Shown: positions 1 through 64,000 of the stretch, one piece after another | How positions within the stretch are numbered: the first letter of the stretch is position 1 | How the letters are laid out: each line of letters opens with the position of its first letter | Source of the DNA: Phycisphaeraceae bacterium D3-23 | GTDB lineage: Bacteria; Planctomycetota; Phycisphaerae; Phycisphaerales; Phycisphaeraceae | Assembly (NCBI GenBank): GCA_039555135.1 | Contig: CP114179.1 | Location: 1,674,001-1,738,000, forward strand | Direction: 5' to 3' | DNA: 64,000 nucleotides | Made by a program: the position numbers and the translations under genes | Notes under the pieces: generated by a model | Databases searched by the model: none | Seen by the model: only the letters and a program-made list of their open reading frames with translations | Told to the model about the DNA's origin: nothing

Positions 1-1774
1 CGTTGTTCGAGATCGTCTTCGTGTCGTAAATTTCAACACCGCCGATCTCGACGAACCGGTCCGGGTGCTTGGGGTCGCCCGAGGCGTCCTGCATCCCGGC
101 GTAGTTATAGTCCTGGCCGGTGTTCTCGGTCTCGGTCTCGACAAACGTGACGCCGATGAACCGACAGTTGATAAACAGCGCGTTGGTCCCGCGCGGGATC
201 GTCACGTTGCGGAACGTCATGTTCTCGTACACCGGGCGGTCGTAGTAGTCGTACGGGTACGCCGAGCCGAACGGCACTTCCTCGCGGAGCGTCGCGCCCA
301 GCGGCTGAGGCGTCGATGTGTCGCCCGGGTCGTGGTTGGCGGCTTCGGCCACGGCCTGGGTCAGGAAGTCGCCCGTCGCCATCGCACGGAACGAGTCCAC
401 GCTGAACTGGCTGGGGTCCAGGTCGTACTGGTCGTTCTCGGTCGAGTCGAACGTCACCGGCGTCTGGTTGTGCCCCGGCACGATCGGGCCCTGCAAAAAG
501 TCCTGGTAGGCACCGCCCGCGGCGCCGCTGTTCCAGCCCGCCGCGTCCGTCGAGATCTGTACCTCGCCACGGATCTTCGCGTAACGGTCGAACTCGTCGA
601 TCAGCCCGTCGCCATAGCCCGCCCGGCTCGGATCGCCAAACGTATCGATCAAGTCCAACAGCTGCTGAGCCGCGAGCGTCGTCATGGACGATTCGAGCTC
701 GCTCTGCGAGATCTGGCCCGGGCTGGAGCTGGTATCGAAGTGCGCAAGGAAGAAGTCGTACTCGTCGATGTAGCCGTCACTGTTGACGTCGTAGGTCTCG
801 GGGTTGGTGTAGTCGGCGACCTCGGTCGAGTTGTAGATGCTCAGGCGGTTGTCGCCGTTCTGGTCGTCCGCGATAATCGAGCCCATGAGCGCATCGAGCT
901 GCGCATCGAGCGCGGTGTCGAGCCCGCGGAAGTCGGACATGACCTGGATCGGGTGGCCGTTGGTCAGGTCCGTATCTTCAAACACGGTGCCGACCCGGCC
1001 TTCGATCAGGACGTTCTGGCCGATCATGACCCGGCTGCGCGAGAGCACGGCGTAATTGATCCGGCGGGTCACCTGGAAGTCCATCGAGATCGAGCGGTAC
1101 ACGCGGTTGCCGACCGCGCCGTCGTAGGCCGTGACGGTCACACGGACAAAGCGCGCGTCGAGCGGGGTCGTCGAGCCGACCCCCATGTCGCCGTAGGGCG
1201 GGCGGTCGTAGTAGTCGCTGTCGTAGTCCTCGCCGGCGATCGGGTGCGGCGTAAACGTCGCGGTGAACGAGGGCTCGTTGGGGCCCACCGCGATCGGGCC
1301 GACGTGCACCACGCCGTCCGAGTCGATGTACGGCTCCTGCTGGTTGTGGAACTCGCCGCCCAGCGACGTCACCAGCACGTCGGCGACCTCGTCCCAGATC
1401 GCGTCGGCGTGGCCCAGCAGCACGTTGGTCGGCATGCCGGTCGTGTCGCCCGACAGGTCGGACGTCGTCAGCGTCGAGATGTACGACGAGTCGCTGGGGT
1501 CATAGATCGCGCCCGAGCGGGTGTAAACCACCGAAGCGGCGTCGGCCAGGCGGAAGATCATCAGCCGCATCCCCGTCTCGGACGCGGCCTGCGAGCGGTT
1601 GACCTTGATGTGCGTGTCGGCGGTGTGCAGGTTGCCCTGCGAAACGATCGCCATCGCCGCCGCCAGCGAGCCGAAGATCACCAGGAACATCATCGCCAAC
1701 AACGCCGCCGCCCCGCGCTCACGCAAGGCCAGAGGCGATGTCTGATGTGCGATGTTCGATCGGTTCCGTTTCAT
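1..1774 (-). CDS. PilX-like pilus/pseudopilus assembly protein (3' end outside window)
   Basis: Only the first 591 codons are present; the frame stays open to the window edge. The ATG at 1774 follows a GGAG box about nine bases upstream. A short basic head (MKRNRSN) precedes one hydrophobic segment at about residues 22-45 (RGAAALLAMMFLVIFG), the layout of PilX-type minor pilin components, although no clear G/F prepilin cleavage site is visible. The rest looks extracytoplasmic. Around residue 328 the stretch DVNSDGYIDEYD matches a calcium-binding EF-hand/dockerin loop. It lies 51 bases after a prepilin gene and ends the pilT-pilC-pilin series, so a role in pilus or type II-like secretion is inferred. 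The family assignment rests on architecture and context rather than on a diagnostic motif. Confidence 0.6.
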   Translation of the reverse strand, partial: MKRNRSNIAHQTSPLALRERGAAALLAMMFLVIFGSLAAAMAIVSQGNLHTADTHIKVNRSQAASETGMRLMIFRLADAASVVYTRSGAIYDPSDSSYISTLTTSDLSGDTTGMPTNVLLGHADAIWDEVADVLVTSLGGEFHNQQEPYIDSDGVVHVGPIAVGPNEPSFTATFTPHPIAGEDYDSDYYDRPPYGDMGVGSTTPLDARFVRVTVTAYDGAVGNRVYRSISMDFQVTRRINYAVLSRSRVMIGQNVLIEGRVGTVFEDTDLTNGHPIQVMSDFRGLDTALDAQLDALMGSIIADDQNGDNRLSIYNSTEVADYTNPETYDVNSDGYIDEYDFFLAHFDTSSSPGQISQSELESSMTTLAAQQLLDLIDTFGDPSRAGYGDGLIDEFDRYAKIRGEVQISTDAAGWNSGAAGGAYQDFLQGPIVPGHNQTPVTFDSTENDQYDLDPSQFSVDSFRAMATGDFLTQAVAEAANHDPGDTSTPQPLGATLREEVPFGSAYPYDYYDRPVYENMTFRNVTIPRGTNALFINCRFIGVTFVETETENTGQDYNYAGMQDASGDPKHPDRFVEIGGVEIYDTKTISNN

Positions 1775-1825
1775 CTTTATCTTCTCCACGCCTCTCCTGC
1801 GTTCTAATCGCTGATTGCTGTCAAC

Positions 1826-2419
1826 TCACCGATCGGTCACGATCCACGTCAGCCGGGTGATCGGCTCACGCACCGCTTTGGCCGGCGGCTGATAAAACAC
1901 ATCCACCGTCACCCGCATCACGTCCGTCGAGCCCATCGGCTGCGAGAACGCGGCGTCGATGTAGTCCGGCAGCACGCTCTCGACCGTGACCCGCTGGGTC
2001 CAGCCGTCGAGGTCATCGATCTCGCCGCGCAGCGCATTAATCGGCGGGCTGAACTCCGTGCCCGCACCGGCACCCGAAGTCACGACGCCCGCGAAGTCGT
2101 CGAGGTCGTCGAACGCGACCACCGAGGCCTCGTCTGCCTCGGGCCCGTAGCTCGTCTCGCCGGTGATCGGGTCGTGCAGCGGCAGCCCGAGCGTGAGCTC
2201 GCGCATCTCGTTAGCCAGGAGCATCGCGGTCGTCGTCCGCGTCGCCCAGTTGTTCTTCATGTGGTAGGCCTGCTGCGCGGAGATAATCGCCAGCACGCCC
2301 GTCCCGACGATCACCGTCGTCAGCGCCGCCTCGATCAGCGTAAAGCCGGCGGCGCGGCGGCCGCGCGATGGCGGATGGCGGATGGCGGATGGCGGATTGT
2401 TGCGTGTCCTGACCGTCAT
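1826..2419 (-). CDS. prepilin-type (PilV/GspI-like) minor pseudopilin
   Basis: This 197-residue protein carries the class III signal AAG|FTLIEAALTTVIVGTGVL, with Glu at +5 of the cleaved protein and a hydrophobic helix at about residues 26-46, so it should be processed by a prepilin peptidase and inserted in the inner membrane. The leader before the cleavage site is about 25 residues, long for this class, and part of it (PPSAIRHPPS) is encoded by tandem copies of a 7-base unit. The remainder looks like a globular pilin head. It lies downstream of pilC and upstream of the PilX-like gene on the same strand. No good Shine-Dalgarno box precedes the ATG at 2419. Confidence 0.8.
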   Translation of the reverse strand: MTVRTRNNPPSAIRHPPSRGRRAAGFTLIEAALTTVIVGTGVLAIISAQQAYHMKNNWATRTTTAMLLANEMRELTLGLPLHDPITGETSYGPEADEASVVAFDDLDDFAGVVTSGAGAGTEFSPPINALRGEIDDLDGWTQRVTVESVLPDYIDAAFSQPMGSTDVMRVTVDVFYQPPAKAVREPITRLTWIVTDR

Positions 2420-2553
2420 ATCTAAAACCTACGATTCAAATGTCGGAGCACATAGCTGCCGATCGGATTTTTCTCAACTGCGAACCTTGCAACCGGCACA
2501 ACCGTTGTGGGCGTGATCCATCCGCCATCGCCCATCCGCAATCCGCCATCACT
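2367..2553. repeat. GGATGGC heptamer repeats in opposite orientations
   Basis: Positions 2367-2399 hold about four tandem copies of the heptamer GGATGGC. They lie inside the start of the prepilin gene. A related block in the opposite orientation (CCATCCGCCATCGCCCATCC and following bases) lies at 2518-2553, spanning the end of pilC. The two blocks could pair in RNA across the 129-base pilC-prepilin gap. This is a simple low-complexity repeat and not a CRISPR. Confidence 0.6.
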
Positions 2554-3778
2554 TCACCAGCGTCGACAGCTTGAAGATCGGCAGGATGATCGCCATCGCG
2601 ATGAAGCCGACGATCGTACCCATGCACACAATCATGATGGGCTCGATCATGCTCGTCACGACCTTGATCGCTTCGCGGAGCTGCTTGGCGTAGAACGTCG
2701 ACACCTGGTCGAGCACCTCGCCCAGCTTGCCCGACTCTTCGCCCGCGCCGATCATCTGGATCACGGGCTTGGGCAGCAGCGTCGTCTTCGTGAGCGGCTG
2801 GACAATCTTCTTACCCTGCTTGACCGAGCTGTAGACGCTCCGCCACATCTGCTTGTACATCCGGTTGCCGGTAATCTCGCCCGTGATCGCGAGCGTGTCG
2901 AGCATCGGCACGCCGGCGTTGACCAGCTCGCCCATCGTCTGCAGCGACCGGCTGATGTACAGCGCGCGGAACATCCGGCTAAACACCGGCACCCGCAGCT
3001 TCAGCTGGTCGAACCACCAGCCGCCCGTCTCGGTCTTGGTCAGCATGAACAGGAAGCCCAGCTTCACGAGGAACGCGAGCAGGACCGCCCACCACCACTT
3101 GACCATGAACGCCGACAGCCCCATCAGGAACACCGTGGGCCAGGGCAGCGCGGCCTCCTTGCCCTCGAACACCGACGCGAAACGCGGCAGCACGAAGGTC
3201 AGCAGGAAGATCGTCGCGCCGACCGCGAGCGAGGCGATCACCGACGGGTAGATCATCGCGCCGATGACCATCGACCGCGTCTCGATCTCTTGCGCGAGAT
3301 ACGCCGCGATCCGGTCGAGCATCTGGCTAAACGAGCCCGACATCTCGGACGCGCGGACCATGTTGATGTAAAGAGCGCCGAACAGCTTGGGGTGTTTGGC
3401 GAGCGCTTCGGAGAAGGGCTTGCCCGACTCGACATCCTGTTTGATCTGGTAGAGGATCTTGCGGAACTTGGGGTTCTCGGCCTGCTCGGCGATGCCGTCG
3501 AGCGCCTGGCGCAGCGAGATGCCCGCGCGGACCATGACGGCCAGCTGCGTGGTGAACCCGAGCACATCCTTCTGCGACGGGCCCGACGAGACGTTGAGGG
3601 CTTTGAGCGTCTCGCCGAACGAACGCGAGCCGCCCGCGCTGCGCATCGGCGTGAGCTGCAGGACGGTGTTGCCCTGGTTGCGCAGCTGCTGCGCGGCGTT
3701 GAGCGCGTTCTCGGCCGCGATAGTCCCGACCGAGACCTCGCCTCCACCGGTGCGCATTTGGTAACGATAGGTTGGCAT
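2549..3778 (-). CDS. pilC: type II secretion/type IV pilus inner-membrane platform protein (PilC/GspF family)
   Basis: This 409-residue protein begins MPTYRYQMRTGGGEVSVGTI, typical of PilC/GspF. I chose the ATG at 3778 because a GGAGAG box precedes it and the family starts here; an upstream in-frame codon would add eight residues. Two repeats of the T2SSF domain are visible, at about residues 65-190 and 270-395. Each is followed by membrane segments (YPSVIASLAVGATIFLLTF; MIVCMGTIVGFIAMAII). The protein forms the cytoplasmic membrane platform that couples the PilT/PilB motors to pilin assembly. It sits 101 bases downstream of pilT. No extension motor (pilB) is visible in this window. Confidence 0.9.
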   Translation of the reverse strand: MPTYRYQMRTGGGEVSVGTIAAENALNAAQQLRNQGNTVLQLTPMRSAGGSRSFGETLKALNVSSGPSQKDVLGFTTQLAVMVRAGISLRQALDGIAEQAENPKFRKILYQIKQDVESGKPFSEALAKHPKLFGALYINMVRASEMSGSFSQMLDRIAAYLAQEIETRSMVIGAMIYPSVIASLAVGATIFLLTFVLPRFASVFEGKEAALPWPTVFLMGLSAFMVKWWWAVLLAFLVKLGFLFMLTKTETGGWWFDQLKLRVPVFSRMFRALYISRSLQTMGELVNAGVPMLDTLAITGEITGNRMYKQMWRSVYSSVKQGKKIVQPLTKTTLLPKPVIQMIGAGEESGKLGEVLDQVSTFYAKQLREAIKVVTSMIEPIMIVCMGTIVGFIAMAIILPIFKLSTLVK

Positions 3779-3879
3779 TCCACTCTCCGTTGGCCGGGGC
3801 ACTCCCCGCCGGTCTTCCCTGGTTCTGTCTTTGTCTTCTTGTCCAGCGATACCGAGCTAAGCCGCAAGCGGCCGAGCCG

Positions 3880-4935
3880 TTACGCCGCCAACGCACGCTC
3901 GAGTTTCTCGGGGTACGCCGCCTGCGCGATCGCGTCTTCCTTGCTGATCATCCCGTTGAAGAACAGCTCGGCGATCGCGTTGTCCAGCGAGTTCATCCCC
4001 AGCTGCCGGCTGGTCTCGATCACGTTGGGGATCTCGAACGCGCGGTCCTCGCGGATCAGGTTCCGCACGGCCGGGGTACACAGCATCACCTCGACCGCGG
4101 GGACCATGCCCTTCTGGTCGATGCGCTTGAACAGGGTCTGCGAGATCACCGCCTGCAGGGTGTTGGCCAGCATCGAACGGATCTGGTTCTGCTGGTCGGC
4201 GGGGTACATATCGATAATACGTTCGACGGTGTGCGACGCGTTGACGGTGTGCAGCGTGCTGAACACGAGGTGGCCCGTCTCGGCCGCAGTGATCGCGGCG
4301 GCGGTGGTCTCGAGGTCGCGCATCTCGCCGACGAGGATGATGTCCGGGTCCTGACGCAGCACGTGCCGGAGGCCCGACGCGAACGACGGCGTGTCCATGC
4401 CCAGCTCGCGTTGTTCGATGACGCACTTCTCGGATTCGAGCGTGTACTCGACGGGGTCTTCGAGCGTGATGATGTGCTTGCGGTAGCGCTTGTTCATCGC
4501 GTCGATCATCGCCGCGAGGGTGGTCGTCTTACCCGAGCCGGTGTCGCCCGTGACGAGCACGAGCCCGCGGGGCAGGTAGGTCAGCCGTGAGATGACTTCG
4601 GGGAGGTTGAGCGCGCCCAACGGCGGGATTTCTGTTTTGATCGTACGCAGCGAGATGCCGACGCTGTTGCGCTGCATGTGCGCGTTGACACGGTAGCGGC
4701 CCAGCCCGGGGATCTCGTACGAGAAGTCGGCGTCCTTGATCTTCTCGAAGACCTTGATGTGGTCGTCGCCCGCCATCTGCTTGAGGAAACGCATCGCGCC
4801 GTCGGGCGAGATGACGGGGAAGTCGAGCGGGGTCATGTGCGTGTGGATGCGCGCCATCGGCGGGTGGCCGGACACCAGGTGGATGTCGGAGGCGTCCATC
4901 TGCTGCGCGGTCTGGAGAATCTGTTGGAGTTCCAT
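3880..4935 (-). CDS. pilT: type IV pilus twitching motility ATPase PilT
   Basis: This is a 351-residue secretion-superfamily ATPase that powers pilus retraction. Walker A is GDTGSGKT at residues 130-137. It is followed by an Asp box (TLEDPVEY), Walker B (DPDIILVGEMRD), a His box (HLVFSTLHT), and the PilT-specific C-terminal AVRNLIRE motif (AIRNLIRE in most homologues). The length matches PilT/PilU (about 345-380). It is the first gene of the minus-strand pilus cluster. Confidence 0.93.
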   Translation of the reverse strand: MELQQILQTAQQMDASDIHLVSGHPPMARIHTHMTPLDFPVISPDGAMRFLKQMAGDDHIKVFEKIKDADFSYEIPGLGRYRVNAHMQRNSVGISLRTIKTEIPPLGALNLPEVISRLTYLPRGLVLVTGDTGSGKTTTLAAMIDAMNKRYRKHIITLEDPVEYTLESEKCVIEQRELGMDTPSFASGLRHVLRQDPDIILVGEMRDLETTAAAITAAETGHLVFSTLHTVNASHTVERIIDMYPADQQNQIRSMLANTLQAVISQTLFKRIDQKGMVPAVEVMLCTPAVRNLIREDRAFEIPNVIETSRQLGMNSLDNAIAELFFNGMISKEDAIAQAAYPEKLERALAA

Positions 4936-5232
4936 CGAGGGGCTCGCTCGGGGGTGGTCGGGACGGTCGGCGCTCTGCCGGCTCTCGTAGTATCGGAGCG
5001 CCGCGCGGCCGAGATAAGCCGACCTGCCCCCGCAACCCCACTCCCCCGAAGCGCTCAGGCCGGAGACCCTGCGCCACCGCGCAACGCCTTACAGGCCGTA
5101 CAAAACGCACCCTGCAGCGCATGAGAAACCCGCGGGCAGGACCCGCGGGCTTCATCGTTACAACGCGTTGTTGGGTCGGGCGGTTGCCATCGACGCCCGT
5201 GCCTGTTTTATCGGCGAAGGATCGGCATTGCT
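4936..5232. other. intergenic region between PilZ gene and pilT
   Basis: About 297 bases without a convincing reading frame. It contains the terminator hairpin at 5129-5149 and presumably the pilT promoter, for which I see no good -35/-10 pair. Confidence 0.5.
5125..5149 (-). terminator. probable intrinsic terminator of the PilZ gene
   Basis: Two copies of CCCGCGGG (5129-5136 and 5142-5149) form an 8-bp stem with a 5-base loop. On the minus strand the stem is followed by TTTCTC. It lies about 85 bases past the PilZ stop codon and before pilT. Confidence 0.6.
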
Positions 5233-5688
5233 TTAGGCCGCGCCGACAAACAAGCTCACATCGACGGGCTCATCGAATCGGACGCCGATCTCGTAGCCCT
5301 CAATATCCTCGTCGAAGTATTCAATCTCGCTGCACCAGGCGACGACGGCCGAGAGGATGCGTCCCATCGCGCCGTCGGGCTGGAGGACGATCGTGCAGCG
5401 TGTGCCGTTGCGCAGCGGCTGGCCGTGGATAAACCGCAGGCCGCCGGCGGAGATGTCCTGGGTACGGACAACGAACGTTCCGGCCCCGTCGCCCAGGCGG
5501 AGCATGCAGCGGCAGGCGTAGTCGCTGCGTTCGTGCAGCCGTCGGCAGTCGCCGTCGCTCAGCAGCGCGGGTTGGCCGCGCTGCACGCGTTCGAGGATCG
5601 CCAGCCACTGCTGGTCCGAGACCCACAGACGGGTGCTGTCGGTCTGCGCCCGGGGCGGCGCCATGTCTTCGTCGTAGCGGTAAATCAA
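5233..5688 (-). CDS. PilZ domain protein
   Basis: This is a 151-residue cytoplasmic protein with one PilZ domain at about residues 50-145. The N-terminal part carries ERSDYACR (a weak form of the RxxxR motif) and then TQDISAGGLRF (the D/NxSxxG motif). Together these contact cyclic di-GMP in the family, so it is probably a c-di-GMP effector. The start is TTG at 5688, chosen because AAGGAG sits six bases upstream; an ATG 24 bases downstream has no such box. The PilT/PilC genes downstream suggest a link to surface motility. Because the RxxxR motif is imperfect, c-di-GMP binding is likely but not certain. Confidence 0.82.
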   Translation of the reverse strand: MIYRYDEDMAPPRAQTDSTRLWVSDQQWLAILERVQRGQPALLSDGDCRRLHERSDYACRCMLRLGDGAGTFVVRTQDISAGGLRFIHGQPLRNGTRCTIVLQPDGAMGRILSAVVAWCSEIEYFDEDIEGYEIGVRFDEPVDVSLFVGAA

Positions 5689-6037
5689 GGCCGACTCCTT
5701 CGCCCTATAAAAGCGGGGTCCGGCGGGTTGATCGGGCCGAAACGCGCGCGGATGAACACCGGGCGGCCGGGTTTTCGGACACGTGCGCTAAGCGGTACGG
5801 TTGTAGGGATCGCGACTGATCGGCAAGCCGCTTGTGGCTCAGCGTAATCGCGCTAATGGGCCGTCGCGTTTTGTTCGGGATAGCCGCGCCAAGCCGCAAG
5901 CGGCTGAAGACGTGTGCGAGGAATCAACGAGCCGCCACCGTCAGGGAGCGGGCGGGCAGACCTGGGAGTCGCCCCGCTCCCTGACGGTCGCGGCCCGTTA
6001 TTTTCGGCTTCCCACACACGTTCAAAGGGAGAGACCG
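5689..6037. other. intergenic region with palindromic repeats
   Basis: No gene is seen. The right half (5829-6000) is made of two dispersed palindromic repeats, described separately. The left end holds the Shine-Dalgarno box of the PilZ gene and a TATAGG sequence that could be its -10. Confidence 0.5.
5829..6000. repeat. composite palindromic repeat, copy 1
   Basis: AAGCCGCTTGTGGCTCAGCG (from 5828) and AGCCGCAAGCGGCT (5891-5904) are followed by a long inverted repeat at 5929-6000. Its arms begin GAGCCGCCACCGTCAGGGAG and end CTCCCTGACGGTCGCGGCCC. The same elements recur together at 56823-56975, next to the methyltransferase and rplU genes. It lies between the PilZ gene and the 3' end of an exported-protein gene and may act as a terminator. 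Confidence 0.7.
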
Positions 6038-7573
6038 CTACTCGACGGGCTCGCGGACTTCGATCGAGCGGAAGACGTAGCGCCCGTCGCAGCGCACGGC
6101 GATCGCGTTGCCGTGGCGGTCCGAGGGCACGAACGCCTCGTCGACCTCGAGGTCTTCGATATCGCCGGACCATCGGATGCAGGCCTCGCCGTCGACATAC
6201 CCGACGACGCTCGCTCGGCCGTTGCGGAGCACGCGGACCTCGATGCCGAGCTCGACCTCCCGGCCGCGCGTCAGCATGAAGCGTTCTTCCTCGGTTTCCT
6301 CGACGCCGTCGATCTGGATGCGTGTGTGGTCCCAGCGTGAGTATTGATAGACCGCGCCGCTTGCTTCGCCCAGCGGAAGGTAGAAGATGATGCCATCTTC
6401 GCCGCGGTCGAAGCGCACGCGGATGCGGATGTCGTAGTTGCCCTCGGGCTGGAAGGGGATGACGAAGCCGCTGTTGGCGACGGCGATCTGGCCGTTGCGG
6501 ACGGTCGGCGTGTCCAGGATCGCGTGGCGCTGCGGGTTGATCTGTTCGAGGATGCTTCGCCACTCGCCGCGCGTCAGTCGTTCAGCTGCTTCGTGGATCG
6601 CGTCGAGACGTTCCTGCGCATCGTCGCGCCGCTTGCTGACCCAGGTAAACAGCGCGTCCTGCCTCGGGTACGCATCCAGGAACCGGTCGTAGTAGCGGGC
6701 TGCTTCGGCCAGCAGGTGCTCGCTCATCTCGCGCTCCTGGTCCGCCAGGCCGACGTACCAGTCCGCGACCCGCAGCGCGTCGGCGGGCGACGCGGCGGCC
6801 GGGCCCACCGCGCTCATCCGCACGGCGTCGATCAGGTCCGGGTCCTGCGTCATCCCCACGACCTGGGCCGCGGCCGACAAGTCTCGGCGGTGCAGCACGT
6901 AGAGCATGGTCAGCTCGCGGGCCGCGCTGGTGTTTCGGTCGTTCACCTCGAGCGCGCTGTGAAGCACGCGCATCCGGCTCACGATCTGCGCGACGGCGTT
7001 GATCCGCTCCATGTTCGCTTCGAGCATTTCCTCCAGTGGCGAACGCACCGAACGCGCGATCGTCAACGCATCGCTGTATAGATCCTCCGCCGCCTCGGCG
7101 TCGCCCGACGACTCGGCGTCCTCCGCCATCTGCACCATCAACGCCAGGTAGGGCTCGGCGATCTCGGCACGGTCGGTCCGCCGGGTCTCGCGGTATGCCT
7201 CCGCATAGTAGCCCAGCAGCACATCGTCGCTGGCCATCGCCGCGCCGGGGAAGTCCTTACGCAGCTGCAGCGCCGCGTCGATCGCGGCGGCGTACGCCCC
7301 GGTCGACATGCCCAGCTCGATCCCCGTCTCGTAGATCCGCCGCTGTACGCCCGGCGAGTCGGGGACTTCCCGTGCCTTCTCGACCATCTCCGCGATCAGC
7401 ATCGCGTCGTCTTCGATATCGCGGGTCCGGCGCACGGCCGTGATCTTGTCGCGGAAGAACAGGTCCACCACGCCCTGGTCCTCGGGCGTCGTCACGTCCT
7501 GTGCGACGATCGGCGCGGCAAAAAACAGGCCGGCGGCGACGAGCGGGATCAGCAGTTGGGTCGGGGTCGGCAT
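6038..7573 (-). CDS. exported protein with helical repeats and C-terminal beta-sandwich (paralogue 1)
   Basis: I do not recognise a named family. The 511-residue protein has a signal peptide (MPTPTQLLIPLVAAGLFFAAPIVAQ). A helical, TPR-like middle covers roughly residues 30-340. The C-terminal domain of about 150 residues is beta-rich and LamG-like (FVIPFQPEGNYDIRIRVRF, then GIIFYLPLG, then YVFRSIEVREP). It shares order and several phrases with the protein at 8845-10425 (VVDLFFRDK/VGIFFDQM near the N terminus; YDIRIRVRF/YDFRMAITL and IIFYLPLG/MSLYFPIG in the sandwich), so the two are paralogues. The ATG at 7573 has AGGA upstream. It is the last gene of a three-gene minus-strand operon with a lipoprotein hydrolase between the paralogues. 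The beta-sandwich may bind carbohydrate; that is inference. Confidence 0.75.
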   Translation of the reverse strand: MPTPTQLLIPLVAAGLFFAAPIVAQDVTTPEDQGVVDLFFRDKITAVRRTRDIEDDAMLIAEMVEKAREVPDSPGVQRRIYETGIELGMSTGAYAAAIDAALQLRKDFPGAAMASDDVLLGYYAEAYRETRRTDRAEIAEPYLALMVQMAEDAESSGDAEAAEDLYSDALTIARSVRSPLEEMLEANMERINAVAQIVSRMRVLHSALEVNDRNTSAARELTMLYVLHRRDLSAAAQVVGMTQDPDLIDAVRMSAVGPAAASPADALRVADWYVGLADQEREMSEHLLAEAARYYDRFLDAYPRQDALFTWVSKRRDDAQERLDAIHEAAERLTRGEWRSILEQINPQRHAILDTPTVRNGQIAVANSGFVIPFQPEGNYDIRIRVRFDRGEDGIIFYLPLGEASGAVYQYSRWDHTRIQIDGVEETEEERFMLTRGREVELGIEVRVLRNGRASVVGYVDGEACIRWSGDIEDLEVDEAFVPSDRHGNAIAVRCDGRYVFRSIEVREPVE

Positions 7574-7601
7574 GCGCAGGGTTCCTCGGGGTCCGCGTAT
7601 C

Positions 7602-8837
7602 CTACCGCCCCGAGGCGTCGGCTTCGACCACGTCGATCTCGAGCTCAGCCGAGAACATGTATCGCCGGTCGCCGCGCTCAGCCAGGGTTTTTTGCAGCAT
7701 CGCCGCGCTGCGCTCGACTTCGCCGTGGAACACCACCTGGCCGTTGCAGACCACGGTGACGGGCTGGTCGAGGTCGAGGACGTGATCGTTCAGCCGCAGG
7801 TAGACCGTGTCGTAGCCGGTGACGTCGAGTGTGGCCGTGTTCGTCTCGCGGTCCAGCTCGGCGACGATGCGGTCGGGGCCCGTGCCGTCGAAGCTGTGGT
7901 CTTTATCGATGGCGAGGTAGTAGAACTGGTGTCGGATCGGGTTGCTGGATTCGCGTACGTCGCCGTTCTGCTCCCAGACGACGCGCTGGGGGTAGGGGTC
8001 GCGGGTGAAGCGTGCCAGCCAGCCGACGGTGGACTTGTCGTTGACGAACCGGCCCTGGCGCCAGTGCTCGATCTCGCGGAAGGTGTAGCCGCCGCGGTCG
8101 GCACTGTGCAGCGCGTAGAGTTCGTTGACGCTGACGCGGTTGAGCCCGGGCCGGTCGATCGTGTCGGGGTCGGCCTCGCCCCACTGGATGTCGATCGGGC
8201 AGTTGCGGAGGTTGGCGAGCGGCGCGCCTTCGTGGATCGCTTTTGTTGCCGACACCGCCGCCCAGCGGTCGGCGAGGATCGGCCCGAGCTGGTACACGCC
8301 GTTGCCACCCGAGCAGTAGCCGCAGAGGTAGATACGGTCGGGGTTGATATCGTCGCGCAGCAAGAGCGCGCGGACGAGCGTGTCGATGAGCCCGAACATG
8401 TGCGCTTCGTGCCAGTGGTCCCACGTGTCGCGTGCCGAGCGCGGGCAGACGTAGAGCCCCTGCACGGCCGGGTAGCGCTGCTGCTGGATCGTCCACTGCT
8501 CGTTGTTTTCGCCGACCGTGAACGCCCCGCCGCCGTGCATGGAGATGTAGACCGGGTAGCCGGCGTCGGGCATGGGGGTGTCTTCGTCCCACAGGAGCGC
8601 GACGTGGATGGGCATGATGTCGTCGCCGTGGGTGATGGCGTTATCGCCGAGCATCGTGCGGAGGCGCTGGGCTTCGTTACCCGCGACATACCGACTCCAA
8701 TACTCGCCAGCGACCGCCTCGGCAGCATCGCTTGCCAATGCATACTCACCCTCTGTGAGCTCGCGCACCTGAAGTGTCGACGAAAAGCATCCCGTCAGAA
8801 GCCAAAGTGCGGCGAGTGAAAAAACAATTCGCATCAT
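7602..8837 (-). CDS. lipoprotein alpha/beta hydrolase with Cys at the nucleophile position
   Basis: The start is ATG at 8837, seven bases after the upstream stop, with AGGA upstream. The N terminus MMRIVFSLAALWLLTGC is a lipoprotein signal with lipobox Cys17. The 411-residue protein then shows an oxyanion motif HGGG (residues 101-104), a nucleophile elbow LCGYCSGGNG with Cys175 where most esterases have Ser, and a candidate catalytic His in KDHSFDG. The GYCxGG elbow resembles dienelactone hydrolase, and the overall pattern resembles secreted PHB-depolymerase/esterase-type proteins. The substrate is unknown. It should be anchored to a membrane facing the periplasm, and lies between two paralogous exported proteins, so the three probably act together. 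The alternative reading, with Ser176 as nucleophile, fits the elbow spacing less well. Confidence 0.75.
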   Translation of the reverse strand: MMRIVFSLAALWLLTGCFSSTLQVRELTEGEYALASDAAEAVAGEYWSRYVAGNEAQRLRTMLGDNAITHGDDIMPIHVALLWDEDTPMPDAGYPVYISMHGGGAFTVGENNEQWTIQQQRYPAVQGLYVCPRSARDTWDHWHEAHMFGLIDTLVRALLLRDDINPDRIYLCGYCSGGNGVYQLGPILADRWAAVSATKAIHEGAPLANLRNCPIDIQWGEADPDTIDRPGLNRVSVNELYALHSADRGGYTFREIEHWRQGRFVNDKSTVGWLARFTRDPYPQRVVWEQNGDVRESSNPIRHQFYYLAIDKDHSFDGTGPDRIVAELDRETNTATLDVTGYDTVYLRLNDHVLDLDQPVTVVCNGQVVFHGEVERSAAMLQKTLAERGDRRYMFSAELEIDVVEADASGR

Positions 8838-8844
8838 CAAGATC

Positions 8845-10425
8845 CTATTCCTCCGCCGCACGTCGGACTTCGAGTTGTTGGAATTCGTAGGTGGTCCCGG
8901 CCCCGATACGGAAGATGTTGCCTTGATGGAGTGGGGGCCGGTCGCGGTCGTGGACGTGGAGGTTGCGGATCGGGCCGGTCCAGTTGAAGACTTCAGTGCC
9001 GTCGAGTGTGAGGGTGAGGTGGACGCTGTTGCCGGGGACGGGGTGGACGCCCAGGACCATGGCGACGGGTCGGTCTTCGGGGAATCGGAAGCGTGCGAGG
9101 CGTTCGATGGGGTCGAGCCCTTCGAACCGGCAGCTCGTGTCGCCGCCGTCACCCAGGACAAGTCGGCCGCCCCGCCGACCGCCGATGGGGAAGTAGAGCG
9201 ACATGCCTTCGCGTTCGTTGGCATGGGTGAGGGTGATGGCCATGCGGAAGTCGTAGCTGTCGTCGACTTCGACGGGGACGGTGAAGGCTGAGCGATGGGC
9301 GTAGACGATGCTGTTGCGGACGCGGAGGTGTCGGCCGTAGACGAGGTTGCCGTCATTGCCCACGCGGGGCTCGGTGATGCCGCCGGCGAGTGCGCGCCAC
9401 GGGCCGGCGGGCCGGCGGATCGGCTCGGGCCGGAGCGCTTCGATGCGCGGGCTGAGCTGCGCGGCGGTCTCGGCGGCGGTGAGCCGGACGACGTCGCGCT
9501 GCCCGTAGACGAACAGGAAGTGCTGGTAATAGAACTGCGCCTCCTGCAGCGTGCGGAGCTTGCCGACCTCAAGGTCGAGGGCCGGGTCGTCGGCTAACGC
9601 GCGGAACATCTCGGCGACCGCAAGCACCTGCATGGGCTCGATGTCTTGCACGGGCTGTGCGGCGAGGAGCAGCAGCGACACGAGTTCGGCTTCGCCCGCC
9701 TGGTCGGCCGCGTCGATCGCGCCGGCGAAGTCGCTGCGCTCGGCGGCGAGCCGGACGGCGAGGGACCGTGCCGCTTGGGCATCTGTCGCGGCCTCTCGGC
9801 GGAGCTGCTCCAGGTGCTGCTCGGAGCGCGCGAGGCCCGCGAGCGATCGGCCGTAGTCCTCTAACACTTCGCGGTACGGCGAACGGGCCGACCGCGCGAC
9901 CGAGAGGGCTTCGCGCTGGGCGTCGAGTGCGGCGTCGATTTCCCATGCCCGTTCGTGTTGCTGGGCGCTCTCGATGAGCAGTTCGATGTAGGGCTCGACC
10001 AGCGGCTCGCGCTGCGAACGCGGCGCGGCCTCGTAGGCGCTCCCGTAGAACGCGACGCGCTGCTCAAGCGAACACCGCCGGTGCCCCGGCTGCGCCTTGG
10101 CCAGCGCGAGCAGGTGGTCGAGCGCCTCGGCCTCGCCGCCCCGCCGCTGCTGGGCCCGTTCGATCAGCCGGGCGTAGAGCGCCGCCTGCACCTCGGGCGT
10201 CCCCCCCGACAGGACCGCGCACCGCCAAAGCCAGCGATCGACGCGGGCGTCGTCCTCCTTGTCGCGGACCGTCGCCTCCGCCGCCGCGGCCATCTGGTCG
10301 AAGAAGATGCCCACGGCCTGGTCGGCGGCGACCTCGGCGGCGGGGGTGCCGTCCTGCGCCGACGCACCTGCCGCGACGAAAAACGCCGCGAGCAGTACAA
10401 GAGTCGTCGGTGTCGATCGAATCAT
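8845..10425 (-). CDS. exported protein with helical repeats and C-terminal beta-sandwich (paralogue 2)
   Basis: This 526-residue exported protein has signal peptide MIRSTPTTLVLLAAFFVAAGASAQ. Its architecture repeats that of the gene at 6038-7573: an alpha-helical region rich in Ala/Arg/Glu (about 30-330), then a beta-rich domain (RHLRVRNSIVYAHRSAFTVP, EGMSLYFPIGGRRGG, TTYEFQQLEVRRA). The ATG at 10425 follows AAGGA. It is the first gene of the three-gene cassette, and its stop lies seven bases before the lipoprotein hydrolase start. No catalytic signature is visible. A structural or substrate-presenting role for the hydrolase is possible but unproven. Confidence 0.75.
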   Translation of the reverse strand: MIRSTPTTLVLLAAFFVAAGASAQDGTPAAEVAADQAVGIFFDQMAAAAEATVRDKEDDARVDRWLWRCAVLSGGTPEVQAALYARLIERAQQRRGGEAEALDHLLALAKAQPGHRRCSLEQRVAFYGSAYEAAPRSQREPLVEPYIELLIESAQQHERAWEIDAALDAQREALSVARSARSPYREVLEDYGRSLAGLARSEQHLEQLRREAATDAQAARSLAVRLAAERSDFAGAIDAADQAGEAELVSLLLLAAQPVQDIEPMQVLAVAEMFRALADDPALDLEVGKLRTLQEAQFYYQHFLFVYGQRDVVRLTAAETAAQLSPRIEALRPEPIRRPAGPWRALAGGITEPRVGNDGNLVYGRHLRVRNSIVYAHRSAFTVPVEVDDSYDFRMAITLTHANEREGMSLYFPIGGRRGGRLVLGDGGDTSCRFEGLDPIERLARFRFPEDRPVAMVLGVHPVPGNSVHLTLTLDGTEVFNWTGPIRNLHVHDRDRPPLHQGNIFRIGAGTTYEFQQLEVRRAAEE

Positions 10426-10548
10426 CTACGACAATCCTTCACTTGGCACGAGGCGTGTCGGAACGAAGCAACCCGACGCGCCGCCCATCGGGCGCTGGCT
10501 AAGCGGCGGTCAGTCACCCTGAAAGGTGACGACCCCGCCGCCACCGCG

Positions 10549-11577
10549 TTACCCCACGCGCTCGGCCTTGGGGTCGCGTGACATCAGTCGGCTGATCGCC
10601 TCGAGCGGGTCAAGCCCCTCAAACAGGACCTGGTTGACCTGCTCGCAGATCGGCATCTCGACCCGGTACTTTTTAGCCAGCGCGACCACCGCGCGGGTCG
10701 TGGGGACGCCCTCGACGATGCCGGTGATCTCACTCAACACATCGTCGAGTTTCTTGCCCCGGCCCAGCATCTCGCCACACGTGCGGTTGCGGCCCGTCGG
10801 CGAGAAACACGTCGTCGCGAGGTCGCCCACGCCGGTGAGCCCGAAGAAGGTTTCGCTTGAGGCACCCATCGCGACGCCCAGCCGGGTGATCTCGGCGAGC
10901 CCGCGCGAGAGCAGTGCGCTCTTGGCGTTGTTGCCGGCTTGGAGGCCGTCCAAAATCCCCGCAGCGAGCGCGATGCAGTTCTTGGTGGCGCCCGCCAGCT
11001 CGACGCCGAGCAGGTCGTCGTTGGTGTAGACCCTGAACCAATGGGTGGTGAATGCCTCCTGGATCGCTTGGGCGAATTCCGGGCTATCGGATGCCGCGCT
11101 GACGGTGGCGGGCAGGCACTTGGCCAGTTCGTGCGCGACGGTTGGGCCGGAGATGGACGCGAGGGGCCGGGCGGGCCTGTCCGGGTCGTCGTGTGCTTTT
11201 TGCAGGACATCCGCGATGATCTGCGTGGGCCGGAGCAGGGTTTCTTTTTCGACGCCTTTGGAGACCGAGGCGACGCCGACGCCGCGCGGGACGAACGGCG
11301 CGAGCCGGCCCCAGACGTCGCGGATGAACTGGGTCGGGGTGGCGTTGAGGATCATGTCGCAGCCCTCGAAGCAGGTCGCCCCCTTCGCGGTGAAGCGGAT
11401 CGGGTCGGGCAGGCGGTAGCCCGGGAGGTAGCGCTTGTTCTCGCGGGTCTGGATGATGTCGGCGACGTGGTCGGGGTTGTTGCCCCAGACCGTGACACCG
11501 ACCCCCTTGGACTCGAGCAGGAGCCCGAGGACACAGGCCATAGAGCCGTCTCCGACGATCGCGACGTGTTGGGTCAT
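10549..11577 (-). CDS. gpsA: glycerol-3-phosphate dehydrogenase [NAD(P)+]
   Basis: This is a 342-residue soluble enzyme that reduces dihydroxyacetone phosphate to sn-glycerol 3-phosphate for phospholipid synthesis. The Rossmann start is VAIVGDGSMACVLG, a variant of the usual GAGSWG loop. The substrate-site phrases LASISGPTVAHEL and VELAGATKNCIALAAGI contain the catalytic Lys region of the family. GLTGVGDLATTC and PTGRNRTCGEML are also typical. The ATG at 11577 has AAGGA upstream. It is divergent from the exopolysaccharide locus and 123 bases downstream of the exported-protein cassette's first gene. Confidence 0.95.
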   Translation of the reverse strand: MTQHVAIVGDGSMACVLGLLLESKGVGVTVWGNNPDHVADIIQTRENKRYLPGYRLPDPIRFTAKGATCFEGCDMILNATPTQFIRDVWGRLAPFVPRGVGVASVSKGVEKETLLRPTQIIADVLQKAHDDPDRPARPLASISGPTVAHELAKCLPATVSAASDSPEFAQAIQEAFTTHWFRVYTNDDLLGVELAGATKNCIALAAGILDGLQAGNNAKSALLSRGLAEITRLGVAMGASSETFFGLTGVGDLATTCFSPTGRNRTCGEMLGRGKKLDDVLSEITGIVEGVPTTRAVVALAKKYRVEMPICEQVNQVLFEGLDPLEAISRLMSRDPKAERVG

Positions 11578-11995
11578 AGCTTCCTTGGCGGGTTGGGGGA
11601 GGATCGGTTGAGACGCTGCATGATAGTGGCTGCGTCGGCGAAACCGCTGTTATCGGACGCTATCCGCCGTTCCACGTGCGGTGCTGGGGGCGGGGGTGGC
11701 TGGGTGGGGTGACAATCCCCGGGGCGGCGCTAACTTGGGCAAGGGGCACGGTCGATGTCAAGGGGGCGGGTTATGCGGGGCGTTCCCCAACCCGGCCGCG
11801 GATTCGTGTCGGTGTCGAGTGGCACGGGCCCGTGGCGCGCGGCTAGAGATAGAGAGTGTCCACCATTTTCTTTGCGTAGTAAAGGGTGCGTTAAAGTGGG
11901 CCAGACACTAAGATAGCGGTTCTCGACGACATGTCCTGATCCCGGCCAGTTGTGGCCGGACCACCAAGCCCTTACCAGATGCAGGGAGCTAGCAC
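11578..11995. other. divergent intergenic region between gpsA and exopolysaccharide locus
   Basis: About 418 bases without a gene. It should contain both the gpsA promoter and the promoter of the export/exosortase locus. TAAGAT at 11909-11914 could be a plus-strand -10, but no good -35 is seen at the right distance. Confidence 0.4.
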
Positions 11996-13420
11996 GTGCA
12001 GCGATTCTTGACGATCCGAAAAACACTCAAACTTGCCGCCGTCGGCGTCCTCGCCGCGGCGGGGGTGGTAGCCATTTCCGGCTGCGAAACCCAGTCCTTC
12101 CTGGACCCCTCGGTCACCGGCAGCCATAACGCCACCGCCCGCGTCCAGCCCATCCTCGACCGCCTCAGCGTCATCGAGTCGGGCTCGGCCTACGACCTGC
12201 CGACCTCGCAGGTGATGGAGGGCGACCTCAAGCCCGACGTACGCGAGTACGTGCTGGGCCCCGGCGACATCATCACCGTCACGATCTACGAGCTCCGCAT
12301 CCCGGGCGTCGACGACATCCAGACCCTCCGCGTCAGCGAGACCGGCGAGATCCGTCTCGCGGTCGTCGGCTCGGTCGCCGCGTCGGGCCGAAGCCCAAGC
12401 CAGCTCGAAGACGACATCCGCAACAAGCTTGAAGAGGACGGCATCCTGCGCGACGCGACGGTCGGCGTCATCGTGCAGCAGTCGCAGCAGAACACCTACA
12501 GCGTGTTCGCCCAGTCGGCGCAGGGCAGCACCCGCGCGGGCACGTACCTCATCCCCAAGCCCGACTTCCGCCTGGTCGAAGCGATCACGCTGGCCAACGG
12601 CATCCCCGGCCGTACCAAGCGCATCTATGTCATCCGCCAGGCCGCGCTGAGCCCCGCTGTCACCGGCGACCGCGAGGCCGACGATGGCGAAGGCCCCCAG
12701 CGTCCCGCACCCGTTGACCCGCTTGAGCTGCTCGAAGGCCTCGAAGGCGGCCTGGACGACGCAGGCCCCGACGCGGGAGCCGACCGTAACGCACCGCCCG
12801 CCGGCGTCGAGGCCGGCCTCGACTCGGGCGGCGGCGCCCAGTGGGTGTTTGTGGATGGCAAGTGGGTCCGCGTCGCGGCGCCCGCCGGCGACGACGCCGA
12901 CGCCGAGGAAGCACGCCTGGCCGCCCTCTCGGGCCTCGTGACCCAGCGCATCATCGAGATCCCCTACGACCGGCTCAAGGCCGGCGACATGCGATACAAC
13001 ATCGTCATCCGCCCCGGCGACATCATCTCCATCCCCTCGCCCAACGCCGGCTTCGTCTACATCGAAGGCGCGATCAACCGGCCCGGCGCCTACACCGTGC
13101 CCGGCGAGCAGGAGCTCACCCTCCGACGCCTCATCCCCTCGGCCGGCGGGCTCTCCACGATCGCCTGGCCCGAGCGCGTCGAGATCATCCGGCAGACCGG
13201 GCCTTACGAGCAGGCCATCGTCCGCCTCAACTACCGCGCGATCGCCGATGGCACCGAGCCCGACATCTACCTCAAGGCTAACGACGTCATCAACATCGGC
13301 ACCAACGGCGTGGCCGTCCCCCTCGCGGTCTTCCGCAACGGACTGCGGGCGACGTACGGCTTTGGCTTTGTGCTCGACCGCAATTTCAACAACGACGTCT
13401 TCCCGGGCCCGGGCGGCTAA
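11996..13420 (+). CDS. polysaccharide export lipoprotein (Wza-type, SLBB domains)
   Basis: The start is GTG at 11996, chosen because AGGGAG lies seven bases upstream. The lipoprotein signal ends in AISGC (Cys at about residue 30). The protein has 474 residues. A polysaccharide-export domain runs from about residue 75 (EYVLGPGDIITVTIYEL, then ETGEIRLAVVGSVAASG). SLBB-type segments follow (YSVFAQSAQGSTRAGTYLIP; GFVYIEGAINRPGAYTVPGE). An insert of about 90 residues rich in Asp/Glu/Gly/Pro separates the halves (about residues 220-310). Proteins of this family form the outer-membrane channel for exopolysaccharide. It is the first gene of the plus-strand locus that includes the co-polymerase and initiating transferase. 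Confidence 0.88.
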   Translation: MQRFLTIRKTLKLAAVGVLAAAGVVAISGCETQSFLDPSVTGSHNATARVQPILDRLSVIESGSAYDLPTSQVMEGDLKPDVREYVLGPGDIITVTIYELRIPGVDDIQTLRVSETGEIRLAVVGSVAASGRSPSQLEDDIRNKLEEDGILRDATVGVIVQQSQQNTYSVFAQSAQGSTRAGTYLIPKPDFRLVEAITLANGIPGRTKRIYVIRQAALSPAVTGDREADDGEGPQRPAPVDPLELLEGLEGGLDDAGPDAGADRNAPPAGVEAGLDSGGGAQWVFVDGKWVRVAAPAGDDADAEEARLAALSGLVTQRIIEIPYDRLKAGDMRYNIVIRPGDIISIPSPNAGFVYIEGAINRPGAYTVPGEQELTLRRLIPSAGGLSTIAWPERVEIIRQTGPYEQAIVRLNYRAIADGTEPDIYLKANDVINIGTNGVAVPLAVFRNGLRATYGFGFVLDRNFNNDVFPGPGG

Positions 13421-13745
13421 ACCCAACGACCGCCAGGCGCGGCGGCCCGCTCGCCGCGCTGGAAACCCGGCCACCGCCCTGCCTATGATCCGGTAGGGCA
13501 TTCAAAACGAACCACTCGCCGCACCGGCTAACGCCGGTGCGGCGGATTCAGAAGCCGAGGCATGAGGGATGCCCGGCCACCCCCGCTCACCGGGAGGGGG
13601 CCACACCGCACACGGAACCGATCGATCCCTGTGCCGGCGTGGAGGATTCGAGGTCAAGGATGACACCCCGAGACGGCTTCGCCACGCCCGCATCTAACGC
13701 GGCGCGTGTTGCAACCCCGCCGTTTGGAGTGAAGCGAAAGAGGCG
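13421..13745 (+). other. gap with 12-bp hairpin between export lipoprotein and exosortase genes
   Basis: About 325 bases without a recognised gene. A perfect 12-bp stem (13517-13528 with 13533-13544) carries a TAAC loop but no T-run, so it may attenuate or stabilise the transcript rather than end it. The rest shows no known riboswitch pattern. Confidence 0.5.
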
Positions 13746-15845
13746 ATGACCAGCACCCAAGCCACCAACCTACCCCCCGCCCGCACCGACACCCCGTTCC
13801 TGGGCTGGCCCGGACGCGTCTGGGTCGTCGTGTTCGGCCTGCTATTCATCTTCCTCCACCTGCAGTTCTTCCGACGGATGACCATCGTCGGCCTCAACGA
13901 CGGCGACTGGTCGCACATCCTCGTCATCCCCTTCATCTCCATCTACTACATCTACACCAACCGCGAGCGCATCCTCGCCCAGCCAAGGCGCGTCTGCCTC
14001 TGGGGTCTCCCACTCATCGTCGCCGGCATCTTCGGCTACGCCATGGGCATCACCCCCATCCGCAACGACATGGCCCAGGGCTACAGCATCATCCTCGCGC
14101 TGTTCGGCCTGCTGCTGCTGCTGCTGGGGCCCAAGGCGATGCGCATCCTCTGGTTCCCCGTCGCCTTCATGGTGTTCGGCGTCAAGGTTTCCGACGCGAT
14201 CTGGTCCGTCGTCGCCGGCATGCTCCAATATGTCGCCGCCCGCGGCGCGGTCATGTTCATCAACATGCTCTCGCCGCTCACCGACATGTACGCCGAGATC
14301 CGCGGCTCGACCATCGACCTCGACTACACCTACCAAGGCGTCATCACGCAGACCCCGCTCAACGTCGCCGAGGCCTGCTCCGGGCTCCGCATGCTCATGG
14401 CCTTCCTCGCGCTGGGCGTCGCGCTGGCGTTTCTGTTCCCACGCCGGTGGTGGCAACGCGTCGCGCTGGTGCTGCTCGCCGCGCCGATCGCGATCTTCGT
14501 CAACACGCTCCGCGTCACCGTCCTCGCGCTGCTCTACCTCATCGACCCCAACTACGCCCAGGGCCAGTTCCACATCTTCGTCGGCATGCTGATGCTGATC
14601 CCCGCCGCCGGGCTGCTGATGTTCGTCGGCTGGTGCCTCGAAAAAATGGTCGTCGGCGAACGCACGGAAAAACCCGCACAGCCGATCCCCCCGAAGCACG
14701 ACCCCGAGCGATTCGATGTCGACTGGCTTGCCCTCGTCCGCGGGCTCTGGGTCGGCGTCGCCATCATGACCGCCGCCGGGCTCGCCTACCTCTTCCTGCT
14801 CAACCACATCACCGACGGCATCCTCACCGACGAGATGAGCTTCGGCTGGCCCGCCGCGCTGAACCTCGTCGGGCTGGGCACCATGCTCGTCGCGCTCGCC
14901 ATCATCGCGGTCTTCCTCCGCAAGCTCACGGGCAAGCCCAAGACCGACCGCCGCTGGTTCGCCGCGCTCGGGCTGGGGCTCGGCGTCCTGGCCACCGCGT
15001 CGGTCGGCAACGCAGCGATGACCAAGGCGATGAAGATCTCACTGGTCAAGGACGCGGTGCCCCTCCAATACAACCTCGCCGCCGAGTTCCCCAGAGAAAT
15101 TGGCAAGTGGGTCGTAGTCAGCCAGGACGCCCGGCTGGGCCACGACCTCGAAGATGAACTCGGCGCAACCGAATACATCACGGTCTGGTTCCTGGATTCG
15201 TCCTCCGAGCGGACGGTCGAGGACCTCGACATCCAGCTCAACCCCGAGGGCCGCAGCCTGGTCGCGGGCTACGAGCCCGGCGACGCAGCCGTACTGCACA
15301 TCGCCTACTACACCGGCATCGTCGATACCGTCCCGCACGTCCCGGACAAATGCTGGATTGTCGCCGGCGGCACCGTCGCCCACCGCGGCACGTACAAGAT
15401 CAACCTCGGCGGCGAGGGCTACCGCGACGACCCCGAGTCCGACGGCCTGCTCGCCCGCAGCACGTTCGGCTACGACGTCCGTATCCCCCGCGACGATATC
15501 GAGATGATCATCTTCGCCGCCGACATGGAAGGCGGCGCAACCTCCGCCGCGGCCTACTTCTTCGTCGCCAACGGCGACTACATGGCCAGCAGCCACCAGG
15601 TCCGCTTCAGCTTCGACCTGCGTGACCGCTACGCCTACTACTGCAAAGTCGAGGTCCGGTTCCCCGGCGTCAACGACCCCGAAGAGCTCCGGCTGCTCAC
15701 CGAAGACTTCCTGAGCGACCTCATGCCCGAGGTGATGGCCATCCTCCCCGACTGGACCGAGGTCCAAGCCGGCCGATACCCCGAGCCCGACGGCTCGGCC
15801 CCGCCGCCGCCTTCGCCCCAAGACCCCGTGACGCCCCAGAACTAA
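13746..15845 (+). CDS. exosortase with fused EpsI-like C-terminal domain
   Basis: This is a 699-residue polytopic membrane protein. The exosortase core (residues about 25-310) carries all three catalytic residues: Cys211 in NVAEACSGLRML, Arg256 in IFVNTLRVTVLAL, and His276 in AQGQFHIFVG. Exosortases cleave and transfer PEP-CTERM-tagged proteins at the periplasmic face of the inner membrane. After further hydrophobic segments (about 335-430) comes a soluble domain of about 230 residues resembling EpsI (AVLHIAYYTGIVDTVPHVPD, CWIVAGG), which in many species is a separate gene. It sits between the export lipoprotein and the TPR protein genes. A substrate candidate in this window is the VPEP-tagged protein at 28022-28747. 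Confidence 0.88.
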   Translation: MTSTQATNLPPARTDTPFLGWPGRVWVVVFGLLFIFLHLQFFRRMTIVGLNDGDWSHILVIPFISIYYIYTNRERILAQPRRVCLWGLPLIVAGIFGYAMGITPIRNDMAQGYSIILALFGLLLLLLGPKAMRILWFPVAFMVFGVKVSDAIWSVVAGMLQYVAARGAVMFINMLSPLTDMYAEIRGSTIDLDYTYQGVITQTPLNVAEACSGLRMLMAFLALGVALAFLFPRRWWQRVALVLLAAPIAIFVNTLRVTVLALLYLIDPNYAQGQFHIFVGMLMLIPAAGLLMFVGWCLEKMVVGERTEKPAQPIPPKHDPERFDVDWLALVRGLWVGVAIMTAAGLAYLFLLNHITDGILTDEMSFGWPAALNLVGLGTMLVALAIIAVFLRKLTGKPKTDRRWFAALGLGLGVLATASVGNAAMTKAMKISLVKDAVPLQYNLAAEFPREIGKWVVVSQDARLGHDLEDELGATEYITVWFLDSSSERTVEDLDIQLNPEGRSLVAGYEPGDAAVLHIAYYTGIVDTVPHVPDKCWIVAGGTVAHRGTYKINLGGEGYRDDPESDGLLARSTFGYDVRIPRDDIEMIIFAADMEGGATSAAAYFFVANGDYMASSHQVRFSFDLRDRYAYYCKVEVRFPGVNDPEELRLLTEDFLSDLMPEVMAILPDWTEVQAGRYPEPDGSAPPPPSPQDPVTPQN

Positions 15846-15910
15846 GCAGCATCCGGAACTCGCAAACCCCGGCGGCCCACCGCCCAGACCCGAAACAGAG
15901 AACGGCTCCC

Positions 15911-18900
15911 ATGGCCACCCGCATCAACACCAAATTCGCCATCATCCTCGCCGTCGCCGTCGTGATCATCGGCGTGGGCGGCGCCTTCGCCGCGAAGAAG
16001 TTCATCTTCAAGAGCGCCCAGCAGTACGCCTCCGAGGGCGACCAGTTCCTCGAAGACGCCCAGGCCGCCTTCGCCGCCGGCGACATCGAGGAGGCCAACG
16101 CCCTCTTCGACCGCGCCGCCCGGCGGTACAACGCCGCCAACCGCAAGGCCGAGGGCAACAACGAGTACGTCTACAAGAGCATCATCGCCAACGCGGCCTA
16201 TATCTGCGAAAGCACGACCGAAGCCCAGAACCGCCTGGGGATGATCACCGGCGCACGCCAGATCGCGCACGACTCGGTCGGGGCCACCGAGGAAGACCAG
16301 GTCCAGTACTACGAGGGGCTGATGGCCCGGCACCGGATGGGGCTGGTGATCGACGGCTACCGCCCGTGGATCGGCAACCTCTACGGCGCCACGGACGCGC
16401 AGCTCGACGTCGACGAGGACAACGCATTGGCCCGCCGATGGCGCGGGATCGCCGGGGTCTACCTGCTGCGTAACGACATGCCGCCCGAAGAGCGCATCGT
16501 CCCGCTCGACGACCTCAAAGACGCCCTGGAAGACACGCCCAACGACGCGCTGCTGCTGCACCATGTCGCGGTCTGGCATAGCAACGAGGCCCGGCGGATC
16601 CGCAACGCCGAGGGCGGCGCCACCACCGAATCGATCACCCGGCTCGAAGCGCAAAGCCGCGAATACTCGGCGCAGGCCCTCGCCGCCGACCCCGACGACC
16701 CCTACAACCGGCTGAGCCACCTCGACATCCTGATGCGCTCCCCGCTGGATGAGGAGGTCCGCGACGCGATCCTCACGAACCTGCTCGTGCTGGGCCAGCA
16801 ACTCGCCGACAACGCCGACGACCGCGCCTTGCTTTACGACGCGGAGATCCAGCGCGTCGTCGGCTGGCTTGCGGCCCTGCCCCAGATCATCGGGGACCCC
16901 GAAGACGCCCGGGGGCAAGCGCCCATGCTGGCCCTCGCCCAGGCCACCGTCGCCGACGCCCCCGACCACATGAGCCGGTACCTCACCCTCGCGACCGCAC
17001 ATCTCGCGATGAAAAACTATGAGGCCGCGGTCCAGGCCCTGGAGGACGGGCTCGCGACCGATCGGCCGCTGGGACCGCAGGACTACCTGCTCGACCTGCA
17101 GACCCGGGTGGCGATGTTCTACCAACTCGCACTCACCTACGTCACGATGGCGGCGGACGCGAACCCCGACGCCGCCCAACGCGACGCCCTCGTCGCCAAA
17201 GCCGACGAAGTGCTCGCCCGCTACAACGCATCCGAGGGTGCCGACAGCCGGCACCACCAGGCCAACATCGACTTCCTCAAGGGCCGGGCCGCCTTTGTCC
17301 AAGGCGTCCCCCACCTCGCGATTCAGCACCTCGAAGCCGCCAACCGCGTGCGCCAAAACGGCGACCTCCAGACCCTCATGCTCCTGGCCAAGGCCCACGA
17401 CCTCAACGGCAACACCGGCAAGGCGATCGACTACTACGAGCTCCTCCTGGCCCCGGGCATGCAGCCGGGCGCGACCAACGAGCGCTTCCGACTCGTCCGG
17501 CTGTACATCGGGCTGGGCGGCGGGGAAAACCTCGAACGCGCCAACGAGCTCATCACGGCATTCATCGGATTCAACCCCGAAAACGCGCAGGCCCGACTGC
17601 TCAAGGCCGAGATCATGGCCGCCGCCGAACGCTACGACGTCGCCGCGCAGATCATCGAGACCCTCGACCTCGAAACCAACCCGCAGTTCACCGGCACCTA
17701 CGCCGGCTACCTCGCGCAGGACGGCAAGACCGAAGAGGCCCTGGCCCTGCTCCGCGCCCGCCTCGAAGTGGACGCCAACGATAACTCGGCATTGGGCGTG
17801 CTGTTCTCGCTCATCACCGGACCCGAGGCCCAGCAGGCCGAGCTGGACCAGCTGCTGGCCCATGGCCTGAACGAAGAGAACGCCAGCCGCATCCGTCGCG
17901 TCATCGATACCGGTGGCCAGATGTCGATCGAAGACTGGATCGCGTTCCAGGCCGAGAGCGGGACGCCCGAGCTGGACATCAACAAGGCGCTCTTCAACAC
18001 GTACCGCCGGACAGGCGACGAAGAAAAGATGCGCGAGGTGCTGGCGGAGCTCGTCAGGATCGCGCCGAACGACAAGCACGTGCTGGAGTGGCGTTTCGCG
18101 GTGGCGGTCGCCGACAAGGACTGGGCTTTGGCCGACCGTGTGATCACAAGCATCCTGGCGCTTGACCCGTCGGAGCGTTCCGAGAGCGCGGCGAGCAACG
18201 GCGCGTTCCTGCGTGCCCAGGTCCAGGCCGGCCGTATCGTCGATGAGGCCGGGGAAGGCGAGACGCCGAACCTGCGCGACGTGGTCCGCACCTACACCAA
18301 CGCACTCGAAGAGAACGACACCTTTGCCCCGGGCTGGGTCGCGCTGGGCCAGGTGTATCTGATACAGCAGGACTACGCCCGAGCGCGTGACGCATTTGAC
18401 CGAGCCTACCGCATCCAGCGCACCAACACCCAGGCCGCGATCCTCCTGGCTCGGACCCTGCGGCAGACCGGCGAGATCGACGCCGCGCTCGACCTCTACC
18501 GCGAGACCACCCGGCGTCAGCCCGGCAACACGGCGCTGATGAACGAGTACCTCACACTCGAAGCCAACGCCGGCGACCGGCCGACCGCGATCGCCCAGCG
18601 CGAAGCGCTCCGCGAGACCCGCCCCCAAGACAGCGCCAACCGCCGCATGCTCGCGCTCATGTACGCCCAAAGCGAACGCACCGACGACGCCCTGGCGGAG
18701 ATCGACGCGATCATCGCCTACGAAGGCGTCACCCGTCAGTCGGCGATCGCCAAGGCCGAGATCTACACGATGGATGGCCAGGGCGAGCTGGGCCTGGCGC
18801 AGATGCGGGACTTCATCGAGGGCAAAGGCGAAGCCGTCGAAGAACTCGACTACCTCGCCTACGCCGAGTACCTGCTGCGGAACGGCCAGGCCGAAGCGGC

Positions 18901-20656
18901 CGAGTCGGTGTTCCGACAGGCGATCGCGATCGAGAACCCCGAGGCCCGTCAGGCCTCGCGCGTCTGGGCCGACGCTTTGGTCAAGCAGGGCCGGCTGGAC
19001 GAGGCGGCCGCCGCCTACAACGACCTGATCCGCTCGTTCCCCGACAGCGGGGTGCTCAAGATGCAGCTCGTGCCCGTCCAGATCGCGATGGCGCAGTACG
19101 ACCAGGCGCTTTCGACGCTGGGCGGCGTGCCGGCATCGGCGGAGAGAGAAGCCCTCCGCGCCCAGGCCGAGCGATTCCGCGGCAACACCGAGGAGGCGCT
19201 GGCGATCGTCGTCAACGCGCAGCGGACGTATGAAGACAACACCGCGCTGTTGAACCTGCAGGGCCAGCTGCTTACGGTGCTGGGCGAGCTGGCCTACGCG
19301 GCAGGCGAGAACGCGCGCGGCCAGGAACGCTTCGAGCAGGCCCTGGCGGTCTACATGCCGATGGTCGAACGCAACGCGTCGCTCTACGAGATCCGCGTAC
19401 AGATCGCCCGGATCCAGAACGTATTGGGCAACTCCGAGGACGCCGTCACACGCCTGGTGCGTGTACTCGACGAGCGGCCCGATCTGCTTTCGGCCCGCCT
19501 GTCGCTGTTCAGCCTCTACTTGATGGAGGCCCACACCCTGCCCGAAGGCGACACGCGACGCCAGAGCCTGGCGGGGTCGGCGCTCACGGTCATCTCGCCG
19601 ATGCTCGAAGACCAGCCCGACAACCCCGCCGCCCTCCGCGGCGCGGGCGAGGCCGCAGGCGTCGCCGGGCAGCACCGCCAGTCCGCCCAGTACTACGGCA
19701 AGGCGTTCGGCATCTCGGGCGAGGCCGGCGACCTGTTCCAGTACGTCACCGCGCTGCTCGCCGACGGCCGCCCGGGCGATGTGGTCGCACTCCTGGACAA
19801 CCCCGACAACGCCAACCACGTCCGCGACTCGATCGTGCTCCGCGCGATGCGCGGCCGGGCCCTCGCCGGCACCAACAAACTCGACGAAGCACGCAACCTC
19901 TTCCGCAGCGTGCTCGGCAGCGCCGCATCCGACGGGGAACGCACCGAGGTCACCCGGCAGATCGCGCAGTCCCGGCTGCGCCGCGAAGCGTCGCAGATCG
20001 TCCAGGATGTGCTGGGCGACGAACGCCCGACGGGTGTCGAGCTCCAGCTGGCGTTTATCGAACGCGTTGCCGAGGACTGGTCGGCGCTGATCGACCGCCT
20101 GAGCCCCTACGAAGGCAACCCCACGGGCGACCCTGTGTTTGACCACCAGGCGATGATGATGCTCGCCCTGTCGTACCAGTCCGTCGACGGGGAAGAGGCC
20201 ACCATCCGCCGCGGCCAACGGATCTACGAACGGCTGCTCGAGAACCCCAACAACGCCAACAACATGGAGCTGCTCAACAACCTGGCGTACCTGCTGAGCG
20301 ACCAGCTCCAGGGCCAGGACTTCGGCCGACAAGCCGTCACCTACGCCCAGCGCGCCGCGGACCTGGTCGGGCCCAACGCCCCCGACGAGTTCCGGGCGCA
20401 GGTGCTCGACACCCTGGGCTGGGCCCACTACCGGGCCGGCAACATTGACGAGGCGCGGACCATCCTCCGCCAGAGCATCGACGCCCGCTCACTCGGGGTC
20501 AACAACATGCACCTCGGGCTGGTCTACATGTCGCTGGGCGGTGAGAACAACGACCTCCAGGCCGAGCGCTACCTCGACGATGGCCGACGCGCAAGCAACG
20601 ACCCCGAAGAGCGAGCCAAGATCCAGGCGTATCTGGACGAGATCGACAGCCGATAA
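15911..20656 (+). CDS. giant membrane-anchored TPR protein of the exosortase/exopolysaccharide locus
   Basis: This 1581-residue protein has one N-terminal membrane segment (FAIILAVAVVIIGVGGAFAA, residues 9-28). It continues with a long array of tetratricopeptide-like helical hairpins to the C terminus (for example YARARDAFDRAYRIQRTNTQ; LDEAAAAYNDLIRSFPDSG; ARTILRQSIDARS). Its position resembles PrsT-type TPR proteins of PEP-CTERM/exosortase systems, which are thought to scaffold secretion or assembly, but it is longer than the usual 900 residues. It is 65 bases after the exosortase and 88 bases before the co-polymerase, so probably one operon. No enzymatic motif is seen. Confidence 0.82.
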   Translation: MATRINTKFAIILAVAVVIIGVGGAFAAKKFIFKSAQQYASEGDQFLEDAQAAFAAGDIEEANALFDRAARRYNAANRKAEGNNEYVYKSIIANAAYICESTTEAQNRLGMITGARQIAHDSVGATEEDQVQYYEGLMARHRMGLVIDGYRPWIGNLYGATDAQLDVDEDNALARRWRGIAGVYLLRNDMPPEERIVPLDDLKDALEDTPNDALLLHHVAVWHSNEARRIRNAEGGATTESITRLEAQSREYSAQALAADPDDPYNRLSHLDILMRSPLDEEVRDAILTNLLVLGQQLADNADDRALLYDAEIQRVVGWLAALPQIIGDPEDARGQAPMLALAQATVADAPDHMSRYLTLATAHLAMKNYEAAVQALEDGLATDRPLGPQDYLLDLQTRVAMFYQLALTYVTMAADANPDAAQRDALVAKADEVLARYNASEGADSRHHQANIDFLKGRAAFVQGVPHLAIQHLEAANRVRQNGDLQTLMLLAKAHDLNGNTGKAIDYYELLLAPGMQPGATNERFRLVRLYIGLGGGENLERANELITAFIGFNPENAQARLLKAEIMAAAERYDVAAQIIETLDLETNPQFTGTYAGYLAQDGKTEEALALLRARLEVDANDNSALGVLFSLITGPEAQQAELDQLLAHGLNEENASRIRRVIDTGGQMSIEDWIAFQAESGTPELDINKALFNTYRRTGDEEKMREVLAELVRIAPNDKHVLEWRFAVAVADKDWALADRVITSILALDPSERSESAASNGAFLRAQVQAGRIVDEAGEGETPNLRDVVRTYTNALEENDTFAPGWVALGQVYLIQQDYARARDAFDRAYRIQRTNTQAAILLARTLRQTGEIDAALDLYRETTRRQPGNTALMNEYLTLEANAGDRPTAIAQREALRETRPQDSANRRMLALMYAQSERTDDALAEIDAIIAYEGVTRQSAIAKAEIYTMDGQGELGLAQMRDFIEGKGEAVEELDYLAYAEYLLRNGQAEAAESVFRQAIAIENPEARQASRVWADALVKQGRLDEAAAAYNDLIRSFPDSGVLKMQLVPVQIAMAQYDQALSTLGGVPASAEREALRAQAERFRGNTEEALAIVVNAQRTYEDNTALLNLQGQLLTVLGELAYAAGENARGQERFEQALAVYMPMVERNASLYEIRVQIARIQNVLGNSEDAVTRLVRVLDERPDLLSARLSLFSLYLMEAHTLPEGDTRRQSLAGSALTVISPMLEDQPDNPAALRGAGEAAGVAGQHRQSAQYYGKAFGISGEAGDLFQYVTALLADGRPGDVVALLDNPDNANHVRDSIVLRAMRGRALAGTNKLDEARNLFRSVLGSAASDGERTEVTRQIAQSRLRREASQIVQDVLGDERPTGVELQLAFIERVAEDWSALIDRLSPYEGNPTGDPVFDHQAMMMLALSYQSVDGEEATIRRGQRIYERLLENPNNANNMELLNNLAYLLSDQLQGQDFGRQAVTYAQRAADLVGPNAPDEFRAQVLDTLGWAHYRAGNIDEARTILRQSIDARSLGVNNMHLGLVYMSLGGENNDLQAERYLDDGRRASNDPEERAKIQAYLDEIDSR

Positions 20657-20744
20657 GCACTACCCAAACCACCTGCCCGCCCGACCGGCGCAGGCCTCCG
20701 ATTCAACCGATGACACCCTGCAGGGGACTGAAGGAATAGACACG

Positions 20745-23117
20745 ATGAGCGCGAACAACCCACTATCGAACATCCCCCCCCTGGGCGCGACCTCGGGCAT
20801 GGCCCCGGGCGGCGCGTCGGGCCGGTTCCGGCAGATCGACCCGGTCCGCGTGGTCCGCACCCACATCGTGCTGCTGATCGCGGCGCTGGTGGTCGGCGTG
20901 ATCCTGGGCGCGGGCTCGTGGTTCATGCTGGACCGCGGCATGGCACAGTTCACCAGCCAGGCGACGCTGAGCGTCAACGCGGGTATGTCGCGCGCCGACC
21001 AAACCGGTGTGACCGAGCTGAGCAACATGCGCGACCTCGAACCCAAGATCCTCACCGAGGTCAACGCGATCCGCTCGCAGGAGATCCTCGACGACCTGCT
21101 CAAGCAGAAGCCGGTCCGTGAGCAGACCGACTGGTTCAAGCAGTTCAACGCCGACCTCGAAGAGGCCCGCACCGACCTCGAGGAAGAAACCCTCCGCGCC
21201 AGCCACATCCGCGACACCACCCTGATCCGCGTGTCCGCGACAACGTCCAACGCGACCGACGCGCAGACCATCGTCAGCGAGCTCGTCGGCGTCTACCTGC
21301 TGCAAGTCGAGAACCGGGCCGAGTCGCGCTACGACAAGGACCGCGTGGCGTTCCAGCGCCAGTTCGAAGACGTCGTCGCGCAGATCGAGCTGCTCGAAGC
21401 CCGCATCCGCGGCCACCTCCGCGACCACCCGCAGTCGGCGATGGACCAGCGCAACGACGCCGCGACCCAGGAAGTCCTGTTCCTCAACGCCAAGAAGTCC
21501 GAGGTCATCGAGCTGCTCTCCGCGGCGCAGGCCAGCTACCAACAGCTGCAACAACGCCTCGAAGCCGGCGACTTCGCCCCGGCCGACGACGAGGTGCAGC
21601 TGATCGAGTCGTCGGTCGCGATCCAGCAGCTCGACGCCCAGCTGCGTCAGCTCCGCGTGAGCCGGGAGACCCAGATCGACAGCGGCAAGGGCGAGTCACA
21701 CCCCGTGATCGAGAGCATCGACAGCCAGATCCGCCACGTCGAGCTCGAACGCGAAGAGGCGTTTGACCGTCAGGCCCGCTCGCTCTTCAACGCGAAGGTC
21801 GAGCTCGGCGCTCAGGCCGTCGCGGTCTACCAGGAACAGATCAACACGTTCGAGCCGCGGATCGCGGAGCTGCGTGCCCAGATCGAAGACTTCCAGCGGG
21901 CCCAGGCCGATTACGAGACCCTGCTGCGTAACCAGGAAGCCCTCGAGGCCCAGCGCGACGAGGCCCAGGCCAAACTCCGTGAGCTCGACGTCCTGGAGCG
22001 TCGCTCGGGCGGCATCACCGTCGAGCTGGCGAGCCCGGCGACGACGGCGAAGAAGTCGTTCCCGCCCCACTGGGCCGTCATGATCCCCGGCGTCGCGCTG
22101 CTGTTCACCGGGCTGGTCACCGGCCTCGTGTTCCTGCGCGAACTGCTCGACCAGCGCGTCCGCGCCGCCGCCGACATCAAGGCCCTCAACGACACCACGC
22201 TCCTGGGCATCATCCCCAACGCCGGCGAAGACCCCTCGGGCAAAGTCCCGGCCGAACGCGTCGTCGAACGCCAGCCCACCGGGCTCCTGGCCGAGTCGTA
22301 TCGGCAGATCCGCTCCGCCGTGCTGTCGAAGATGGACCGCCGCGGCTACAAGACCCTCGCCGTCGCCGCCGCCAAGCCCGGCGCCGGCACGTCGAGCATC
22401 ACCCAGAACCTGGGCGCAAGCATGGCGATGTCGGGCCGACGTGTGCTCATCATCGACACCAACTTCCGACGCCCCCACCAGAGCGACCTGCTGGGCGCGC
22501 CCGAAAGCCCGGGCCTGATCGAGGTGCTCCGCGGCGACCAGCGTGACCCGATGCAGTGCATCCACACCGTCGATGGGCTGTCGCTTTCACTGCTGCCGGC
22601 CGGCAACACGAACGGCGCAGCGCCTGAACTCCTGGAGACCCCGGCGTTCCGCGACCTGCTGGCGTCGCTCGAGTCCAGCTTCGACATCATCCTCATCGAC
22701 GCGCCCCCGGCGCTCCTGACCTCCGAGGCGCAGCTGCTTTGCAAGCATGTCGACGCGATGGTCCTCGTCGCCCGGGCACGCACCGACACCCGCGGCATGC
22801 TGCAGCGGATGGTCGGCCAGCTCGACGGCCAGCGGGCCGACATCCTCGGCGTCCTGCTCAACGACGTCCTCGCCGCGGCGGGCGGCTACCTGCGGCAGAA
22901 CTTCCGCGAGTTCCACCGCTACCACGGCAAGTCCAACGGCTCTGCCGCGAAGGGCACCAAGCCCAGCGCCGTCGCGGCGGCGAGCAACGGCTCGGCGCCG
23001 CCGTCGGATCGGATGAAACCGGACAGCGAAGAGACCGTCATCGTCGAGGCCCTGCAGGACCGCGACGAGCTGGAAGACCTCGACGATTTCGATGATTTCG
23101 ACGAGGACAAAGACTAG
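20745..23117 (+). CDS. Wzz/BY-kinase-type polysaccharide co-polymerase with degenerate P-loop
   Basis: The ATG at 20745 follows AAGGA, giving 790 residues. A Wzz-type domain has membrane segments at about 40-65 and 440-465. The periplasmic coiled-coil between them is strongly similar to the lipoprotein at 39228-40433. The C-terminal half has the tyrosine-autokinase fold, but Walker A reads KPGAGTSS (residues 544-551), so the essential Lys of GxGK[ST] is Thr549. Walker A' is LIIDTNFRRP, with Asn where the second Asp is expected. Walker B (IILIDAPP) is intact. The tail is acidic (DDFDDFDED) and has no Tyr cluster. It probably controls chain length or export without normal kinase activity. The functional reading is inference; the sequence changes are direct. 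Confidence 0.85.
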   Translation: MSANNPLSNIPPLGATSGMAPGGASGRFRQIDPVRVVRTHIVLLIAALVVGVILGAGSWFMLDRGMAQFTSQATLSVNAGMSRADQTGVTELSNMRDLEPKILTEVNAIRSQEILDDLLKQKPVREQTDWFKQFNADLEEARTDLEEETLRASHIRDTTLIRVSATTSNATDAQTIVSELVGVYLLQVENRAESRYDKDRVAFQRQFEDVVAQIELLEARIRGHLRDHPQSAMDQRNDAATQEVLFLNAKKSEVIELLSAAQASYQQLQQRLEAGDFAPADDEVQLIESSVAIQQLDAQLRQLRVSRETQIDSGKGESHPVIESIDSQIRHVELEREEAFDRQARSLFNAKVELGAQAVAVYQEQINTFEPRIAELRAQIEDFQRAQADYETLLRNQEALEAQRDEAQAKLRELDVLERRSGGITVELASPATTAKKSFPPHWAVMIPGVALLFTGLVTGLVFLRELLDQRVRAAADIKALNDTTLLGIIPNAGEDPSGKVPAERVVERQPTGLLAESYRQIRSAVLSKMDRRGYKTLAVAAAKPGAGTSSITQNLGASMAMSGRRVLIIDTNFRRPHQSDLLGAPESPGLIEVLRGDQRDPMQCIHTVDGLSLSLLPAGNTNGAAPELLETPAFRDLLASLESSFDIILIDAPPALLTSEAQLLCKHVDAMVLVARARTDTRGMLQRMVGQLDGQRADILGVLLNDVLAAAGGYLRQNFREFHRYHGKSNGSAAKGTKPSAVAAASNGSAPPSDRMKPDSEETVIVEALQDRDELEDLDDFDDFDEDKD

Positions 23118-23211
23118 GCACTGCGGCGACACGCCGCGGTGAAACACCGCCAGAAGGGGCGGCCCCGCGGAGACGCGGGAGGGGTAAAGAAAAGTCGGCG
23201 GCGGGGGCGCC

Positions 23212-24603
23212 ATGGAGTTTGTTGTGTTGACGCCGACCGCTTGGATTTCTGGAAGCGCGGGCCTGCTGGGCCCGTCGCCGGTGGCACCGCCGACCTTGGC
23301 GGCCGCGCCGTCGCTTGACGCGCTGATGCCGATGCTGGCTGTGCTGGGCATCGCGCTCGCGGTCTCGCTCATCCTGACGCCCGTGATGCGCCGCATCGCG
23401 CTGGCCAGCGGCATCGTGGACTGGCCCGACGCCAAACGCAAAGCACACGCCAAGCCTGTCGCGTACCTCGGCGGCGTAGCGATCTTTTTGGGCTGGCTGG
23501 CCGGGGTCGTCTACTTCATCTTGATGCTCGCGCCCGATGTCTTCGGCGCGGCCGTGACACTGCCCGAGGGCGTCCCCGAGTTCCCACGCGAAAGCTTCCC
23601 GCTCAGCATCGTCGCCGGCGCACTGGCCATCCTCATCACCGGGCTCTTCGACGACGTCTACGGCATCAGCGCCCGCGTCAAGATCGGCGGCCAGCTCTTC
23701 GCCGCCGCCGCCATCGCCAGCGAAGACGTCGGCACCCACCTCGTCGACCAGACCTTCCTCCTCCTGGGCATGGCCGAGATCCTCCCCGCCTGGGCGCCCT
23801 ACTGGCTGGGCACCGCCGCCATCGCCGGGCTCATCATCGGCGGGTGCAACGCCCTGAACCTCGTCGACGGGCTCGACGGACTCGCCTCCGGCATCACCGG
23901 CATCGCCGCCATCGGATTGGGCATCATCGCCATCCTCTTCATCACCACCTCCGGCTACGCCGACGCCACACCCCGCGGCATCATCCCACTCATCATGTGC
24001 CTCGCCATGCTCGGCGCGGTCCTCGGCTTCCTGCCCTACAACTTCAACCCCGCCTCCATCTTCATGGGCGACACCGGCTCACTCCTCCTGGGCTACCTCA
24101 CGGTCACCACGATCCTGATGTTCGGCGACTGCCGTGGCTGGGCACCCATCATGTTCTCAGCCGGGATCGTCTGCTTCGCGCTGCCCATCACCGACACCGC
24201 CCTCTCGATCGTCCGGCGAAAACTGCAAGGCCGACCGATCTTCGCCCCCGACGCGATGCACATCCACCACATGCTCCGCCGCAGCGGGCTGAGCGTGAAA
24301 CAGGCCGTGCTCACCATGTACACCATCGCCTTCGTCTTCGCGGCGCTAGGCGTTACCACCACCGCGCTCCGCCTGCCCTGGAAGCTCGCCATGGCCCTCT
24401 TCGTCGCGCTGGTCGCACTCATCATGGTCGTCGGCTACCGAACGAGCCGACGGCTCAGCGCCGACGACAAGGCCGCCGCCGCCACTCCCGCCGAGGCCCC
24501 CGCACCCGGCGAAGAGCACGGCGGACACGGCACAACCCACCCCACCCTCGGCAGCGCCGTCGACCCCGACGCAACCCCCTCGCCCACACTCCCCCCACGC
24601 TAA
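23212..24603 (+). CDS. WecA/MraY-family undecaprenyl-phosphate sugar-1-phosphate transferase
   Basis: This 463-residue polytopic protein should load a sugar-1-phosphate (probably HexNAc-1-P) from a UDP-sugar onto undecaprenyl phosphate, the first step of exopolysaccharide repeat-unit synthesis. Family motifs appear in order: KRKAHAKPVAYLGGVAIF, GLFDDVYGISARVKIGGQ (the DD motif), CNALNLVDGLDGLASG, FNPASIFMGDTGSLLLGY, and DAMHIHHMLRRSG (the HIHH loop of WecA). It ends in a hydrophilic Ala/Glu/Pro-rich tail. It lies 94 bases after the co-polymerase gene and closes the plus-strand locus. No glycosyltransferase, Wzx or Wzy genes are visible nearby, so the rest of the pathway must be elsewhere. Confidence 0.88.
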   Translation: MEFVVLTPTAWISGSAGLLGPSPVAPPTLAAAPSLDALMPMLAVLGIALAVSLILTPVMRRIALASGIVDWPDAKRKAHAKPVAYLGGVAIFLGWLAGVVYFILMLAPDVFGAAVTLPEGVPEFPRESFPLSIVAGALAILITGLFDDVYGISARVKIGGQLFAAAAIASEDVGTHLVDQTFLLLGMAEILPAWAPYWLGTAAIAGLIIGGCNALNLVDGLDGLASGITGIAAIGLGIIAILFITTSGYADATPRGIIPLIMCLAMLGAVLGFLPYNFNPASIFMGDTGSLLLGYLTVTTILMFGDCRGWAPIMFSAGIVCFALPITDTALSIVRRKLQGRPIFAPDAMHIHHMLRRSGLSVKQAVLTMYTIAFVFAALGVTTTALRLPWKLAMALFVALVALIMVVGYRTSRRLSADDKAAAATPAEAPAPGEEHGGHGTTHPTLGSAVDPDATPSPTLPPR

Positions 24604-24700
24604 CCCCCCCGAAGCCCGTCCCGAATCGCCCCCCGAAGGCGCCCCCCCGAAGCCCACGGATTCCATCTGTGGGTCCCCGCGCCCTGCCCCCGCCCCACAC

Positions 24701-24730
24701 TTGCGGCAGCGCCCTCCCCCGTGCTACACT
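24701..24730 (+). promoter_or_regulatory. probable rpsB-tsf promoter
   Basis: A -35-like TTGCGG (24701-24706) is separated by 18 bases from a -10-like TACACT (24725-24730). Transcription from here would give an rpsB leader of about 265 bases. Confidence 0.5.
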
Positions 24731-24929
24731 ATTCGATCGCGGATCGCCCGCCCGGGCACCCGCGTCGGTGGCTTTGTGCCCCCGCTTCGGCCTCGACGGC
24801 GAAACGCGCGGCCAAAGAAAAGTAATCCGTTCAGTACCGCCGGCGGTGAGTCGACCGCCGGTCCTTATTACTCCCCCTCGCCGTGAAACACCACGGCGGC
24901 CCACGCGGCGGACCCGGTCCCCCCGCTTT

Positions 24930-24956
24930 CAGGCCACACCGGCCCTGGGTTTTTTT
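24930..24956 (+). promoter_or_regulatory. possible attenuator in the rpsB leader
   Basis: CAGGCC and GGCCCTG pair with one bulged base around the loop ACACC. The hairpin is followed by GGG and seven T residues, all about 50 bases before the rpsB start. It looks like an intrinsic terminator placed inside the leader. Two upstream hairpins, with 8-bp and 7-bp perfect stems, could compete with it or bind S2 protein. Confidence 0.4.
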
Positions 24957-25003
24957 AGACCGGAATCGCGCGGCTCGTTTGCAAGCCCCGCACGGAGCAA
25001 CCC

Positions 25004-25840
25004 ATGTCCCTCGCCAAAGAACTCGTCGACGCCGGCATCCACTTCGGACACCGGTCCACCCACTGGAACCCGAAGATGGCACCCTACATCTTCGGCAAGC
25101 GCAACAAGATCCACATCATCGACGTCAAGGAAACGATCAAGGGCCTCCTCCTTGCCCGTAAGTTCCTGACCAAGGTCGTCGCCGACGGCAAAGACGTCCT
25201 CTTCGTCGGCACCAAGCGCCAGGCCCGCGGCATCATCGAGCAGTACGCCGGCGAAGCCGAGATGCCCTACGTCACCGAGCGCTGGCTCGGCGGCACGCTC
25301 ACCAACTACATGACCATCCGCCAACGCCTCAAGCGCCTCGAAGAACTCGAACGCATCGAGGAGTCCGGCGAAATCGAGAACTACTCCAAGAAGATGGAGT
25401 CCCAGCTCAACCGCGAGAAGACCAAGATCTCTCGCAACCTCGGCGGCATCCGCGAGATGCACAAGCTCCCCGGCGCGATCGTCATCATCGACGTCGCCCA
25501 GGAAACCAACGCCGTCCGCGAAGCACGCAAGCTCGGCATCCCCACCGTCTGCCTGATCGATACCGACTCCGACCCCGACTTCGCCGACATCCCGATCCCC
25601 GGCAACGACGACGCGATGCGCTCGATCGAGGTCGTGATCCGCTCGCTCATGGCCGCCGTGAACGAAGGCAAGACCCAGCGCCGCGAGAAGTCCGGCGGCG
25701 GCAAGGACGACGGCGGCGAAGGCGAGCCCAAAGGCCGTAAGCGCAGCAGCCGCGCCCAGTTCGCGGCCGACGCCCCGGCCCAGGCACCCGCAGCCGACGA
25801 AGCCCCCAAGGCCGAAGCCGCCGCACCTGCCGCGGAGTAA
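25004..25840 (+). CDS. rpsB: 30S ribosomal protein S2
   Basis: This 278-residue protein starts [20 protein letters not shown], with the classic S2 signature GIHFGHRxxxWNPKM. Later family phrases include [25 protein letters not shown] and [19 protein letters not shown]-terminal extension of about 50 residues (from about 225) is charged and Ala/Pro/Glu-rich. GGAG lies six bases before the ATG. It is followed 165 bases later by tsf, the standard bacterial order. Confidence 0.97.
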
Positions 25841-26005
25841 GCCCGCAGCAACGATGGCTGCGCGTCGCCTTGCAGGCGACGGCTAACGTGAAACAGAACT
25901 CCCGCGCCGAGCAGCGCGGACGCAGGCACACCGCCCGCGCCCGACACGCTTAGCGTCATTAAACCGACACAACACACCCTTTTGATTTGAACCAAGGAGA
26001 TTCCC

Positions 26006-26806
26006 ATGGCCGCGATTAGTGCCAAGGACGTGATGCAGCTTCGCAAAGCCACCGGGCTGGGCATGATGGAGTGCAAGAAGGCCCTCGTCGAATGCGACGG
26101 CGACTTCGACAAGGCCACCGAATACGCCCGGACCAAGTTCGGCGCGAAGATGGCCACCCGCTCGGACCGCGAGTCGGGCGAGGGCAAGATCGCTATCGCC
26201 GTCAACGGCGACAACACCAAGGGCGTCATCGTCCTGGTCAACACCGAGACCGACTTCACCGCGAAGAACGACGAGTTCGGCGCGATGGTGCAGCAGATCG
26301 CCGACCTCGCCCTGTCGCAGGATGCGGGAACCGTCAAGGTGACCGACGAGATGGAAGCGCTGATGCAGCAGGTCCGCCTGACGACTGCCGAGAACGTGCA
26401 GTTCGGCACCGGCGTCGTCTACGAAGGCGACACCGTCGGCAGCTACGTCCACTTCACCGGCAAGGTCGGCGTCCTCATCGACCTGGGCGGCAAGGCCGAC
26501 GAACAGCTCTGCAAGGACCTGTGCATGCACGTCTCGGCCATCGTCCCCGCACCGATGGGCGTGACCGAAGACGAGGTCCCCGCCGAGGCGATCGAGAAAG
26601 AGAAAGCCGCCGCCAAGGCCGAGGCCATCGAGTCGGGCAAGCCCGAGGACATCGCCGAGAAGATGGTGGTCGGCAAGATGCGCAAGTACATGGACTCGAT
26701 CGTCCTGCTCCGCCAGCCGTTCGTGAAGGACGACAAGCAGCAGATCCAGGACATCCTGTCCGACGGCGTGACGATCAAGGCCTTCACGAAGCTCGCGATC
26801 GGGTAA
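26006..26806 (+). CDS. tsf: translation elongation factor Ts
   Basis: This 266-residue protein is the nucleotide-exchange factor for EF-Tu. The N-terminal UBA-like domain reads AKDVMQLRKATGLGMMECKK. The core motif VNTETDFTAKNDEF includes the conserved TDF that inserts near the EF-Tu nucleotide site. The C-terminal part has QPFVKDDKQQIQDIL. A strong AAGGAG lies six bases before the ATG. It is the second gene of the rpsB-tsf unit, followed by a strong terminator. Confidence 0.97.
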   Translation: MAAISAKDVMQLRKATGLGMMECKKALVECDGDFDKATEYARTKFGAKMATRSDRESGEGKIAIAVNGDNTKGVIVLVNTETDFTAKNDEFGAMVQQIADLALSQDAGTVKVTDEMEALMQQVRLTTAENVQFGTGVVYEGDTVGSYVHFTGKVGVLIDLGGKADEQLCKDLCMHVSAIVPAPMGVTEDEVPAEAIEKEKAAAKAEAIESGKPEDIAEKMVVGKMRKYMDSIVLLRQPFVKDDKQQIQDILSDGVTIKAFTKLAIG

Positions 26807-26835
26807 GCGACGCAAACAAGACAACTCAACCAACG

Positions 26836-26875
26836 ACAAGGCCCGCAGCACACGCTGCGGGCCTTGTGGCTTTTA
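26836..26875 (+). terminator. intrinsic terminator of rpsB-tsf
   Basis: ACAAGGCCCGCAGC (26836-26849) and GCTGCGGGCCTTGT (26854-26867) form a perfect 14-bp stem with an ACAC loop. GGCTTTT follows. It lies 30 bases past the tsf stop. Confidence 0.85.
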
Positions 26876-27107
26876 CTGGAACATGTTTCGAATCTACGTT
26901 TTCCGGCTCCCTTTCGCAGGCCATGGGCTGGGGGGATGGTCGGCCGTTCGACGCGATGCTCCCTGACACGCAAGCGGCAGCGCCCGATCCCCCCCAGACA
27001 GGGAGGGGGAGCCGGAACAGGACGCGCAAGGTCAACGCGGGTTGCCTGTTGCGCTCGGCGATGTGGCCATTTCAGCATCGCCGCAGATAGTCACGCGCGG
27101 CCGCCCC
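26876..27107. other. intergenic region between convergent tsf and pseudopilin genes
   Basis: No gene or clear structure is seen beyond the tsf terminator. Confidence 0.4.
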
Positions 27108-27860
27108 CTAGTACCAGTTACCCCAGTGGGCGTCTTGGCGGAGTTCGAAGTCGCTTCGGGGGATCACCTCGACCGAGCCGTCCACCCAGACCGCCGTCAC
27201 CGAGTCTGATTTCCCACCCCGGACATGCCCGCCCTGAATCCCGTTTTGGTCATAGATCGCGCTGGGGGGTGTGAACAGGATGTCCGACATCAGCGGGTGC
27301 CCCTCGGTGCCCGGCTCATCGATCGAGCGTGGCCAGTGGTCAAACGCCGTGATATCGCGTGTCCCACCGACACCATTGTGGGGGGTATACGACCCGACCG
27401 TGGTCTCGCGTGGGGCCCAGTAGTAGAAGGGCAGCAGTGTCAGCTGCAGACCGTTGTACTGGAGTTGGTCGGTTACCCACTGCGCGTCGTTGGAGGTGAA
27501 CACCTGGCCGGGCAGGTTCTCGCGATCGAACGGGGTATGGGGGTGTTTGTCGAAGAGCGGGCAGAACCACACGGGCGGTGCCGCGCCGTACTCGTTGAGG
27601 TCCAGCGGCATCGTGCGCGAAGCGCCCCAGGCGTTCAGGCCGATGTTGAGCTGGAAGTTGTGGTCGGGGAAGTAGCCCTTGTGTTCGACCGCGAAGCTGT
27701 TGACCGCCACACCCATCTGGTGATAGTTGGACCGGCAGACGCTGACCTTACTCGCGTACCGCGCCGACCCGAGCGCCGGTAGGAGGACCGCGATCAGCAG
27801 CGCGATGATCGAGATCACGACGAGCAGTTCGATGAGGGTGAATGCGTGAAGGCGTCGCAT
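27108..27860 (-). CDS. pseudopilin-like secreted protein (prepilin N-terminus, H-Xn-DG type)
   Basis: This 250-residue protein starts MRRLHAFTLIELLVVISIIA, a prepilin-type signal with an unusually short leader (cleavage before FTLIE) and Glu at +5. The body is of the G-protein-like pseudopilins that are abundant in Planctomycetes and Lentisphaerae. Near the C terminus, HVRGGKSDSVTAVWVDGSV resembles the H-X9-DG motif with a longer spacer, and the protein ends HWGNWY, also common in this group. GGAG lies six bases before the ATG. It is the last gene of a minus-strand series with the PEP-CTERM, FecR/LamG and sigma-factor genes. The exact role of these proteins is not known. Confidence 0.8.
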   Translation of the reverse strand: MRRLHAFTLIELLVVISIIALLIAVLLPALGSARYASKVSVCRSNYHQMGVAVNSFAVEHKGYFPDHNFQLNIGLNAWGASRTMPLDLNEYGAAPPVWFCPLFDKHPHTPFDRENLPGQVFTSNDAQWVTDQLQYNGLQLTLLPFYYWAPRETTVGSYTPHNGVGGTRDITAFDHWPRSIDEPGTEGHPLMSDILFTPPSAIYDQNGIQGGHVRGGKSDSVTAVWVDGSVEVIPRSDFELRQDAHWGNWY

Positions 27861-28021
27861 GGCCGACTCCTGAGTTAGGGTTTCTAGATCTAGGGATTCG
27901 GGGACCGCGTCAAGATCGGTCGGTCAAAATCGACCGCCCGCGACTTTGGTGCGGACGAACGATGGGTGGAAAGACCCCCGGCCGCCCCATGCCGGCCGAG
28001 GGCGAAGGAGGATGTGTGGTC

Positions 28022-28747
28022 TTACGCGCGTCGGCGGCGGGCGAGTAGCAGACCGCCCAAGCCCAGCAGCGCCAGCGAGCCGGGCTCGGGGACGTCGACC
28101 CTGACGTCATCCACGACCAGCCCGCCACCACCGCCGATGAACAGTTGGCTGTTGGAGGCGTTGAAGCCGTTGTCCGAGCCGTCCAGTGTGAAGGTCTCAT
28201 CGACCGACCCGTTGTTGCCCGCGTCGTATTGGAAGGTCGCTTGGCCCAAGCCCGAGTCCCAAATCATGGTCATCCGGTGGGTGCCGGCGATCCCGCCGGG
28301 CGTGGCAGGGTTCGAGATCGTGCCGTCATCACGCCCCTGAACCCGACCGACGTCGGGCCGCAAGACCATGGCGATATCGGAGCCAGCGGTGGGCTCACCA
28401 AAGTTGGAACCGTCCGCGTTGGCGCTGCCCATGCCCAGGAACGGGGAGTTCCAGGGAGAGGTGCCCTGCACCGTGACAACGGCACTGAACACAAAGTCGG
28501 TCGTGCTGTAGTCGGTGTCGTTGGTGCCCAGGTAGATCCGGGCCCCGTCACCCGAGGAGATCGTGAAGTTGCCGCCAGAGAAATCGGTGGTGGCCGGAGG
28601 GTTGGGGGCCAATACAAAGGGGGTGCCCAGCGCCAAATTCGGCCCGGCGGAGTTGCTGGAGAAGTCCTCTGTGAACAGCGTCGCGGCCGAGGCCAGGGAG
28701 CAGGGGACGAGCAGTGCGGTGGCACACAATAAGGTTCGAGTCATCAT
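28022..28747 (-). CDS. PEP-CTERM sorted exported protein
   Basis: The 241-residue protein begins at ATG 28747, six bases after GGAG; an in-frame TTG just upstream is too close to that box. The signal peptide ends LASAA. The body is a predicted beta-sandwich with Gly/Asn/Asp-rich loops. The C terminus is VPEPGSLALLGLGGLLLARRRRA. VPEP, a hydrophobic segment and an Arg cluster together make the recognition tag for exosortase. The exosortase at 13746-15845 is the obvious processing enzyme in this window. It lies between the FecR/LamG gene and the pseudopilin gene. Its ligand or matrix role is unknown. Confidence 0.88.
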   Translation of the reverse strand: MMTRTLLCATALLVPCSLASAATLFTEDFSSNSAGPNLALGTPFVLAPNPPATTDFSGGNFTISSGDGARIYLGTNDTDYSTTDFVFSAVVTVQGTSPWNSPFLGMGSANADGSNFGEPTAGSDIAMVLRPDVGRVQGRDDGTISNPATPGGIAGTHRMTMIWDSGLGQATFQYDAGNNGSVDETFTLDGSDNGFNASNSQLFIGGGGGLVVDDVRVDVPEPGSLALLGLGGLLLARRRRA

Positions 28748-28849
28748 CAAAGTCTCCTCAAAGAAAGGGAAGTTGGGCGTGAACGCTCACGCCCGGGAAA
28801 ATGAAAACCATCGCACGCCCGCAGACGTGTCCGATGGGTCAACAACGCT

Positions 28850-30673
28850 TCATGGGCCGGCCCCCGCTCCTTGTGCCCCGGCCTGGTAGAGGTCGCGGAC
28901 CTGGCGTTGGGACAGGACTCGGTCAAAGATCGCCAGGTCGTCGAAGTCGCCCCGGTACCCGCCCTGCTGCTCGCCGTCCCCGCCGTCGGGCAGGATGGTC
29001 CGGGCGGTGGAGGCGATCAGCAGTTCGGTGCCGTCTCGTAGCAGGAGGCCGGGGACCTCGACGGGCGCGGCGTCGGGCTCGCCATCGACATACAGACGCA
29101 GCTCGCCCCGGTCGGTGGCGGTGACGACGACGTGGTGCCAGCGGCCGGGCGTGAGCCGGGTCTGCCCGAACTGGGAGGTGCGGGTGCCGCGTGTGGCGTC
29201 CTCGTGCTGATAGCCGGTCGAGGTGGTAAAAACATAGTGCTGCAGCCGGCCGTCCGGGGTGATCGACACCTGGTACATGACGTCGATCAGCGGCCCGTCC
29301 GCGCCGGTGCGGAGGAAGACGCACTGACGCTGGCCGTGCTCGCCCGGCCTGACCCAGAAGGCATACGTGTAGGCCCCCACGGGCACGCGCCCCTCGGGCG
29401 GGTCGGGGAGTCGGGCGCTGCCGCCCCGCCCGGAACCGAAGCCGATCGCGTACGGGTTGGTGCTGCGCCCCGGCGACTGCGCGTCAAACCCGGGGACACG
29501 GCGGTCCACCCGGTTGAGGTACTGACCCGTCCAACCACTTTCCCCGGCGACACTTTGCGGCGTCGCGTCGGATCGGCTTTCGGCAAAACGGAAGAAGCCG
29601 ACGGGGTCGATCTCACGCACCGCCAGCTCGTAGCGCGACGGCAGCTCCCGGACGAATGGCCGGTCGGGCGTGGCCGCCACCGGGTCGCGTCCCGCGCCGA
29701 TGGCAAGGGTCGTGTTTTCTGCAACATTTCTCGGCCGTTCCGCGATCGCCCCCTGGGCCGAGGCCACACGCTGATAGCCCACTTCCCCTGTGAAGACATG
29801 GAGCAGCATCGCGTCGCTGCGTGGCGGCAGGTCTAGACCAAACGCGCTGCCCTGCGCCGTCACCCGGGTATGGGCCGTCACAACCTCAAAACGTTCGCCG
29901 GAGGCGGGCACGACTGCCGAGAAGCGGCCATCGACCCACTGCATGGTGCGTGGACCCGTCGGCTGGAAGGTCGCGGGGCCCTCGATCAGCACTTCCGTGC
30001 CGTCGTCAAAGACCAACTCGGCAAACCCCTCGTGCAGGATGACCGTCTGCCCGCTCTGAAGCCGAGCGCCGGCCGCCATCGCCCCCTCCCACCGGGCCCC
30101 GGCCGATGCCTTGACGCGAGCGACATAGACCGGCCGCTCTGACGGGGAGGTCTCTTTGGGGTCCTCTCGCTGCACAGTCGGGGAGAAAGCCGGCGGGGCC
30201 GCCCCCCCGCGCGGCCAGCCGATCCAGGCGATCAGCCCCAAAACCGCCGCCATCCCGAGCCAAACGAGGGCATTGGGGATGACCAGTGGGTTGCGTGGGT
30301 GACCGCTGGCCTGCTGCCGTGCCCGGAATGCGTCACGACGGGACTGCTGCTTCGCGGCACGGTTACGCCGGGCGATCTCGGCCGTCCGGTCGACCGGGCC
30401 GGTTTCCTCGGCCGAGTCCAGCGCCGACAGGATCGAGAAGAAGTCGTCGGACTGGTCGTCCTCGACTTCGACCAACTGGTCGGTCGCGTTGCCGAAGGCC
30501 TCGCGCATCGCCGCGGCATGGTCGGTCACGGTGGCGAAGAGTTTGCGCGACGCGGACGAACGATTCAGTTCATGTTCCAGCTCGGCGAGTTGCTCGGCAT
30601 CCAGTTCGCCAAGAAGGTAGGCGTCGGCCAGGGCGATCAGTCGCTCGGCCGCTATCGGGGTGGGTTCGCTCAT
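28850..30673 (-). CDS. FecR/LamG-domain membrane protein, partner of adjacent sigma factor
   Basis: The ATG at 30673 overlaps the sigma-factor stop (ATGA), so translation is coupled. The 607-residue protein has an N-terminal anti-sigma-like helical region (LADAYLLGELDAEQLAELEHEL) and one membrane segment (NALVWLGMAAVLGLIAWIGW, about 130-150). A FecR-type domain follows at about 205-290 (GARLQSGQTVILHEGFAELVF, FEVVTAHTRVTAQGSAF), then a C-terminal LamG/concanavalin-like domain at about 410-600 (YTYAFWVRPGEHGQRQCVFL; DDLAIFDRVLSQRQVRDLYQ). This matches sigma-regulator proteins of Planctomycetes, in which an external glycan-binding-like domain is joined to a cytoplasmic regulator. The ligand is unknown. 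Confidence 0.85.
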   Translation of the reverse strand: MSEPTPIAAERLIALADAYLLGELDAEQLAELEHELNRSSASRKLFATVTDHAAAMREAFGNATDQLVEVEDDQSDDFFSILSALDSAEETGPVDRTAEIARRNRAAKQQSRRDAFRARQQASGHPRNPLVIPNALVWLGMAAVLGLIAWIGWPRGGAAPPAFSPTVQREDPKETSPSERPVYVARVKASAGARWEGAMAAGARLQSGQTVILHEGFAELVFDDGTEVLIEGPATFQPTGPRTMQWVDGRFSAVVPASGERFEVVTAHTRVTAQGSAFGLDLPPRSDAMLLHVFTGEVGYQRVASAQGAIAERPRNVAENTTLAIGAGRDPVAATPDRPFVRELPSRYELAVREIDPVGFFRFAESRSDATPQSVAGESGWTGQYLNRVDRRVPGFDAQSPGRSTNPYAIGFGSGRGGSARLPDPPEGRVPVGAYTYAFWVRPGEHGQRQCVFLRTGADGPLIDVMYQVSITPDGRLQHYVFTTSTGYQHEDATRGTRTSQFGQTRLTPGRWHHVVVTATDRGELRLYVDGEPDAAPVEVPGLLLRDGTELLIASTARTILPDGGDGEQQGGYRGDFDDLAIFDRVLSQRQVRDLYQAGAQGAGAGP

Positions 30674-31197
30674 GCGCCACCCCCCTGCCGGCTCAGCCGG
30701 CTGCGCACACACTTGGCCAACGCGGCGTGGGCGCGGGTGATCGCCTTGTAGACGGTCTCGGTGCGCTTGCCGAGCTGCTCGGCGATCTGGCCGGACTTGA
30801 GCCCCTGCCCGTAGCGCAGCTCGACGACCTCACGGGCGGTGCCCGTGAGCTCCGCGATGCAGTGGCGCAGCGCCTCGGCGCGGTCGCTGGCGTCGTCGCT
30901 CGCGCGGGCCGACCACTCCTGCTCAAGGTGGTCCAAGACCTCCGGGCTCAGGAGTTGGGCGTGCCGCTTGCGGTTACGCCGGAGCTCCAACCCACGCAGG
31001 CGGATCGCTTGGCGAAGCCAGCGGTCGAGGTGCGCCTTGTCGTGGATCTGCTCGCACTTGCGCACCGCCGCGAGGGAGACATCCTGGAACACGTCCTCGG
31101 CCGCGTGCTGGTCGCCCACCACGACCCAGGCGTACCCGATCAGGCGGGAACGCTCCTTGAGCAGGGTCGAAACAACGGTGTCGGGGCTGATGGGCAA
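30670..31197 (-). CDS. ECF-like RNA polymerase sigma factor (planctomycete/verrucomicrobial type)
   Basis: This 175-residue factor has region 2 at about residues 10-80 (RLIGYAWVVVGDQHAAEDVF for the core-binding/-10 part, HLDRWLRQAIRLRGLELRR) and region 4 at about 120-170 (TGTAREVVELRYGQGLKSGQ, IAEQLGKRTETVYKAITRAH). The start is TTG at 31197, supported by AAGGAG five bases upstream. Its stop overlaps the start of the FecR/LamG protein, so the two likely form a signal-responsive pair. The PEP-CTERM and pseudopilin genes downstream may be part of its output. Confidence 0.88.
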   Translation of the reverse strand: MPISPDTVVSTLLKERSRLIGYAWVVVGDQHAAEDVFQDVSLAAVRKCEQIHDKAHLDRWLRQAIRLRGLELRRNRKRHAQLLSPEVLDHLEQEWSARASDDASDRAEALRHCIAELTGTAREVVELRYGQGLKSGQIAEQLGKRTETVYKAITRAHAALAKCVRSRLSRQGGGA

Positions 31198-31412
31198 GGG
31201 AACTCCTTCATCTATCTAACTGCACGGGCGGCGCGAATCAGGACACGGGATTTTCAAAGAATGACAGGTCGTCCAAAAATCGCTGAAAAAAACGATATCT
31301 CACTGTTTTTGAATCCACTGCTCTCGCCTTGGCGAAACCCCACCCGCAGACCGAGCAGGGCCCGCCCGGCTGCGAAACCTGACCCCCCACCCCTCCCCCC
31401 AAGGATCGAACC

Positions 31413-32363
31413 ATGACACGCCTGACCCGCAATCTCCTCTTCGCCCTCCCTGCCCTGGGCTTCACCTTCGCTTCGCCCGCGCTGGCCGGCGACTGCCATC
31501 GCGGCTGCGACCGTGACGCGGCGCCCCTTGAGGCCGTGACCGCCGACATGGACATCGTTGATACCGCCGTCGCCGCCGGCTCGTTCGAGACACTGGCCGC
31601 GTTGCTCGAAGCGGCCGACCTGGTTGAAGCGCTGCAAGGCGACGGCCCGTTCACCGTCTTCGCGCCGACCGACGCGGCGTTTGCCGAGCTGCCCGAAGAA
31701 ACCGTCGCGTTCCTGCTCGACCCCGAGAACAAGCACATCCTCCAGCAGGTGCTGCTTTATCACGTCGTGCCCGGCTCGCTTGACGCCGAGGACGTTGTCG
31801 AGGCCGACAAGCTCGTCACGCTCAACGGCCAGAAGCTCGACCTCACGACCGACGGCAGCGTCATGGTCGACGACGCAAACGTCACGGCGACCGACATCGG
31901 CTGCACCAACGGCGTGATCCATGTGATCGACAAGGTCATGGTGCCCAACACCCAAGACCTGATCGGCACGGCCGTCGCCGCCGGCTCGTTCGAGACGCTC
32001 GCTGCGGCGCTCGACGCGGCGGGGCTGATCGAGGCGCTCCAGGGCGAAGGCCCGTTCACCGTGTTCGCGCCGACCGATGAGGCGTTCGCCGCGCTGCCCG
32101 AAGGCGTTGTCGCCGACCTGCTCAAGCCGGAGAACAAGGACCAGCTCGTCGCGGTATTGACGTACCACGTCGTGGCGGGCCGGGTCTACGCGGTCGACGC
32201 GATCGCGGCTGAGCACGCCGAGACGCTGCAGGGCTCGAACATCACGATCGAGCACCGCGACGGCCACGTGTTTATCAACGACGCCCGGGTCGTGAGCGCC
32301 GACGTCGACGCGACCAACGGCGTGATCCACGTGATCGACAAGGTGATCCTGCCCGGCGAGTAA
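31413..32363 (+). CDS. exported protein with two fasciclin (FAS1) domains
   Basis: This 316-residue protein has signal peptide MTRLTRNLLFALPALGFTFA ending near SPALA. It carries two tandem FAS1 domains at about residues 47-178 and 180-314. Both keep the H1 motif (GPFTVFAPTDAAFAELP; GPFTVFAPTDEAFAALP), the YHVV block and the H2 motif (NGVIHVIDKVMVP; NGVIHVIDKVILP). The two repeats begin with the same AVAAGSFETLAA phrase, so they come from a fairly recent duplication. A short Cys-containing linker (GDCHRGCDRD) precedes the first domain. FAS1 proteins mediate surface adhesion. AAGGA lies seven bases before the ATG. Confidence 0.93.
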   Translation: MTRLTRNLLFALPALGFTFASPALAGDCHRGCDRDAAPLEAVTADMDIVDTAVAAGSFETLAALLEAADLVEALQGDGPFTVFAPTDAAFAELPEETVAFLLDPENKHILQQVLLYHVVPGSLDAEDVVEADKLVTLNGQKLDLTTDGSVMVDDANVTATDIGCTNGVIHVIDKVMVPNTQDLIGTAVAAGSFETLAAALDAAGLIEALQGEGPFTVFAPTDEAFAALPEGVVADLLKPENKDQLVAVLTYHVVAGRVYAVDAIAAEHAETLQGSNITIEHRDGHVFINDARVVSADVDATNGVIHVIDKVILPGE

Positions 32364-32411
32364 CCACCCATGATTGGCCGCGCGGCTCCGAAAGGGGCCG
32401 GGTGGCTTTTT
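32364..32411 (+). terminator. intrinsic terminator after the FAS1 gene
   Basis: CCACCC (32364-32369) pairs with GGGTGG (32400-32405) around an inner GC-rich hairpin with a GAAA loop. CTTTTT follows. It starts directly after the stop codon. Confidence 0.65.
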
Positions 32412-32560
32412 GTCCGGGCGTGCGATCCGGTTGTACCCCCCCGCCGATCGTGCGTCCGGATTTTGTGATGACGGCGTTCGCTGCATACAGCTTGACACCC
32501 GTGAAGCGAGGCCCGAGCATACGGGCCCTCGGGGGGGTATCCCGAGACCGAGCCCGTGTC

Positions 32561-33115
32561 ATGTCGCAATCAACAGGCCTGCTCGCACGCATCGCGTCGG
32601 GCGACGAATCCGCGGTCGCCGAGGTGCTCGACACTTACGGCGGCTTGGTGTGGTCGATCGCGCGTCGGTCGTTCCGCGACAGGGCCGAGGCCGAGGACGC
32701 CGTGCAGGACGCCTTTATCGCCGTGTGGAAGGGCGCGTCGAAGTACGACCCCGCCGTCGCGAGCGAGTCGACCTTCATCGCGATGATCGCGCGTCGCCGC
32801 GTGATCGACCGTGTGCGCAAGCAGGGCCGACGCCCGCAGACCCAGCCGCTCGAACCGATGCACGAGCCCGGCGACGAGTCGGTCCAGCAGGCCGAGGTCA
32901 GCGAGGAATCGCAACGCGTGCTCGCCGTGATCGATGCGCTCGACCCGCCCCAGCCCGAGGTGATCCGTCAGTCGCTGATGGAAGGGCTCACCCACGCGCA
33001 GATCGCCGAGAAGCTCTCGCTGCCGCTGGGCACGGTCAAGACACACATCCGCCGCGGGCTGATCAAGGTGCGTGCCGCGCTGGGCGTCCAACAAGGAAGC
33101 GGGGTGCCGGCATGA
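32561..33115 (+). CDS. ECF sigma factor
   Basis: The ATG at 32561 gives 184 residues; an ATG further upstream would add an unsupported N terminus. Region 2 is at about 25-90 (YGGLVWSIARRSFRDRAEAE, DAVQDAFIAVWKG). Region 4 is at about 130-178 (DPPQPEVIRQSLMEGLTHAQ, IAEKLSLPLGTVKTHIRRGL). This is a SigK-like ECF pattern. Its stop overlaps the start of the next gene (ATGA), which encodes an RskA-type anti-sigma factor, so it is held inactive at the membrane until a signal arrives. The signal is unknown. The FAS1 gene upstream is separated by a terminator but is a plausible target, as in other SigK/fasciclin neighbourhoods. Confidence 0.9.
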   Translation: MSQSTGLLARIASGDESAVAEVLDTYGGLVWSIARRSFRDRAEAEDAVQDAFIAVWKGASKYDPAVASESTFIAMIARRRVIDRVRKQGRRPQTQPLEPMHEPGDESVQQAEVSEESQRVLAVIDALDPPQPEVIRQSLMEGLTHAQIAEKLSLPLGTVKTHIRRGLIKVRAALGVQQGSGVPA

Positions 33116-33954
33116 CCGACACGCCACGCCCCACCCCCGAACAGATCGAAGACCTCCTCGCCCTGCGCGCGACGCAGGGCCTCGATGCTGAGCAGCAACA
33201 GCAGTACGACCAACGCATCGCGCAAGACCCCGCGATCGCGCAGCAGGCCGAGGCGTTTGAAATCGCCGCGGCGTCGGCCACCGTCGCGCTCGGCAGCGCA
33301 TCGCGAACCGAAGCACTCCCGGACGGCCTGCGACAGCGATTGGCCACCGATGCGGCCCAGCACGTCGGACGCGCGACCCAGCCCGAACTGAAACTCGCGG
33401 GCTCCGCCGCCGCGCCACCTACAACGCCATCGCGCTCGTCGCTCTTGGGTCCGCAGGCCATCGGCTGGTACGTCGCCATCGCCGCGCTGCTCGGCCTCGC
33501 CTTCGTCTTGTTCAGCCCCGCGCCCGAAACGCAGACCGACCCCGACCCCACCCCGACGCAGCAGTACGCCCAGCTCGCCGACGACCCCACCACCGTCGCC
33601 GCAAGCTGGGGCTTCAACGCCGCCGACGGCGACACGCGCTTCGCCAACGTCGTCGGCGAAGTCATCTTCAACGCCGACCAGCAGGCCGGCTACATGAAAC
33701 TCACCGGGCTGCCCGTCAACGACCCGACGAAAGAGCAGTACCAGCTCTGGATCGTCGACGCGGCACGCGCCGGCCAGACCACCGACCGCATCGACGGCGG
33801 CGTCTTTGATGTCTCCGGCACCGGCGAAGTCATCATCCCCGTCACCGCCGCGATCCGCGCCGACCAGCCCGTCGTCTTCGCCATCACCGTCGAAAAACCC
33901 GGCGGCGTGGTCGTGTCCAAGGGCCCGCTGCAGGTCGTCGCCGCGGTGGAGTAG
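33112..33954 (+). CDS. RskA-type anti-sigma factor
   Basis: This 280-residue protein has an N-terminal cytoplasmic sigma-binding region (EQIEDLLALRATQGLDAEQQ), one membrane segment at about 123-141 (AIGWYVAIAALLGLAFVLF), and an extracytoplasmic RskA C-terminal domain (YMKLTGLPVNDPTKEQYQLW, GGVFDVSGTGEVIIPV, FAITVEKPGGVVVSKGPLQV). Its ATGA overlap with the sigma-factor gene indicates coupled translation. It should sequester that sigma factor and release it on proteolysis. Confidence 0.92.
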   Translation: MTDTPRPTPEQIEDLLALRATQGLDAEQQQQYDQRIAQDPAIAQQAEAFEIAAASATVALGSASRTEALPDGLRQRLATDAAQHVGRATQPELKLAGSAAAPPTTPSRSSLLGPQAIGWYVAIAALLGLAFVLFSPAPETQTDPDPTPTQQYAQLADDPTTVAASWGFNAADGDTRFANVVGEVIFNADQQAGYMKLTGLPVNDPTKEQYQLWIVDAARAGQTTDRIDGGVFDVSGTGEVIIPVTAAIRADQPVVFAITVEKPGGVVVSKGPLQVVAAVE

Positions 33955-33985
33955 TTACCTCGCCACATGCTGATCTTCGGAAACA

Positions 33986-34054
33986 GCCGCACTGCTACGC
34001 AGTGCCGGTGCCTCATCAACCAACTGTTCTCCCGGCACTGCGTAGCAGTGCGGC
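33986..34054. terminator. long perfect inverted repeat between convergent genes
   Basis: GCCGCACTGCTACGCAGTGC plus CGG (from 33986) is mirrored by CCG plus GCACTGCGTAGCAGTGCGGC (to 34054), with about 24 bases of loop. The arms are essentially perfect over 22-23 bp, and each contains an inner palindrome. It sits between the anti-sigma gene and a convergent lipoprotein gene, so it may act as a bidirectional terminator. It also resembles a dispersed palindromic element. Confidence 0.6.
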
Positions 34055-34093
34055 GATTGATCCAGCTGCGACAAGAATGTCTGCCCCACGGCT

Positions 34094-36187
34094 CTACTCC
34101 GGCACCCCATTCAGCGTGTACCACACCTCGCCCGACCAGATCGCCTGGCCGCGCTCGGAGACCGGGTCGGTGCGCAGGTGCACGACGTAGCCGGGCCTGA
34201 GGCCGGGGATCGTCAGCCGGACCGACCGCCCGTCGTCCGACGCGACCGCGCGGGTCACCCGTACGGACTGCGTGTCGATCTTCGGGCCGCCGTAGCCGCG
34301 CGTCGCGCGATACGTCCACTGCGACACGCGGTAGCCCGACAGCGCCTCCAGCGTCCGCTGCGAAACGGGCTGCGTGAACGTCAGCACAAACCCATCCGGC
34401 GTCGCGCTCATCGACAGGATCTCGAACACGTCCTCGCCTGTCGGTGTCAGGCGCTCGAGCCCCTGGTATGTCGGCCGATTACGCGCATCGTTCCAGTACC
34501 ACGTCGAGGCATGACGACCCCCGATCCCGCCGACGTAGAGCGAGCCGTCGGGCCCAAAGAAAATCCGGTTCGGCCCGGCTTCCAACCCCTGCGTGAATCG
34601 CATCGCGCAGCCCTGCCACACGCCGTTGACCTCTTCGAGGAAGACGCGGTTAATGCCGCCGTAGCGCATGTCGGGCAGCGCAAGCTGGCCTTCGAACGTG
34701 TGCCCATCCGGGAACAGCAGCGGCTGCGTCGGCGAGTTGCCGATCTCGTCCTGGGGCAGCAGCACCGCCGCCTGGGTGACGACGCCCGTCTCGCGGTCCT
34801 CGGGCTGGTATGGCGAAGCGTACGCATGGGGCGGGTCGTGCGGCTGGTAGAAGCCGTAGAAGTGGCCTTCCTGCACGTGGTTCAATTCGTTGGCCGGGGT
34901 CCACTCGCCCTGGTTGTCGATGACGAAGGCCTCGCCCGTCGCGTTGAGCCCGATGCCGTTGGGCGTGCGGTGGCCGCCGGTGAGCGGCGTGATGTTTTCA
35001 CCGGCGGGCTTGGACAGGTCCACCAGCCACACCGAGCCGTGGTTGGGCGGGTTGCGCATCAGCCCGAGCCCGGTGCCGCGGCCGATGTAGAAAAACCCCG
35101 GGTGGTCCGGCGTCGGGCCGGGGATGTGCGGCAGCCCCGCCGAGATCTGGTGGAAGTCGTTGGTCTCCCAGCCCGTCGCGACAACATCCTTAGCCCATAC
35201 ATCATCCGCTTCGTTGTAGGTAAACCGCGAGACCTCGCTGCGCTGCGAGATGTAGATCACATCATCGAGAATGCACATGCCCGAGGGCTCGTACAAACCC
35301 TCCGCGATCTTCTCGCCAATGATGTCGTCGCGGTCCTCGGCCGTGGGGTTGGTCAAGAGCCAGAGCTCCCCGTTGGGCTCCTCGGTCGGGCGCGGGGCCC
35401 GCAGCGTCTCGGCATCAAACCGCGCGACCACCAGTCGGCCGTCCGACAACATACCTAGCGCGCCGACAGGCATCGGCATCCCCTGGGGCCGGATGTTCGT
35501 CAGCCGATAGCCCGGGTGGACGCCGGTGAGTTTCTTGCCCAGCCCGGGCCGTTCGTCGCCGGTCGTGAGCTGCTTGTGCCCGGCCTGTGTCGGCCGAAAA
35601 TAGAAGGCCGGAGCGCGGAGCATGTCGGCGTCGATCGCGCTGCCTGCGAGGTCGTTGTCGCCGGGCAGACTCCACACGATTTCGAGCGGGACGTCCTCCT
35701 GCTCCTTGACCCACTGCAAGACCCGCAACTGATGCCAGCCCGTCTCAAGCCGGATGCTGTCCTTCGCCGTCGATCGGTCATCGAGCTGGATGCGATGCGC
35801 GGCCTCGGTCTGGGCGCGGATCATGTAGACCCCGGCCGTCTCGATGTGAATCCAGCCCGTGTACTCGGCGATGAAGTAGTCGCTGATCGGCTCGCCATCC
35901 TCGGGCGTCAGCCAGCCCTCCTCGCCCGTCACCTGCGCGGCCGGAAGTGTCACATCGACGTTGGGCGACTGCCCGGGCTGCAGCGGCCGGGTGGGGTCGT
36001 AGTCCGCGCCGATGTCGTACAGCCGAAGCCGAAGCCCGGGCTCGGTGTCCAGCCCGCCCGTGTCAGGCCCGTCCGCGACGGCCGCCGGCTCATCCGCCAC
36101 CGCCGATGTGTCCGACTGACACCCCCAAAGCGCGACGCACGACACCGAGAACAACACCGTCAACGGCAGGTAGTCCAACAATCGCAT
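34094..36187 (-). CDS. lipoprotein with PA14-like domain and beta-propeller (sugar dehydrogenase-like)
   Basis: The 697-residue protein has a lipoprotein signal (VSCVALWGC). A PA14-like segment follows at about 60-190 (DYFIAEYTGWIHIETAGVYM, RIQLDDRSTAKDSIRLETGW). A long beta-propeller region at about 220-580 carries GALGMLSDGRLVVARFD, GLYEPSGMCILDDVIYISQR, GHRTPNGIGLNATGEAFV and RIFFGPDGSLYVGGIGG, as in glucose/sorbosone dehydrogenase-like proteins. The C-terminal 90 residues look like an Ig-like or Big domain. PQQ binding cannot be confirmed by eye. GGAG lies seven bases before the ATG. It is convergent with the anti-sigma gene and divergent from ilvE. Confidence 0.8.
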   Translation of the reverse strand: MRLLDYLPLTVLFSVSCVALWGCQSDTSAVADEPAAVADGPDTGGLDTEPGLRLRLYDIGADYDPTRPLQPGQSPNVDVTLPAAQVTGEEGWLTPEDGEPISDYFIAEYTGWIHIETAGVYMIRAQTEAAHRIQLDDRSTAKDSIRLETGWHQLRVLQWVKEQEDVPLEIVWSLPGDNDLAGSAIDADMLRAPAFYFRPTQAGHKQLTTGDERPGLGKKLTGVHPGYRLTNIRPQGMPMPVGALGMLSDGRLVVARFDAETLRAPRPTEEPNGELWLLTNPTAEDRDDIIGEKIAEGLYEPSGMCILDDVIYISQRSEVSRFTYNEADDVWAKDVVATGWETNDFHQISAGLPHIPGPTPDHPGFFYIGRGTGLGLMRNPPNHGSVWLVDLSKPAGENITPLTGGHRTPNGIGLNATGEAFVIDNQGEWTPANELNHVQEGHFYGFYQPHDPPHAYASPYQPEDRETGVVTQAAVLLPQDEIGNSPTQPLLFPDGHTFEGQLALPDMRYGGINRVFLEEVNGVWQGCAMRFTQGLEAGPNRIFFGPDGSLYVGGIGGRHASTWYWNDARNRPTYQGLERLTPTGEDVFEILSMSATPDGFVLTFTQPVSQRTLEALSGYRVSQWTYRATRGYGGPKIDTQSVRVTRAVASDDGRSVRLTIPGLRPGYVVHLRTDPVSERGQAIWSGEVWYTLNGVPE

Positions 36188-36239
36188 GCGATCGCTCCAT
36201 GTCTCAAGAAGTAACGGGCCGGACGACCAACCCTCGGGC

Positions 36240-36245
36240 TATAAT
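36240..36245 (+). promoter_or_regulatory. -10 element of ilvE
   Basis: TATAAT lies about 31 bases before the chosen TTG start. No consensus -35 is found at 17-18 bases. Its position rules against translation starting at the ATG at 36199. Confidence 0.5.
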
Positions 36246-36270
36246 CCAAACCGAAAGAAGGAGCAAGCCA

Positions 36271-37245
36271 TTGAACCCCACCCCGCCCACCACCGCAAAC
36301 GCCGCGCCGATCGAAGCCAATTCCACGCCCCTGGCCCAACTGGGCCAGGTCTGGCTCGACGGCCGACTCGTGCCCGGTGAACACGCCGCCCTCTCCGTCA
36401 TGGACCACGGCGTGCTCTACGGCGACGGCGTCTTCGAGGGCATCCGCGCCTACCACGGCAAGGTCCTCAAGCTCCGCTCACACCTCGAACGTTTCTACGA
36501 CTCCGCCAAGGCCATCCGACTGACACTCCCGTACACAATATCGCAAATCGAAGACGCCGTCCGCCAGACGCTCCAAGCCAACGGCCGCGACAACGGCTAC
36601 ATCCGCCTGTGCGCCACACGCGGCGTCGGGACCATGGGGCTCAACCCCTTCCTCTCCCCCACCCCCAGCGTCTTCATCATCACCTGCGACATCAAGATGT
36701 ACCCGCAAGAGCTCTACGACCACGGCATGCGCATCATCACCAGCAGCGTGACGCGCAACCACCCCGCCGCGCTCAGCCCCCGCATCAAGAGCAACAACTA
36801 CCTCAACAACATCCTCGCCAAGATCGAGGCCATCGATGCCGGCTGCCTCGAAGCCGTCATGCTCAATACCCAGGGGATGGTCGCCGAGTGTACGGGCGAC
36901 AACATCTTCATCGTCCGCCGGCCGATGGGTGCGGGCGACGACGGCGCCGAACTCGTGACGCCGCCCCTGCACGCGGGCATCCTCGAAGGCATCACCCGAA
37001 ACCTCGTCATCAAGCTCGCGCGCGACGCGGGCATCACCGTCCGCGAGATGGACCTCGGCAAACACGACCTCTACACCGCCGACGAGATGTTCCTCACCGG
37101 CACCGCCGCCGAGGTCATCCCCGTCACCGAGATCGACTACCGCAAGATCGGCCGCGGCGACACCGAAGGCAGGCCCGGCCCGATCACGCTACGTCTCAAC
37201 GACGCGTACCGGAAGATGCTGAAGGACGGGGCACCGGAGGATTGA
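36271..37245 (+). CDS. ilvE: branched-chain amino acid aminotransferase
   Basis: This is a PLP enzyme of fold type IV (324 residues) that transfers amino groups between glutamate and the branched-chain 2-oxo acids. Motifs include MDHGVLYGDGVFEGIRAYHG, IRLCATRGVG, ALSPRIKSNNYLNNILAKIE (catalytic PLP Lys in the KSNNY block), EAVMLNTQGMVAECTGDNIF, and DEMFLTGTAAEVIPVTEID. The start is TTG at 36271, supported by AAGGAG seven bases upstream and by the TATAAT at 36240, which lies downstream of the nearest ATG. A long inverted repeat begins right after the stop codon. Confidence 0.92.
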   Translation: MNPTPPTTANAAPIEANSTPLAQLGQVWLDGRLVPGEHAALSVMDHGVLYGDGVFEGIRAYHGKVLKLRSHLERFYDSAKAIRLTLPYTISQIEDAVRQTLQANGRDNGYIRLCATRGVGTMGLNPFLSPTPSVFIITCDIKMYPQELYDHGMRIITSSVTRNHPAALSPRIKSNNYLNNILAKIEAIDAGCLEAVMLNTQGMVAECTGDNIFIVRRPMGAGDDGAELVTPPLHAGILEGITRNLVIKLARDAGITVREMDLGKHDLYTADEMFLTGTAAEVIPVTEIDYRKIGRGDTEGRPGPITLRLNDAYRKMLKDGAPED

Positions 37246-37248
37246 GCG

Positions 37249-37411
37249 TAGGGGTTAGGCGCTAGGGCCTAGGTTGGAACGCGCACCTTGTACGGCAAGT
37301 ACAAGCCGTCACACTCTCTGACTTGGCGCGAGCCCCCTCAGCACTCGCGATGCGTTTCCATGAATTGCCACGCCCCGCGTTCCAACCTAGGCCCTAGGCC
37401 CTAACCCCTAG
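37249..37411. repeat. MITE-like element with ~35-bp terminal inverted repeats
   Basis: The left arm (37249-37283) begins TAGGGGTTAGGCGCTAGGGC. The right arm (37376-37411) is its reverse complement with two mismatches. They enclose about 92 bases with no reading frame. The element fills the space between the ilvE stop and the truD start. Confidence 0.65.
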
Positions 37412-37419
37412 CACTACCC

Positions 37420-38688
37420 ATGCTCACCGACTCCCTCGCCTACCTCACGCCCGACCTGCCCGGGGTGGGTGGTTTACTCAAACAACGCCCCGAGGACTTC
37501 CTCGTCGAGGAGCAGCCGCTCTACGAACCCTCGGGCCAGGGCGAGCACCTCTACCTCTACATCGAGAAACGCGAGCTGACCACGATGGAAGCGATCCGGC
37601 GGGTCGCGTCGGCGTTCCGCACGCACCGGCGGAACATCGGCAACGCGGGGCTCAAGGACAAGCACGCCGTCACCCGCCAGCACCTGTCGGTCTGGCTGCC
37701 CGGTGTGCCCGACGATGTGGTTGCGGAGTCGATCGAACGGCTGAGCAACAACACCAAGCTCGGCGTCCTCTGGGCCGAACGCCACGGCAACAAACTCCGA
37801 CGCGGGCACCACGGCGGCAACCGCTTTGTCCTCCGCCTCCGCGACGTCGAACCGACCCACGTCGTCCGCGCCAAAGACATCCTCGACACCCTCGAACAGC
37901 GCGGCGTGCCCAACTACGTCGGCGAACAACGCTTCGGCTACCGGCAGAACTCGCACATCCTGGGCCGGCTGCTGCTGCAAAATGAATACGCCGCGTTCCT
38001 CGACGCGATGCTTGGCTCGGACTACGACACCGAATCCCCCTACATCGTCGAGGGCCGGGCCCACTACCGCGCCGGCGACTACCAGCAGGCGCTCGAGGTC
38101 TGGCCCAAGACGCTGCGCTACGACCGGCAGGCGCTGGACGCGCTTCGCCAGGGCAAAGACGCCGAGCAGGCGGTGCGGTGTATCGACAAGTCGCAGCGGG
38201 CGTTTCTCGTCTCGGCCTGGCAGTCGTCGGTGTTCAACGATGTGCTCGACCAGCGCGTGCGGGCCGGGACGTTCGACAAGCTCCTGCCCGGCGACCTCGC
38301 GTGGAAGCACGGCAACCGCTCGGTCTTCGCGGTCGATGAAGCCACCGCCCAAGAAGAGAACGCGGCCGACGGCCGGGTGCCGCGCGGCGAAGTTTCGCCC
38401 AGCGGGCCGTACTGGGGCACGGGGATGACACAGCCCACGGGCGAGCCGCTCGAACTCGAACGCGCGGCGCTCGAGCGCTCGGGGCTCACCGAGGCCGCGT
38501 TGGCGGACGCCGACTTCCGCGGGTCCGAGGGCACGCGTCGGCCGATGCGCATCATGCTCAAGTCGCCCGAGGTCTCCGCCGGCGTCGACGAGCACGGCCC
38601 GTACATCAAAACCAGCTTCGAGCTCCCCCGCGGTGCCTACGCCACGATGGTGATGCGCGAGCTGATGAAAACAACCACCACAACGTAG
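37420..38688 (+). CDS. truD: tRNA pseudouridine(13) synthase TruD
   Basis: This 422-residue enzyme makes pseudouridine 13 in tRNA. The catalytic motif NAGLKDKHAVTRQ contains Asp80, matching the E. coli numbering. KQRPEDFLVEE and LYLYIEKRELTTMEAIRR are typical of the N terminus. FGYRQNSHILGRLLL and FLVSAWQSSVFNDVL lie in the core/TRUD domain. The start ATG at 37420 lies directly after the right arm of a long inverted repeat, and the TAG stop (38686-38688) is inside a second, different palindromic repeat. Confidence 0.93.
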   Translation: MLTDSLAYLTPDLPGVGGLLKQRPEDFLVEEQPLYEPSGQGEHLYLYIEKRELTTMEAIRRVASAFRTHRRNIGNAGLKDKHAVTRQHLSVWLPGVPDDVVAESIERLSNNTKLGVLWAERHGNKLRRGHHGGNRFVLRLRDVEPTHVVRAKDILDTLEQRGVPNYVGEQRFGYRQNSHILGRLLLQNEYAAFLDAMLGSDYDTESPYIVEGRAHYRAGDYQQALEVWPKTLRYDRQALDALRQGKDAEQAVRCIDKSQRAFLVSAWQSSVFNDVLDQRVRAGTFDKLLPGDLAWKHGNRSVFAVDEATAQEENAADGRVPRGEVSPSGPYWGTGMTQPTGEPLELERAALERSGLTEAALADADFRGSEGTRRPMRIMLKSPEVSAGVDEHGPYIKTSFELPRGAYATMVMRELMKTTTTT

Positions 38689-38789
38689 GGTGGGTGGAGC
38701 GAGCCCGCGAGCGATACCCACCGGGCGTTGCCTATACGCTTGAGTCCCCATGGTGGGTTGCGCTCGCGGGCTCGCTCCACCCACCCTAC
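38685..38789. repeat. palindromic repeat family D, copy 1 (38-bp arms)
   Basis: The left arm (38685-38722) begins GTAGGGTGGGTGGAGCGAGC and ends GATACCCACC. The right arm (38752-38789) is nearly its exact reverse complement, with a loop of about 29 bases. It carries the truD stop codon and ends with TAC of a -10-like TACGAT before the DUF488 gene. A second copy is at 58312-58502. Confidence 0.8.
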
Positions 38790-38798
38790 GATTCAAGA
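38787..38798 (+). promoter_or_regulatory. -10 element six bases before ATG (leaderless candidate)
   Basis: TACGAT (38787-38792) is followed by TCAAGA and then the ATG at 38799, so RNA would start at or next to the start codon. There is no Shine-Dalgarno box. Confidence 0.45.
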
Positions 38799-39161
38799 AT
38801 GCCTAAGTTCCAAGCCAAGCGCGTCTACGAACCCAAAGCCGACACCGACGGCCTGCGCATCCTCGTCGACCGCGTCTGGCCACGCGGGGTGAGCAAAGAC
38901 CAAGCGGCGATCGACGCCTGGGCCAAGGACCTCGCCCCGAGCACCAAGCTACGCAAGTGGTTCGCCCACGACCCCGAGAAGTACCCGGCGTTCAAAGAAC
39001 GCTACCACGACGAGCTGGACGTGCTCGCCGAAACGGTCACGCAATACGTCAACGACTGGGCCGACCACGGCACCGTCACCCTGGTCTATAGCGCGAAGGA
39101 TGAGCAGCACAACCAGGCGGTCGTGCTGCGGGATTACCTGACCCACCGCGCAACACAATGA
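38799..39161 (+). CDS. DUF488 family protein
   Basis: The ATG at 38799 gives 120 residues; an upstream start would be encoded by the palindromic repeat. Family phrases are KRVYEPKADTDGLRILVDRV, WPRGVSK, LAPSTKLRKWFAHDPEKYPA, and GTVTLVYSAKDEQHNQAVVL. This small soluble family (YeaO-like) is widespread but has no settled function. No operon partner is evident. Confidence 0.85.
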   Translation: MPKFQAKRVYEPKADTDGLRILVDRVWPRGVSKDQAAIDAWAKDLAPSTKLRKWFAHDPEKYPAFKERYHDELDVLAETVTQYVNDWADHGTVTLVYSAKDEQHNQAVVLRDYLTHRATQ

Positions 39162-39227
39162 CCCGCATGAACAGCCGGCGTCGGTAGGTCGCCGGCTGTC
39201 CAAGGCAGTCGCCCACCCCACGCGTAC

Positions 39228-40433
39228 TCACGGCTCGACGATCGTCGGCGGGGATGCCAGTTCCACCGTGACGCCGCCTGCACGCCGGATCAGGATGTCG
39301 AGCTCGCGCAGCTTGGCCCGGGCCTCGGCGCGCTGTGATTCGAGGTGCTCCCGGTTGCGTCGAAGCAGCTCGTACTCGGCCTGAGCGCGTTGGAAGCCCT
39401 CAATCATTGCCTGCAATTCTTCGATCCGGGGCTCGAACGTCGCGAGTTGCGCCTGATAGATCGCGACGGCTTGGGCGCCCAACTCTACCTTGGCGTTGAA
39501 CAGGGCACGGGCCTGGTTATCCAGCGCTTGCTCGCGTTCGAGTTCCAGTTGTCGAATCTGGCTGTCGATACTCATCACCACCGGGCCCGTCTCATCATTG
39601 CCCGCCGCCAGCGCGGCCTCGCGGCGCTGGCGCGCCGCTTCGACCTCTCCATCCAGTTGTTGAAGCGCCCGAGAATCATTGATGATCCGCAACTCCTCTG
39701 CGGTGGGCTCGAAGTCACCGTCTTCCGCCCGGCTCAGCATCTGGTTGTAGCTCGCCTGCGCAGCGGACAGCAGCTCTGTGATCTCTGACTTCTTCGCGTT
39801 GAGGAACAGGAGCTCCTGCGTCGCGGCGTCGATGCGCTGGGCCATCGCCGACTGCGGGTGGTCGCGCAGGTGGTTGCGGATGCGGGCTTCGATCAGCTCG
39901 ATCTGCGCGAGGACCTCTTCGTATTGGCGTTGGAACGCGATGCGGTCTTGGTTGTACAGGTTCACCGCGCGGTTTTCGTATCTCACGAAGTAGACACGTA
40001 TCCATTTCCGCAGCAGTACGAGCGCATCTTCTTCGGATTCGGCAGTCGCGCTGAGTCGGATGAGCGCGGTGTCGGGGACAGGCGCGGCGGCGAGGACATG
40101 CGCCTCGGCGTCGCGTCGCACGGCGGCGCGGTCGCCATCGAACTGCTGGAACCAGCCGGTTTCCCGGACTTCGTCCGACGCGAGCAGGTCGGCCAGGACC
40201 GGGTCGGCGAGCAGCGCGCGGACCTCGCTGTGGACCTTAGGCAGTAACGACGCGATGTCGGCCGAGCCGGAATCGTCGTCCGCACGCATACCGGGGAGCC
40301 CGGCCGAGACGTGGAGCGTCGCCTCGGCCGTCACCGGCCGGGCCGGCATACACCCCACAAGCCCCGCCGTGAGCACGACGCACAGCAGCAAGACCCCGCA
40401 ACGACACACATCCCGGAACGCTAAAGCAAACAT
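39228..40433 (-). CDS. lipoprotein homologous to the periplasmic domain of the Wzz-type co-polymerase
   Basis: This 401-residue protein has a lipoprotein signal (LLLCVVLTAGLVGC). Its body is closely related to residues about 85-435 of the co-polymerase encoded at 20745-23117. Shared blocks include LRDHPQSAM, FLNAKKSE, ELLSAAQASY, and FNAKVELGAQAVA, followed by the Glu/Arg/Gln-rich coiled coil and the final GGVTVELASP (GGITVELASP in the partner). It lacks both membrane helices and the kinase-like domain, and is instead tethered by lipid. GGAGG lies before the ATG. It may join or compete with the co-polymerase ring in the periplasm; that is inference. It stands alone between DUF488 and efp. Confidence 0.82.
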   Translation of the reverse strand: MFALAFRDVCRCGVLLLCVVLTAGLVGCMPARPVTAEATLHVSAGLPGMRADDDSGSADIASLLPKVHSEVRALLADPVLADLLASDEVRETGWFQQFDGDRAAVRRDAEAHVLAAAPVPDTALIRLSATAESEEDALVLLRKWIRVYFVRYENRAVNLYNQDRIAFQRQYEEVLAQIELIEARIRNHLRDHPQSAMAQRIDAATQELLFLNAKKSEITELLSAAQASYNQMLSRAEDGDFEPTAEELRIINDSRALQQLDGEVEAARQRREAALAAGNDETGPVVMSIDSQIRQLELEREQALDNQARALFNAKVELGAQAVAIYQAQLATFEPRIEELQAMIEGFQRAQAEYELLRRNREHLESQRAEARAKLRELDILIRRAGGVTVELASPPTIVEP

Positions 40434-40508
40434 GAAAGGCCTCCGATCAAGGCGAATCCCTGCGGGGGCAGGATAACCGATGGGGGGTGGGGGTTGACGT
40501 TGGGGTAG

Positions 40509-40533
40509 AGCCCGGCGATGCCATCGCCGGGCT
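40509..40533. repeat. hairpin repeat upstream of efp
   Basis: AGCCCGGCG and CGCCGGGCT pair around the loop ATGCCAT. A related hairpin lies after efp at 41231-41251. Here it stands between two divergent genes, so it is unlikely to be a conventional terminator. Confidence 0.5.
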
Positions 40534-40551
40534 TTAGGGCGGGTTTTTGTC

Positions 40552-40557
40552 TATAAT
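40552..40557 (+). promoter_or_regulatory. -10 element of efp
   Basis: TATAAT lies 43 bases before the efp start. No consensus -35 is seen upstream, where the hairpin repeat sits. Confidence 0.4.
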
Positions 40558-40600
40558 CCGGGGCTCTATTGAACCCCCAACGCCGTGGAGTATTGCAGCG

Positions 40601-41155
40601 ATGAAAGCCAACGACCTTAAGCCCGGGAAGGCGATTGTCCAGGACGGGCAGGTCTGGATTGTGACGAAGACCGAGCACGTCAAGCCCGGTAAGGGCGGCG
40701 CGTTTGTGCAGGCCAAGGTCAAGTCGATGAAGACCGGCAGCGTGCAGGAAAAACGCTTCCGCTCGTCGGACGATGTCGACGGGATCAACCTCGACCGCCG
40801 GGAGATGGAGTACCTCTACTCGGACGGCAGCGGCGCGATCTTCATGGACTCCGAGACGTTCGACCAGGTGACTTTGCCCGAGGACATCCTGGGCGATGCG
40901 CTCAAGTTCCTCAAGCCCAACGAGAAGATCAGCGGCCTGCACCACGACGGCCAATGCCTGAGTGTCGAGCTGCCCCAGACGGTGGACCTCGAAGTGACCG
41001 ACACGCCGCCGGGGATCAAGAACGCGACGGCGACGAGCGTGATGAAGGAGGCAACGACCGAGACGGGGCTGGTCGTGAAGGTCCCCGAGTTCATCGGGGT
41101 CGGCGATGTGATCCGGGTGAACACGGAGTCGGGCGACTACCAGTCGCGGGCCTAG
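40601..41155 (+). CDS. efp: translation elongation factor P
   Basis: This 184-residue, three-domain protein relieves ribosome stalling at polyproline. The N-terminal domain has the tip loop HVKPGKGGAFVQAK, with Lys31 at the position that is modified in many bacteria. The middle and C-terminal OB domains include EKRFRSSDDVD, MEYLYSDGSGAIFMD, and VVKVPEFIGVGDVIRVNTES, the EF-P signature region. It is monocistronic between two hairpin repeats. No modification enzyme (EpmA, EarP) is visible in the window. Confidence 0.96.
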   Translation: MKANDLKPGKAIVQDGQVWIVTKTEHVKPGKGGAFVQAKVKSMKTGSVQEKRFRSSDDVDGINLDRREMEYLYSDGSGAIFMDSETFDQVTLPEDILGDALKFLKPNEKISGLHHDGQCLSVELPQTVDLEVTDTPPGIKNATATSVMKEATTETGLVVKVPEFIGVGDVIRVNTESGDYQSRA

Positions 41156-41230
41156 GGCGGGGGCCGGGTCGGAGTGGGGTTGGTTGGGTCGGATCGTCGG
41201 GGTTGGATCAGTTCAGTTGTTTTGGGCGGA

Positions 41231-41270
41231 CCCGGCCGTGCCATGGCCGGGCTTTGTCGGGTGCCTGTTT
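41231..41270 (+). terminator. probable efp terminator
   Basis: CCCGGCC and GGCCGGG pair around GTGCCAT, followed by CTTTG and, after a second short GC stretch, a T-run (TTTTTT near 41268). It is 75 bases past the efp stop. Confidence 0.55.
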
Positions 41271-41401
41271 TTTGGCTCTGCTTGGTTTCATGCACTGAAC
41301 AGGTCTCTGGAAGATATTCCGGGGGAGGGTGTTTGATCGGGGTTGGGGCTGCTATGATGGATGAGCTAAAGCCGTAGTGGGGTTTAGTTGGGCAAGCGAA
41401 A

Positions 41402-42322
41402 ATGATGGGGGCTCAAAGGGTGTCGCAGATGTTGCCACGCCGATGGTCGAGTGGGTTTTGTGTTCTCGCGGGATTGCTCGCGGCGGTTGTTATTCAGCCG
41501 GGCTGTGTGGTGCACGACCGGGTCGAGATCGTCCCGCGTGATTGGTCGGCCCAGCAGGCGGACGCTGGCGAGACGCTCGAGCCCCAGACCGCTGGCGGGC
41601 GCGTGGGCACGAACGCCGTACTGCCCGACCCCGCGCCGGTCGCGCCCGATACCACCGAGCCGGCGGTCGAGCCGATGCCTGATGTTGCACCGCTGCCCGA
41701 TGCGGTCGCGGACGCGGGGGCCGAAGGTGACACCGACCCTGCGCCCGTGCCGACGCCCGAGCCGGACGGTTCACCCGACGACGACGCCATCGCGCAGGGC
41801 GGCCCCGACGCCGCGCCCGACGCCGAGCCCGACACGCCCCCCGCGCCCGAGCCCGATGCGCCCGTCGTGAGGGCGCTCGACCCGCCGCTGCACGAAGCAT
41901 GGGCCCAGGGCAGCGCGTACAACCGGCGGTATGTCGCGGGGTCGGACCCGGCCAGCGCGTCGGGTGAGATCGAGGCGGTCGGCACGTTCGTCCCGGCCCA
42001 GGGCGCTTCGCCGGGCCTGCTGCTGACGTTGAGCAGCGGGGACACGAATGTCGCCGTGCACGTCGCGCCGCTGCGCTACCTGCGCGCGGTGGAGTTGCGT
42101 TTTGACTTCGGCGAGCCGTTGACCGTCACCGGCCGATGGGTGAACCTCGACGGTAAGCGGGTGCTGTTTGCACAATCGATCTCACGCGGCGAGACCGAGA
42201 TCGCCGTGCGCGATGCGCAGACCGGTCGGCCCGTCTGGGTCGATCCGCTCCCGCCCGAGGACGGCGCGGAAGAGCAGGACGCCCCGGCGGATCAGGCGGC
42301 AGGTGATTCGCCGGCGGCCTAA
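41402..42322 (+). CDS. lipoprotein with long acidic Pro/Asp linker and C-terminal OB-like domain
   Basis: No named family is recognised. The 306-residue protein has a lipoprotein signal (LLAAVVIQPGC). A low-complexity linker of about 100 residues rich in Pro, Asp, Ala and Glu follows (residues about 65-155). A folded domain of about 120 residues comes next (EIEAVGTFVPAQGASPGLLL, EPLTVTGRWVNLDGKRVLFA, RDAQTGRPVWVDPLPP), possibly an OB or PRC-like barrel. The start is uncertain: ATG at 41402 has no clear ribosome site, while an in-frame ATG at 41429 follows AAGGG and would be a normal lipoprotein start. A TATGAT near 41351 may be its -10. Confidence 0.7.
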   Translation: MMGAQRVSQMLPRRWSSGFCVLAGLLAAVVIQPGCVVHDRVEIVPRDWSAQQADAGETLEPQTAGGRVGTNAVLPDPAPVAPDTTEPAVEPMPDVAPLPDAVADAGAEGDTDPAPVPTPEPDGSPDDDAIAQGGPDAAPDAEPDTPPAPEPDAPVVRALDPPLHEAWAQGSAYNRRYVAGSDPASASGEIEAVGTFVPAQGASPGLLLTLSSGDTNVAVHVAPLRYLRAVELRFDFGEPLTVTGRWVNLDGKRVLFAQSISRGETEIAVRDAQTGRPVWVDPLPPEDGAEEQDAPADQAAGDSPAA

Positions 42323-42415
42323 TGCCGTTCCTCGATGTACTCGTCATTTGATCCGGGCCTTCGCCGACTCCGGCCTCGGCGTGGGGATCGAGCAAGTCTG
42401 TTGCTGCAATGCCAT

Positions 42416-42453
42416 AAAAAAAACCGACCCGCCACGGTGAGGTGACGAGCCGG
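42416..42453 (-). terminator. intrinsic terminator (minus strand)
   Basis: On the minus strand CCGGCTCGTCAC and GTGGCGGGTCGG pair over 12 bp, three pairs being G-U, around a six-base loop. Eight T residues follow. It terminates the small exported-protein gene at 42491. Confidence 0.7.
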
Positions 42454-42490
42454 CAGTGGGGGCGTGTCCAAGGGGACGGGGCACTGCGTG

Positions 42491-42841
42491 CTACTCGGGA
42501 GTTTCGGGCACTTCCTCGTCGGTAACACCGCGGACGTTCACGGCCAGGCCGTCGGCGTGTTCGACCGTGACCAGCCGTTCGGCGACGAGGACTTCGTCGG
42601 CGGTGGAGGTTTCACCGTCGAGCGTGAAGGACGTGTCGTCGTTCCAGTCAACGTCGACCTGTTCAAGCGGCGCGACTTCGAGGGTGAACTGCCAGTTGTC
42701 GCGGTCGATGGACATGACCTTGCCGCTGGTGAGCGCGAGGTCTTCTTCGAGCGCGGGGGCCGGGCCGTCGGCGAGGACGATCGCGGTGCCGAACACGGGG
42801 GTGACGCCGAGGGCGACAATCAGGGCGGTCTGCTTCAACAT
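42491..42841 (-). CDS. small exported protein of unknown function
   Basis: The ATG at 42841 (with AAAGG upstream) gives 116 residues. The N terminus MLKQTALIVALGVTPVFGTA looks like a signal peptide. The mature part is acidic and beta-rich (GKVMSIDRDNWQFTLEVAPL, NDDTSFTLDGETSTADEVLV), resembling small OB-like DUF5666-type proteins that bear a K-V-x-x-I-D start. It lies 216 bases downstream of the sensor kinase gene on the same strand and ends at a strong terminator. It could be a periplasmic partner of that system, but only position suggests so. Confidence 0.65.
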   Translation of the reverse strand: MLKQTALIVALGVTPVFGTAIVLADGPAPALEEDLALTSGKVMSIDRDNWQFTLEVAPLEQVDVDWNDDTSFTLDGETSTADEVLVAERLVTVEHADGLAVNVRGVTDEEVPETPE

Positions 42842-43057
42842 GATGGGTGCCTTTCGTAGTAGGGCCAGGGTTCCTGGCCCCGGGTGAGTTCGTCCCTCCG
42901 GTGGCGCCACGCACGGTGCCAGCGGGGGCCGATACCGTCTTGCCCGGGCGAGAGCGCTCCAGACGGCATCGCTTCTTTCAACACGAGACAGCATAGAACC
43001 CGCCGATGAAGCGGCCCTAAAGACGGGATTAAGGTCCGCTAATACCGTTGGGTTACG

Positions 43058-44578
43058 CTAAGAATCCGCGTTTTGGCCCGGCAATTCCGCGCTGAGCGTG
43101 ACGGTGAATCGGCAGCCGGCGGGCGCGAGGTTCTCGACGCTGAGTCGGCCGCCGTGGAGCTCGGCGACGGTGCGCGCGATGGAGAGCCCGAGCCCGTGCC
43201 CGCGGGCGCTGTCGCTCGCGCGGGCCTGGGCGAAGCGGTCGAAGATCCGGCCGATCGCCTCGGGCGGGATGCCCGGGCCGCGGTCTTCGACGTGGACCGT
43301 AATGAAGTCCGCGCTGTGCGCCGCCGACACGCGCACGACCCCGCCGGCTTTGGGCGAATACGAGATCGCGTTGCGGATCAGGTTCGAGACCATGGCTGTG
43401 ACGAGCTCGGCGTCGCCGAAGAAGAGCGCTTCGTCGTCGGCCGCGCTGACGTCGGCGTCGGCATGTGCTTCGTCGCTATGCGTTTCGTCGGTGCGGTCGA
43501 CGCCCAGCGACAGCTCAAGCAGCACGCCCGCCTCGCGCGCCACCGGCTGGCACGCGCCGACCGCCGCGACCACCGCGTCGTACGCCGAGGACTCCTCGGC
43601 CTGAGCCATATCCCCCGTCGCCTCGGCCCGCGCCAGCGCGAGCATACTCTCCACCAGCCGGCTCAGGTGCCGCGCCTCCTCACCCACGCTCCCGGCAAAC
43701 TCGCGCGCATCCATCGACAGGTCCTTGCGGATCTGCACGACCTGCGCCTCGCTCGACAGCACCGATAGCGGCGTCTTGAGCTCGTGCGACACGTCCTGGA
43801 TAAACCGCTCGCGCGCACGAAGGCCGTCCGCAACGCGCGCGAGCAGGCGGTTGAGGTCGTCCGCCAAGCGGCGCACCTCCGGGTCGGGCGTCGGCGGGAC
43901 GATCGGCCGCTCACCGAGATCGTCCAAGCCCACCGCGCGCACCGCGTCGGCGATCTGGCCCAGCCGTGACATCGCACGCCCCGCCGCCAACCACGACGCC
44001 ACCGCCGCCGCGAGCAGCGCCACCAGCAGCCCCGACCACGCCAGGCGATTCATCAGGTCCAGCGGCTCACGCACCGGCCCCAGGTCCGACGCCACCTGCA
44101 CGACAAACGGCTCAACGCCCGGCGACTCATGCCGCATCGTCGCCATCCGAAACGACTCCGCCGGCTCACCCGTCGTCCACTCGACCGCCGCCGTCTCTAA
44201 GAGCGGCTCGCCCTCGATCCATTCCGTGCCCGGCGTGCTCAACGGCAGGTCGCGCCCCTCCAGACTCTCGGACCGCGCGATCGGGTCGCCCGCCTCCGAC
44301 CGAACCTGCACGTGGAAACCACGGAAGTACACCGTGCGCGACTCGGCCTGCGCCGCAGCGCCCAGCGATTCCTCAGTAAACGGGTCCCCGCTCTGCACCA
44401 GCGCCGCAACCATCTGCCGCGCGCGGTCCTGCAGCTCGCGATCGAGCTCGCGCCGCACCGACGACTGCGCGACACCCAAACCGACCACCACGACCGCCGT
44501 AAACACCAGGCCAAACACCAGCAGGTACGCCGCCGTAAGCTGGAAGCGCAGCGAACGCAGATAGGCGCCCACGGCCAA
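43058..44578 (-). CDS. sensor histidine kinase (OmpR-type partner)
   Basis: This 506-residue membrane kinase has transmembrane segments at about 13-37 and 179-199 enclosing a periplasmic sensor of about 140 residues, then a HAMP linker (200-252). The HisKA domain has phosphoacceptor His265 in FIQDVSHELKTPLSVL. The HATPase domain shows the N box (NLIRNAISYSPKAG), G1 (VEDRGPGIPPEAIGRIFDRF) and G2 (GHGLGLSIARTVAELHGG). The start appears to be TTG at 44578, two bases after the response-regulator stop, so translation is coupled. An insert rich in Asp/Glu/Ala lies between the HisKA and ATPase parts. The stimulus is unknown. Confidence 0.93.
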   Translation of the reverse strand: MAVGAYLRSLRFQLTAAYLLVFGLVFTAVVVVGLGVAQSSVRRELDRELQDRARQMVAALVQSGDPFTEESLGAAAQAESRTVYFRGFHVQVRSEAGDPIARSESLEGRDLPLSTPGTEWIEGEPLLETAAVEWTTGEPAESFRMATMRHESPGVEPFVVQVASDLGPVREPLDLMNRLAWSGLLVALLAAAVASWLAAGRAMSRLGQIADAVRAVGLDDLGERPIVPPTPDPEVRRLADDLNRLLARVADGLRARERFIQDVSHELKTPLSVLSSEAQVVQIRKDLSMDAREFAGSVGEEARHLSRLVESMLALARAEATGDMAQAEESSAYDAVVAAVGACQPVAREAGVLLELSLGVDRTDETHSDEAHADADVSAADDEALFFGDAELVTAMVSNLIRNAISYSPKAGGVVRVSAAHSADFITVHVEDRGPGIPPEAIGRIFDRFAQARASDSARGHGLGLSIARTVAELHGGRLSVENLAPAGCRFTVTLSAELPGQNADS

Positions 44579-44580
44579 TG

Positions 44581-45267
44581 CTACGCCCCGCCTTCCATCG
44601 GCGAACCGAACCGATACCCCGCGCCCACCACCGTGTGGATCAGCCGGGTCCCGAACGGCTTATCGACCTTCTTGCGCAGGGCCGACACGTACACATCGAT
44701 CACGTTGCTGAACGGGTCGAGGTTCATATCCCACACATGCGCGCCGATGTCCGCGCGGGTCAGCACGCGGTCGGGGTTGCGCATGAAGTATTCGAGCAGC
44801 GCGAACTGCTTCTGTGTCAGCTTGATCGCCTGGCCGTCGCGCGCGGCGACGCGCTTGCCCAGGTGCAGCTCGAGCCCGTCGCGCCGCAGCACCGCCGCGT
44901 CGACATCCGTGCTCCGCCGCATCAACGCCCGCAGCCGCGCTGCGAGCTCCTCAAACTCGAACGGCTTCACAAGGTAGTCGTCCCCGCCCGCGTCGAGCCC
45001 ATCGACCTTGTCGCGCGTGCCCGACAACGCCGTCAGCATCAGCACCGGCGACTTGACCCCCCGCCGACGCAGGTTCCGACACACCGCCAGCCCGTCCTGT
45101 CCGGGCAGCATCACGTCCAGCACGATCGCGTCATACGGCTCGGCCGCGGCGAGCTCCTCGCCCTCGTGCCCATTATCGCACGCATCCACCACAAACCCGT
45201 GCTCCTCAAGCCCCCGCTTGAGCGCCGCGTTCATCTTCGGACTGTCTTCAACCACTAAGACTCGCAT
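44581..45267 (-). CDS. OmpR/PhoB-family response regulator
   Basis: This 228-residue protein has a receiver domain (residues 1-112) with acidic pocket VVEDSPKM, phosphoacceptor Asp51 in AIVLDVMLPGQDG, and conserved Lys in YLVKPFEFEEL. A winged-helix DNA-binding domain follows (RKRVAARDGQAIKLTQKQFA, LLEYFMRNPDRVLTRADIGA, FSNVIDVYVSALRKKVDKPF). The start is ATG at 45267. There is no ribosome site; TACAAT lies exactly six bases upstream, so the mRNA is probably leaderless. The kinase gene follows two bases after the stop. Confidence 0.94.
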   Translation of the reverse strand: MRVLVVEDSPKMNAALKRGLEEHGFVVDACDNGHEGEELAAAEPYDAIVLDVMLPGQDGLAVCRNLRRRGVKSPVLMLTALSGTRDKVDGLDAGGDDYLVKPFEFEELAARLRALMRRSTDVDAAVLRRDGLELHLGKRVAARDGQAIKLTQKQFALLEYFMRNPDRVLTRADIGAHVWDMNLDPFSNVIDVYVSALRKKVDKPFGTRLIHTVVGAGYRFGSPMEGGA

Positions 45268-45273
45268 GCGGGC

Positions 45274-45279
45274 ATTGTA
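45274..45279 (-). promoter_or_regulatory. -10 element of the two-component operon (leaderless candidate)
   Basis: On the minus strand TACAAT is followed by six bases and then the ATG at 45267. No consensus -35 is obvious. Confidence 0.5.
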
Positions 45280-45360
45280 CCCCGCAATCACCGCCCCAAG
45301 CCGTATCTGAGCGCAGCGAAGGTGCGGATCAACCCCCAGGGCAACCCCCCGCTACAGCCC

Positions 45361-47235
45361 CTACAGGTCCGACCCCCCCGCGGCCTTGGCGTCTTCCTCG
45401 TGGCCCGCGAACAGGTCCACGGGCTTGTACCCGCCGATGCTGCGGAAGTACAGCGCGATGATGGCAAAACTGATGACAAGGATCGCCGGGAAGATGGCCG
45501 CAAACTTCAGCACGTAGCGCCCCGCGTCGGTCTGCAACTCGCCGTGCGTCGCGAGCACCTCGTTGTAGGCCGCGATGCCGTCCCGGCTTTCCTGGGGCAA
45601 CGCATCCTGCAACGCCGCCTGCGCAGCTTCATCATCCTGCGCCGCGTTCGCGGCGAGCTGGTAGGCCTTGACCGCCTCCAGGTCTTCGAGCGAGATGTCC
45701 AGCTCGGCCAGCTGCTCGTCAAAGCCCTCGCCCGACGCCTGATCGGCGAGGCCCAGCTTCATCTCATCGACGGCGGTCGAAAGCTCCTCGTTGCCCGCAA
45801 CGATCGGCCCAAGGCCCGCGAGGATGGCTTCGCCTTCGCCCGCCACCTGCTGGGCACCGAACCATGCGAACCGGCCGGGGTCGATCACGTCGTTGGTCAT
45901 CCAAAGGAACGGCGCCTCCACGGTGGCGACCTCCGCGGCCTGCGGGATCTCTTCCTGGCTTTCGCTATAAACCGACTTGTCACTCGCCACGCCCAGGATC
46001 GGGTTGCCGATCATGCCCAGCGACAACAGCGCCAGTGCGGAGACGAGGTTGAGGGTCAGCGCCCCGCCCTTGGGGTAGCGCTCCGACACGAAGCCGAGGA
46101 TGCAGGGCCAGTAGTAGGTCTGCCCGATGGCGTAGATCAGGAACGCGACGAAGATGGCGATGCCGGTCGCGTTCGAGCCGAGCCAGTAGAGCCCGACGGC
46201 CGAGAGCACGCCGCTGGTCGCCATGAGCATGGGGGGGTTGAAGACCTTGAGCACGCCACCTGCAAACGTCCGCAGCAGGAACATCACACCCGCCGAGAAC
46301 ACGATGGCCCAGGCGGCGTTGATTTCATAACCCGCGAGGACCGGGGTCATGAGGGGCTTGATCCAGTTGTCCGTCGAGAGCTCGGCCGTCGCGACCGGGA
46401 TCATCAGCAGACAGAGCAGGAAGAACAGCGGCTTGCCCAGTGATTTGACATAGATGCCAAACGCGCCGCCGATCGCCAGCCCCGCGATCAGACTGCCGAA
46501 GAACCACGTCTGCGCGTCGGGCAACGCGAAGAGCCCGAAGATGCCCGAGAGCACGCCGCCGATCTGGTAGACGAGCATGAACGCGGCCAGGGACATGCCC
46601 ATGAAGCCGACTTCCTTGAGCATATCCATGAACGGGATGCCCGCCTGCACGCGCTCATCGACGGGGAACTTGCAGGGGATGTACATCAGGCCGTAGATCA
46701 CGGCGGGGACGCAGATCCACAGCGCGTGGGTCCGCCAGTCCAGGCCGACGATCCAGTCGCTGCCCAGGATCACGAGCGTGCCGAACACCAGCCCCGCGGG
46801 CCAGGAGGCGTGGAGGATCGTCAGCATCTTCGTCTTGTTTTTCGGATAGACCGCGGCGCAGGCGGGGTTGATGACCGCCTCGATGATGCCGTGGCCCAGC
46901 CCCGCGAGGATCGCCGAGGCCAGCAGCATCTCGTAGCTGTTCGCCATGGCGGTCCCGACGCCCGACCCGATCTGGAGGGCGGCCGCGAACAGCATGGGGA
47001 CCTTGTAGCCGGTCTTATCGACGACCAGACTGAAGAGGATCATCGTGATGGCGATGGGCCAGAAGCACGACCCGGCGATGTTGCCGATCTGCTGGCCGGT
47101 CAGCTCGAACTCGGCACCGTAGCCCTCCACCATCTTCGCGATGCGGAACGCGAAACCCACACCCGCGGCCGCGAGGGACAAGAAGCTCGCCCAGAACAGC
47201 AGCTTCTTCTGGACATCGGACAGGGACTGTTCCAT
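45361..47235 (-). CDS. MFS sugar transporter with large insertion before the last helix
   Basis: The start ATG at 47235 (GGAG seven bases upstream) gives 624 residues, versus 400-450 for a normal MFS carrier. About eleven helices run to residue 417 (for example GSCFWPIAITMILFSLVVDKTGYKVP; NPPMLMATSGVLSAVGLYWL). An acidic, helical, non-membrane segment follows at about 420-572. The last helix is FAAIFPAILVISFAIIALYF. The insert is on the side expected to face the periplasm, but topology is not proven. The gene is divergent from xylose isomerase, so uptake of xylose or a related sugar is a reasonable inference. The helix A-B loop VDKTGYKVP is a weak form of the MFS DRxGRR motif. Confidence 0.82.
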   Translation of the reverse strand: MEQSLSDVQKKLLFWASFLSLAAAGVGFAFRIAKMVEGYGAEFELTGQQIGNIAGSCFWPIAITMILFSLVVDKTGYKVPMLFAAALQIGSGVGTAMANSYEMLLASAILAGLGHGIIEAVINPACAAVYPKNKTKMLTILHASWPAGLVFGTLVILGSDWIVGLDWRTHALWICVPAVIYGLMYIPCKFPVDERVQAGIPFMDMLKEVGFMGMSLAAFMLVYQIGGVLSGIFGLFALPDAQTWFFGSLIAGLAIGGAFGIYVKSLGKPLFFLLCLLMIPVATAELSTDNWIKPLMTPVLAGYEINAAWAIVFSAGVMFLLRTFAGGVLKVFNPPMLMATSGVLSAVGLYWLGSNATGIAIFVAFLIYAIGQTYYWPCILGFVSERYPKGGALTLNLVSALALLSLGMIGNPILGVASDKSVYSESQEEIPQAAEVATVEAPFLWMTNDVIDPGRFAWFGAQQVAGEGEAILAGLGPIVAGNEELSTAVDEMKLGLADQASGEGFDEQLAELDISLEDLEAVKAYQLAANAAQDDEAAQAALQDALPQESRDGIAAYNEVLATHGELQTDAGRYVLKFAAIFPAILVISFAIIALYFRSIGGYKPVDLFAGHEEDAKAAGGSDL

Positions 47236-47518
47236 GAGCGGGCTCCGGTTTGTCGGCGGATGTGAGGGTGGCGCGGGCCGATGTACTGACCGCGAATCGT
47301 GCGCAACACACGCCAGGCACGAAAGCCAAAGCGGCGAATCGCTACAATCGGCGAGCCAGAATCTAGACACAGACCGTTGCGCTGTCAAAAAACGACGGCC
47401 AGGTCATCGACACGACGCCTACCCCTGTACGGGAATCGGTAGGACACCCACCGGACAACGCGTAAGTGTTTCCCCGGCCGAGCGTCCGGATCACTCAAAG
47501 CAAACCCAGGAACCCCCC

Positions 47519-48700
47519 ATGCCCAAGCGCGACCCCTACGCCCCCTCGCCCGACGACCGATTCACCTTCGGCCTCTGGACCGTCGGCAACCCCGGGGCCG
47601 ACCCCTTCGGCGGGCCGACGCGCGGCCGATACACGCCCGCCGAGATCGTCGACCTCCTGGGCGAAATCGGCGGGGTGTACGGCGTCAACTTCCACGACAA
47701 CGACATGATCCCCATCGACGCCAACGAAGCGGAAGCCAACCAGATCAAGAAGGACTTCCGCGCCGCGCTCCGACGCAACAAACTCAAGGCCCCGATGGCG
47801 ACGACCAACCTGTTCTCCGACCCCGTCTTCAAGGACGGTGCGTTTACGAGCAACGACGCCGAGGTCCGCGCCTACGCGATCCAGAAAACGATGAAGGCGA
47901 TGCTGCTGGGCAAGGAGTTCGGCGCAAAAACCTATGTCTTCTGGGGCGGACGGGAGGGCACGGAGAGCGACGCGACCAAGGACCCGGTCGTCGCCGTCAA
48001 GCGGTTCCGCGAGTGCATCAATTACCTCTGCGCATTTAGCAAGGCCGAAAAGCTCAACTACAAGTTCGCCTTCGAGGCCAAGCCCAACGAGCCGCGTGGC
48101 CACATGTACATGGCCACGACAGGCAACTACCTCGCCTTCATCGAAACCCTCGACGACCCCAAGATGTGTGGCGTCAACCCCGAGTTCGCCCACGAGACCA
48201 TGGCCGGGCTCAACTTCGTCCACCACGTCGCCCAGGCGCTCGAGGCCGGCAAGCTCTTCCACATCGACCTCAACGACCAGGAGATGGGCCGCTACGACCA
48301 GGACTTCCGCTTCGCGTCCGTCAGCTACAAGTCGGCGTTCTTCCTGTGCAAGCTGCTGTGCGATTACAACTACAAAGGCATGAAGCACTTCGACAGCCAC
48401 GCCTACCGCCAGGCCGACCGCGACGAGGTCAAGGCCTTCGCCGCCGGCTCGATGCGCTCGTGGAAGATCCTCGAAGCCAAGGTCGCGAAGTTCAACAAGG
48501 ACCGCACCATCCAGTCGCTCATCAAACAGATCAACCGCGGCGAAAAAGCCGCTGCGCCGAAACTCGCGAAGCGCTACAGCAAACAGAACGCGAAGAAGCT
48601 GATGGAAATGTCGCTGGATAAGGACAAGCTCGCGAAACGCAAGCTCCCCTACGAGACGCTGGACCAGCTCACGATGGAACTGCTGTTAGGCGTCAGATAA
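47519..48700 (+). CDS. xylA: xylose isomerase (class I, actinobacterial-like)
   Basis: This 393-residue TIM-barrel enzyme interconverts xylose and xylulose. Active-site features are FTFGLWTVG, His59 in VNFHDNDMIPID, the metal/substrate pair Glu/Lys in FAFEAKPNEPRG, GVNPEFAHETMAGLNFVHHV, FHIDLNDQEMGRYDQD with its metal-binding Asp residues, and KHFDSH. The length matches the short class I enzymes of Streptomyces. The ATG at 47519 has AGGA upstream. A TACAAT at 47343 could be its -10, with a leader of about 165 bases. The divergent transporter gene probably supplies the sugar. No xylulokinase is visible. Confidence 0.92.
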   Translation: MPKRDPYAPSPDDRFTFGLWTVGNPGADPFGGPTRGRYTPAEIVDLLGEIGGVYGVNFHDNDMIPIDANEAEANQIKKDFRAALRRNKLKAPMATTNLFSDPVFKDGAFTSNDAEVRAYAIQKTMKAMLLGKEFGAKTYVFWGGREGTESDATKDPVVAVKRFRECINYLCAFSKAEKLNYKFAFEAKPNEPRGHMYMATTGNYLAFIETLDDPKMCGVNPEFAHETMAGLNFVHHVAQALEAGKLFHIDLNDQEMGRYDQDFRFASVSYKSAFFLCKLLCDYNYKGMKHFDSHAYRQADRDEVKAFAAGSMRSWKILEAKVAKFNKDRTIQSLIKQINRGEKAAAPKLAKRYSKQNAKKLMEMSLDKDKLAKRKLPYETLDQLTMELLLGVR

Positions 48701-48783
48701 CCCACGCCGAGGGCTGAGTCCGCGAAGCCCCGGATTGCCCCCGGATTGAGCGAAAAACATACCGGATTCACAGCAGCCCCTGC

Positions 48784-48789
48784 TACAAT
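48784..48789 (+). promoter_or_regulatory. -10 element (leaderless candidate)
   Basis: TACAAT is followed by CCACCG and the ATG at 48796, the same spacing as at 45274 and 50711. Confidence 0.45.
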
Positions 48790-48795
48790 CCACCG

Positions 48796-49128
48796 ATGTA
48801 CCGGGATACCCGCGAGGTCTACTGCGAAGCGTGCGGCTACAACCTGCGCGACCAGTACAGCGGCGATTGCCCCGAATGCGGCAACGCCTACGACCGTGGA
48901 AAAGGCACGGGCTACCGGGATACCCCGTTCGATCCGATCGGGCAGTGGCTGCTCAGGAACGGTCGATTATTCGGCGCGGTTTTCTACATCACACTTTTTA
49001 CAGTCTTCGCGGTTCTCTACGCAATATCGCGTGAACGCCAACACCTCTTCTGGGCCATCGCGATGGCGGCGCTCGGGTTCGGCGACATGCTGCTCTATTT
49101 CCTCCGGTCACACAAGCAAAAGGGCTGA
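48796..49128 (+). CDS. small membrane protein with N-terminal zinc-ribbon
   Basis: This 110-residue protein has four Cys in two CxxC pairs (CEACGYNLRDQYSGDCPECG, residues 10-29), a likely zinc ribbon. Two hydrophobic segments follow (FGAVFYITLFTVFAVLYAIS; LFWAIAMAALGFGDMLLYFL). Small ribbon-plus-membrane proteins of this kind are common in Planctomycetes and have no assigned role. The TACAAT-N6-ATG arrangement suggests a leaderless mRNA. Its stop is three bases before the start of the selenoprotein candidate, so they probably form an operon. Confidence 0.75.
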   Translation: MYRDTREVYCEACGYNLRDQYSGDCPECGNAYDRGKGTGYRDTPFDPIGQWLLRNGRLFGAVFYITLFTVFAVLYAISRERQHLFWAIAMAALGFGDMLLYFLRSHKQKG

Positions 49129-49130
49129 TC

Positions 49131-50597
49131 ATGACACGCGCTCGGCTACTCGCCCTCCTCATGGCCGCGACCTGCCTCGTATTCGCAAACCCATCAATCG
49201 CCGGCCCCGCGCAAACGCAGGTGGGCGAGCCCTTCCCCGACCTGGTCTTCCCCACCGTCGATGGCGAATCGGCCGTCCGGTTGTCCGACCACCAGGGCAA
49301 GCGGGTCCTCCTCATCGAGTTCGCCTCGTGGTGAGCGGGCTGCAGACGACGCACGCCCGGGTGGCGTGACATGACCCAGCCCTACATCGACGCCGGCGAA
49401 CTGGTCGTCATCGGCCTCGTCCAGGAACAACACCCCGAACGCGCCCAGCTCTATGCCCAGTGGCGCGAGCTCGACTGGCCGATCCTCTGGGACCCGTTCA
49501 ACACCACCGGCGCGACGGCCGTGCCCAACGCCTACCTCATCGACGAGCACGGCATCCTGCAAGGCAAGCGGCTGAACGAGGACTCGCTCGCGGCGTTTAT
49601 GGCGGCGGCGTTTGAGGCGCCGGCGATAGAGCCAATAGCAGCGGCTTCAGCAGACGGACTGGTCAGACCCTCTATACGAAACATGAGCGAAGATGAAGCG
49701 TATTACTGGAATGCCATCAGCAATATGAACTGGAGCGTTACTGGCAGGCAACCCGTTGCGGGAGGTCTAGGCAGCGGAAGTCGTCGCAACATGCAGATTC
49801 CGGCCATCAGTGATGCAATCGCCGAGGCACTCAACTACCCCGAAGAAGAACGCCGGCGTGCCTATGAGTACTTCCGCCTCGGCGTCCTCTACCGCATGCG
49901 TCACGACTCGGAACACCGCCAAGGTGGTGACTTCCAAGCGGCCATTGACGCGTGGGAACACGCGCTCGAACTCGACCCCAACCAATACATCTGGCGACGC
50001 CGCATCCAGCAGTACGGGCCGATGTCGGACAAGCCGTACCCGTTCTACGACTGGGTCGCCACCGCGCAGCGCGAGATCACCGAGCGGGGCGAGGTGCCGG
50101 TCGCCATCCCGCAGGCGCTGACACAGGCGGAGCTGGGCACCGAGGGCTCCGCGCTCGTGCCCGAAGGTGAGCCCGTCAACCCCGACCCCGATGGCCGTAT
50201 CACCGCCGACGACACCGGCATCATCACGGTCACCGCCGCCTCGACGCCCGACACCCAGACCCCCGGCAGCCGGCGTGTGTTAGTCGAGTTCGCCACGAGC
50301 AATGCAGGGCATTGGAACAACGAGGCCGAGCCGTTGACCGTGTGGATCAACGCGGACGACTTGCCCGACGGCTGGTCGGTCGAGTCGCCGCTGCTCATCC
50401 ACGCCCCCGGCCACGCGGTCGAGCAGGCCAGCTCCGACGAGCCCCGCATCATCGACTTCGGCCTCACCCACCCCGCCGACGCGGCGGGCGCGTTCACCCT
50501 CACCGGCTACGCGCTCTACAACGTCTGCGAAGCCGACGACCTGGGCCGATGCCTCTACCGCCGGCAGGCGTTCGAGGTGGTGATCGAGCTGGAGTGA
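49131..50597 (+). CDS. thioredoxin-fold selenoprotein candidate (in-frame TGA at codon 68)
   Basis: Read through the TGA at 49332-49334, the frame gives 488 residues. The signal peptide is MTRARLLALLMAATCLVFA. The redoxin domain starts GEPFPDLVFPTVDGESAVRL, continues RVLLIEFASW-U-AGC, and resumes with LVVIGLVQEQHPERAQLYAQ, WPILWDPFNTTGATAVPNAY and LIDEHGILQGKRL. Sec68 falls exactly on the first Cys of WCxxC, with Cys71 as resolving residue. A 6-bp hairpin with loop CGGGT lies 23 bases after the TGA. The second half has a short TPR-like stretch (AIDAWEHALELDPNQYIWRR) and a beta-rich C-terminal domain. AAGGG lies six bases before the ATG. The alternative, a nonsense mutation that splits the gene, is less likely because the frame is otherwise intact. 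It should act as a periplasmic redox protein. Confidence 0.78.
49352..49368 (+). promoter_or_regulatory. bacterial SECIS-like hairpin
   Basis: CACGCC (49352-49357) and GGCGTG (49363-49368) form a perfect 6-bp stem with a 5-base loop CGGGT. The loop begins 23 bases after the TGA, inside the 16-37 base range reported for bacterial SECIS elements, and has G among its first two bases, as the published consensus requires. Confidence 0.6.
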
Positions 50598-50606
50598 TCC
50601 CTGAAA

Positions 50607-50703
50607 GTAGGACAGGCATTCCTGCCGGTCATTCGGCGAAGCCGAACGATACCGACAACACACCTGGCCTTCGGCCAGTGACAGGCAGGAATGCCTGTCC
50701 TAC
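50607..50703. repeat. palindromic repeat family E
   Basis: The left arm (50607-50630) starts GTAGGACAGGCATTCCTGCC. The right arm (50680-50703) is GACAGGCAGGAATGCCTGTC plus CTAC. An inner pair (CTGGCCTTCGGCCAG) lies in the middle. It sits between the selenoprotein candidate and a GNAT gene and may act as a terminator. Confidence 0.75.
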
Positions 50704-50710
50704 GGCCCAC

Positions 50711-50716
50711 TACAAT
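50711..50716 (+). promoter_or_regulatory. -10 element of the GNAT gene (leaderless candidate)
   Basis: TACAAT is followed by six C residues and the ATG at 50723. There is no ribosome site. Confidence 0.5.
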
Positions 50717-50722
50717 CCCCCC

Positions 50723-51226
50723 ATGCCCATCCGCCCCGCGACGACCGACGACGCCGACGCCATCGCCGCGATCTACAACGACGCGATCGCGAACACCACG
50801 GCCGTGATGTACCACACCCCGCAGCCCGCATCGCTCTGGCATGACAAGCTCGCCGCCGAGCGCCCCGCACGCCACCCGTTCCTGGTGTCACTCGCGCAAG
50901 AGGCCGGCCGCGAATCCATCGCGGGCTTCGCCAAGCTCGACGCCTTCGACCCGCGCTGCGGGTACGACGACGTCGCCGACGTCGCGCTCTACATCGGCCC
51001 CGATCACCGCGGCCAGGGCCACGGCCGAGCCCTCCTCGCCGCGCTCATCGACGCCGGCCAGGCCGCCGGGCTCCACAGCATCCTCGCCCGCATCACCGCC
51101 GACAACGCCGCGAGCATCCACCTCCACGAGTCGCTCGGCTTCAAGCTCGTCGGCACGTACCGCGCGCTGGGCCACAAGTTCGGCCAGCGCCACGACGTCA
51201 GCGAGTTCCAGCTCGTGCTGGCGTGA
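50723..51226 (+). CDS. GNAT N-acetyltransferase (phosphinothricin acetyltransferase-like)
   Basis: This 167-residue protein starts MPIRPATTDDADAIAAIYND, the common opening of the Pat/Bar-type GNAT group. It has the acetyl-CoA loop IGPDHRGQGHGRALLAALID, then ARITADNAASIHLHESLGFK and the terminal block VGTYRALGHKFGQRHDVSEF. The family acetylates small amines such as phosphinothricin or methionine sulfoximine; the real substrate here is not known. It is a single gene, preceded by a palindromic repeat and a -10-like TACAAT. Confidence 0.88.
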   Translation: MPIRPATTDDADAIAAIYNDAIANTTAVMYHTPQPASLWHDKLAAERPARHPFLVSLAQEAGRESIAGFAKLDAFDPRCGYDDVADVALYIGPDHRGQGHGRALLAALIDAGQAAGLHSILARITADNAASIHLHESLGFKLVGTYRALGHKFGQRHDVSEFQLVLA

Positions 51227-51389
51227 CGCTTCTACAGCATGGGTGAAGTATGCCCGGGTGCCACACAACTGGCCTGTCCGCAGGCCTGCTGTGTGCCGGC
51301 TTACCCATCAACGCCGATCGCATCGCCCGCACAAAGCTCGCGGACTCGCGATGGGGCACCCGCAGCCCAGCGCCCGACACCCACTGCCC

Positions 51390-52118
51390 CTACCGCCTCA
51401 CATACGTCAGCAGGTACACCGTCTCGTAGCGCTGGCCCTCGTGCTCGAAGTGCAGATACCCCGGCAGTTCATCGGGCTTGTTCGCGTACGTCCGCAGCAC
51501 GACCGCCTCGCCGGGGCGCAGGAAAAAGTGGAACTCCTTGAGCACCGTACCCAGGTCCGAACCCGCAAAAATCGCGCGCGGCCGAAGCGACATCTCCCAG
51601 CCCTCCTCGAACCGCCCTTCGAGCTCCAGCACGATATGCGTGCTCGTCGCCGCCGCCGGTGAACCGTCACCGCTCGCGTCGGTCGGGCGAAACATCATCC
51701 GCCGTGTCCGCGCATCGTCGGGCAGCTCGATCTTCTGCTCCGTCCCCCGCTGCGAGTTGAGCTCGTAGCGGCGCTGCGTCGTCCGGCGGATCGTCTGCTC
51801 GGCATCCGTCTTACGTATCGCACGCTCGAGCCCGGGCCGCACCGCCAGCAGCTCCAGGTCGTTGTACACCGACAGCGCCGTCCCGTCGGGGAAGACCACC
51901 CGATTCGGGTCGTAAAAATCAGACACGCGCGACAGCGCGGACGCGTTGCGCACATCGATCTCGAACCGCTCGACCACGATCTGCTCGTTTCGCCCTGAAT
52001 ACGCCCGCTCCCACGGCTCGTCGGGGCCAAACCCGAGACTGGCGGCGCTACACCCCACACCCGACAAACCCAGCGCGGCCAAAAGGCACGTCAACACGAA
52101 ACGTTGAAGATGCTGCAT
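51390..52118 (-). CDS. lipoprotein of unknown function
   Basis: The ATG at 52118 (AGGGG six bases upstream) gives 242 residues with lipoprotein signal LLAALGLSGVGC. The mature part is predicted beta-rich (RNEQIVVERFEIDVRNASAL, STHIVLELEGRFEEGWEMSL, KEFHFFLRPGEAVVLRTYAN, ELPGYLHFEHEGQRYETVYL) and contains a highly charged central stretch. No family is recognised. The neighbour upstream (52198-52845) is a membrane protein on the same strand, 79 bases away, so they may be co-transcribed. Confidence 0.75.
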   Translation of the reverse strand: MQHLQRFVLTCLLAALGLSGVGCSAASLGFGPDEPWERAYSGRNEQIVVERFEIDVRNASALSRVSDFYDPNRVVFPDGTALSVYNDLELLAVRPGLERAIRKTDAEQTIRRTTQRRYELNSQRGTEQKIELPDDARTRRMMFRPTDASGDGSPAAATSTHIVLELEGRFEEGWEMSLRPRAIFAGSDLGTVLKEFHFFLRPGEAVVLRTYANKPDELPGYLHFEHEGQRYETVYLLTYVRR

Positions 52119-52197
52119 CGTCTGCCCCTGAGTAGGAATGCGAAAAACCAGACACGACACGCACCACCCTACCACGACGCACGCGGACCCGAGAGGA

Positions 52198-52845
52198 TTA
52201 CCCGGCCGGGCCGGGCCACTTGTCGCCCCCCTCGTCGCACGGCTCCTCGGCCCCTGCGGCCACCGTCCCCGGACGACGTGTCAGGCACGCCGCCACCACC
52301 ACGCCCAGCAGCAGCAGGTGCCCGAGGGTCTCGCAACTTTCTTCCATCGGTGTACGCATCTTCTGCCCCGACGCGGCCGACACGTCCGACACAAACTTGA
52401 GCCCGCCCCGGGCGATCACCTGCGACAGCACGTACGTCCCCCACATCGCCGTGAGCCCCGGCAGCAGTCGGCCGCGCCGCACCCACAACCTTAGCCGGGC
52501 CCGCCAGGCAAACGACCACACCACCAGCAGCACCAGCCCGACGTACACGCCCTTCTTGATGCCCGGCAGGTGGTCGTCCGTGCCGGGCACGCTCGCTTCG
52601 CGCAGGAAAAACAAAACACCCAGCGCGCCGAGCAGCCACAGCAGCGGGTTGCGTCGAAACGCCACGCCGACAAACGCGACGCCCGCCGCGACCAGCGGGA
52701 TCGTCGGCGGGATCGGGCCCCCATCGTGCGCGCGGACCGCCGTGCCCAGCGCGGTGTCCCGCGTGAGGTACACCAGAACGATCGCCGTCGGCGCCAACAG
52801 GATCGGCCACCACCCAAGCACCCTCGAAGAGGCCCACTGTGCCAT
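52198..52845 (-). CDS. polytopic membrane protein of unknown function
   Basis: The 215-residue protein has about five hydrophobic segments: WWPILLAPTAIVLVYLTRD, IPLVAAGVAFVGVAF, LLWLLGALGVLFFL, VYVGLVLLVVWSFAW, and a C-terminal LGHLLLLGVVVAACL. No conserved motif is recognised. The start ATG at 52845 has no ribosome site. A near-consensus promoter with TAAATT six bases before the ATG makes a leaderless mRNA likely. Confidence 0.72.
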   Translation of the reverse strand: MAQWASSRVLGWWPILLAPTAIVLVYLTRDTALGTAVRAHDGGPIPPTIPLVAAGVAFVGVAFRRNPLLWLLGALGVLFFLREASVPGTDDHLPGIKKGVYVGLVLLVVWSFAWRARLRLWVRRGRLLPGLTAMWGTYVLSQVIARGGLKFVSDVSAASGQKMRTPMEESCETLGHLLLLGVVVAACLTRRPGTVAAGAEEPCDEGGDKWPGPAG

Positions 52846-52851
52846 GCTGAC

Positions 52852-52881
52852 AATTTACTCACTATGTGAGTTTTTCGTCAA
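52852..52881 (-). promoter_or_regulatory. promoter of the membrane protein gene (leaderless candidate)
   Basis: On the minus strand TTGACG (52876-52881) and TAAATT (52852-52857) are 18 bases apart, and TAAATT is six bases before the ATG at 52845. This is the best-formed promoter of the leaderless set. Confidence 0.6.
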
Positions 52882-52910
52882 GTGTGTGAGTGCCGGCACC
52901 ACGCCGGATC

Positions 52911-52937
52911 GTGGGGCAGACCTTCCTGTCTGCCCCA
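52911..52937. repeat. palindromic repeat family F, short copy
   Basis: GTGGGGCAGACCTTCCTGTC plus TGCCCC folds on itself. The same unit forms both arms of the inner element at 58362-58464. Confidence 0.6.
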
Positions 52938-52977
52938 TCCGGATAAACGCGCCGCCCGCTGGGCGACGGCGAAACAG

Positions 52978-54627
52978 CTACTCCGCGAGCTTGGCGTCGA
53001 GCCAGGCGGCGACCTGGTCGAGCGCGATGCGTTCCTGCGCGAGGGTGTCGCGGTCGCGGACGGTGACGGTCTGGTCTTCGAGGGTCTGGCCATCGATCGT
53101 GAAGCAGAACGGCGTGCCGATCTCGTCCATCCGGGCGTAGCGCTTGCCGATCGACTGCTTGCCGTCGTACTCGACCATGTGGTTCTGGCGAAGCTCGTTG
53201 TAGAGCTTCTTGGCGACCTCGGGCATGCCGTCCTTGTTGACCAGCGGGAAGATGCCCGCCTTCACGGGCGCGAACTTCGGCTTGAAGCTCATGATGTACT
53301 TCGACCCATCGCGGTCGGGCGTCGGCGTGAACGCCTCGCACAGCAGCACCAGCACCGCGCGCGTCAGCCCGCTGGCGGGCTCGATCACGTGCGGGACGTA
53401 GCGCGAGCGCTCCTTGATCTCTTGCTTGTCCACGCCTTCGTTCTGCAGGCGGACCTGCAGCTCCTGATCGAAGTAGTCGAGCTTGCTGTTGGAGTCTTTG
53501 TTGTCCGGCCCCTTGGAGTGGGCCGTCAGGTCGAAGCACCCGCGGTGGGCGACACCCTCCAACTCCCCGTAGCCGGGGGCGGTGAAGGGGTACTTGTACT
53601 CGACATCGACGCAGGCGCTGGAGTAGTGGGCCAGCTCGTCGTCGTCGTGGTCGCGGAGGATGAGGTTTTCTTCGCTGACGCCCAGCGACAGCCACCACTG
53701 GTAGCGGACATCGCGCCAGAATTCGTACCACTTCTGCGACTCGTCCGGCGGGCAGAAGAACTCCATCTCCATCTGCTCGAACTCCCGCGACCGGAAGATA
53801 TAGTTGCGCGGCGTCACCTCGTTGCGGAAGGATTTTCCGATCTGCGCGATGCCGAAGGGCACCTTGACGCGCATGGTGTCGAGGACGTTCTTGAAGTTGA
53901 GGAAGATGCCCTGCGCGGTTTCAGGCCGGAGGTACGCCTTGTTGTCCTCATCCCGGATCGGCCCGGGGTAGGTGTCGAGCATGAGGTTGAACTTGCGAGG
54001 TTCGGTGAGCGTGCCTGCTTTATCAACATCTGGACCGATGATCTGTGACAAGTGGTCTTGCCATAGAGTCAAGAAAGTAGTCATCGATGGGCTGCCATCA
54101 ATGTTTGCTTTCAATTTCTTCCCGAGTTTCTTTGCCTTTTTTTCGGCTGCACCGACCCCTTCTTCTACTGAAGACGCGACAATTGCGAGTTTTAGTTCGC
54201 GAAAATTGCCCGCTTCATCATTGTTTAGAGGGAACGAGTAAATAAATAGATGGTCGGCGCGATAGCGTCCATTCGTTTCTTTGCAGTCCACCATCGGGTC
54301 ATTAAACCCACCCACGTGCCCGGAGTGTTCCCACACTTTCGGGTTCTGGATGATGGAAGAATCAAGCCCGACGATGCTGACGGGTTCGCCATCCGGCCCG
54401 ATCGGTGGGCATTCGACCATGCACTTCCACCACCAGTCGCGGATGTTGTTTTTGAGCTGGGTGCCCAGCGGGCCGTAGTCCCAGAAGCCGCGGAGGCCGC
54501 CGTAGATTTCGCTGGCGGGGTAGACGAAGCCGCGTCGTTTGCACAGGGCGACGAGGTCGTCCATGGACTTTTCTTCGGGGGCGGTCTGGGGGAGGGCCGT
54601 GTGGTCGGGGGTGGCGTCGGGGGTCAT
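52978..54627 (-). CDS. glyS: glycyl-tRNA synthetase (homodimeric class II type)
   Basis: This 549-residue enzyme charges tRNA-Gly. Typical blocks are LCKRRGFVYPASEIYGGLRG, FWDYGPLGTQLKNNIRDWWW, LTEPRKFNLM, KAYLRPETAQGIFLNF, FGIAQIGKSFRNEVTPRNYI, REFEQMEMEFFC, and a C-terminal anticodon-binding part (GIFPLVNKDGMPEVAKKLYN). The start is not sure: ATG at 54627 or an in-frame ATG at 54564, neither with a clear ribosome site. Residues about 128-204 form an insert of unusual sequence and low GC between RADHL and LTEPRKFNLM. The enzyme core is otherwise normal. Confidence 0.93.
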   Translation of the reverse strand: MTPDATPDHTALPQTAPEEKSMDDLVALCKRRGFVYPASEIYGGLRGFWDYGPLGTQLKNNIRDWWWKCMVECPPIGPDGEPVSIVGLDSSIIQNPKVWEHSGHVGGFNDPMVDCKETNGRYRADHLFIYSFPLNNDEAGNFRELKLAIVASSVEEGVGAAEKKAKKLGKKLKANIDGSPSMTTFLTLWQDHLSQIIGPDVDKAGTLTEPRKFNLMLDTYPGPIRDEDNKAYLRPETAQGIFLNFKNVLDTMRVKVPFGIAQIGKSFRNEVTPRNYIFRSREFEQMEMEFFCPPDESQKWYEFWRDVRYQWWLSLGVSEENLILRDHDDDELAHYSSACVDVEYKYPFTAPGYGELEGVAHRGCFDLTAHSKGPDNKDSNSKLDYFDQELQVRLQNEGVDKQEIKERSRYVPHVIEPASGLTRAVLVLLCEAFTPTPDRDGSKYIMSFKPKFAPVKAGIFPLVNKDGMPEVAKKLYNELRQNHMVEYDGKQSIGKRYARMDEIGTPFCFTIDGQTLEDQTVTVRDRDTLAQERIALDQVAAWLDAKLAE

Positions 54628-54865
54628 GGCGGGACAAGGGGCTGAGGGGTCGGGGGGACAAGGGGCCGAGTGAAAAGCAGCGGCCCCGCAAGCGTTTGCG
54701 GGGCCGGCGTGGGGGCTGGATTCTAGCAGAACGGGGGGCGGGGCTGGGGTGATGAAAGCTGTCTTGCGTGAAGCCCAGCCCCGCTGGGGCTGGGTGACCC
54801 ACGGTCGAAGACCGTGGGCTTCGGGGGACTTTCTCAGCACAACGCTAAGGGAGGCGACAGGGCCC

Positions 54866-55390
54866 TTACCCCGCGAAGATGAGGAGGAAGACGGAGACGC
54901 CGCAGGCGAGGAGGCCTTGGCGGCCGAGCTCTTCCTTGCGGTAGATGAAGCCGAAGACGAGCCCGGCGAGGTTGAAGGCGATCGCCCCGCCGACGTTCGC
55001 GCCGCCCGAGAGGATCAGGCTCATGAGCAGCACGGCCCAGCCCGCGGCGCAGAAGCCCAGGGGCCAGCCGGGATTCATCGGCCAGACGCGGTCGGCGACC
55101 TTGTCGAGCAGCGGGTGCCCGTAGCTCGGGGCCGGCTTGCGGTAGGCCTCGGGCGGGTCGAGCTTGCCGAGCACGGTGTCCAGATGCTTGGGCGTCAGGG
55201 GCTCGCCCTTGGCCTCGGCGGTGAGCATGTCGCGGATCTGGGTCTCGAGCTCGTCGGTGATGGCCCGGCGTTCGGTGCGTGTCGCGCCGTCGCGCACGAG
55301 GACCTTCTCGACCTTGTCGAGGTGGGCGTCGAGTTTTTCCTGGATCTTGTCGTCGTACGTTTGGGTGTGGGGGGTGCTTGCCCAGGTCAT
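54866..55390 (-). CDS. small membrane protein translationally coupled to PadR regulator
   Basis: This 174-residue protein has a charged N-terminal helical domain (DDKIQEKLDAHLDKVEKVLV, AITDELETQIRDML), similar to HAAS or 'permease prefix' domains often found beside PadR regulators. Three hydrophobic segments follow (GFCAAGWAVLLMSLILSGG; AIAFNLAGLVFGFIY; LLACGVSVFLLIFAG). Its start overlaps the PadR stop (ATGA). It is probably controlled together with that regulator. The function is not known. Confidence 0.78.
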   Translation of the reverse strand: MTWASTPHTQTYDDKIQEKLDAHLDKVEKVLVRDGATRTERRAITDELETQIRDMLTAEAKGEPLTPKHLDTVLGKLDPPEAYRKPAPSYGHPLLDKVADRVWPMNPGWPLGFCAAGWAVLLMSLILSGGANVGGAIAFNLAGLVFGFIYRKEELGRQGLLACGVSVFLLIFAG

Positions 55391-55725
55391 GGTGTTGCTC
55401 CGGTTGCGTTGAGTAATCCGTCGACGCCGGTCTGGACTTGTCGCCAGTGCCCGGCCATTTCGTGGAGGTGGTCTTTACCGAGGTCGGTGAGTCGGTAGTA
55501 GCGGCGCGGCGGCCCGGCGGGCGAGGGCGCGACGCGGACGGTCAGCAGTTTGTCGCGGGTCAGCCGGGCGAGCAGCGGGTAGACGGTGGACTCGGTGAGG
55601 GCGAGCCCTTCGATCTTGTTGATGCGTTGGAGCAGCTCGTAGCCGTAGGCCTCGTCGGCGCGGAGCGCGGCGAGGACGGTGAACTCGACGAGGCCTTTGC
55701 GGAGTTGTGCGACCCAGGTCTTCAT
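55387..55725 (-). CDS. PadR-family transcriptional regulator
   Basis: The ATG at 55725 gives 112 residues, the usual length for small PadR proteins. The winged helix reads LRKGLVEFTVLAALRADEAY, GYELLQRINKIEGLALTEST, and VYPLLARLTRDKLLTVR, followed by the wing PPRRYYRLTDLGKDHL and a short dimer helix. It overlaps the downstream membrane-protein gene. A palindrome on its promoter (55788-55812) suggests autoregulation. Confidence 0.92.
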   Translation of the reverse strand: MKTWVAQLRKGLVEFTVLAALRADEAYGYELLQRINKIEGLALTESTVYPLLARLTRDKLLTVRVAPSPAGPPRRYYRLTDLGKDHLHEMAGHWRQVQTGVDGLLNATGATP

Positions 55726-55787
55726 GGGGTGGTTCGCGGGTTGGCTTCGGGGAGGTGATCCGGAACGGGACCGGGTACCTCTGGACG

Positions 55788-55821
55788 AGCTATATCGTAA
55801 CCCGATGTAGCTGGGTGTCAA
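55788..55821 (-). promoter_or_regulatory. PadR promoter with overlapping palindromic operator
   Basis: On the minus strand TTGACA (55816-55821) and TACGAT (55794-55799) are 16 bases apart. The -10 lies inside a palindrome AGCTACATCG-N5-CGATATAGCT (55788-55812) with nine of ten positions matched, an arrangement suited to repression by the encoded PadR dimer. Confidence 0.6.
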
Positions 55822-55957
55822 GGGGGTGGTTGGGGTTTGTCGCTGGGGGTTGGGGGCTGGGGGTTGGGGGCCTACGCGAGGGCTGAGTCCGCGAAGCCCT
55901 GGATCACCCCCCGGGCAAACCCCGCCGCCCATCGCGCGAGACCGCACGCCCGACCGC

Positions 55958-56803
55958 TCATTCGTCGCGTTTGCCGACAAACAGCGTCCACGCCGCAGAC
56001 TCCCCGCCACCTTCGCTTTGTTTGGGCAGCGCGACGGGCTGGGGCTCGAGCCGGGCCTTGAGCATCATCGCCAGCCACTGCTCCGCCGCGAACAGCCCGC
56101 AGGTGTGGCGGTCCTCAACCACCTCGACCTGGCGGGTTTGGCCATCACGGATCAGGTAGAGCAGGATCATCTCGAAGACCGAGTCGGCCGGGTCGGCATC
56201 ATGCACGAAGGTGAAGTAGGTCAGCTCGTCGTCATTCGTGGCGACGCGCTGCGCAGCGGGGGATTCGTTTTCTTCGCGCGGGGCTTCGTTCCGGGGGTTG
56301 CCGATGCCCGGGATCGTCGTGCCGTCATCGGCGACATCGCCATCGATAAAGGTCTCTTTGACATAGGTCGGCGCGATCAGCGCGACGCCGCCGGGCCGGA
56401 GGTGCGCGAGGGCGGTGCGCAGGGTCATGACGACATCGTCTTCGGTGAGCATGTAGTCGATCGCGTCGTGGATGAGCACGGCGTCGAATGTTTCTCCAAG
56501 CCGGACGGTGCGCATGTCGCCCTGGATGCAGCGGACCACCGGGTTGAGCGCCTTGCAGTTGTCGAGCATGGGCTGCGAGAGGTCGATGGCGGTGCAGTCG
56601 TAGTGCGCGGTCAGGTGGTAGAGGGTGTGCCCGCCGCCGGCACCGAGTTCAAGGATGCGCCACTGCTTCCCGGCGGGCGGACTGCCGAGTCGCTCATCGA
56701 TCACGCCGCGTACCGCCGCGGCCTCGGGCGCGTAGTGCTCGGGCGGGCTGAGGTGGGGCCACAGCCGGGCGAGGTCGTCGTAGAGGCGCGGGAGGTCGGG
56801 CAT
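55958..56803 (-). CDS. class I SAM-dependent methyltransferase
   Basis: The start is ATG at 56803; an ATG nine bases upstream overlaps the -10. The 281-residue protein has the SAM-binding motif I WRILELGAGGGHTLYHL, motif II region CTAIDLSQPMLDNCKALNP, and a later acidic block FDAVLIHDAIDYMLTEDD, in the order of small-molecule methyltransferases. The C-terminal third is beta-rich and variable (TYFTFVHDADPADSVFEMIL). The substrate is unknown. TACGAT lies seven bases before the ATG. Confidence 0.85.
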   Translation of the reverse strand: MPDLPRLYDDLARLWPHLSPPEHYAPEAAAVRGVIDERLGSPPAGKQWRILELGAGGGHTLYHLTAHYDCTAIDLSQPMLDNCKALNPVVRCIQGDMRTVRLGETFDAVLIHDAIDYMLTEDDVVMTLRTALAHLRPGGVALIAPTYVKETFIDGDVADDGTTIPGIGNPRNEAPREENESPAAQRVATNDDELTYFTFVHDADPADSVFEMILLYLIRDGQTRQVEVVEDRHTCGLFAAEQWLAMMLKARLEPQPVALPKQSEGGGESAAWTLFVGKRDE

Positions 56804-56822
56804 GGCAGGCATCGTATCGAAC

Positions 56823-56975
56823 GAGCCGCGACCGTGAGGGAGCGGGGCAGACGGCCCTGGGGAGCACCCCGCTCACTTACGGTCGCGGCTCGTAAAAAAA
56901 CAGCCCCGCATTCACATGCGGGGCTGGAGAAGTTTTCTTCGCACGCATCAGCCGCTTGCGGCTTAGCGTCGCGGC
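56823..56975. repeat. composite palindromic repeat, copy 2
   Basis: An inverted repeat (56823-56894, arms GAGCCGCGACCGTGAGGGAG and TTACGGTCGCGGCTCG) is followed, after the rplU terminator, by CAGCCGCTTGCGGCTTAGCG from 56950. The same two elements occur together at 5829-6000. Confidence 0.7.
56893..56926 (-). terminator. intrinsic terminator of rplU
   Basis: On the minus strand AGCCCCGCAT and ATGCGGGGCT form a 10-bp stem with a short loop, followed by G and seven T residues. It lies about 55 bases after the rplU stop. Confidence 0.85.
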
Positions 56976-56979
56976 GCGA

Positions 56980-57294
56980 TCAGCCGTTGATGCCGGTGAC
57001 CTTCACCTTGATGTAGTTCTGCCGGTGGCCGTTGTGGCGGATGTAGGTCTTGCGGCGGCGGAACTTCCACACATCGACCTTCTCGCCCCGGCCCTGCTCG
57101 ACGATGTCGGCCTCGACGGTCGCGCCCGACACATACGGCGCACCGATCTTCGAGCCCGAGCCCACACCCAGCATCATCACCTTGTCGAAGGTGATCGTCG
57201 CCTGGTCTTCTTTCAGTTCGCGGACGTCGATCTTGATCTCGTCGCCCTCGGCGACCTTGATCTGCGTGCCACTGTCTTCAATCACTGCGTACAT
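56980..57294 (-). CDS. rplU: 50S ribosomal protein L21
   Basis: This 104-residue protein starts MYAVIEDSGTQIKVAEGDEI and ends in the family block VDVWKFRRRKTYIRHNGHRQ, NYIKVKVTGI. GGAG lies seven bases before the ATG at 57294. rpmA, which usually follows rplU, is not next to it here; a terminator follows instead. The gene appears monocistronic. Confidence 0.95.
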   Translation of the reverse strand: MYAVIEDSGTQIKVAEGDEIKIDVRELKEDQATITFDKVMMLGVGSGSKIGAPYVSGATVEADIVEQGRGEKVDVWKFRRRKTYIRHNGHRQNYIKVKVTGING

Positions 57295-57419
57295 CACGCG
57301 GCTCCAGCAAGGCCCCGGCACATCCGGGGCGGGTTCGGTGTAGGAAAGTCGAGCCGCACAGTTTAGCGACCCCCCCGCCGGGCCGCAATCCCCCGCTTCC
57401 ACGTCCCAAAAACAGCGAT

Positions 57420-58289
57420 TTACCGCCCCAGCCAGGCCAGGATCGCGGGGCGGTCCATGTTCTTGTAGCGCAGGCTCGCGTCGCTCATCCCCGCGACCGC
57501 CGCCGCGAGGGCGGCACGGGCCGGGGCGTCGAGGTCCGCGAGGGTGTAGCGGTAGGTGCGGATCGTGAACAACGACGCGCGGTGGGCGGGGAAGCCCCAG
57601 ATGACCTGGCGCTCGACGCGGAGCAGCGGGTCGCCGGGCGGCTCGGCATCGCGCAGCGGGTGGTGGTTCAGTGCCGGGTCGGTCGTCACGGTCCATGCGA
57701 AGCGGACCGCACCGCGGGTCGCGCTCACCATCAGCTTGGCGATCTGCGACTGCTTCGCGTTGATCGCCTCGATATGCGGGACCGGCGTGTGGATCGCGTC
57801 GAAGGGCTTACCGATCTTTTGTTCCGGGGCCCAGCCGCTGGGCATCGACACGTGCAGGTAGGTCACGCGGTTCCCCGCCGACGCTTCATCGCCCTCGAGC
57901 TGCAGTACCGCCCAGTCGGACTGCACCTGCAACGCGAGCGCATCAAGTGACATCGCCCCCGCACGGCAATCGACCACATCGCCGGTGCGGTCGCAATGCA
58001 GCGCGTCGTCTTGCAACGCGAAATCCAACGGGTATTCAGCCACGAGGCGATCCGCCACCCAGCGGGCCATCGCGTGCTCTACCTCCGGCAGCAACCCGTC
58101 GCGCAAGACATGCCGACCCGGTTCACGCATCGCTGCAAGTTTCGCCGCGCGGTACGCCTCGAAGTGGTCGTCGAGCTGAAACACCCGGCCGTCAAGCTCG
58201 CCGTTGCCATGATCGCGCCCGAGTGATTCGATCCCCGCCTTGACGTCATAGACGCCGTGCAGGAACGGGAAGTAGCGCGGCTGGGTCAT
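57420..58289 (-). CDS. DUF3445 / heme-dependent oxidative N-demethylase-like protein
   Basis: This 289-residue protein matches the DUF3445 family by pattern: MTQPRYFPFLHGVYDVKAGI, QSDWAVLQLEGDEASAGNRV, YLHVSMPSGWAPEQKIGKPF, DAIHTPVPHI, and LLRVERQVIWGFPAHRASLF with TIRTYRY near the end. Characterised relatives are the alpha subunit of heme-dependent oxidative N-demethylase and fungal homologues. No partner subunit is adjacent. The ATG at 58289 lacks a clear ribosome site. It is convergent with none of its neighbours and lies between rplU and a nested repeat. Confidence 0.8.
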   Translation of the reverse strand: MTQPRYFPFLHGVYDVKAGIESLGRDHGNGELDGRVFQLDDHFEAYRAAKLAAMREPGRHVLRDGLLPEVEHAMARWVADRLVAEYPLDFALQDDALHCDRTGDVVDCRAGAMSLDALALQVQSDWAVLQLEGDEASAGNRVTYLHVSMPSGWAPEQKIGKPFDAIHTPVPHIEAINAKQSQIAKLMVSATRGAVRFAWTVTTDPALNHHPLRDAEPPGDPLLRVERQVIWGFPAHRASLFTIRTYRYTLADLDAPARAALAAAVAGMSDASLRYKNMDRPAILAWLGR

Positions 58290-58311
58290 GGCGGGAGGCA
58301 ACGTGACTGAG

Positions 58312-58502
58312 GTAGGGTGGGTGGAGCGAGTCCGCGAGCGATACCCACCGAGATGCCTTGGCGTGGGGCAGACATTCTTGTCTGCCGCAGGCCGCAGGCC
58401 TGATCTTTAGAAATTGCATAACGCTCCGGCTTCACCGAACGGCAGACAGGAATGTCTGCCCCACGGTGGGTTGCGCTCGCGGACGCGCTCCACCCACCCT
58501 GC
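58312..58502. repeat. nested palindromic element: family D (copy 2) containing family F
   Basis: Outer arms (58312-58349 and 58465-58502) match the truD-linked element at 38685-38789. Inside them lies a second palindrome with arms at 58362-58385 (GTGGGGCAGACATTCTTGTC and following) and 58441-58464 (GGCAGACAGGAATGTCTGCC plus CCAC). The inner right arm abuts the outer right arm directly. Confidence 0.8.
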
Positions 58503-58505
58503 GAA

Positions 58506-59987
58506 TCAGATCACCAACTCCCGCCCCGCCTTGATCGTGACGGGGAGCTTCTTATCTTCGAGGTCGTCGGGATAGATCGCGGTGACCTGGGGCAGCTCGA
58601 TCACGGCATCAACCGTGCCGTCATCCTTCCGCGCCACATTGACCCGCTGTTTCTCCAGCCAACGTGCGGCCCGCTCGGTCTGAATCCGCTTACTGCTGGC
58701 CGGGCTGTCCGGGCTCTCCGGCTCGCCGTCGGCGCTGTCCGCGTTCTTGATCGGCGCGAACTCGTCGATCCGGTCGGTCTCGTACACGATCGATACGTCG
58801 CTCATCGGCAGCGCATCGAACACAAAGGTCTCGAGCTTCACCGCGTTGGGCTCGGCGGGCTCAATCAAATCACCCGTCGCGAGGTCGATGTGCGCGACCT
58901 TTTTCTCGGCGCGGTTCCAAGGCAGCGCAAAGCTCGCGCCGGCGACGCCCGACTCGCTGGGCCGGGTGTTGAGCTTCTCGACAAAGTCCACGCGGATCGC
59001 GTGCAGCGCGATCGACCCGGCGCGGAAGCGCAGCTCGCCATCGTCCGTCGTCTGCTCGGCCAGCTCGTCGGGCAGGTTGCTGTACTCGATCACGGTGACC
59101 TTGCCGTTGACCTTGCAGAAGTTGCCGAGCTTTTCCTTGGCGTAGGCCTTGGGCAGCATCTTGGAGGACATCGCTGCGCCGTCGAGCTCGTGGAGCCCGA
59201 GGAACAGCGGGTCGATCATGCGGACGATGGGGTTGTCGACCTGGGTGTAGCTGATCTGCGTGACGCCGCGTTTGTGCATGTCGGCGATTGCGCCGGAGGT
59301 GAAGAGCGCCTTGAGCGACCCGCCGTGCCCGTTGGGTGAGAGCGCGATCGAATCTTTCGCGGCGAGCAAGACCTTGCCGGTGTGCATGTCGAGCGCAGGC
59401 ATCATCGCCTGCGGGAAGATCATGACGTTTTCTTTTTTCAGCCCGAAGTAGCTGTTCTTTTCGAAGAACGCGCGGGTGTCGGCGTCATTGATCGGGCTGG
59501 TCATCACGTACCACGGCACCTTTAGCCCAAAGCGGTTCTGGATGTTGTGGATGTACTCGGCGAAGCAGGCGAACAGCGGGAGCTTGCGGATCGGCGTCGC
59601 GGGGAAGGTGCCTTTGGGCCCGTCCCAGCCCAGCCGTGTCCCCTGCCCGCCGGCGACGGTGAAGCAGGCGACCTTGCCGTCCTGCACGAGCTTCTCGCCG
59701 GCGCGCTGCGCCGCGATGTAGTGCGCCCGCTGGTCGTCGGCCGGCACGTGCGGGTACCACGGCGCGGGCTCGATGTCGTCGGGCAGGGCGAACGTCGGCT
59801 TGGCCTTGACGTGCGACTCCACCAGCGCTGCGACCTCGGGCCAGTCGACGCCCTCGACCTGGTCGAGTAGCTGCGTCTTGCCCGCGTCGTCGAGCTGGTC
59901 GTAAAACGTAAGGACGTGCTCCTGCCCGATCGCGGCAAGGGTCTCACGGGCGGCGGCGAGTCGGTCGGTGGGGGTTGCGGTGGTCAT
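58506..59987 (-). CDS. UDP-sugar pyrophosphorylase, UDPGP family (UAP1/AGX-like)
   Basis: This 493-residue enzyme has the nucleotide-binding signature VAGGQGTRLGWDGPKGTF (about residues 111-128). Further blocks are IRKLPLFACFAEYIHNIQNR, WYVMTSPINDADTRAFFEKN, SIALSPNGHGGSLKALFTSG, SYTQVDNPIVRMIDPLFLGL, and ETFVFDALPMSDVSIVYETD. This layout is that of eukaryotic-type UDP-N-acetylhexosamine pyrophosphorylase, which makes UDP-GlcNAc/GalNAc from UTP and the sugar 1-phosphate. Glucose 1-phosphate is an alternative substrate. It is not related to bacterial GlmU. The product would feed the WecA-type transferase of the exopolysaccharide locus. Confidence 0.88.
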   Translation of the reverse strand: MTTATPTDRLAAARETLAAIGQEHVLTFYDQLDDAGKTQLLDQVEGVDWPEVAALVESHVKAKPTFALPDDIEPAPWYPHVPADDQRAHYIAAQRAGEKLVQDGKVACFTVAGGQGTRLGWDGPKGTFPATPIRKLPLFACFAEYIHNIQNRFGLKVPWYVMTSPINDADTRAFFEKNSYFGLKKENVMIFPQAMMPALDMHTGKVLLAAKDSIALSPNGHGGSLKALFTSGAIADMHKRGVTQISYTQVDNPIVRMIDPLFLGLHELDGAAMSSKMLPKAYAKEKLGNFCKVNGKVTVIEYSNLPDELAEQTTDDGELRFRAGSIALHAIRVDFVEKLNTRPSESGVAGASFALPWNRAEKKVAHIDLATGDLIEPAEPNAVKLETFVFDALPMSDVSIVYETDRIDEFAPIKNADSADGEPESPDSPASSKRIQTERAARWLEKQRVNVARKDDGTVDAVIELPQVTAIYPDDLEDKKLPVTIKAGRELVI

Positions 59988-60073
59988 GGGTGATTTCTAT
60001 TCGTATGGAACCGTGTGCTGAAAACAATTCTACCGGCTGCGGAGCGGCAGCGCGGCAGGCGGGTCCAAGATCA

Positions 60074-60382
60074 CTATCGCGTTGGGTCAAGCCAATAACC
60101 GGGCCGACGCCGCAGGTGGATGAAAGCCACCACCTCGACGATGTGTTTGTCCGAATATTCCCGGTACACGATGCCGAAAGGGAACCGGCCGATCAGTTTT
60201 CGCCGTGTCCCCGATAGGTAGGGGCCCGCCACGGAGCGGTTCTGGAGAATCAGCAAAATCGACCGGTCCACACACGCCGAGAAATCCGACGCCAGTTGCG
60301 GGTCGATGTCGAGATAGTGCTGGAGCGCCTCCAGGTACTCGGCCCGGGCGTCGTCGGACCAGTCATCCGTCCACGTGGCCAT
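60074..60382 (-). CDS. RelE/ParE-family toxin
   Basis: This 102-residue protein matches the RelE/ParE fold: helical hairpin WSDDARAEYLEALQHYLDID, PQLASDFSACVDRSILLILQ, strand GTRRKLIGRFPFGIVYREY, and the final HIVEVVAFIHLRRRPGYWLD. Its start overlaps the upstream gene by 20 bases; that gene encodes the matching antitoxin. The family acts as an mRNA interferase or gyrase poison. Confidence 0.88.
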   Translation of the reverse strand: MATWTDDWSDDARAEYLEALQHYLDIDPQLASDFSACVDRSILLILQNRSVAGPYLSGTRRKLIGRFPFGIVYREYSDKHIVEVVAFIHLRRRPGYWLDPTR

Positions 60383-60614
60383 CGATCATCCCCCGGGCCT
60401 CGCGCCGGACCTGGTCGCCCGACACCATCTTCATCGCCCCCGCATCCATCCGGGCTACACGGCGAGCGACTTCTACCGCCCAGGCCCGGTCGGCACCGTC
60501 GTCGATTTCCCCCTCCGCATCAAAACTCGCAATCAGCCGATGCACCAGCACCGCCCGGTCCTGCTCGGACAGGCCTAACGCTTCCTTAAGGATGGGATCA
60601 ATCGGATGGACCAT
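60363..60614 (-). CDS. addiction-module antitoxin
   Basis: The ATG at 60614 gives 83 residues (an in-frame TTG upstream would add six). The sequence ILKEALGLSEQDRAVLVHRL, IASFDAEGEIDDGADRAWAV matches the 'addiction module' antitoxin family (PF09720-like), which usually precedes a ParE/RelE toxin, as here. Most members neutralise the toxin through the C-terminal part (RREARGMIDGHVD). Confidence 0.88.
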   Translation of the reverse strand: MVHPIDPILKEALGLSEQDRAVLVHRLIASFDAEGEIDDGADRAWAVEVARRVARMDAGAMKMVSGDQVRREARGMIDGHVDG

Positions 60615-60673
60615 ATGGCAATAGTCTAGCAACCGCCAAGGCGATCTCCAAAAGATTTGCTGCTGGCAAATCG

Positions 60674-61438
60674 CTAGCTGCTACTGGCTTCATCGCTACT
60701 CCACCCCACCGCCTTACCTACAAAAAACGGGCCGAGTCTCTCGATATAGGTCGAGGTCTGCTTGGTCTTGCGCATGGTCTCGACGAGCTTGCTGAGCGGG
60801 GCGAGGTCTTTGCCGACCAGGCCGATGGTAAAGTCGTTGTCGTGGGTGTCGAGTCCGTGGGACGCGAGGCGGATGTCGTGGGCGAAGTCGCCGGCCCCGA
60901 AGCCGAAGCCGATCGTGCCGTGCTCCTTGAGGATCGACATCTGCTCGTCGCGGGGGAGCTTGGCGAACGCGCCGCTTCGGCGCAAGGGGTACCACACCGC
61001 CCAGGGCCAGCCGGGGTTTGTCGCGTGGCGGATCGGGCGGTTGAAGAGTGCCTCGTCGAGGTCGGGCTCGTAGCCGATGGAGTACGTTCGGCCGAGCATC
61101 GTCATGTCGCGCAGCAGCTCGATGCCTGTGAGCGCGTCACCGCGCAGCATGTCGCGTAGCTTGGTTGCGAAGTCGGCGGGGTCTTCGCACCAGGTGAGCA
61201 ACGCCGCGCCGCGCGGGTCGTGCAGCGATTCGTAGACCACGGCGTTGAGCCGGGCCGCCTTCGCCGCTTCGATCAGGTCGCTTGTAAATGGGCAGCCGGT
61301 GAAGACGAGCAACTGCATAAACAGCCGGCGGTCGGAGAACTTACCGCCCCCGCCTCGCTCGCGCAGGTCGGGCGGCTTGGGCGCGGGCGGGCGTTCGATC
61401 GGTTTGCCCATCGATTCAGGAGGATCCGTGTCGGCCAT
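60674..61438 (-). CDS. chlorite dismutase / coproheme decarboxylase-family protein
   Basis: This 254-residue protein has the C-terminal layout of the chlorite dismutase/HemQ (ChdC) family: WYPLRRSGAFAKLPRDEQMS, ILKEHGTIGFGFGAGDFAHD, IRLASHGLDTHDNDFTIGLV, GKDLAPLSKLVETMRKTKQT, and STYIERLGPFFVGKAV. The N-terminal part is more variable. In Gram-positive bacteria ChdC makes heme from coproheme; whether this one does so cannot be told from sequence, since no other heme gene is nearby. It follows rsmE with nine bases between, so they may be co-transcribed. Confidence 0.82.
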   Translation of the reverse strand: MADTDPPESMGKPIERPPAPKPPDLRERGGGGKFSDRRLFMQLLVFTGCPFTSDLIEAAKAARLNAVVYESLHDPRGAALLTWCEDPADFATKLRDMLRGDALTGIELLRDMTMLGRTYSIGYEPDLDEALFNRPIRHATNPGWPWAVWYPLRRSGAFAKLPRDEQMSILKEHGTIGFGFGAGDFAHDIRLASHGLDTHDNDFTIGLVGKDLAPLSKLVETMRKTKQTSTYIERLGPFFVGKAVGWSSDEASSS

Positions 61439-61447
61439 GCCACTACT

Positions 61448-62251
61448 CTAGGCGAGCGCCCGCAGCACCGCCACCGCCGCGGCCGCCGCGGTCTCGACCC
61501 GCAGGATGTGCGGCGCAAAGCGCCAAGGCACGAACCCCGCGTCCCGCGCCGCGTCGATCTCTTGCGGCGTGAACCCGCCCTCGGGCCCGACCAGCACGAC
61601 GGCCAACGCCGCCCCGGTCAACCGCGAAGCGATCGCGCCCGTCGGCTCACCCGCTGGGTTGGCGAGCAGGCGGAGCGTCGCGTCCTCGTCCGCATCACCA
61701 TCGCTTCCGCTACTTGCGCCGTATTCGGACAGCACCGCATCGAACGCCGTCAACTCCGCGACGGCCATCCACCACGCCCGGCCGCACTGCTTACCCGCCT
61801 CGGCCGACTGCTTACGGTAGCGCTCCAGTTTCCCGTCGCCGGGATGCACCACGCTCCGCGCCGTGCGCATCGGTACGAGCACATCCGCGCCCAGCTGCGC
61901 GAGGTCATTGGCCATCGCATCGCCGCGCGGCCCCTTGGGGATCGCGGTGGCGAGGATGATTTGTGGGCGGACCTGATCGACCCGCCGCACCGATTCCACC
62001 ACACACGACACCCCCGCCCCGCTGATCTCGGCGACCTTTGCCCGCGCGACGTGGCCTTGGCCGTCGAGGAGTTGGACCGGATCGCCCGCCTCCAGCCGAA
62101 GCACGCGCTGCGCGTGGCGTGACTGGTCCCGGTCCAGCGCGACGACTCGCCCGGCCGAGCCATCCGCCGAGTCCGATAGGGACGCGCCTCCTAGAGCGCT
62201 AAGGCCCGTCACAAAGAAACGAGGTGCCGAGTCGGCCGGACAGTCGCCCAA
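61448..62251 (-). CDS. rsmE: 16S rRNA (uracil(1498)-N3)-methyltransferase
   Basis: This is a 267-residue SPOUT methyltransferase. Visible motifs are HAQRVLRLEAGDPVQLLDGQ, ILATAIPKGPRGDAMANDLA, QLGADVLVPMRTARSVV, ERYRKQSAEAGKQCGRAWWM, the SAM-binding VVLVGPEGGFTPQEIDAARD, and the knot end ILRVETAAAAAVAVLRAL. The start appears to be TTG at 62251. An insert around residues 28-38 and another around 175-185 are Ser/Asp-rich. The chlorite-dismutase-family gene follows. Confidence 0.92.
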   Translation of the reverse strand: MGDCPADSAPRFFVTGLSALGGASLSDSADGSAGRVVALDRDQSRHAQRVLRLEAGDPVQLLDGQGHVARAKVAEISGAGVSCVVESVRRVDQVRPQIILATAIPKGPRGDAMANDLAQLGADVLVPMRTARSVVHPGDGKLERYRKQSAEAGKQCGRAWWMAVAELTAFDAVLSEYGASSGSDGDADEDATLRLLANPAGEPTGAIASRLTGAALAVVLVGPEGGFTPQEIDAARDAGFVPWRFAPHILRVETAAAAAVAVLRALA

Positions 62252-62397
62252 GGGTTCCGGAGTCGGTGGGTTTGCAGCGATAGGCGGGGCTCCACAGGTC
62301 GGTCACTGGCCGGGCCGGGCTTGAGTGACGCCCGGCACATGACGATAAAGCCGGATGTACGGGGTGGGCAAATCGAGCCCGCCCCCGCCCGCTGGCT

Positions 62398-63759
62398 ATG
62401 GCTACAAACGCCCCACCACAGACGCCCCCCGAACTCGTCGGCGAAGACGCCTTCGCGGCCGTCGCGCGCAAACTCGACGCGCTGCTGGATGCCCGCGAGG
62501 CCCGCGCCCATGCCCATGCCCATGCCCATGCCCAGTCCGACGCGAACGAATACGTTGAGGAGCTTGACGACGAAGGCGCGACTGCCGAATCGGCCGACCC
62601 ACCTGTGGATCCTGTCTCGCCGTCGCAGCTTATCGATCCACTGACCCCGCTGGACTCCGGCCGCAACACGTCTGACACCAACGCCGCGGCCGAGATCATG
62701 TCCATGCTCGAAGGCCCGCAGCACGACGCACCGGCAGGCGAGGCCGCAACCCTCGACGCCGCCACGCCGGAAGCAGAAGCGAAGCCCTTGCCCGACACAC
62801 TGGATGCGCTGCTCGCCGACGACCAAGCCGACGCGCAGGTCGAAACCCCGGCCGCAGCCGAAGCGGGAGCGGGCGAGGTCACGCACGCCGATCAAGCATC
62901 GGCCGTCGCCGAGATTGACGCGCTGCTTTCACAGCCACCGGCACCCGTCGATGAAGCGGCGTCGGCCGGCGCGGCGCCCCAGGGTGCGTCCGTGGCCACG
63001 GGGATGGACATCCCCAACAACCCCAGCTCCGCCGATTTGGATGCGGAGCTCGAAGCGTTGCTGGCCGAGTCGCCGATCGACGCCGAGGTGTTGAACGCCG
63101 CCGAAGACATGGCCAAGCGCGACGCCGAGGAGGCCGAACGGAATCAGGAGGCGCTGCGCCAGCGCGCCGAGGAAGCGGCAAACGCCATGGCCCTGGCCGC
63201 GCGCGGTGAGCCCGACGAACAAGCCGACGAAGATATCACCGCCGAGATCAACGGGCTCCTCGCCGCCGAGGAAGAAGCCGCCGCAGAAGAAGCCGCCTCC
63301 GATACCGGCGACGACGCCCCGGCTCAGGACCCGACGATCGATCAGATCGACCAGATGCTCGCCGAGGGTACTGACGACGAAGACGACGCGATCGACGGCG
63401 CGTTCTACTCGGCCCAGGATGTCGCCACCGACAACCTGGTCGGCCCGGGCGAGACCCTGCCCGACGACGCGACGCTCCCGGGGACTTTTGATACGACCGA
63501 CGCCTCCGCCGACGACAAGGCCGACGAAGAAACACAAGCGGAGGCCGAGCCGGACAAGCTCTCCCTGCGTGACAAGCTGACCCGCTACGGCAAGCCCGCG
63601 CTGCGGATCGCCGGGAAGCTCGCGCTCCAGGGCTGCTGGCTGCTCAACTGGCCCGCCCGCAAGTTCCTCACGACGCAGTGGCGCGCCACACTCGGCTACG
63701 TCGCGCTGCTCCAGGCCGTCGGCGCACTCGCCGTCTGGCTCTATCTCGTTGTGCTGTAA
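62398..63759 (+). CDS. acidic, repeat-rich, C-terminally membrane-anchored protein
   Basis: No family is recognised. The 453-residue protein is very acidic and Ala-rich and is probably disordered to about residue 385. A basic stretch follows, then hydrophobic segments at about 408-418 and 433-453 (LGYVALLQAVGALAVWLYLV). A short motif recurs at irregular intervals: KLDALLD (25), EIMSMLE (99), TLDALLA (134), EIDALLS (172), ELEALLA (217), EINGLLA (283) and QIDQMLA (316). Residues 37-45 are alternating His-Ala, encoded by a hexamer microsatellite. The gene may tether partners that recognise the repeated motif at the membrane. It stands alone between rsmE and ruvX. Confidence 0.72.
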   Translation: MATNAPPQTPPELVGEDAFAAVARKLDALLDAREARAHAHAHAHAQSDANEYVEELDDEGATAESADPPVDPVSPSQLIDPLTPLDSGRNTSDTNAAAEIMSMLEGPQHDAPAGEAATLDAATPEAEAKPLPDTLDALLADDQADAQVETPAAAEAGAGEVTHADQASAVAEIDALLSQPPAPVDEAASAGAAPQGASVATGMDIPNNPSSADLDAELEALLAESPIDAEVLNAAEDMAKRDAEEAERNQEALRQRAEEAANAMALAARGEPDEQADEDITAEINGLLAAEEEAAAEEAASDTGDDAPAQDPTIDQIDQMLAEGTDDEDDAIDGAFYSAQDVATDNLVGPGETLPDDATLPGTFDTTDASADDKADEETQAEAEPDKLSLRDKLTRYGKPALRIAGKLALQGCWLLNWPARKFLTTQWRATLGYVALLQAVGALAVWLYLVVL

Positions 63760-63766
63760 GGCAGAT

Positions 63767-63855
63767 TGAATAGTGAACAGTCAACAATGAACAGGCCGGG
63801 GCTCGGGCCGCTCGATCGCTCGGCCTGTGGACTATTCACTATTCACTGTTCACTT
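63767..63855. repeat. imperfect inverted repeat with GTGAACAGT/ACTGTTCAC ends
   Basis: GAATAGTGAACAGT near 63768 and ACTATTCACTGTTCAC near 63840 are imperfect reverse complements around an inner AGGCCG/CGGCCT pair. The element lies between convergent genes and overlaps the last codon of ruvX. It may work as a bidirectional terminator. Confidence 0.45.
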
Positions 63856-64000
63856 TTGATCCGGTTCACTGACCTCGACCGGCCCCAATTCAAAGAACAC
63901 CCGCAGGATCGCCGCGGCCGCGAGCGCGTCCCGCCGCGCCTTCTTCTGCTTGTGCGTCAGCCCCGACCCCGCCATCTGTTCGTCCGCGATCTGGCTCGTC
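63850..64000 (-). CDS. ruvX: C-terminal end of a probable RuvX/YqgF nuclease (rest outside window)
   Basis: Only the last 49 codons are inside the window. They read TSQIADEQMAGSGLTHKQKK, ARRDALAAAAILRVFFELGP, and end SEPDQK. The pattern T-x-x-x-A-x-x-x-(15)-D-x-x-A-A-x-I-L-x-x-F matches the end of RuvX/YqgF (the 'LTSxxAERxL...DxxAAxLILQ' region), involved in 16S rRNA maturation. The rest of the gene is needed to be sure. Confidence 0.6.
   Translation of the reverse strand, partial: TSQIADEQMAGSGLTHKQKKARRDALAAAAILRVFFELGPVEVSEPDQK

Follow-up and report, generated by a model that had tools for sequence, protein, structure and literature searches.

TlpA, ResA and Etrx2 have the same fold as the redoxin domain described here, and their WCxxC motif occupies the same position. 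However, the entries listed for these proteins are single-domain Cys proteins, whereas the present family adds selenocysteine (Sec), a TPR-like segment and a DsbD-alpha-like domain to the chain. The alpha domain of DsbD (PF11412) shares profile similarity and both cysteines with this last domain, which here lies at the C-terminal end, behind a redoxin and without the membrane part of DsbD. In DsbD, this Cys pair is redox-active, and thioredoxin-fold partners such as CcmG receive electrons from the alpha domain.

Sec-containing redoxins have also been catalogued. The nearest NCBIfam model is NF041054 ('ResA-like WAxxUGC motif-containing protein'), in which TPR-like helices likewise come after a Sec-type redoxin. 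No NCBIfam model (June 2026) scored above its cut-off for the protein studied here, which reached 54.4 bits with NF041054 against a curated cut-off of 300. All members of the 69-member set defined below matched NF041054 at E 0.001 or better, the best at only E 1.1e-26. The motifs differ, since UGC has one residue fewer than the UAGC of the present family, and three loci assigned to NF041054 by motif only (L166-L168) showed no match to the C-terminal domain. Two reviews include an entry named 'Redoxin family protein, UxxC', in both cases as a single table line giving one accession (MBA3499694.1 in PMC9312934; HEU0032618.1 in the table of PMC13188914). This is a Sec redoxin with UxxC like the protein studied here, and the entry may include the present family. 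Selenoprotein genes are reported in two planctomycetes in the available part of PMC4807772, and the available parts of PMC2398784, PMC5029168 and PMC12013277 do not show the family. Among the titles and abstract beginnings of the open-licence papers listed by searches of the selenoprotein literature, none describes a Sec protein with a redoxin-TPR-DsbD-like architecture. This combination seems to constitute a selenoprotein family without a name.

The gene lies in a stretch of 64,000 nucleotides from Phycisphaeraceae bacterium D3-23 (the window), itself part of a genome assembled as one contig of 4.62 Mb. As a preliminary description made from the letters had proposed, the frame opens with the ATG at 49131, contains a single internal TGA at 49332-49334 and ends with the TGA at 50595-50597, encoding 488 residues plus the stop (Table 1). 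Residues 64-71 read FASW-U-AGC, which places U68 and C71 in the active site, and 421 codons are open after the internal TGA. In the standard-code list of open reading frames of at least 80 aa, this frame is represented only from ATG 49371 onward (408 aa).

Table 1. Features of the Sec-redoxin gene, in window coordinates.
Feature	Position	Strand	Basis
Read-through coding frame, 488 residues with Sec68	49131..50597	+	Frame reading and relatives
Probable signal peptide, residues 1-25, end approximate	49131..49205	+	Model helix, crude hydropathy
TlpA/ResA-like redoxin domain, residues 28-163	49212..49619	+	Pfam and structure matches
UGA codon, putative Sec68, first redox position of WUxxC	49332..49334	+	TGA throughout the family members compared
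Cys71, predicted resolving residue	49341..49343	+	84/84 aligned
SECIS hairpin, stem 49352-49357/49363-49368, loop CGGGT 49358-49362	49352..49368	+	Covariation, codon-matched null, extended set
TPR-like helices, residues 224-293	49800..50009	+	Pfam TPR (sub-threshold in window protein), model helices
Strongly conserved block around YIWRRRIQQYGP..KPYPFYDW, residues 286-308	49986..50054	+	Family alignment
DsbD-alpha-like C-terminal domain, residues 361-488	50211..50594	+	hhalign against DsbD_N; model pLDDT 94.9
Cys466, C-terminal pair	50526..50528	+	84/84 aligned
Cys474, C-terminal pair	50550..50552	+	83/84 aligned

The surroundings of the gene were also inspected. A 110-aa open reading frame at 48796-49128 ends two bases before the ATG; it contains two CxxC motifs and hydrophobic stretches, has only sub-threshold Pfam matches, and is perhaps cotranscribed with the Sec-redoxin gene. 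Just 3' of the gene, at 50603-50703, there is an inverted repeat with gacaggcattcctgcc / ggcaggaatgcctgtc, perhaps a dispersed repeat, for which Rfam returned sub-threshold matches only. Two sub-threshold Rfam matches were obtained, neither bearing on the Sec-redoxin gene, and a promoter scan found nothing.

Relatives were collected by a scan of species genomes, from which the best 80 of 123 confirmed relatives were used, and by a search of 200 related genomes, which contributed 5 further members. With the window, the family set comprises 86 members, 85 of them distinct (L026 and L134 are one record). TGA occupies the aligned codon in all 86, whose MAG labels span seven phyla, and the frame stays open after it in 84; the interrupted copies are L030, split after 135 codons, and L100. 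The latter (5115-5162, in a Gemmataceae MAG) has an in-frame TAG five codons after the UGA and is either a broken copy or a sequence error. Both were left out of the 84-row alignment. A 69-member set was obtained from the 86 by removing near-duplicates, L030, L100 and the loci from the related-genome search, and a 68-member set, used for the Pfam search of the C-terminal domain, by further removing L114.

The preliminary description had proposed that Sec68 stands in for the first Cys of WCxxC with Cys71 as the resolving residue, and had suggested looking for Cys or Sec at residue 68 in homologues. The comparison supports the proposal: the 86 family members have TGA, and 27 more distant redoxins have mostly Cys at this position (22 Cys, 3 TGA, 1 Ala, 1 Ser). 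A Cys form of the family was not found among the 86 members, which in the main scan were the best 80 of 123 relatives; one of the six peptide patterns of the scan had Cys at the site, so that Cys forms were not selected against. Furthermore, in a phylum sample of 392 genomes, 45 had a match to the family profile at E 1e-20, comprising 42 genomes with this family and three (G201, G256 and G323) with a sister type, WASWUGC. TGA was read directly at the site in all 42 (36 + 6); 12 of these 36 loci recur, with identical sequence, in the 86-member set. A redoxin-TPR paralogue (L165; G219:C197:29000-32000, - strand) reads FASWDNSR, a site with neither Sec nor Cys.

The hairpin downstream of the UGA had been described beforehand as a 6-bp stem with a CGGGT loop, the stem beginning 17 nt and the loop 23 nt after the TGA, and this geometry was recovered in full. 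Its agreement with bacterial SECIS rules had been put forward as an argument, which proved weaker than supposed. When the rules given in section 5 of PMC13188914 were scripted, 84 of the 86 genes complied, in some via a different hairpin. However, so did 144 of 258 windows drawn at random from these GC-rich genes, so a rule match is weak evidence and the comparison between relatives carries the case. In addition, the hairpin in the window is no more stable than shuffled sequences (z -0.47 for 32 nt and -0.60 for 46 nt), and the 46-nt stretch folds preferentially into another structure.

Across 78 aligned segments (77 distinct), 97.6% of stem cells are paired, and at four of the six pairs both partners vary; such double changes number 17 cells, compared with 2.1 after shuffling. 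Pairing falls to 20-53% when the partners are slid out of register, and RNAalifold, unprompted, returned the same six pairs. The two innermost pairs are invariant across the aligned segments because Pro and Trp codons fix them. The second loop base (column 28) is G in 78/78. In a codon-matched null, residues 74, 75, 79 and 80 were redrawn by the codon usage of each gene with the amino acids held fixed; 232 of 234 cells were paired in the observed segments against 182.3 +/- 4.4 in the null, and 0 of 2000 draws was as high. In an extended set of 101 distinct segments of the main type, the inner five pairs are kept in 98 and all six in 86, the inner stem being absent in three. Neither the SECIS rules nor folding energy is discriminating by itself; judged by covariation across these alignments, the predicted hairpin is real.

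The pairing shows at residues 75 and 79, whose codons mirror each other while the amino acids vary: GTG-CAC, GTA-TAC, GTC-GAC, ATT-AAT, ATA-TAT, GTT-AAC and CTG-CAG (V/H, V/Y, V/D, I/N, I/Y, V/N and L/Q), with ACG-CGT (T/R) in the window. Exceptions are ATT-AAC, GTG-CAG and ATG-CAA, one each; several others form G-U pairs. The window gene thus has Thr75 and Arg79 where Val and His (GTG-CAC) are common, and its stem is kept by two compensated pairs. Eight members with a URGC motif (L057, L062, L063, L066, L069, L078, L087 and L124) have the hairpin CCAGRCCG-TGC-CGGYCTGG. These loci seem to use a shifted hairpin, with few changes in its support, and because of the shift they were left out of the covariation counts. 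In the sister loci with WASWUGC (L166-L168), a hairpin occupies the corresponding place, shifted by one codon towards the UGA, with the mirrored codons CTG-CAG; the SECIS element may therefore predate the split between the two types.

The age and history of the window copy bear on whether its TGA could be a nonsense mutation and the gene a pseudogene. In a tree of 69 sequences, this copy has a long branch (1.12) and belongs to a supported set of 14 that otherwise contains 12 planctomycetes and one unlabelled sequence, and none of 50 compared genomes of its genus and family has a match better than 8.9e-12, the level of an ordinary redoxin. Both observations would suit a decaying gene, yet every member compared has TGA at the same codon, the 421 codons that follow are open, and the two compensated pairs keep the stem exactly at the differing residues Thr75 and Arg79. 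The pseudogene reading is contradicted by the family comparison and was rejected as vanishingly improbable. In the same tree, phylum labels are clustered but not clean (5 changes for Planctomycetota, 6 for Acidobacteriota), so transfer is possible, although MAG labels can be wrong. Simple clustering of open reading frames around the 86 loci, many of which are cut by contig ends, revealed no conserved gene neighbourhood, and the widest cluster covered 5 loci.

The genome encodes the machinery for Sec insertion, for which the preliminary description had recommended a search. The tRNA-Sec gene (selC) scored 65.3 bits against a cut-off of 47, and ARAGORN assigned it the anticodon tca. Directly before it lies selA (522.5 bits, cut-off 267.9), preceded by selB (360.6 bits, cut-off 242.25), and selD is near these genes (360.8 bits, cut-off 125). 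The selD gene is itself of the Sec type, with an in-frame TGA at CGGUAGK. Thus, neither observation that had been named as fatal to the proposal, a genome devoid of selB and selC or homologues with neither Cys nor TGA at the site, was made. In the phylum sample, selB occurs in 44 of the 45 genomes with a family-profile match against 236 of 392 overall (Fisher p 1.5e-9, with genomes treated as independent); the exception, G382, is family-positive with no selB match in a draft that is 88% complete. The family gene and selB are about 3 kb apart on one contig in G054, sel genes share the fetched stretch with the family gene in L072 and L026/L134 (one record), and L092 has a weak partial selB-like match on that stretch. 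The genome also has a second, short TlpA-like redoxin frame with an in-frame TGA (L022, 4520152-4520442; FFATWUGPC), which is probably another selenoprotein.

The presence of a UGA-decoding tRNA-Sec also bears on whether the UGA is read as another amino acid, or whether ribosomes start again at ATG 49371 and make a separate protein of 408 aa. An open reading frame from that ATG does exist under the standard code. However, the AGCRxxxPxW segment between the TGA and the ATG is conserved, with C71, R72, P76 and W78 invariant in 84/84, and we know of no role for the covarying hairpin in translation restart. Decoding of UGA as another amino acid is further opposed by the window gene itself ending in TGA, as do many of its relatives. 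On these four grounds (conserved segment, terminal TGA, tRNA-Sec and hairpin), other decoding and restart were both rejected and are considered very improbable. Decoding of the UGA at 49332 as Sec68 is, on the sequence comparisons, nearly certain.

The redoxin domain matched AhpC-TSA (40.3 bits) and Redoxin (30.9 bits) in Pfam, both above cut-off. Its structure matches reached Z about 15 and included peroxiredoxins, and the family profile matched Etrx2 (2yp6) at E 1.2e-16. As expected of a TlpA/ResA-like redoxin, the domain has a thioredoxin fold and a WCxxC-type site, in which the attacking Cys is replaced by Sec. AlphaFold2 modelled the whole protein with a pLDDT of 85 and a pTM of 0.85. In this model, residues 2-17 form a hydrophobic N-terminal helix, and a crude hydropathy test for a signal peptide was passed by 61 of 83 relatives, so that export of the protein is plausible. 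Pfam assigned TPR to the TPR-like stretch of the preliminary description in roughly two of every three members (TPR_11 in 46/69) and sub-threshold in the window protein, and the YIWRRRIQQYGP..KPYPFYDW block is near-invariant in the 84-row alignment.

The extra C-terminal domain, also anticipated, is present and could be identified. Pfam gave no match for this domain in the window protein, the gathering score for PF11412 not being reached, and over the 68 members it returned DsbD_N weakly in 5 and NPCBM_assoc in 13. When the profile of the domain was compared by hhalign with 26 DsbD_N sequences, the probability was 95.1 (E 3e-8, 116 columns) and both Cys were matched, against at most 1.2 for 30 column-shuffled controls and 0.3 for a reversed one. 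These 26 sequences, from the window's relatives, were taken from 30 loci, with L197, L199, L203 and L204 left out (L204 for a stop in the extended stretch). The domain alone was modelled at a pLDDT of 94.9, and its last two strands carry the Cys pair. Foldseek and VIA-align found Ig-like and adaptin-ear-like sandwiches, with no DsbD among the matches listed, and a PDB sequence search with the domain found nothing. On profile similarity the domain is DsbD-alpha-like, and this name was preferred to filing it as a DsbD_N member because the PF11412 gathering score was not reached. In the same genome, L204 (4539218-4539553) matches DsbD_N and forms the C-terminal end of what appears by eye to be a DUF255/YyaL-type protein, a further case of a thioredoxin-fold protein ending in a DsbD-alpha-like domain.

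In the 84-row alignment, U68, C71 and C466 are conserved in 84/84 and C474 in 83/84, and the next Cys column in 41/84. With the conserved pair that belongs to the C-terminal domain, the conserved redox residues number four: Sec68, Cys71, Cys466 and Cys474. Comparison supports these four residues, the domains, the RNA hairpin and the predicted Sec at position 68; we infer export, the direction of electron flow, the partners and the substrate. In the proposed mechanism, SelB would bring Sec-tRNA(Sec) to the UGA at 49332, guided by the hairpin at 49352-49368. Sec68 would be the attacking residue of the WUxxC redoxin site, with Cys71 resolving. The Cys466/Cys474 pair would most likely exchange electrons with the Sec68-Cys71 selenylsulfide, forming a redox relay within one chain. 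Electrons would reach this relay from a membrane DsbD-type protein, and their targets would be oxidised thiols, or related oxidised groups, on envelope proteins. The same genome encodes a DsbD-like protein (L205) that combines DsbD_N, DsbD_TM and thioredoxin parts, which makes a supply of electrons in the envelope plausible. A less likely partner is the DsbD_2 protein L206, whose neighbours resemble cbb3-oxidase assembly genes on inspection by eye.

The C-terminal pair could instead form a structural disulfide or belong to a docking surface. The Sec-redoxin of the selenoprotein would then work by itself, with reductase or AhpC/TSA-type peroxidase activity, and would be reduced by a separate thioredoxin. 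AhpC-TSA and Redoxin being the best Pfam matches, the peroxiredoxins among the structure matches and the lack of a DsbD fold among those listed for the C-terminal domain give this alternative appreciable weight, and we judge it a possibility somewhat short of even. Against it, Cys466 and Cys474 are almost invariant and align with the DsbD_N pair, WUxxC is the arrangement of TlpA and ResA, and the best NCBIfam models after NF041054 are ResA and TlpA. The likely function is that of an exported thiol:disulfide oxidoreductase in which electrons pass between the DsbD-alpha-like domain and the Sec-redoxin, along a path that we infer. The complete proposal, namely an exported selenoprotein with a Sec68 redoxin, a DsbD-alpha-like relay, a DsbD-type donor and envelope substrates, is given slightly better than even chances.

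For the family as a whole, we would put at even odds the view that it is a widespread selenoprotein family without its own name, in which Sec is apparently obligatory, a DsbD-alpha-like domain behind the Sec-redoxin makes a self-contained envelope seleno-thiol relay, and the SECIS element forces mirrored codons around the Pro-x-Trp that follows the active site. Such genes are cut short by gene callers that treat UGA as a stop, and annotations therefore probably conceal the family. With no Cys form among the members examined, it would lend itself well to finding out what Sec can do and Cys cannot. Because a redoxin and a DsbD-alpha-like domain occur in one chain, an electron transfer that is normally examined between separate proteins could be followed inside a single one. 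Finally, the mirrored codons, which would link the amino acids on either side of Pro-x-Trp, show with unusual clarity how a bacterial SECIS element constrains protein sequence.
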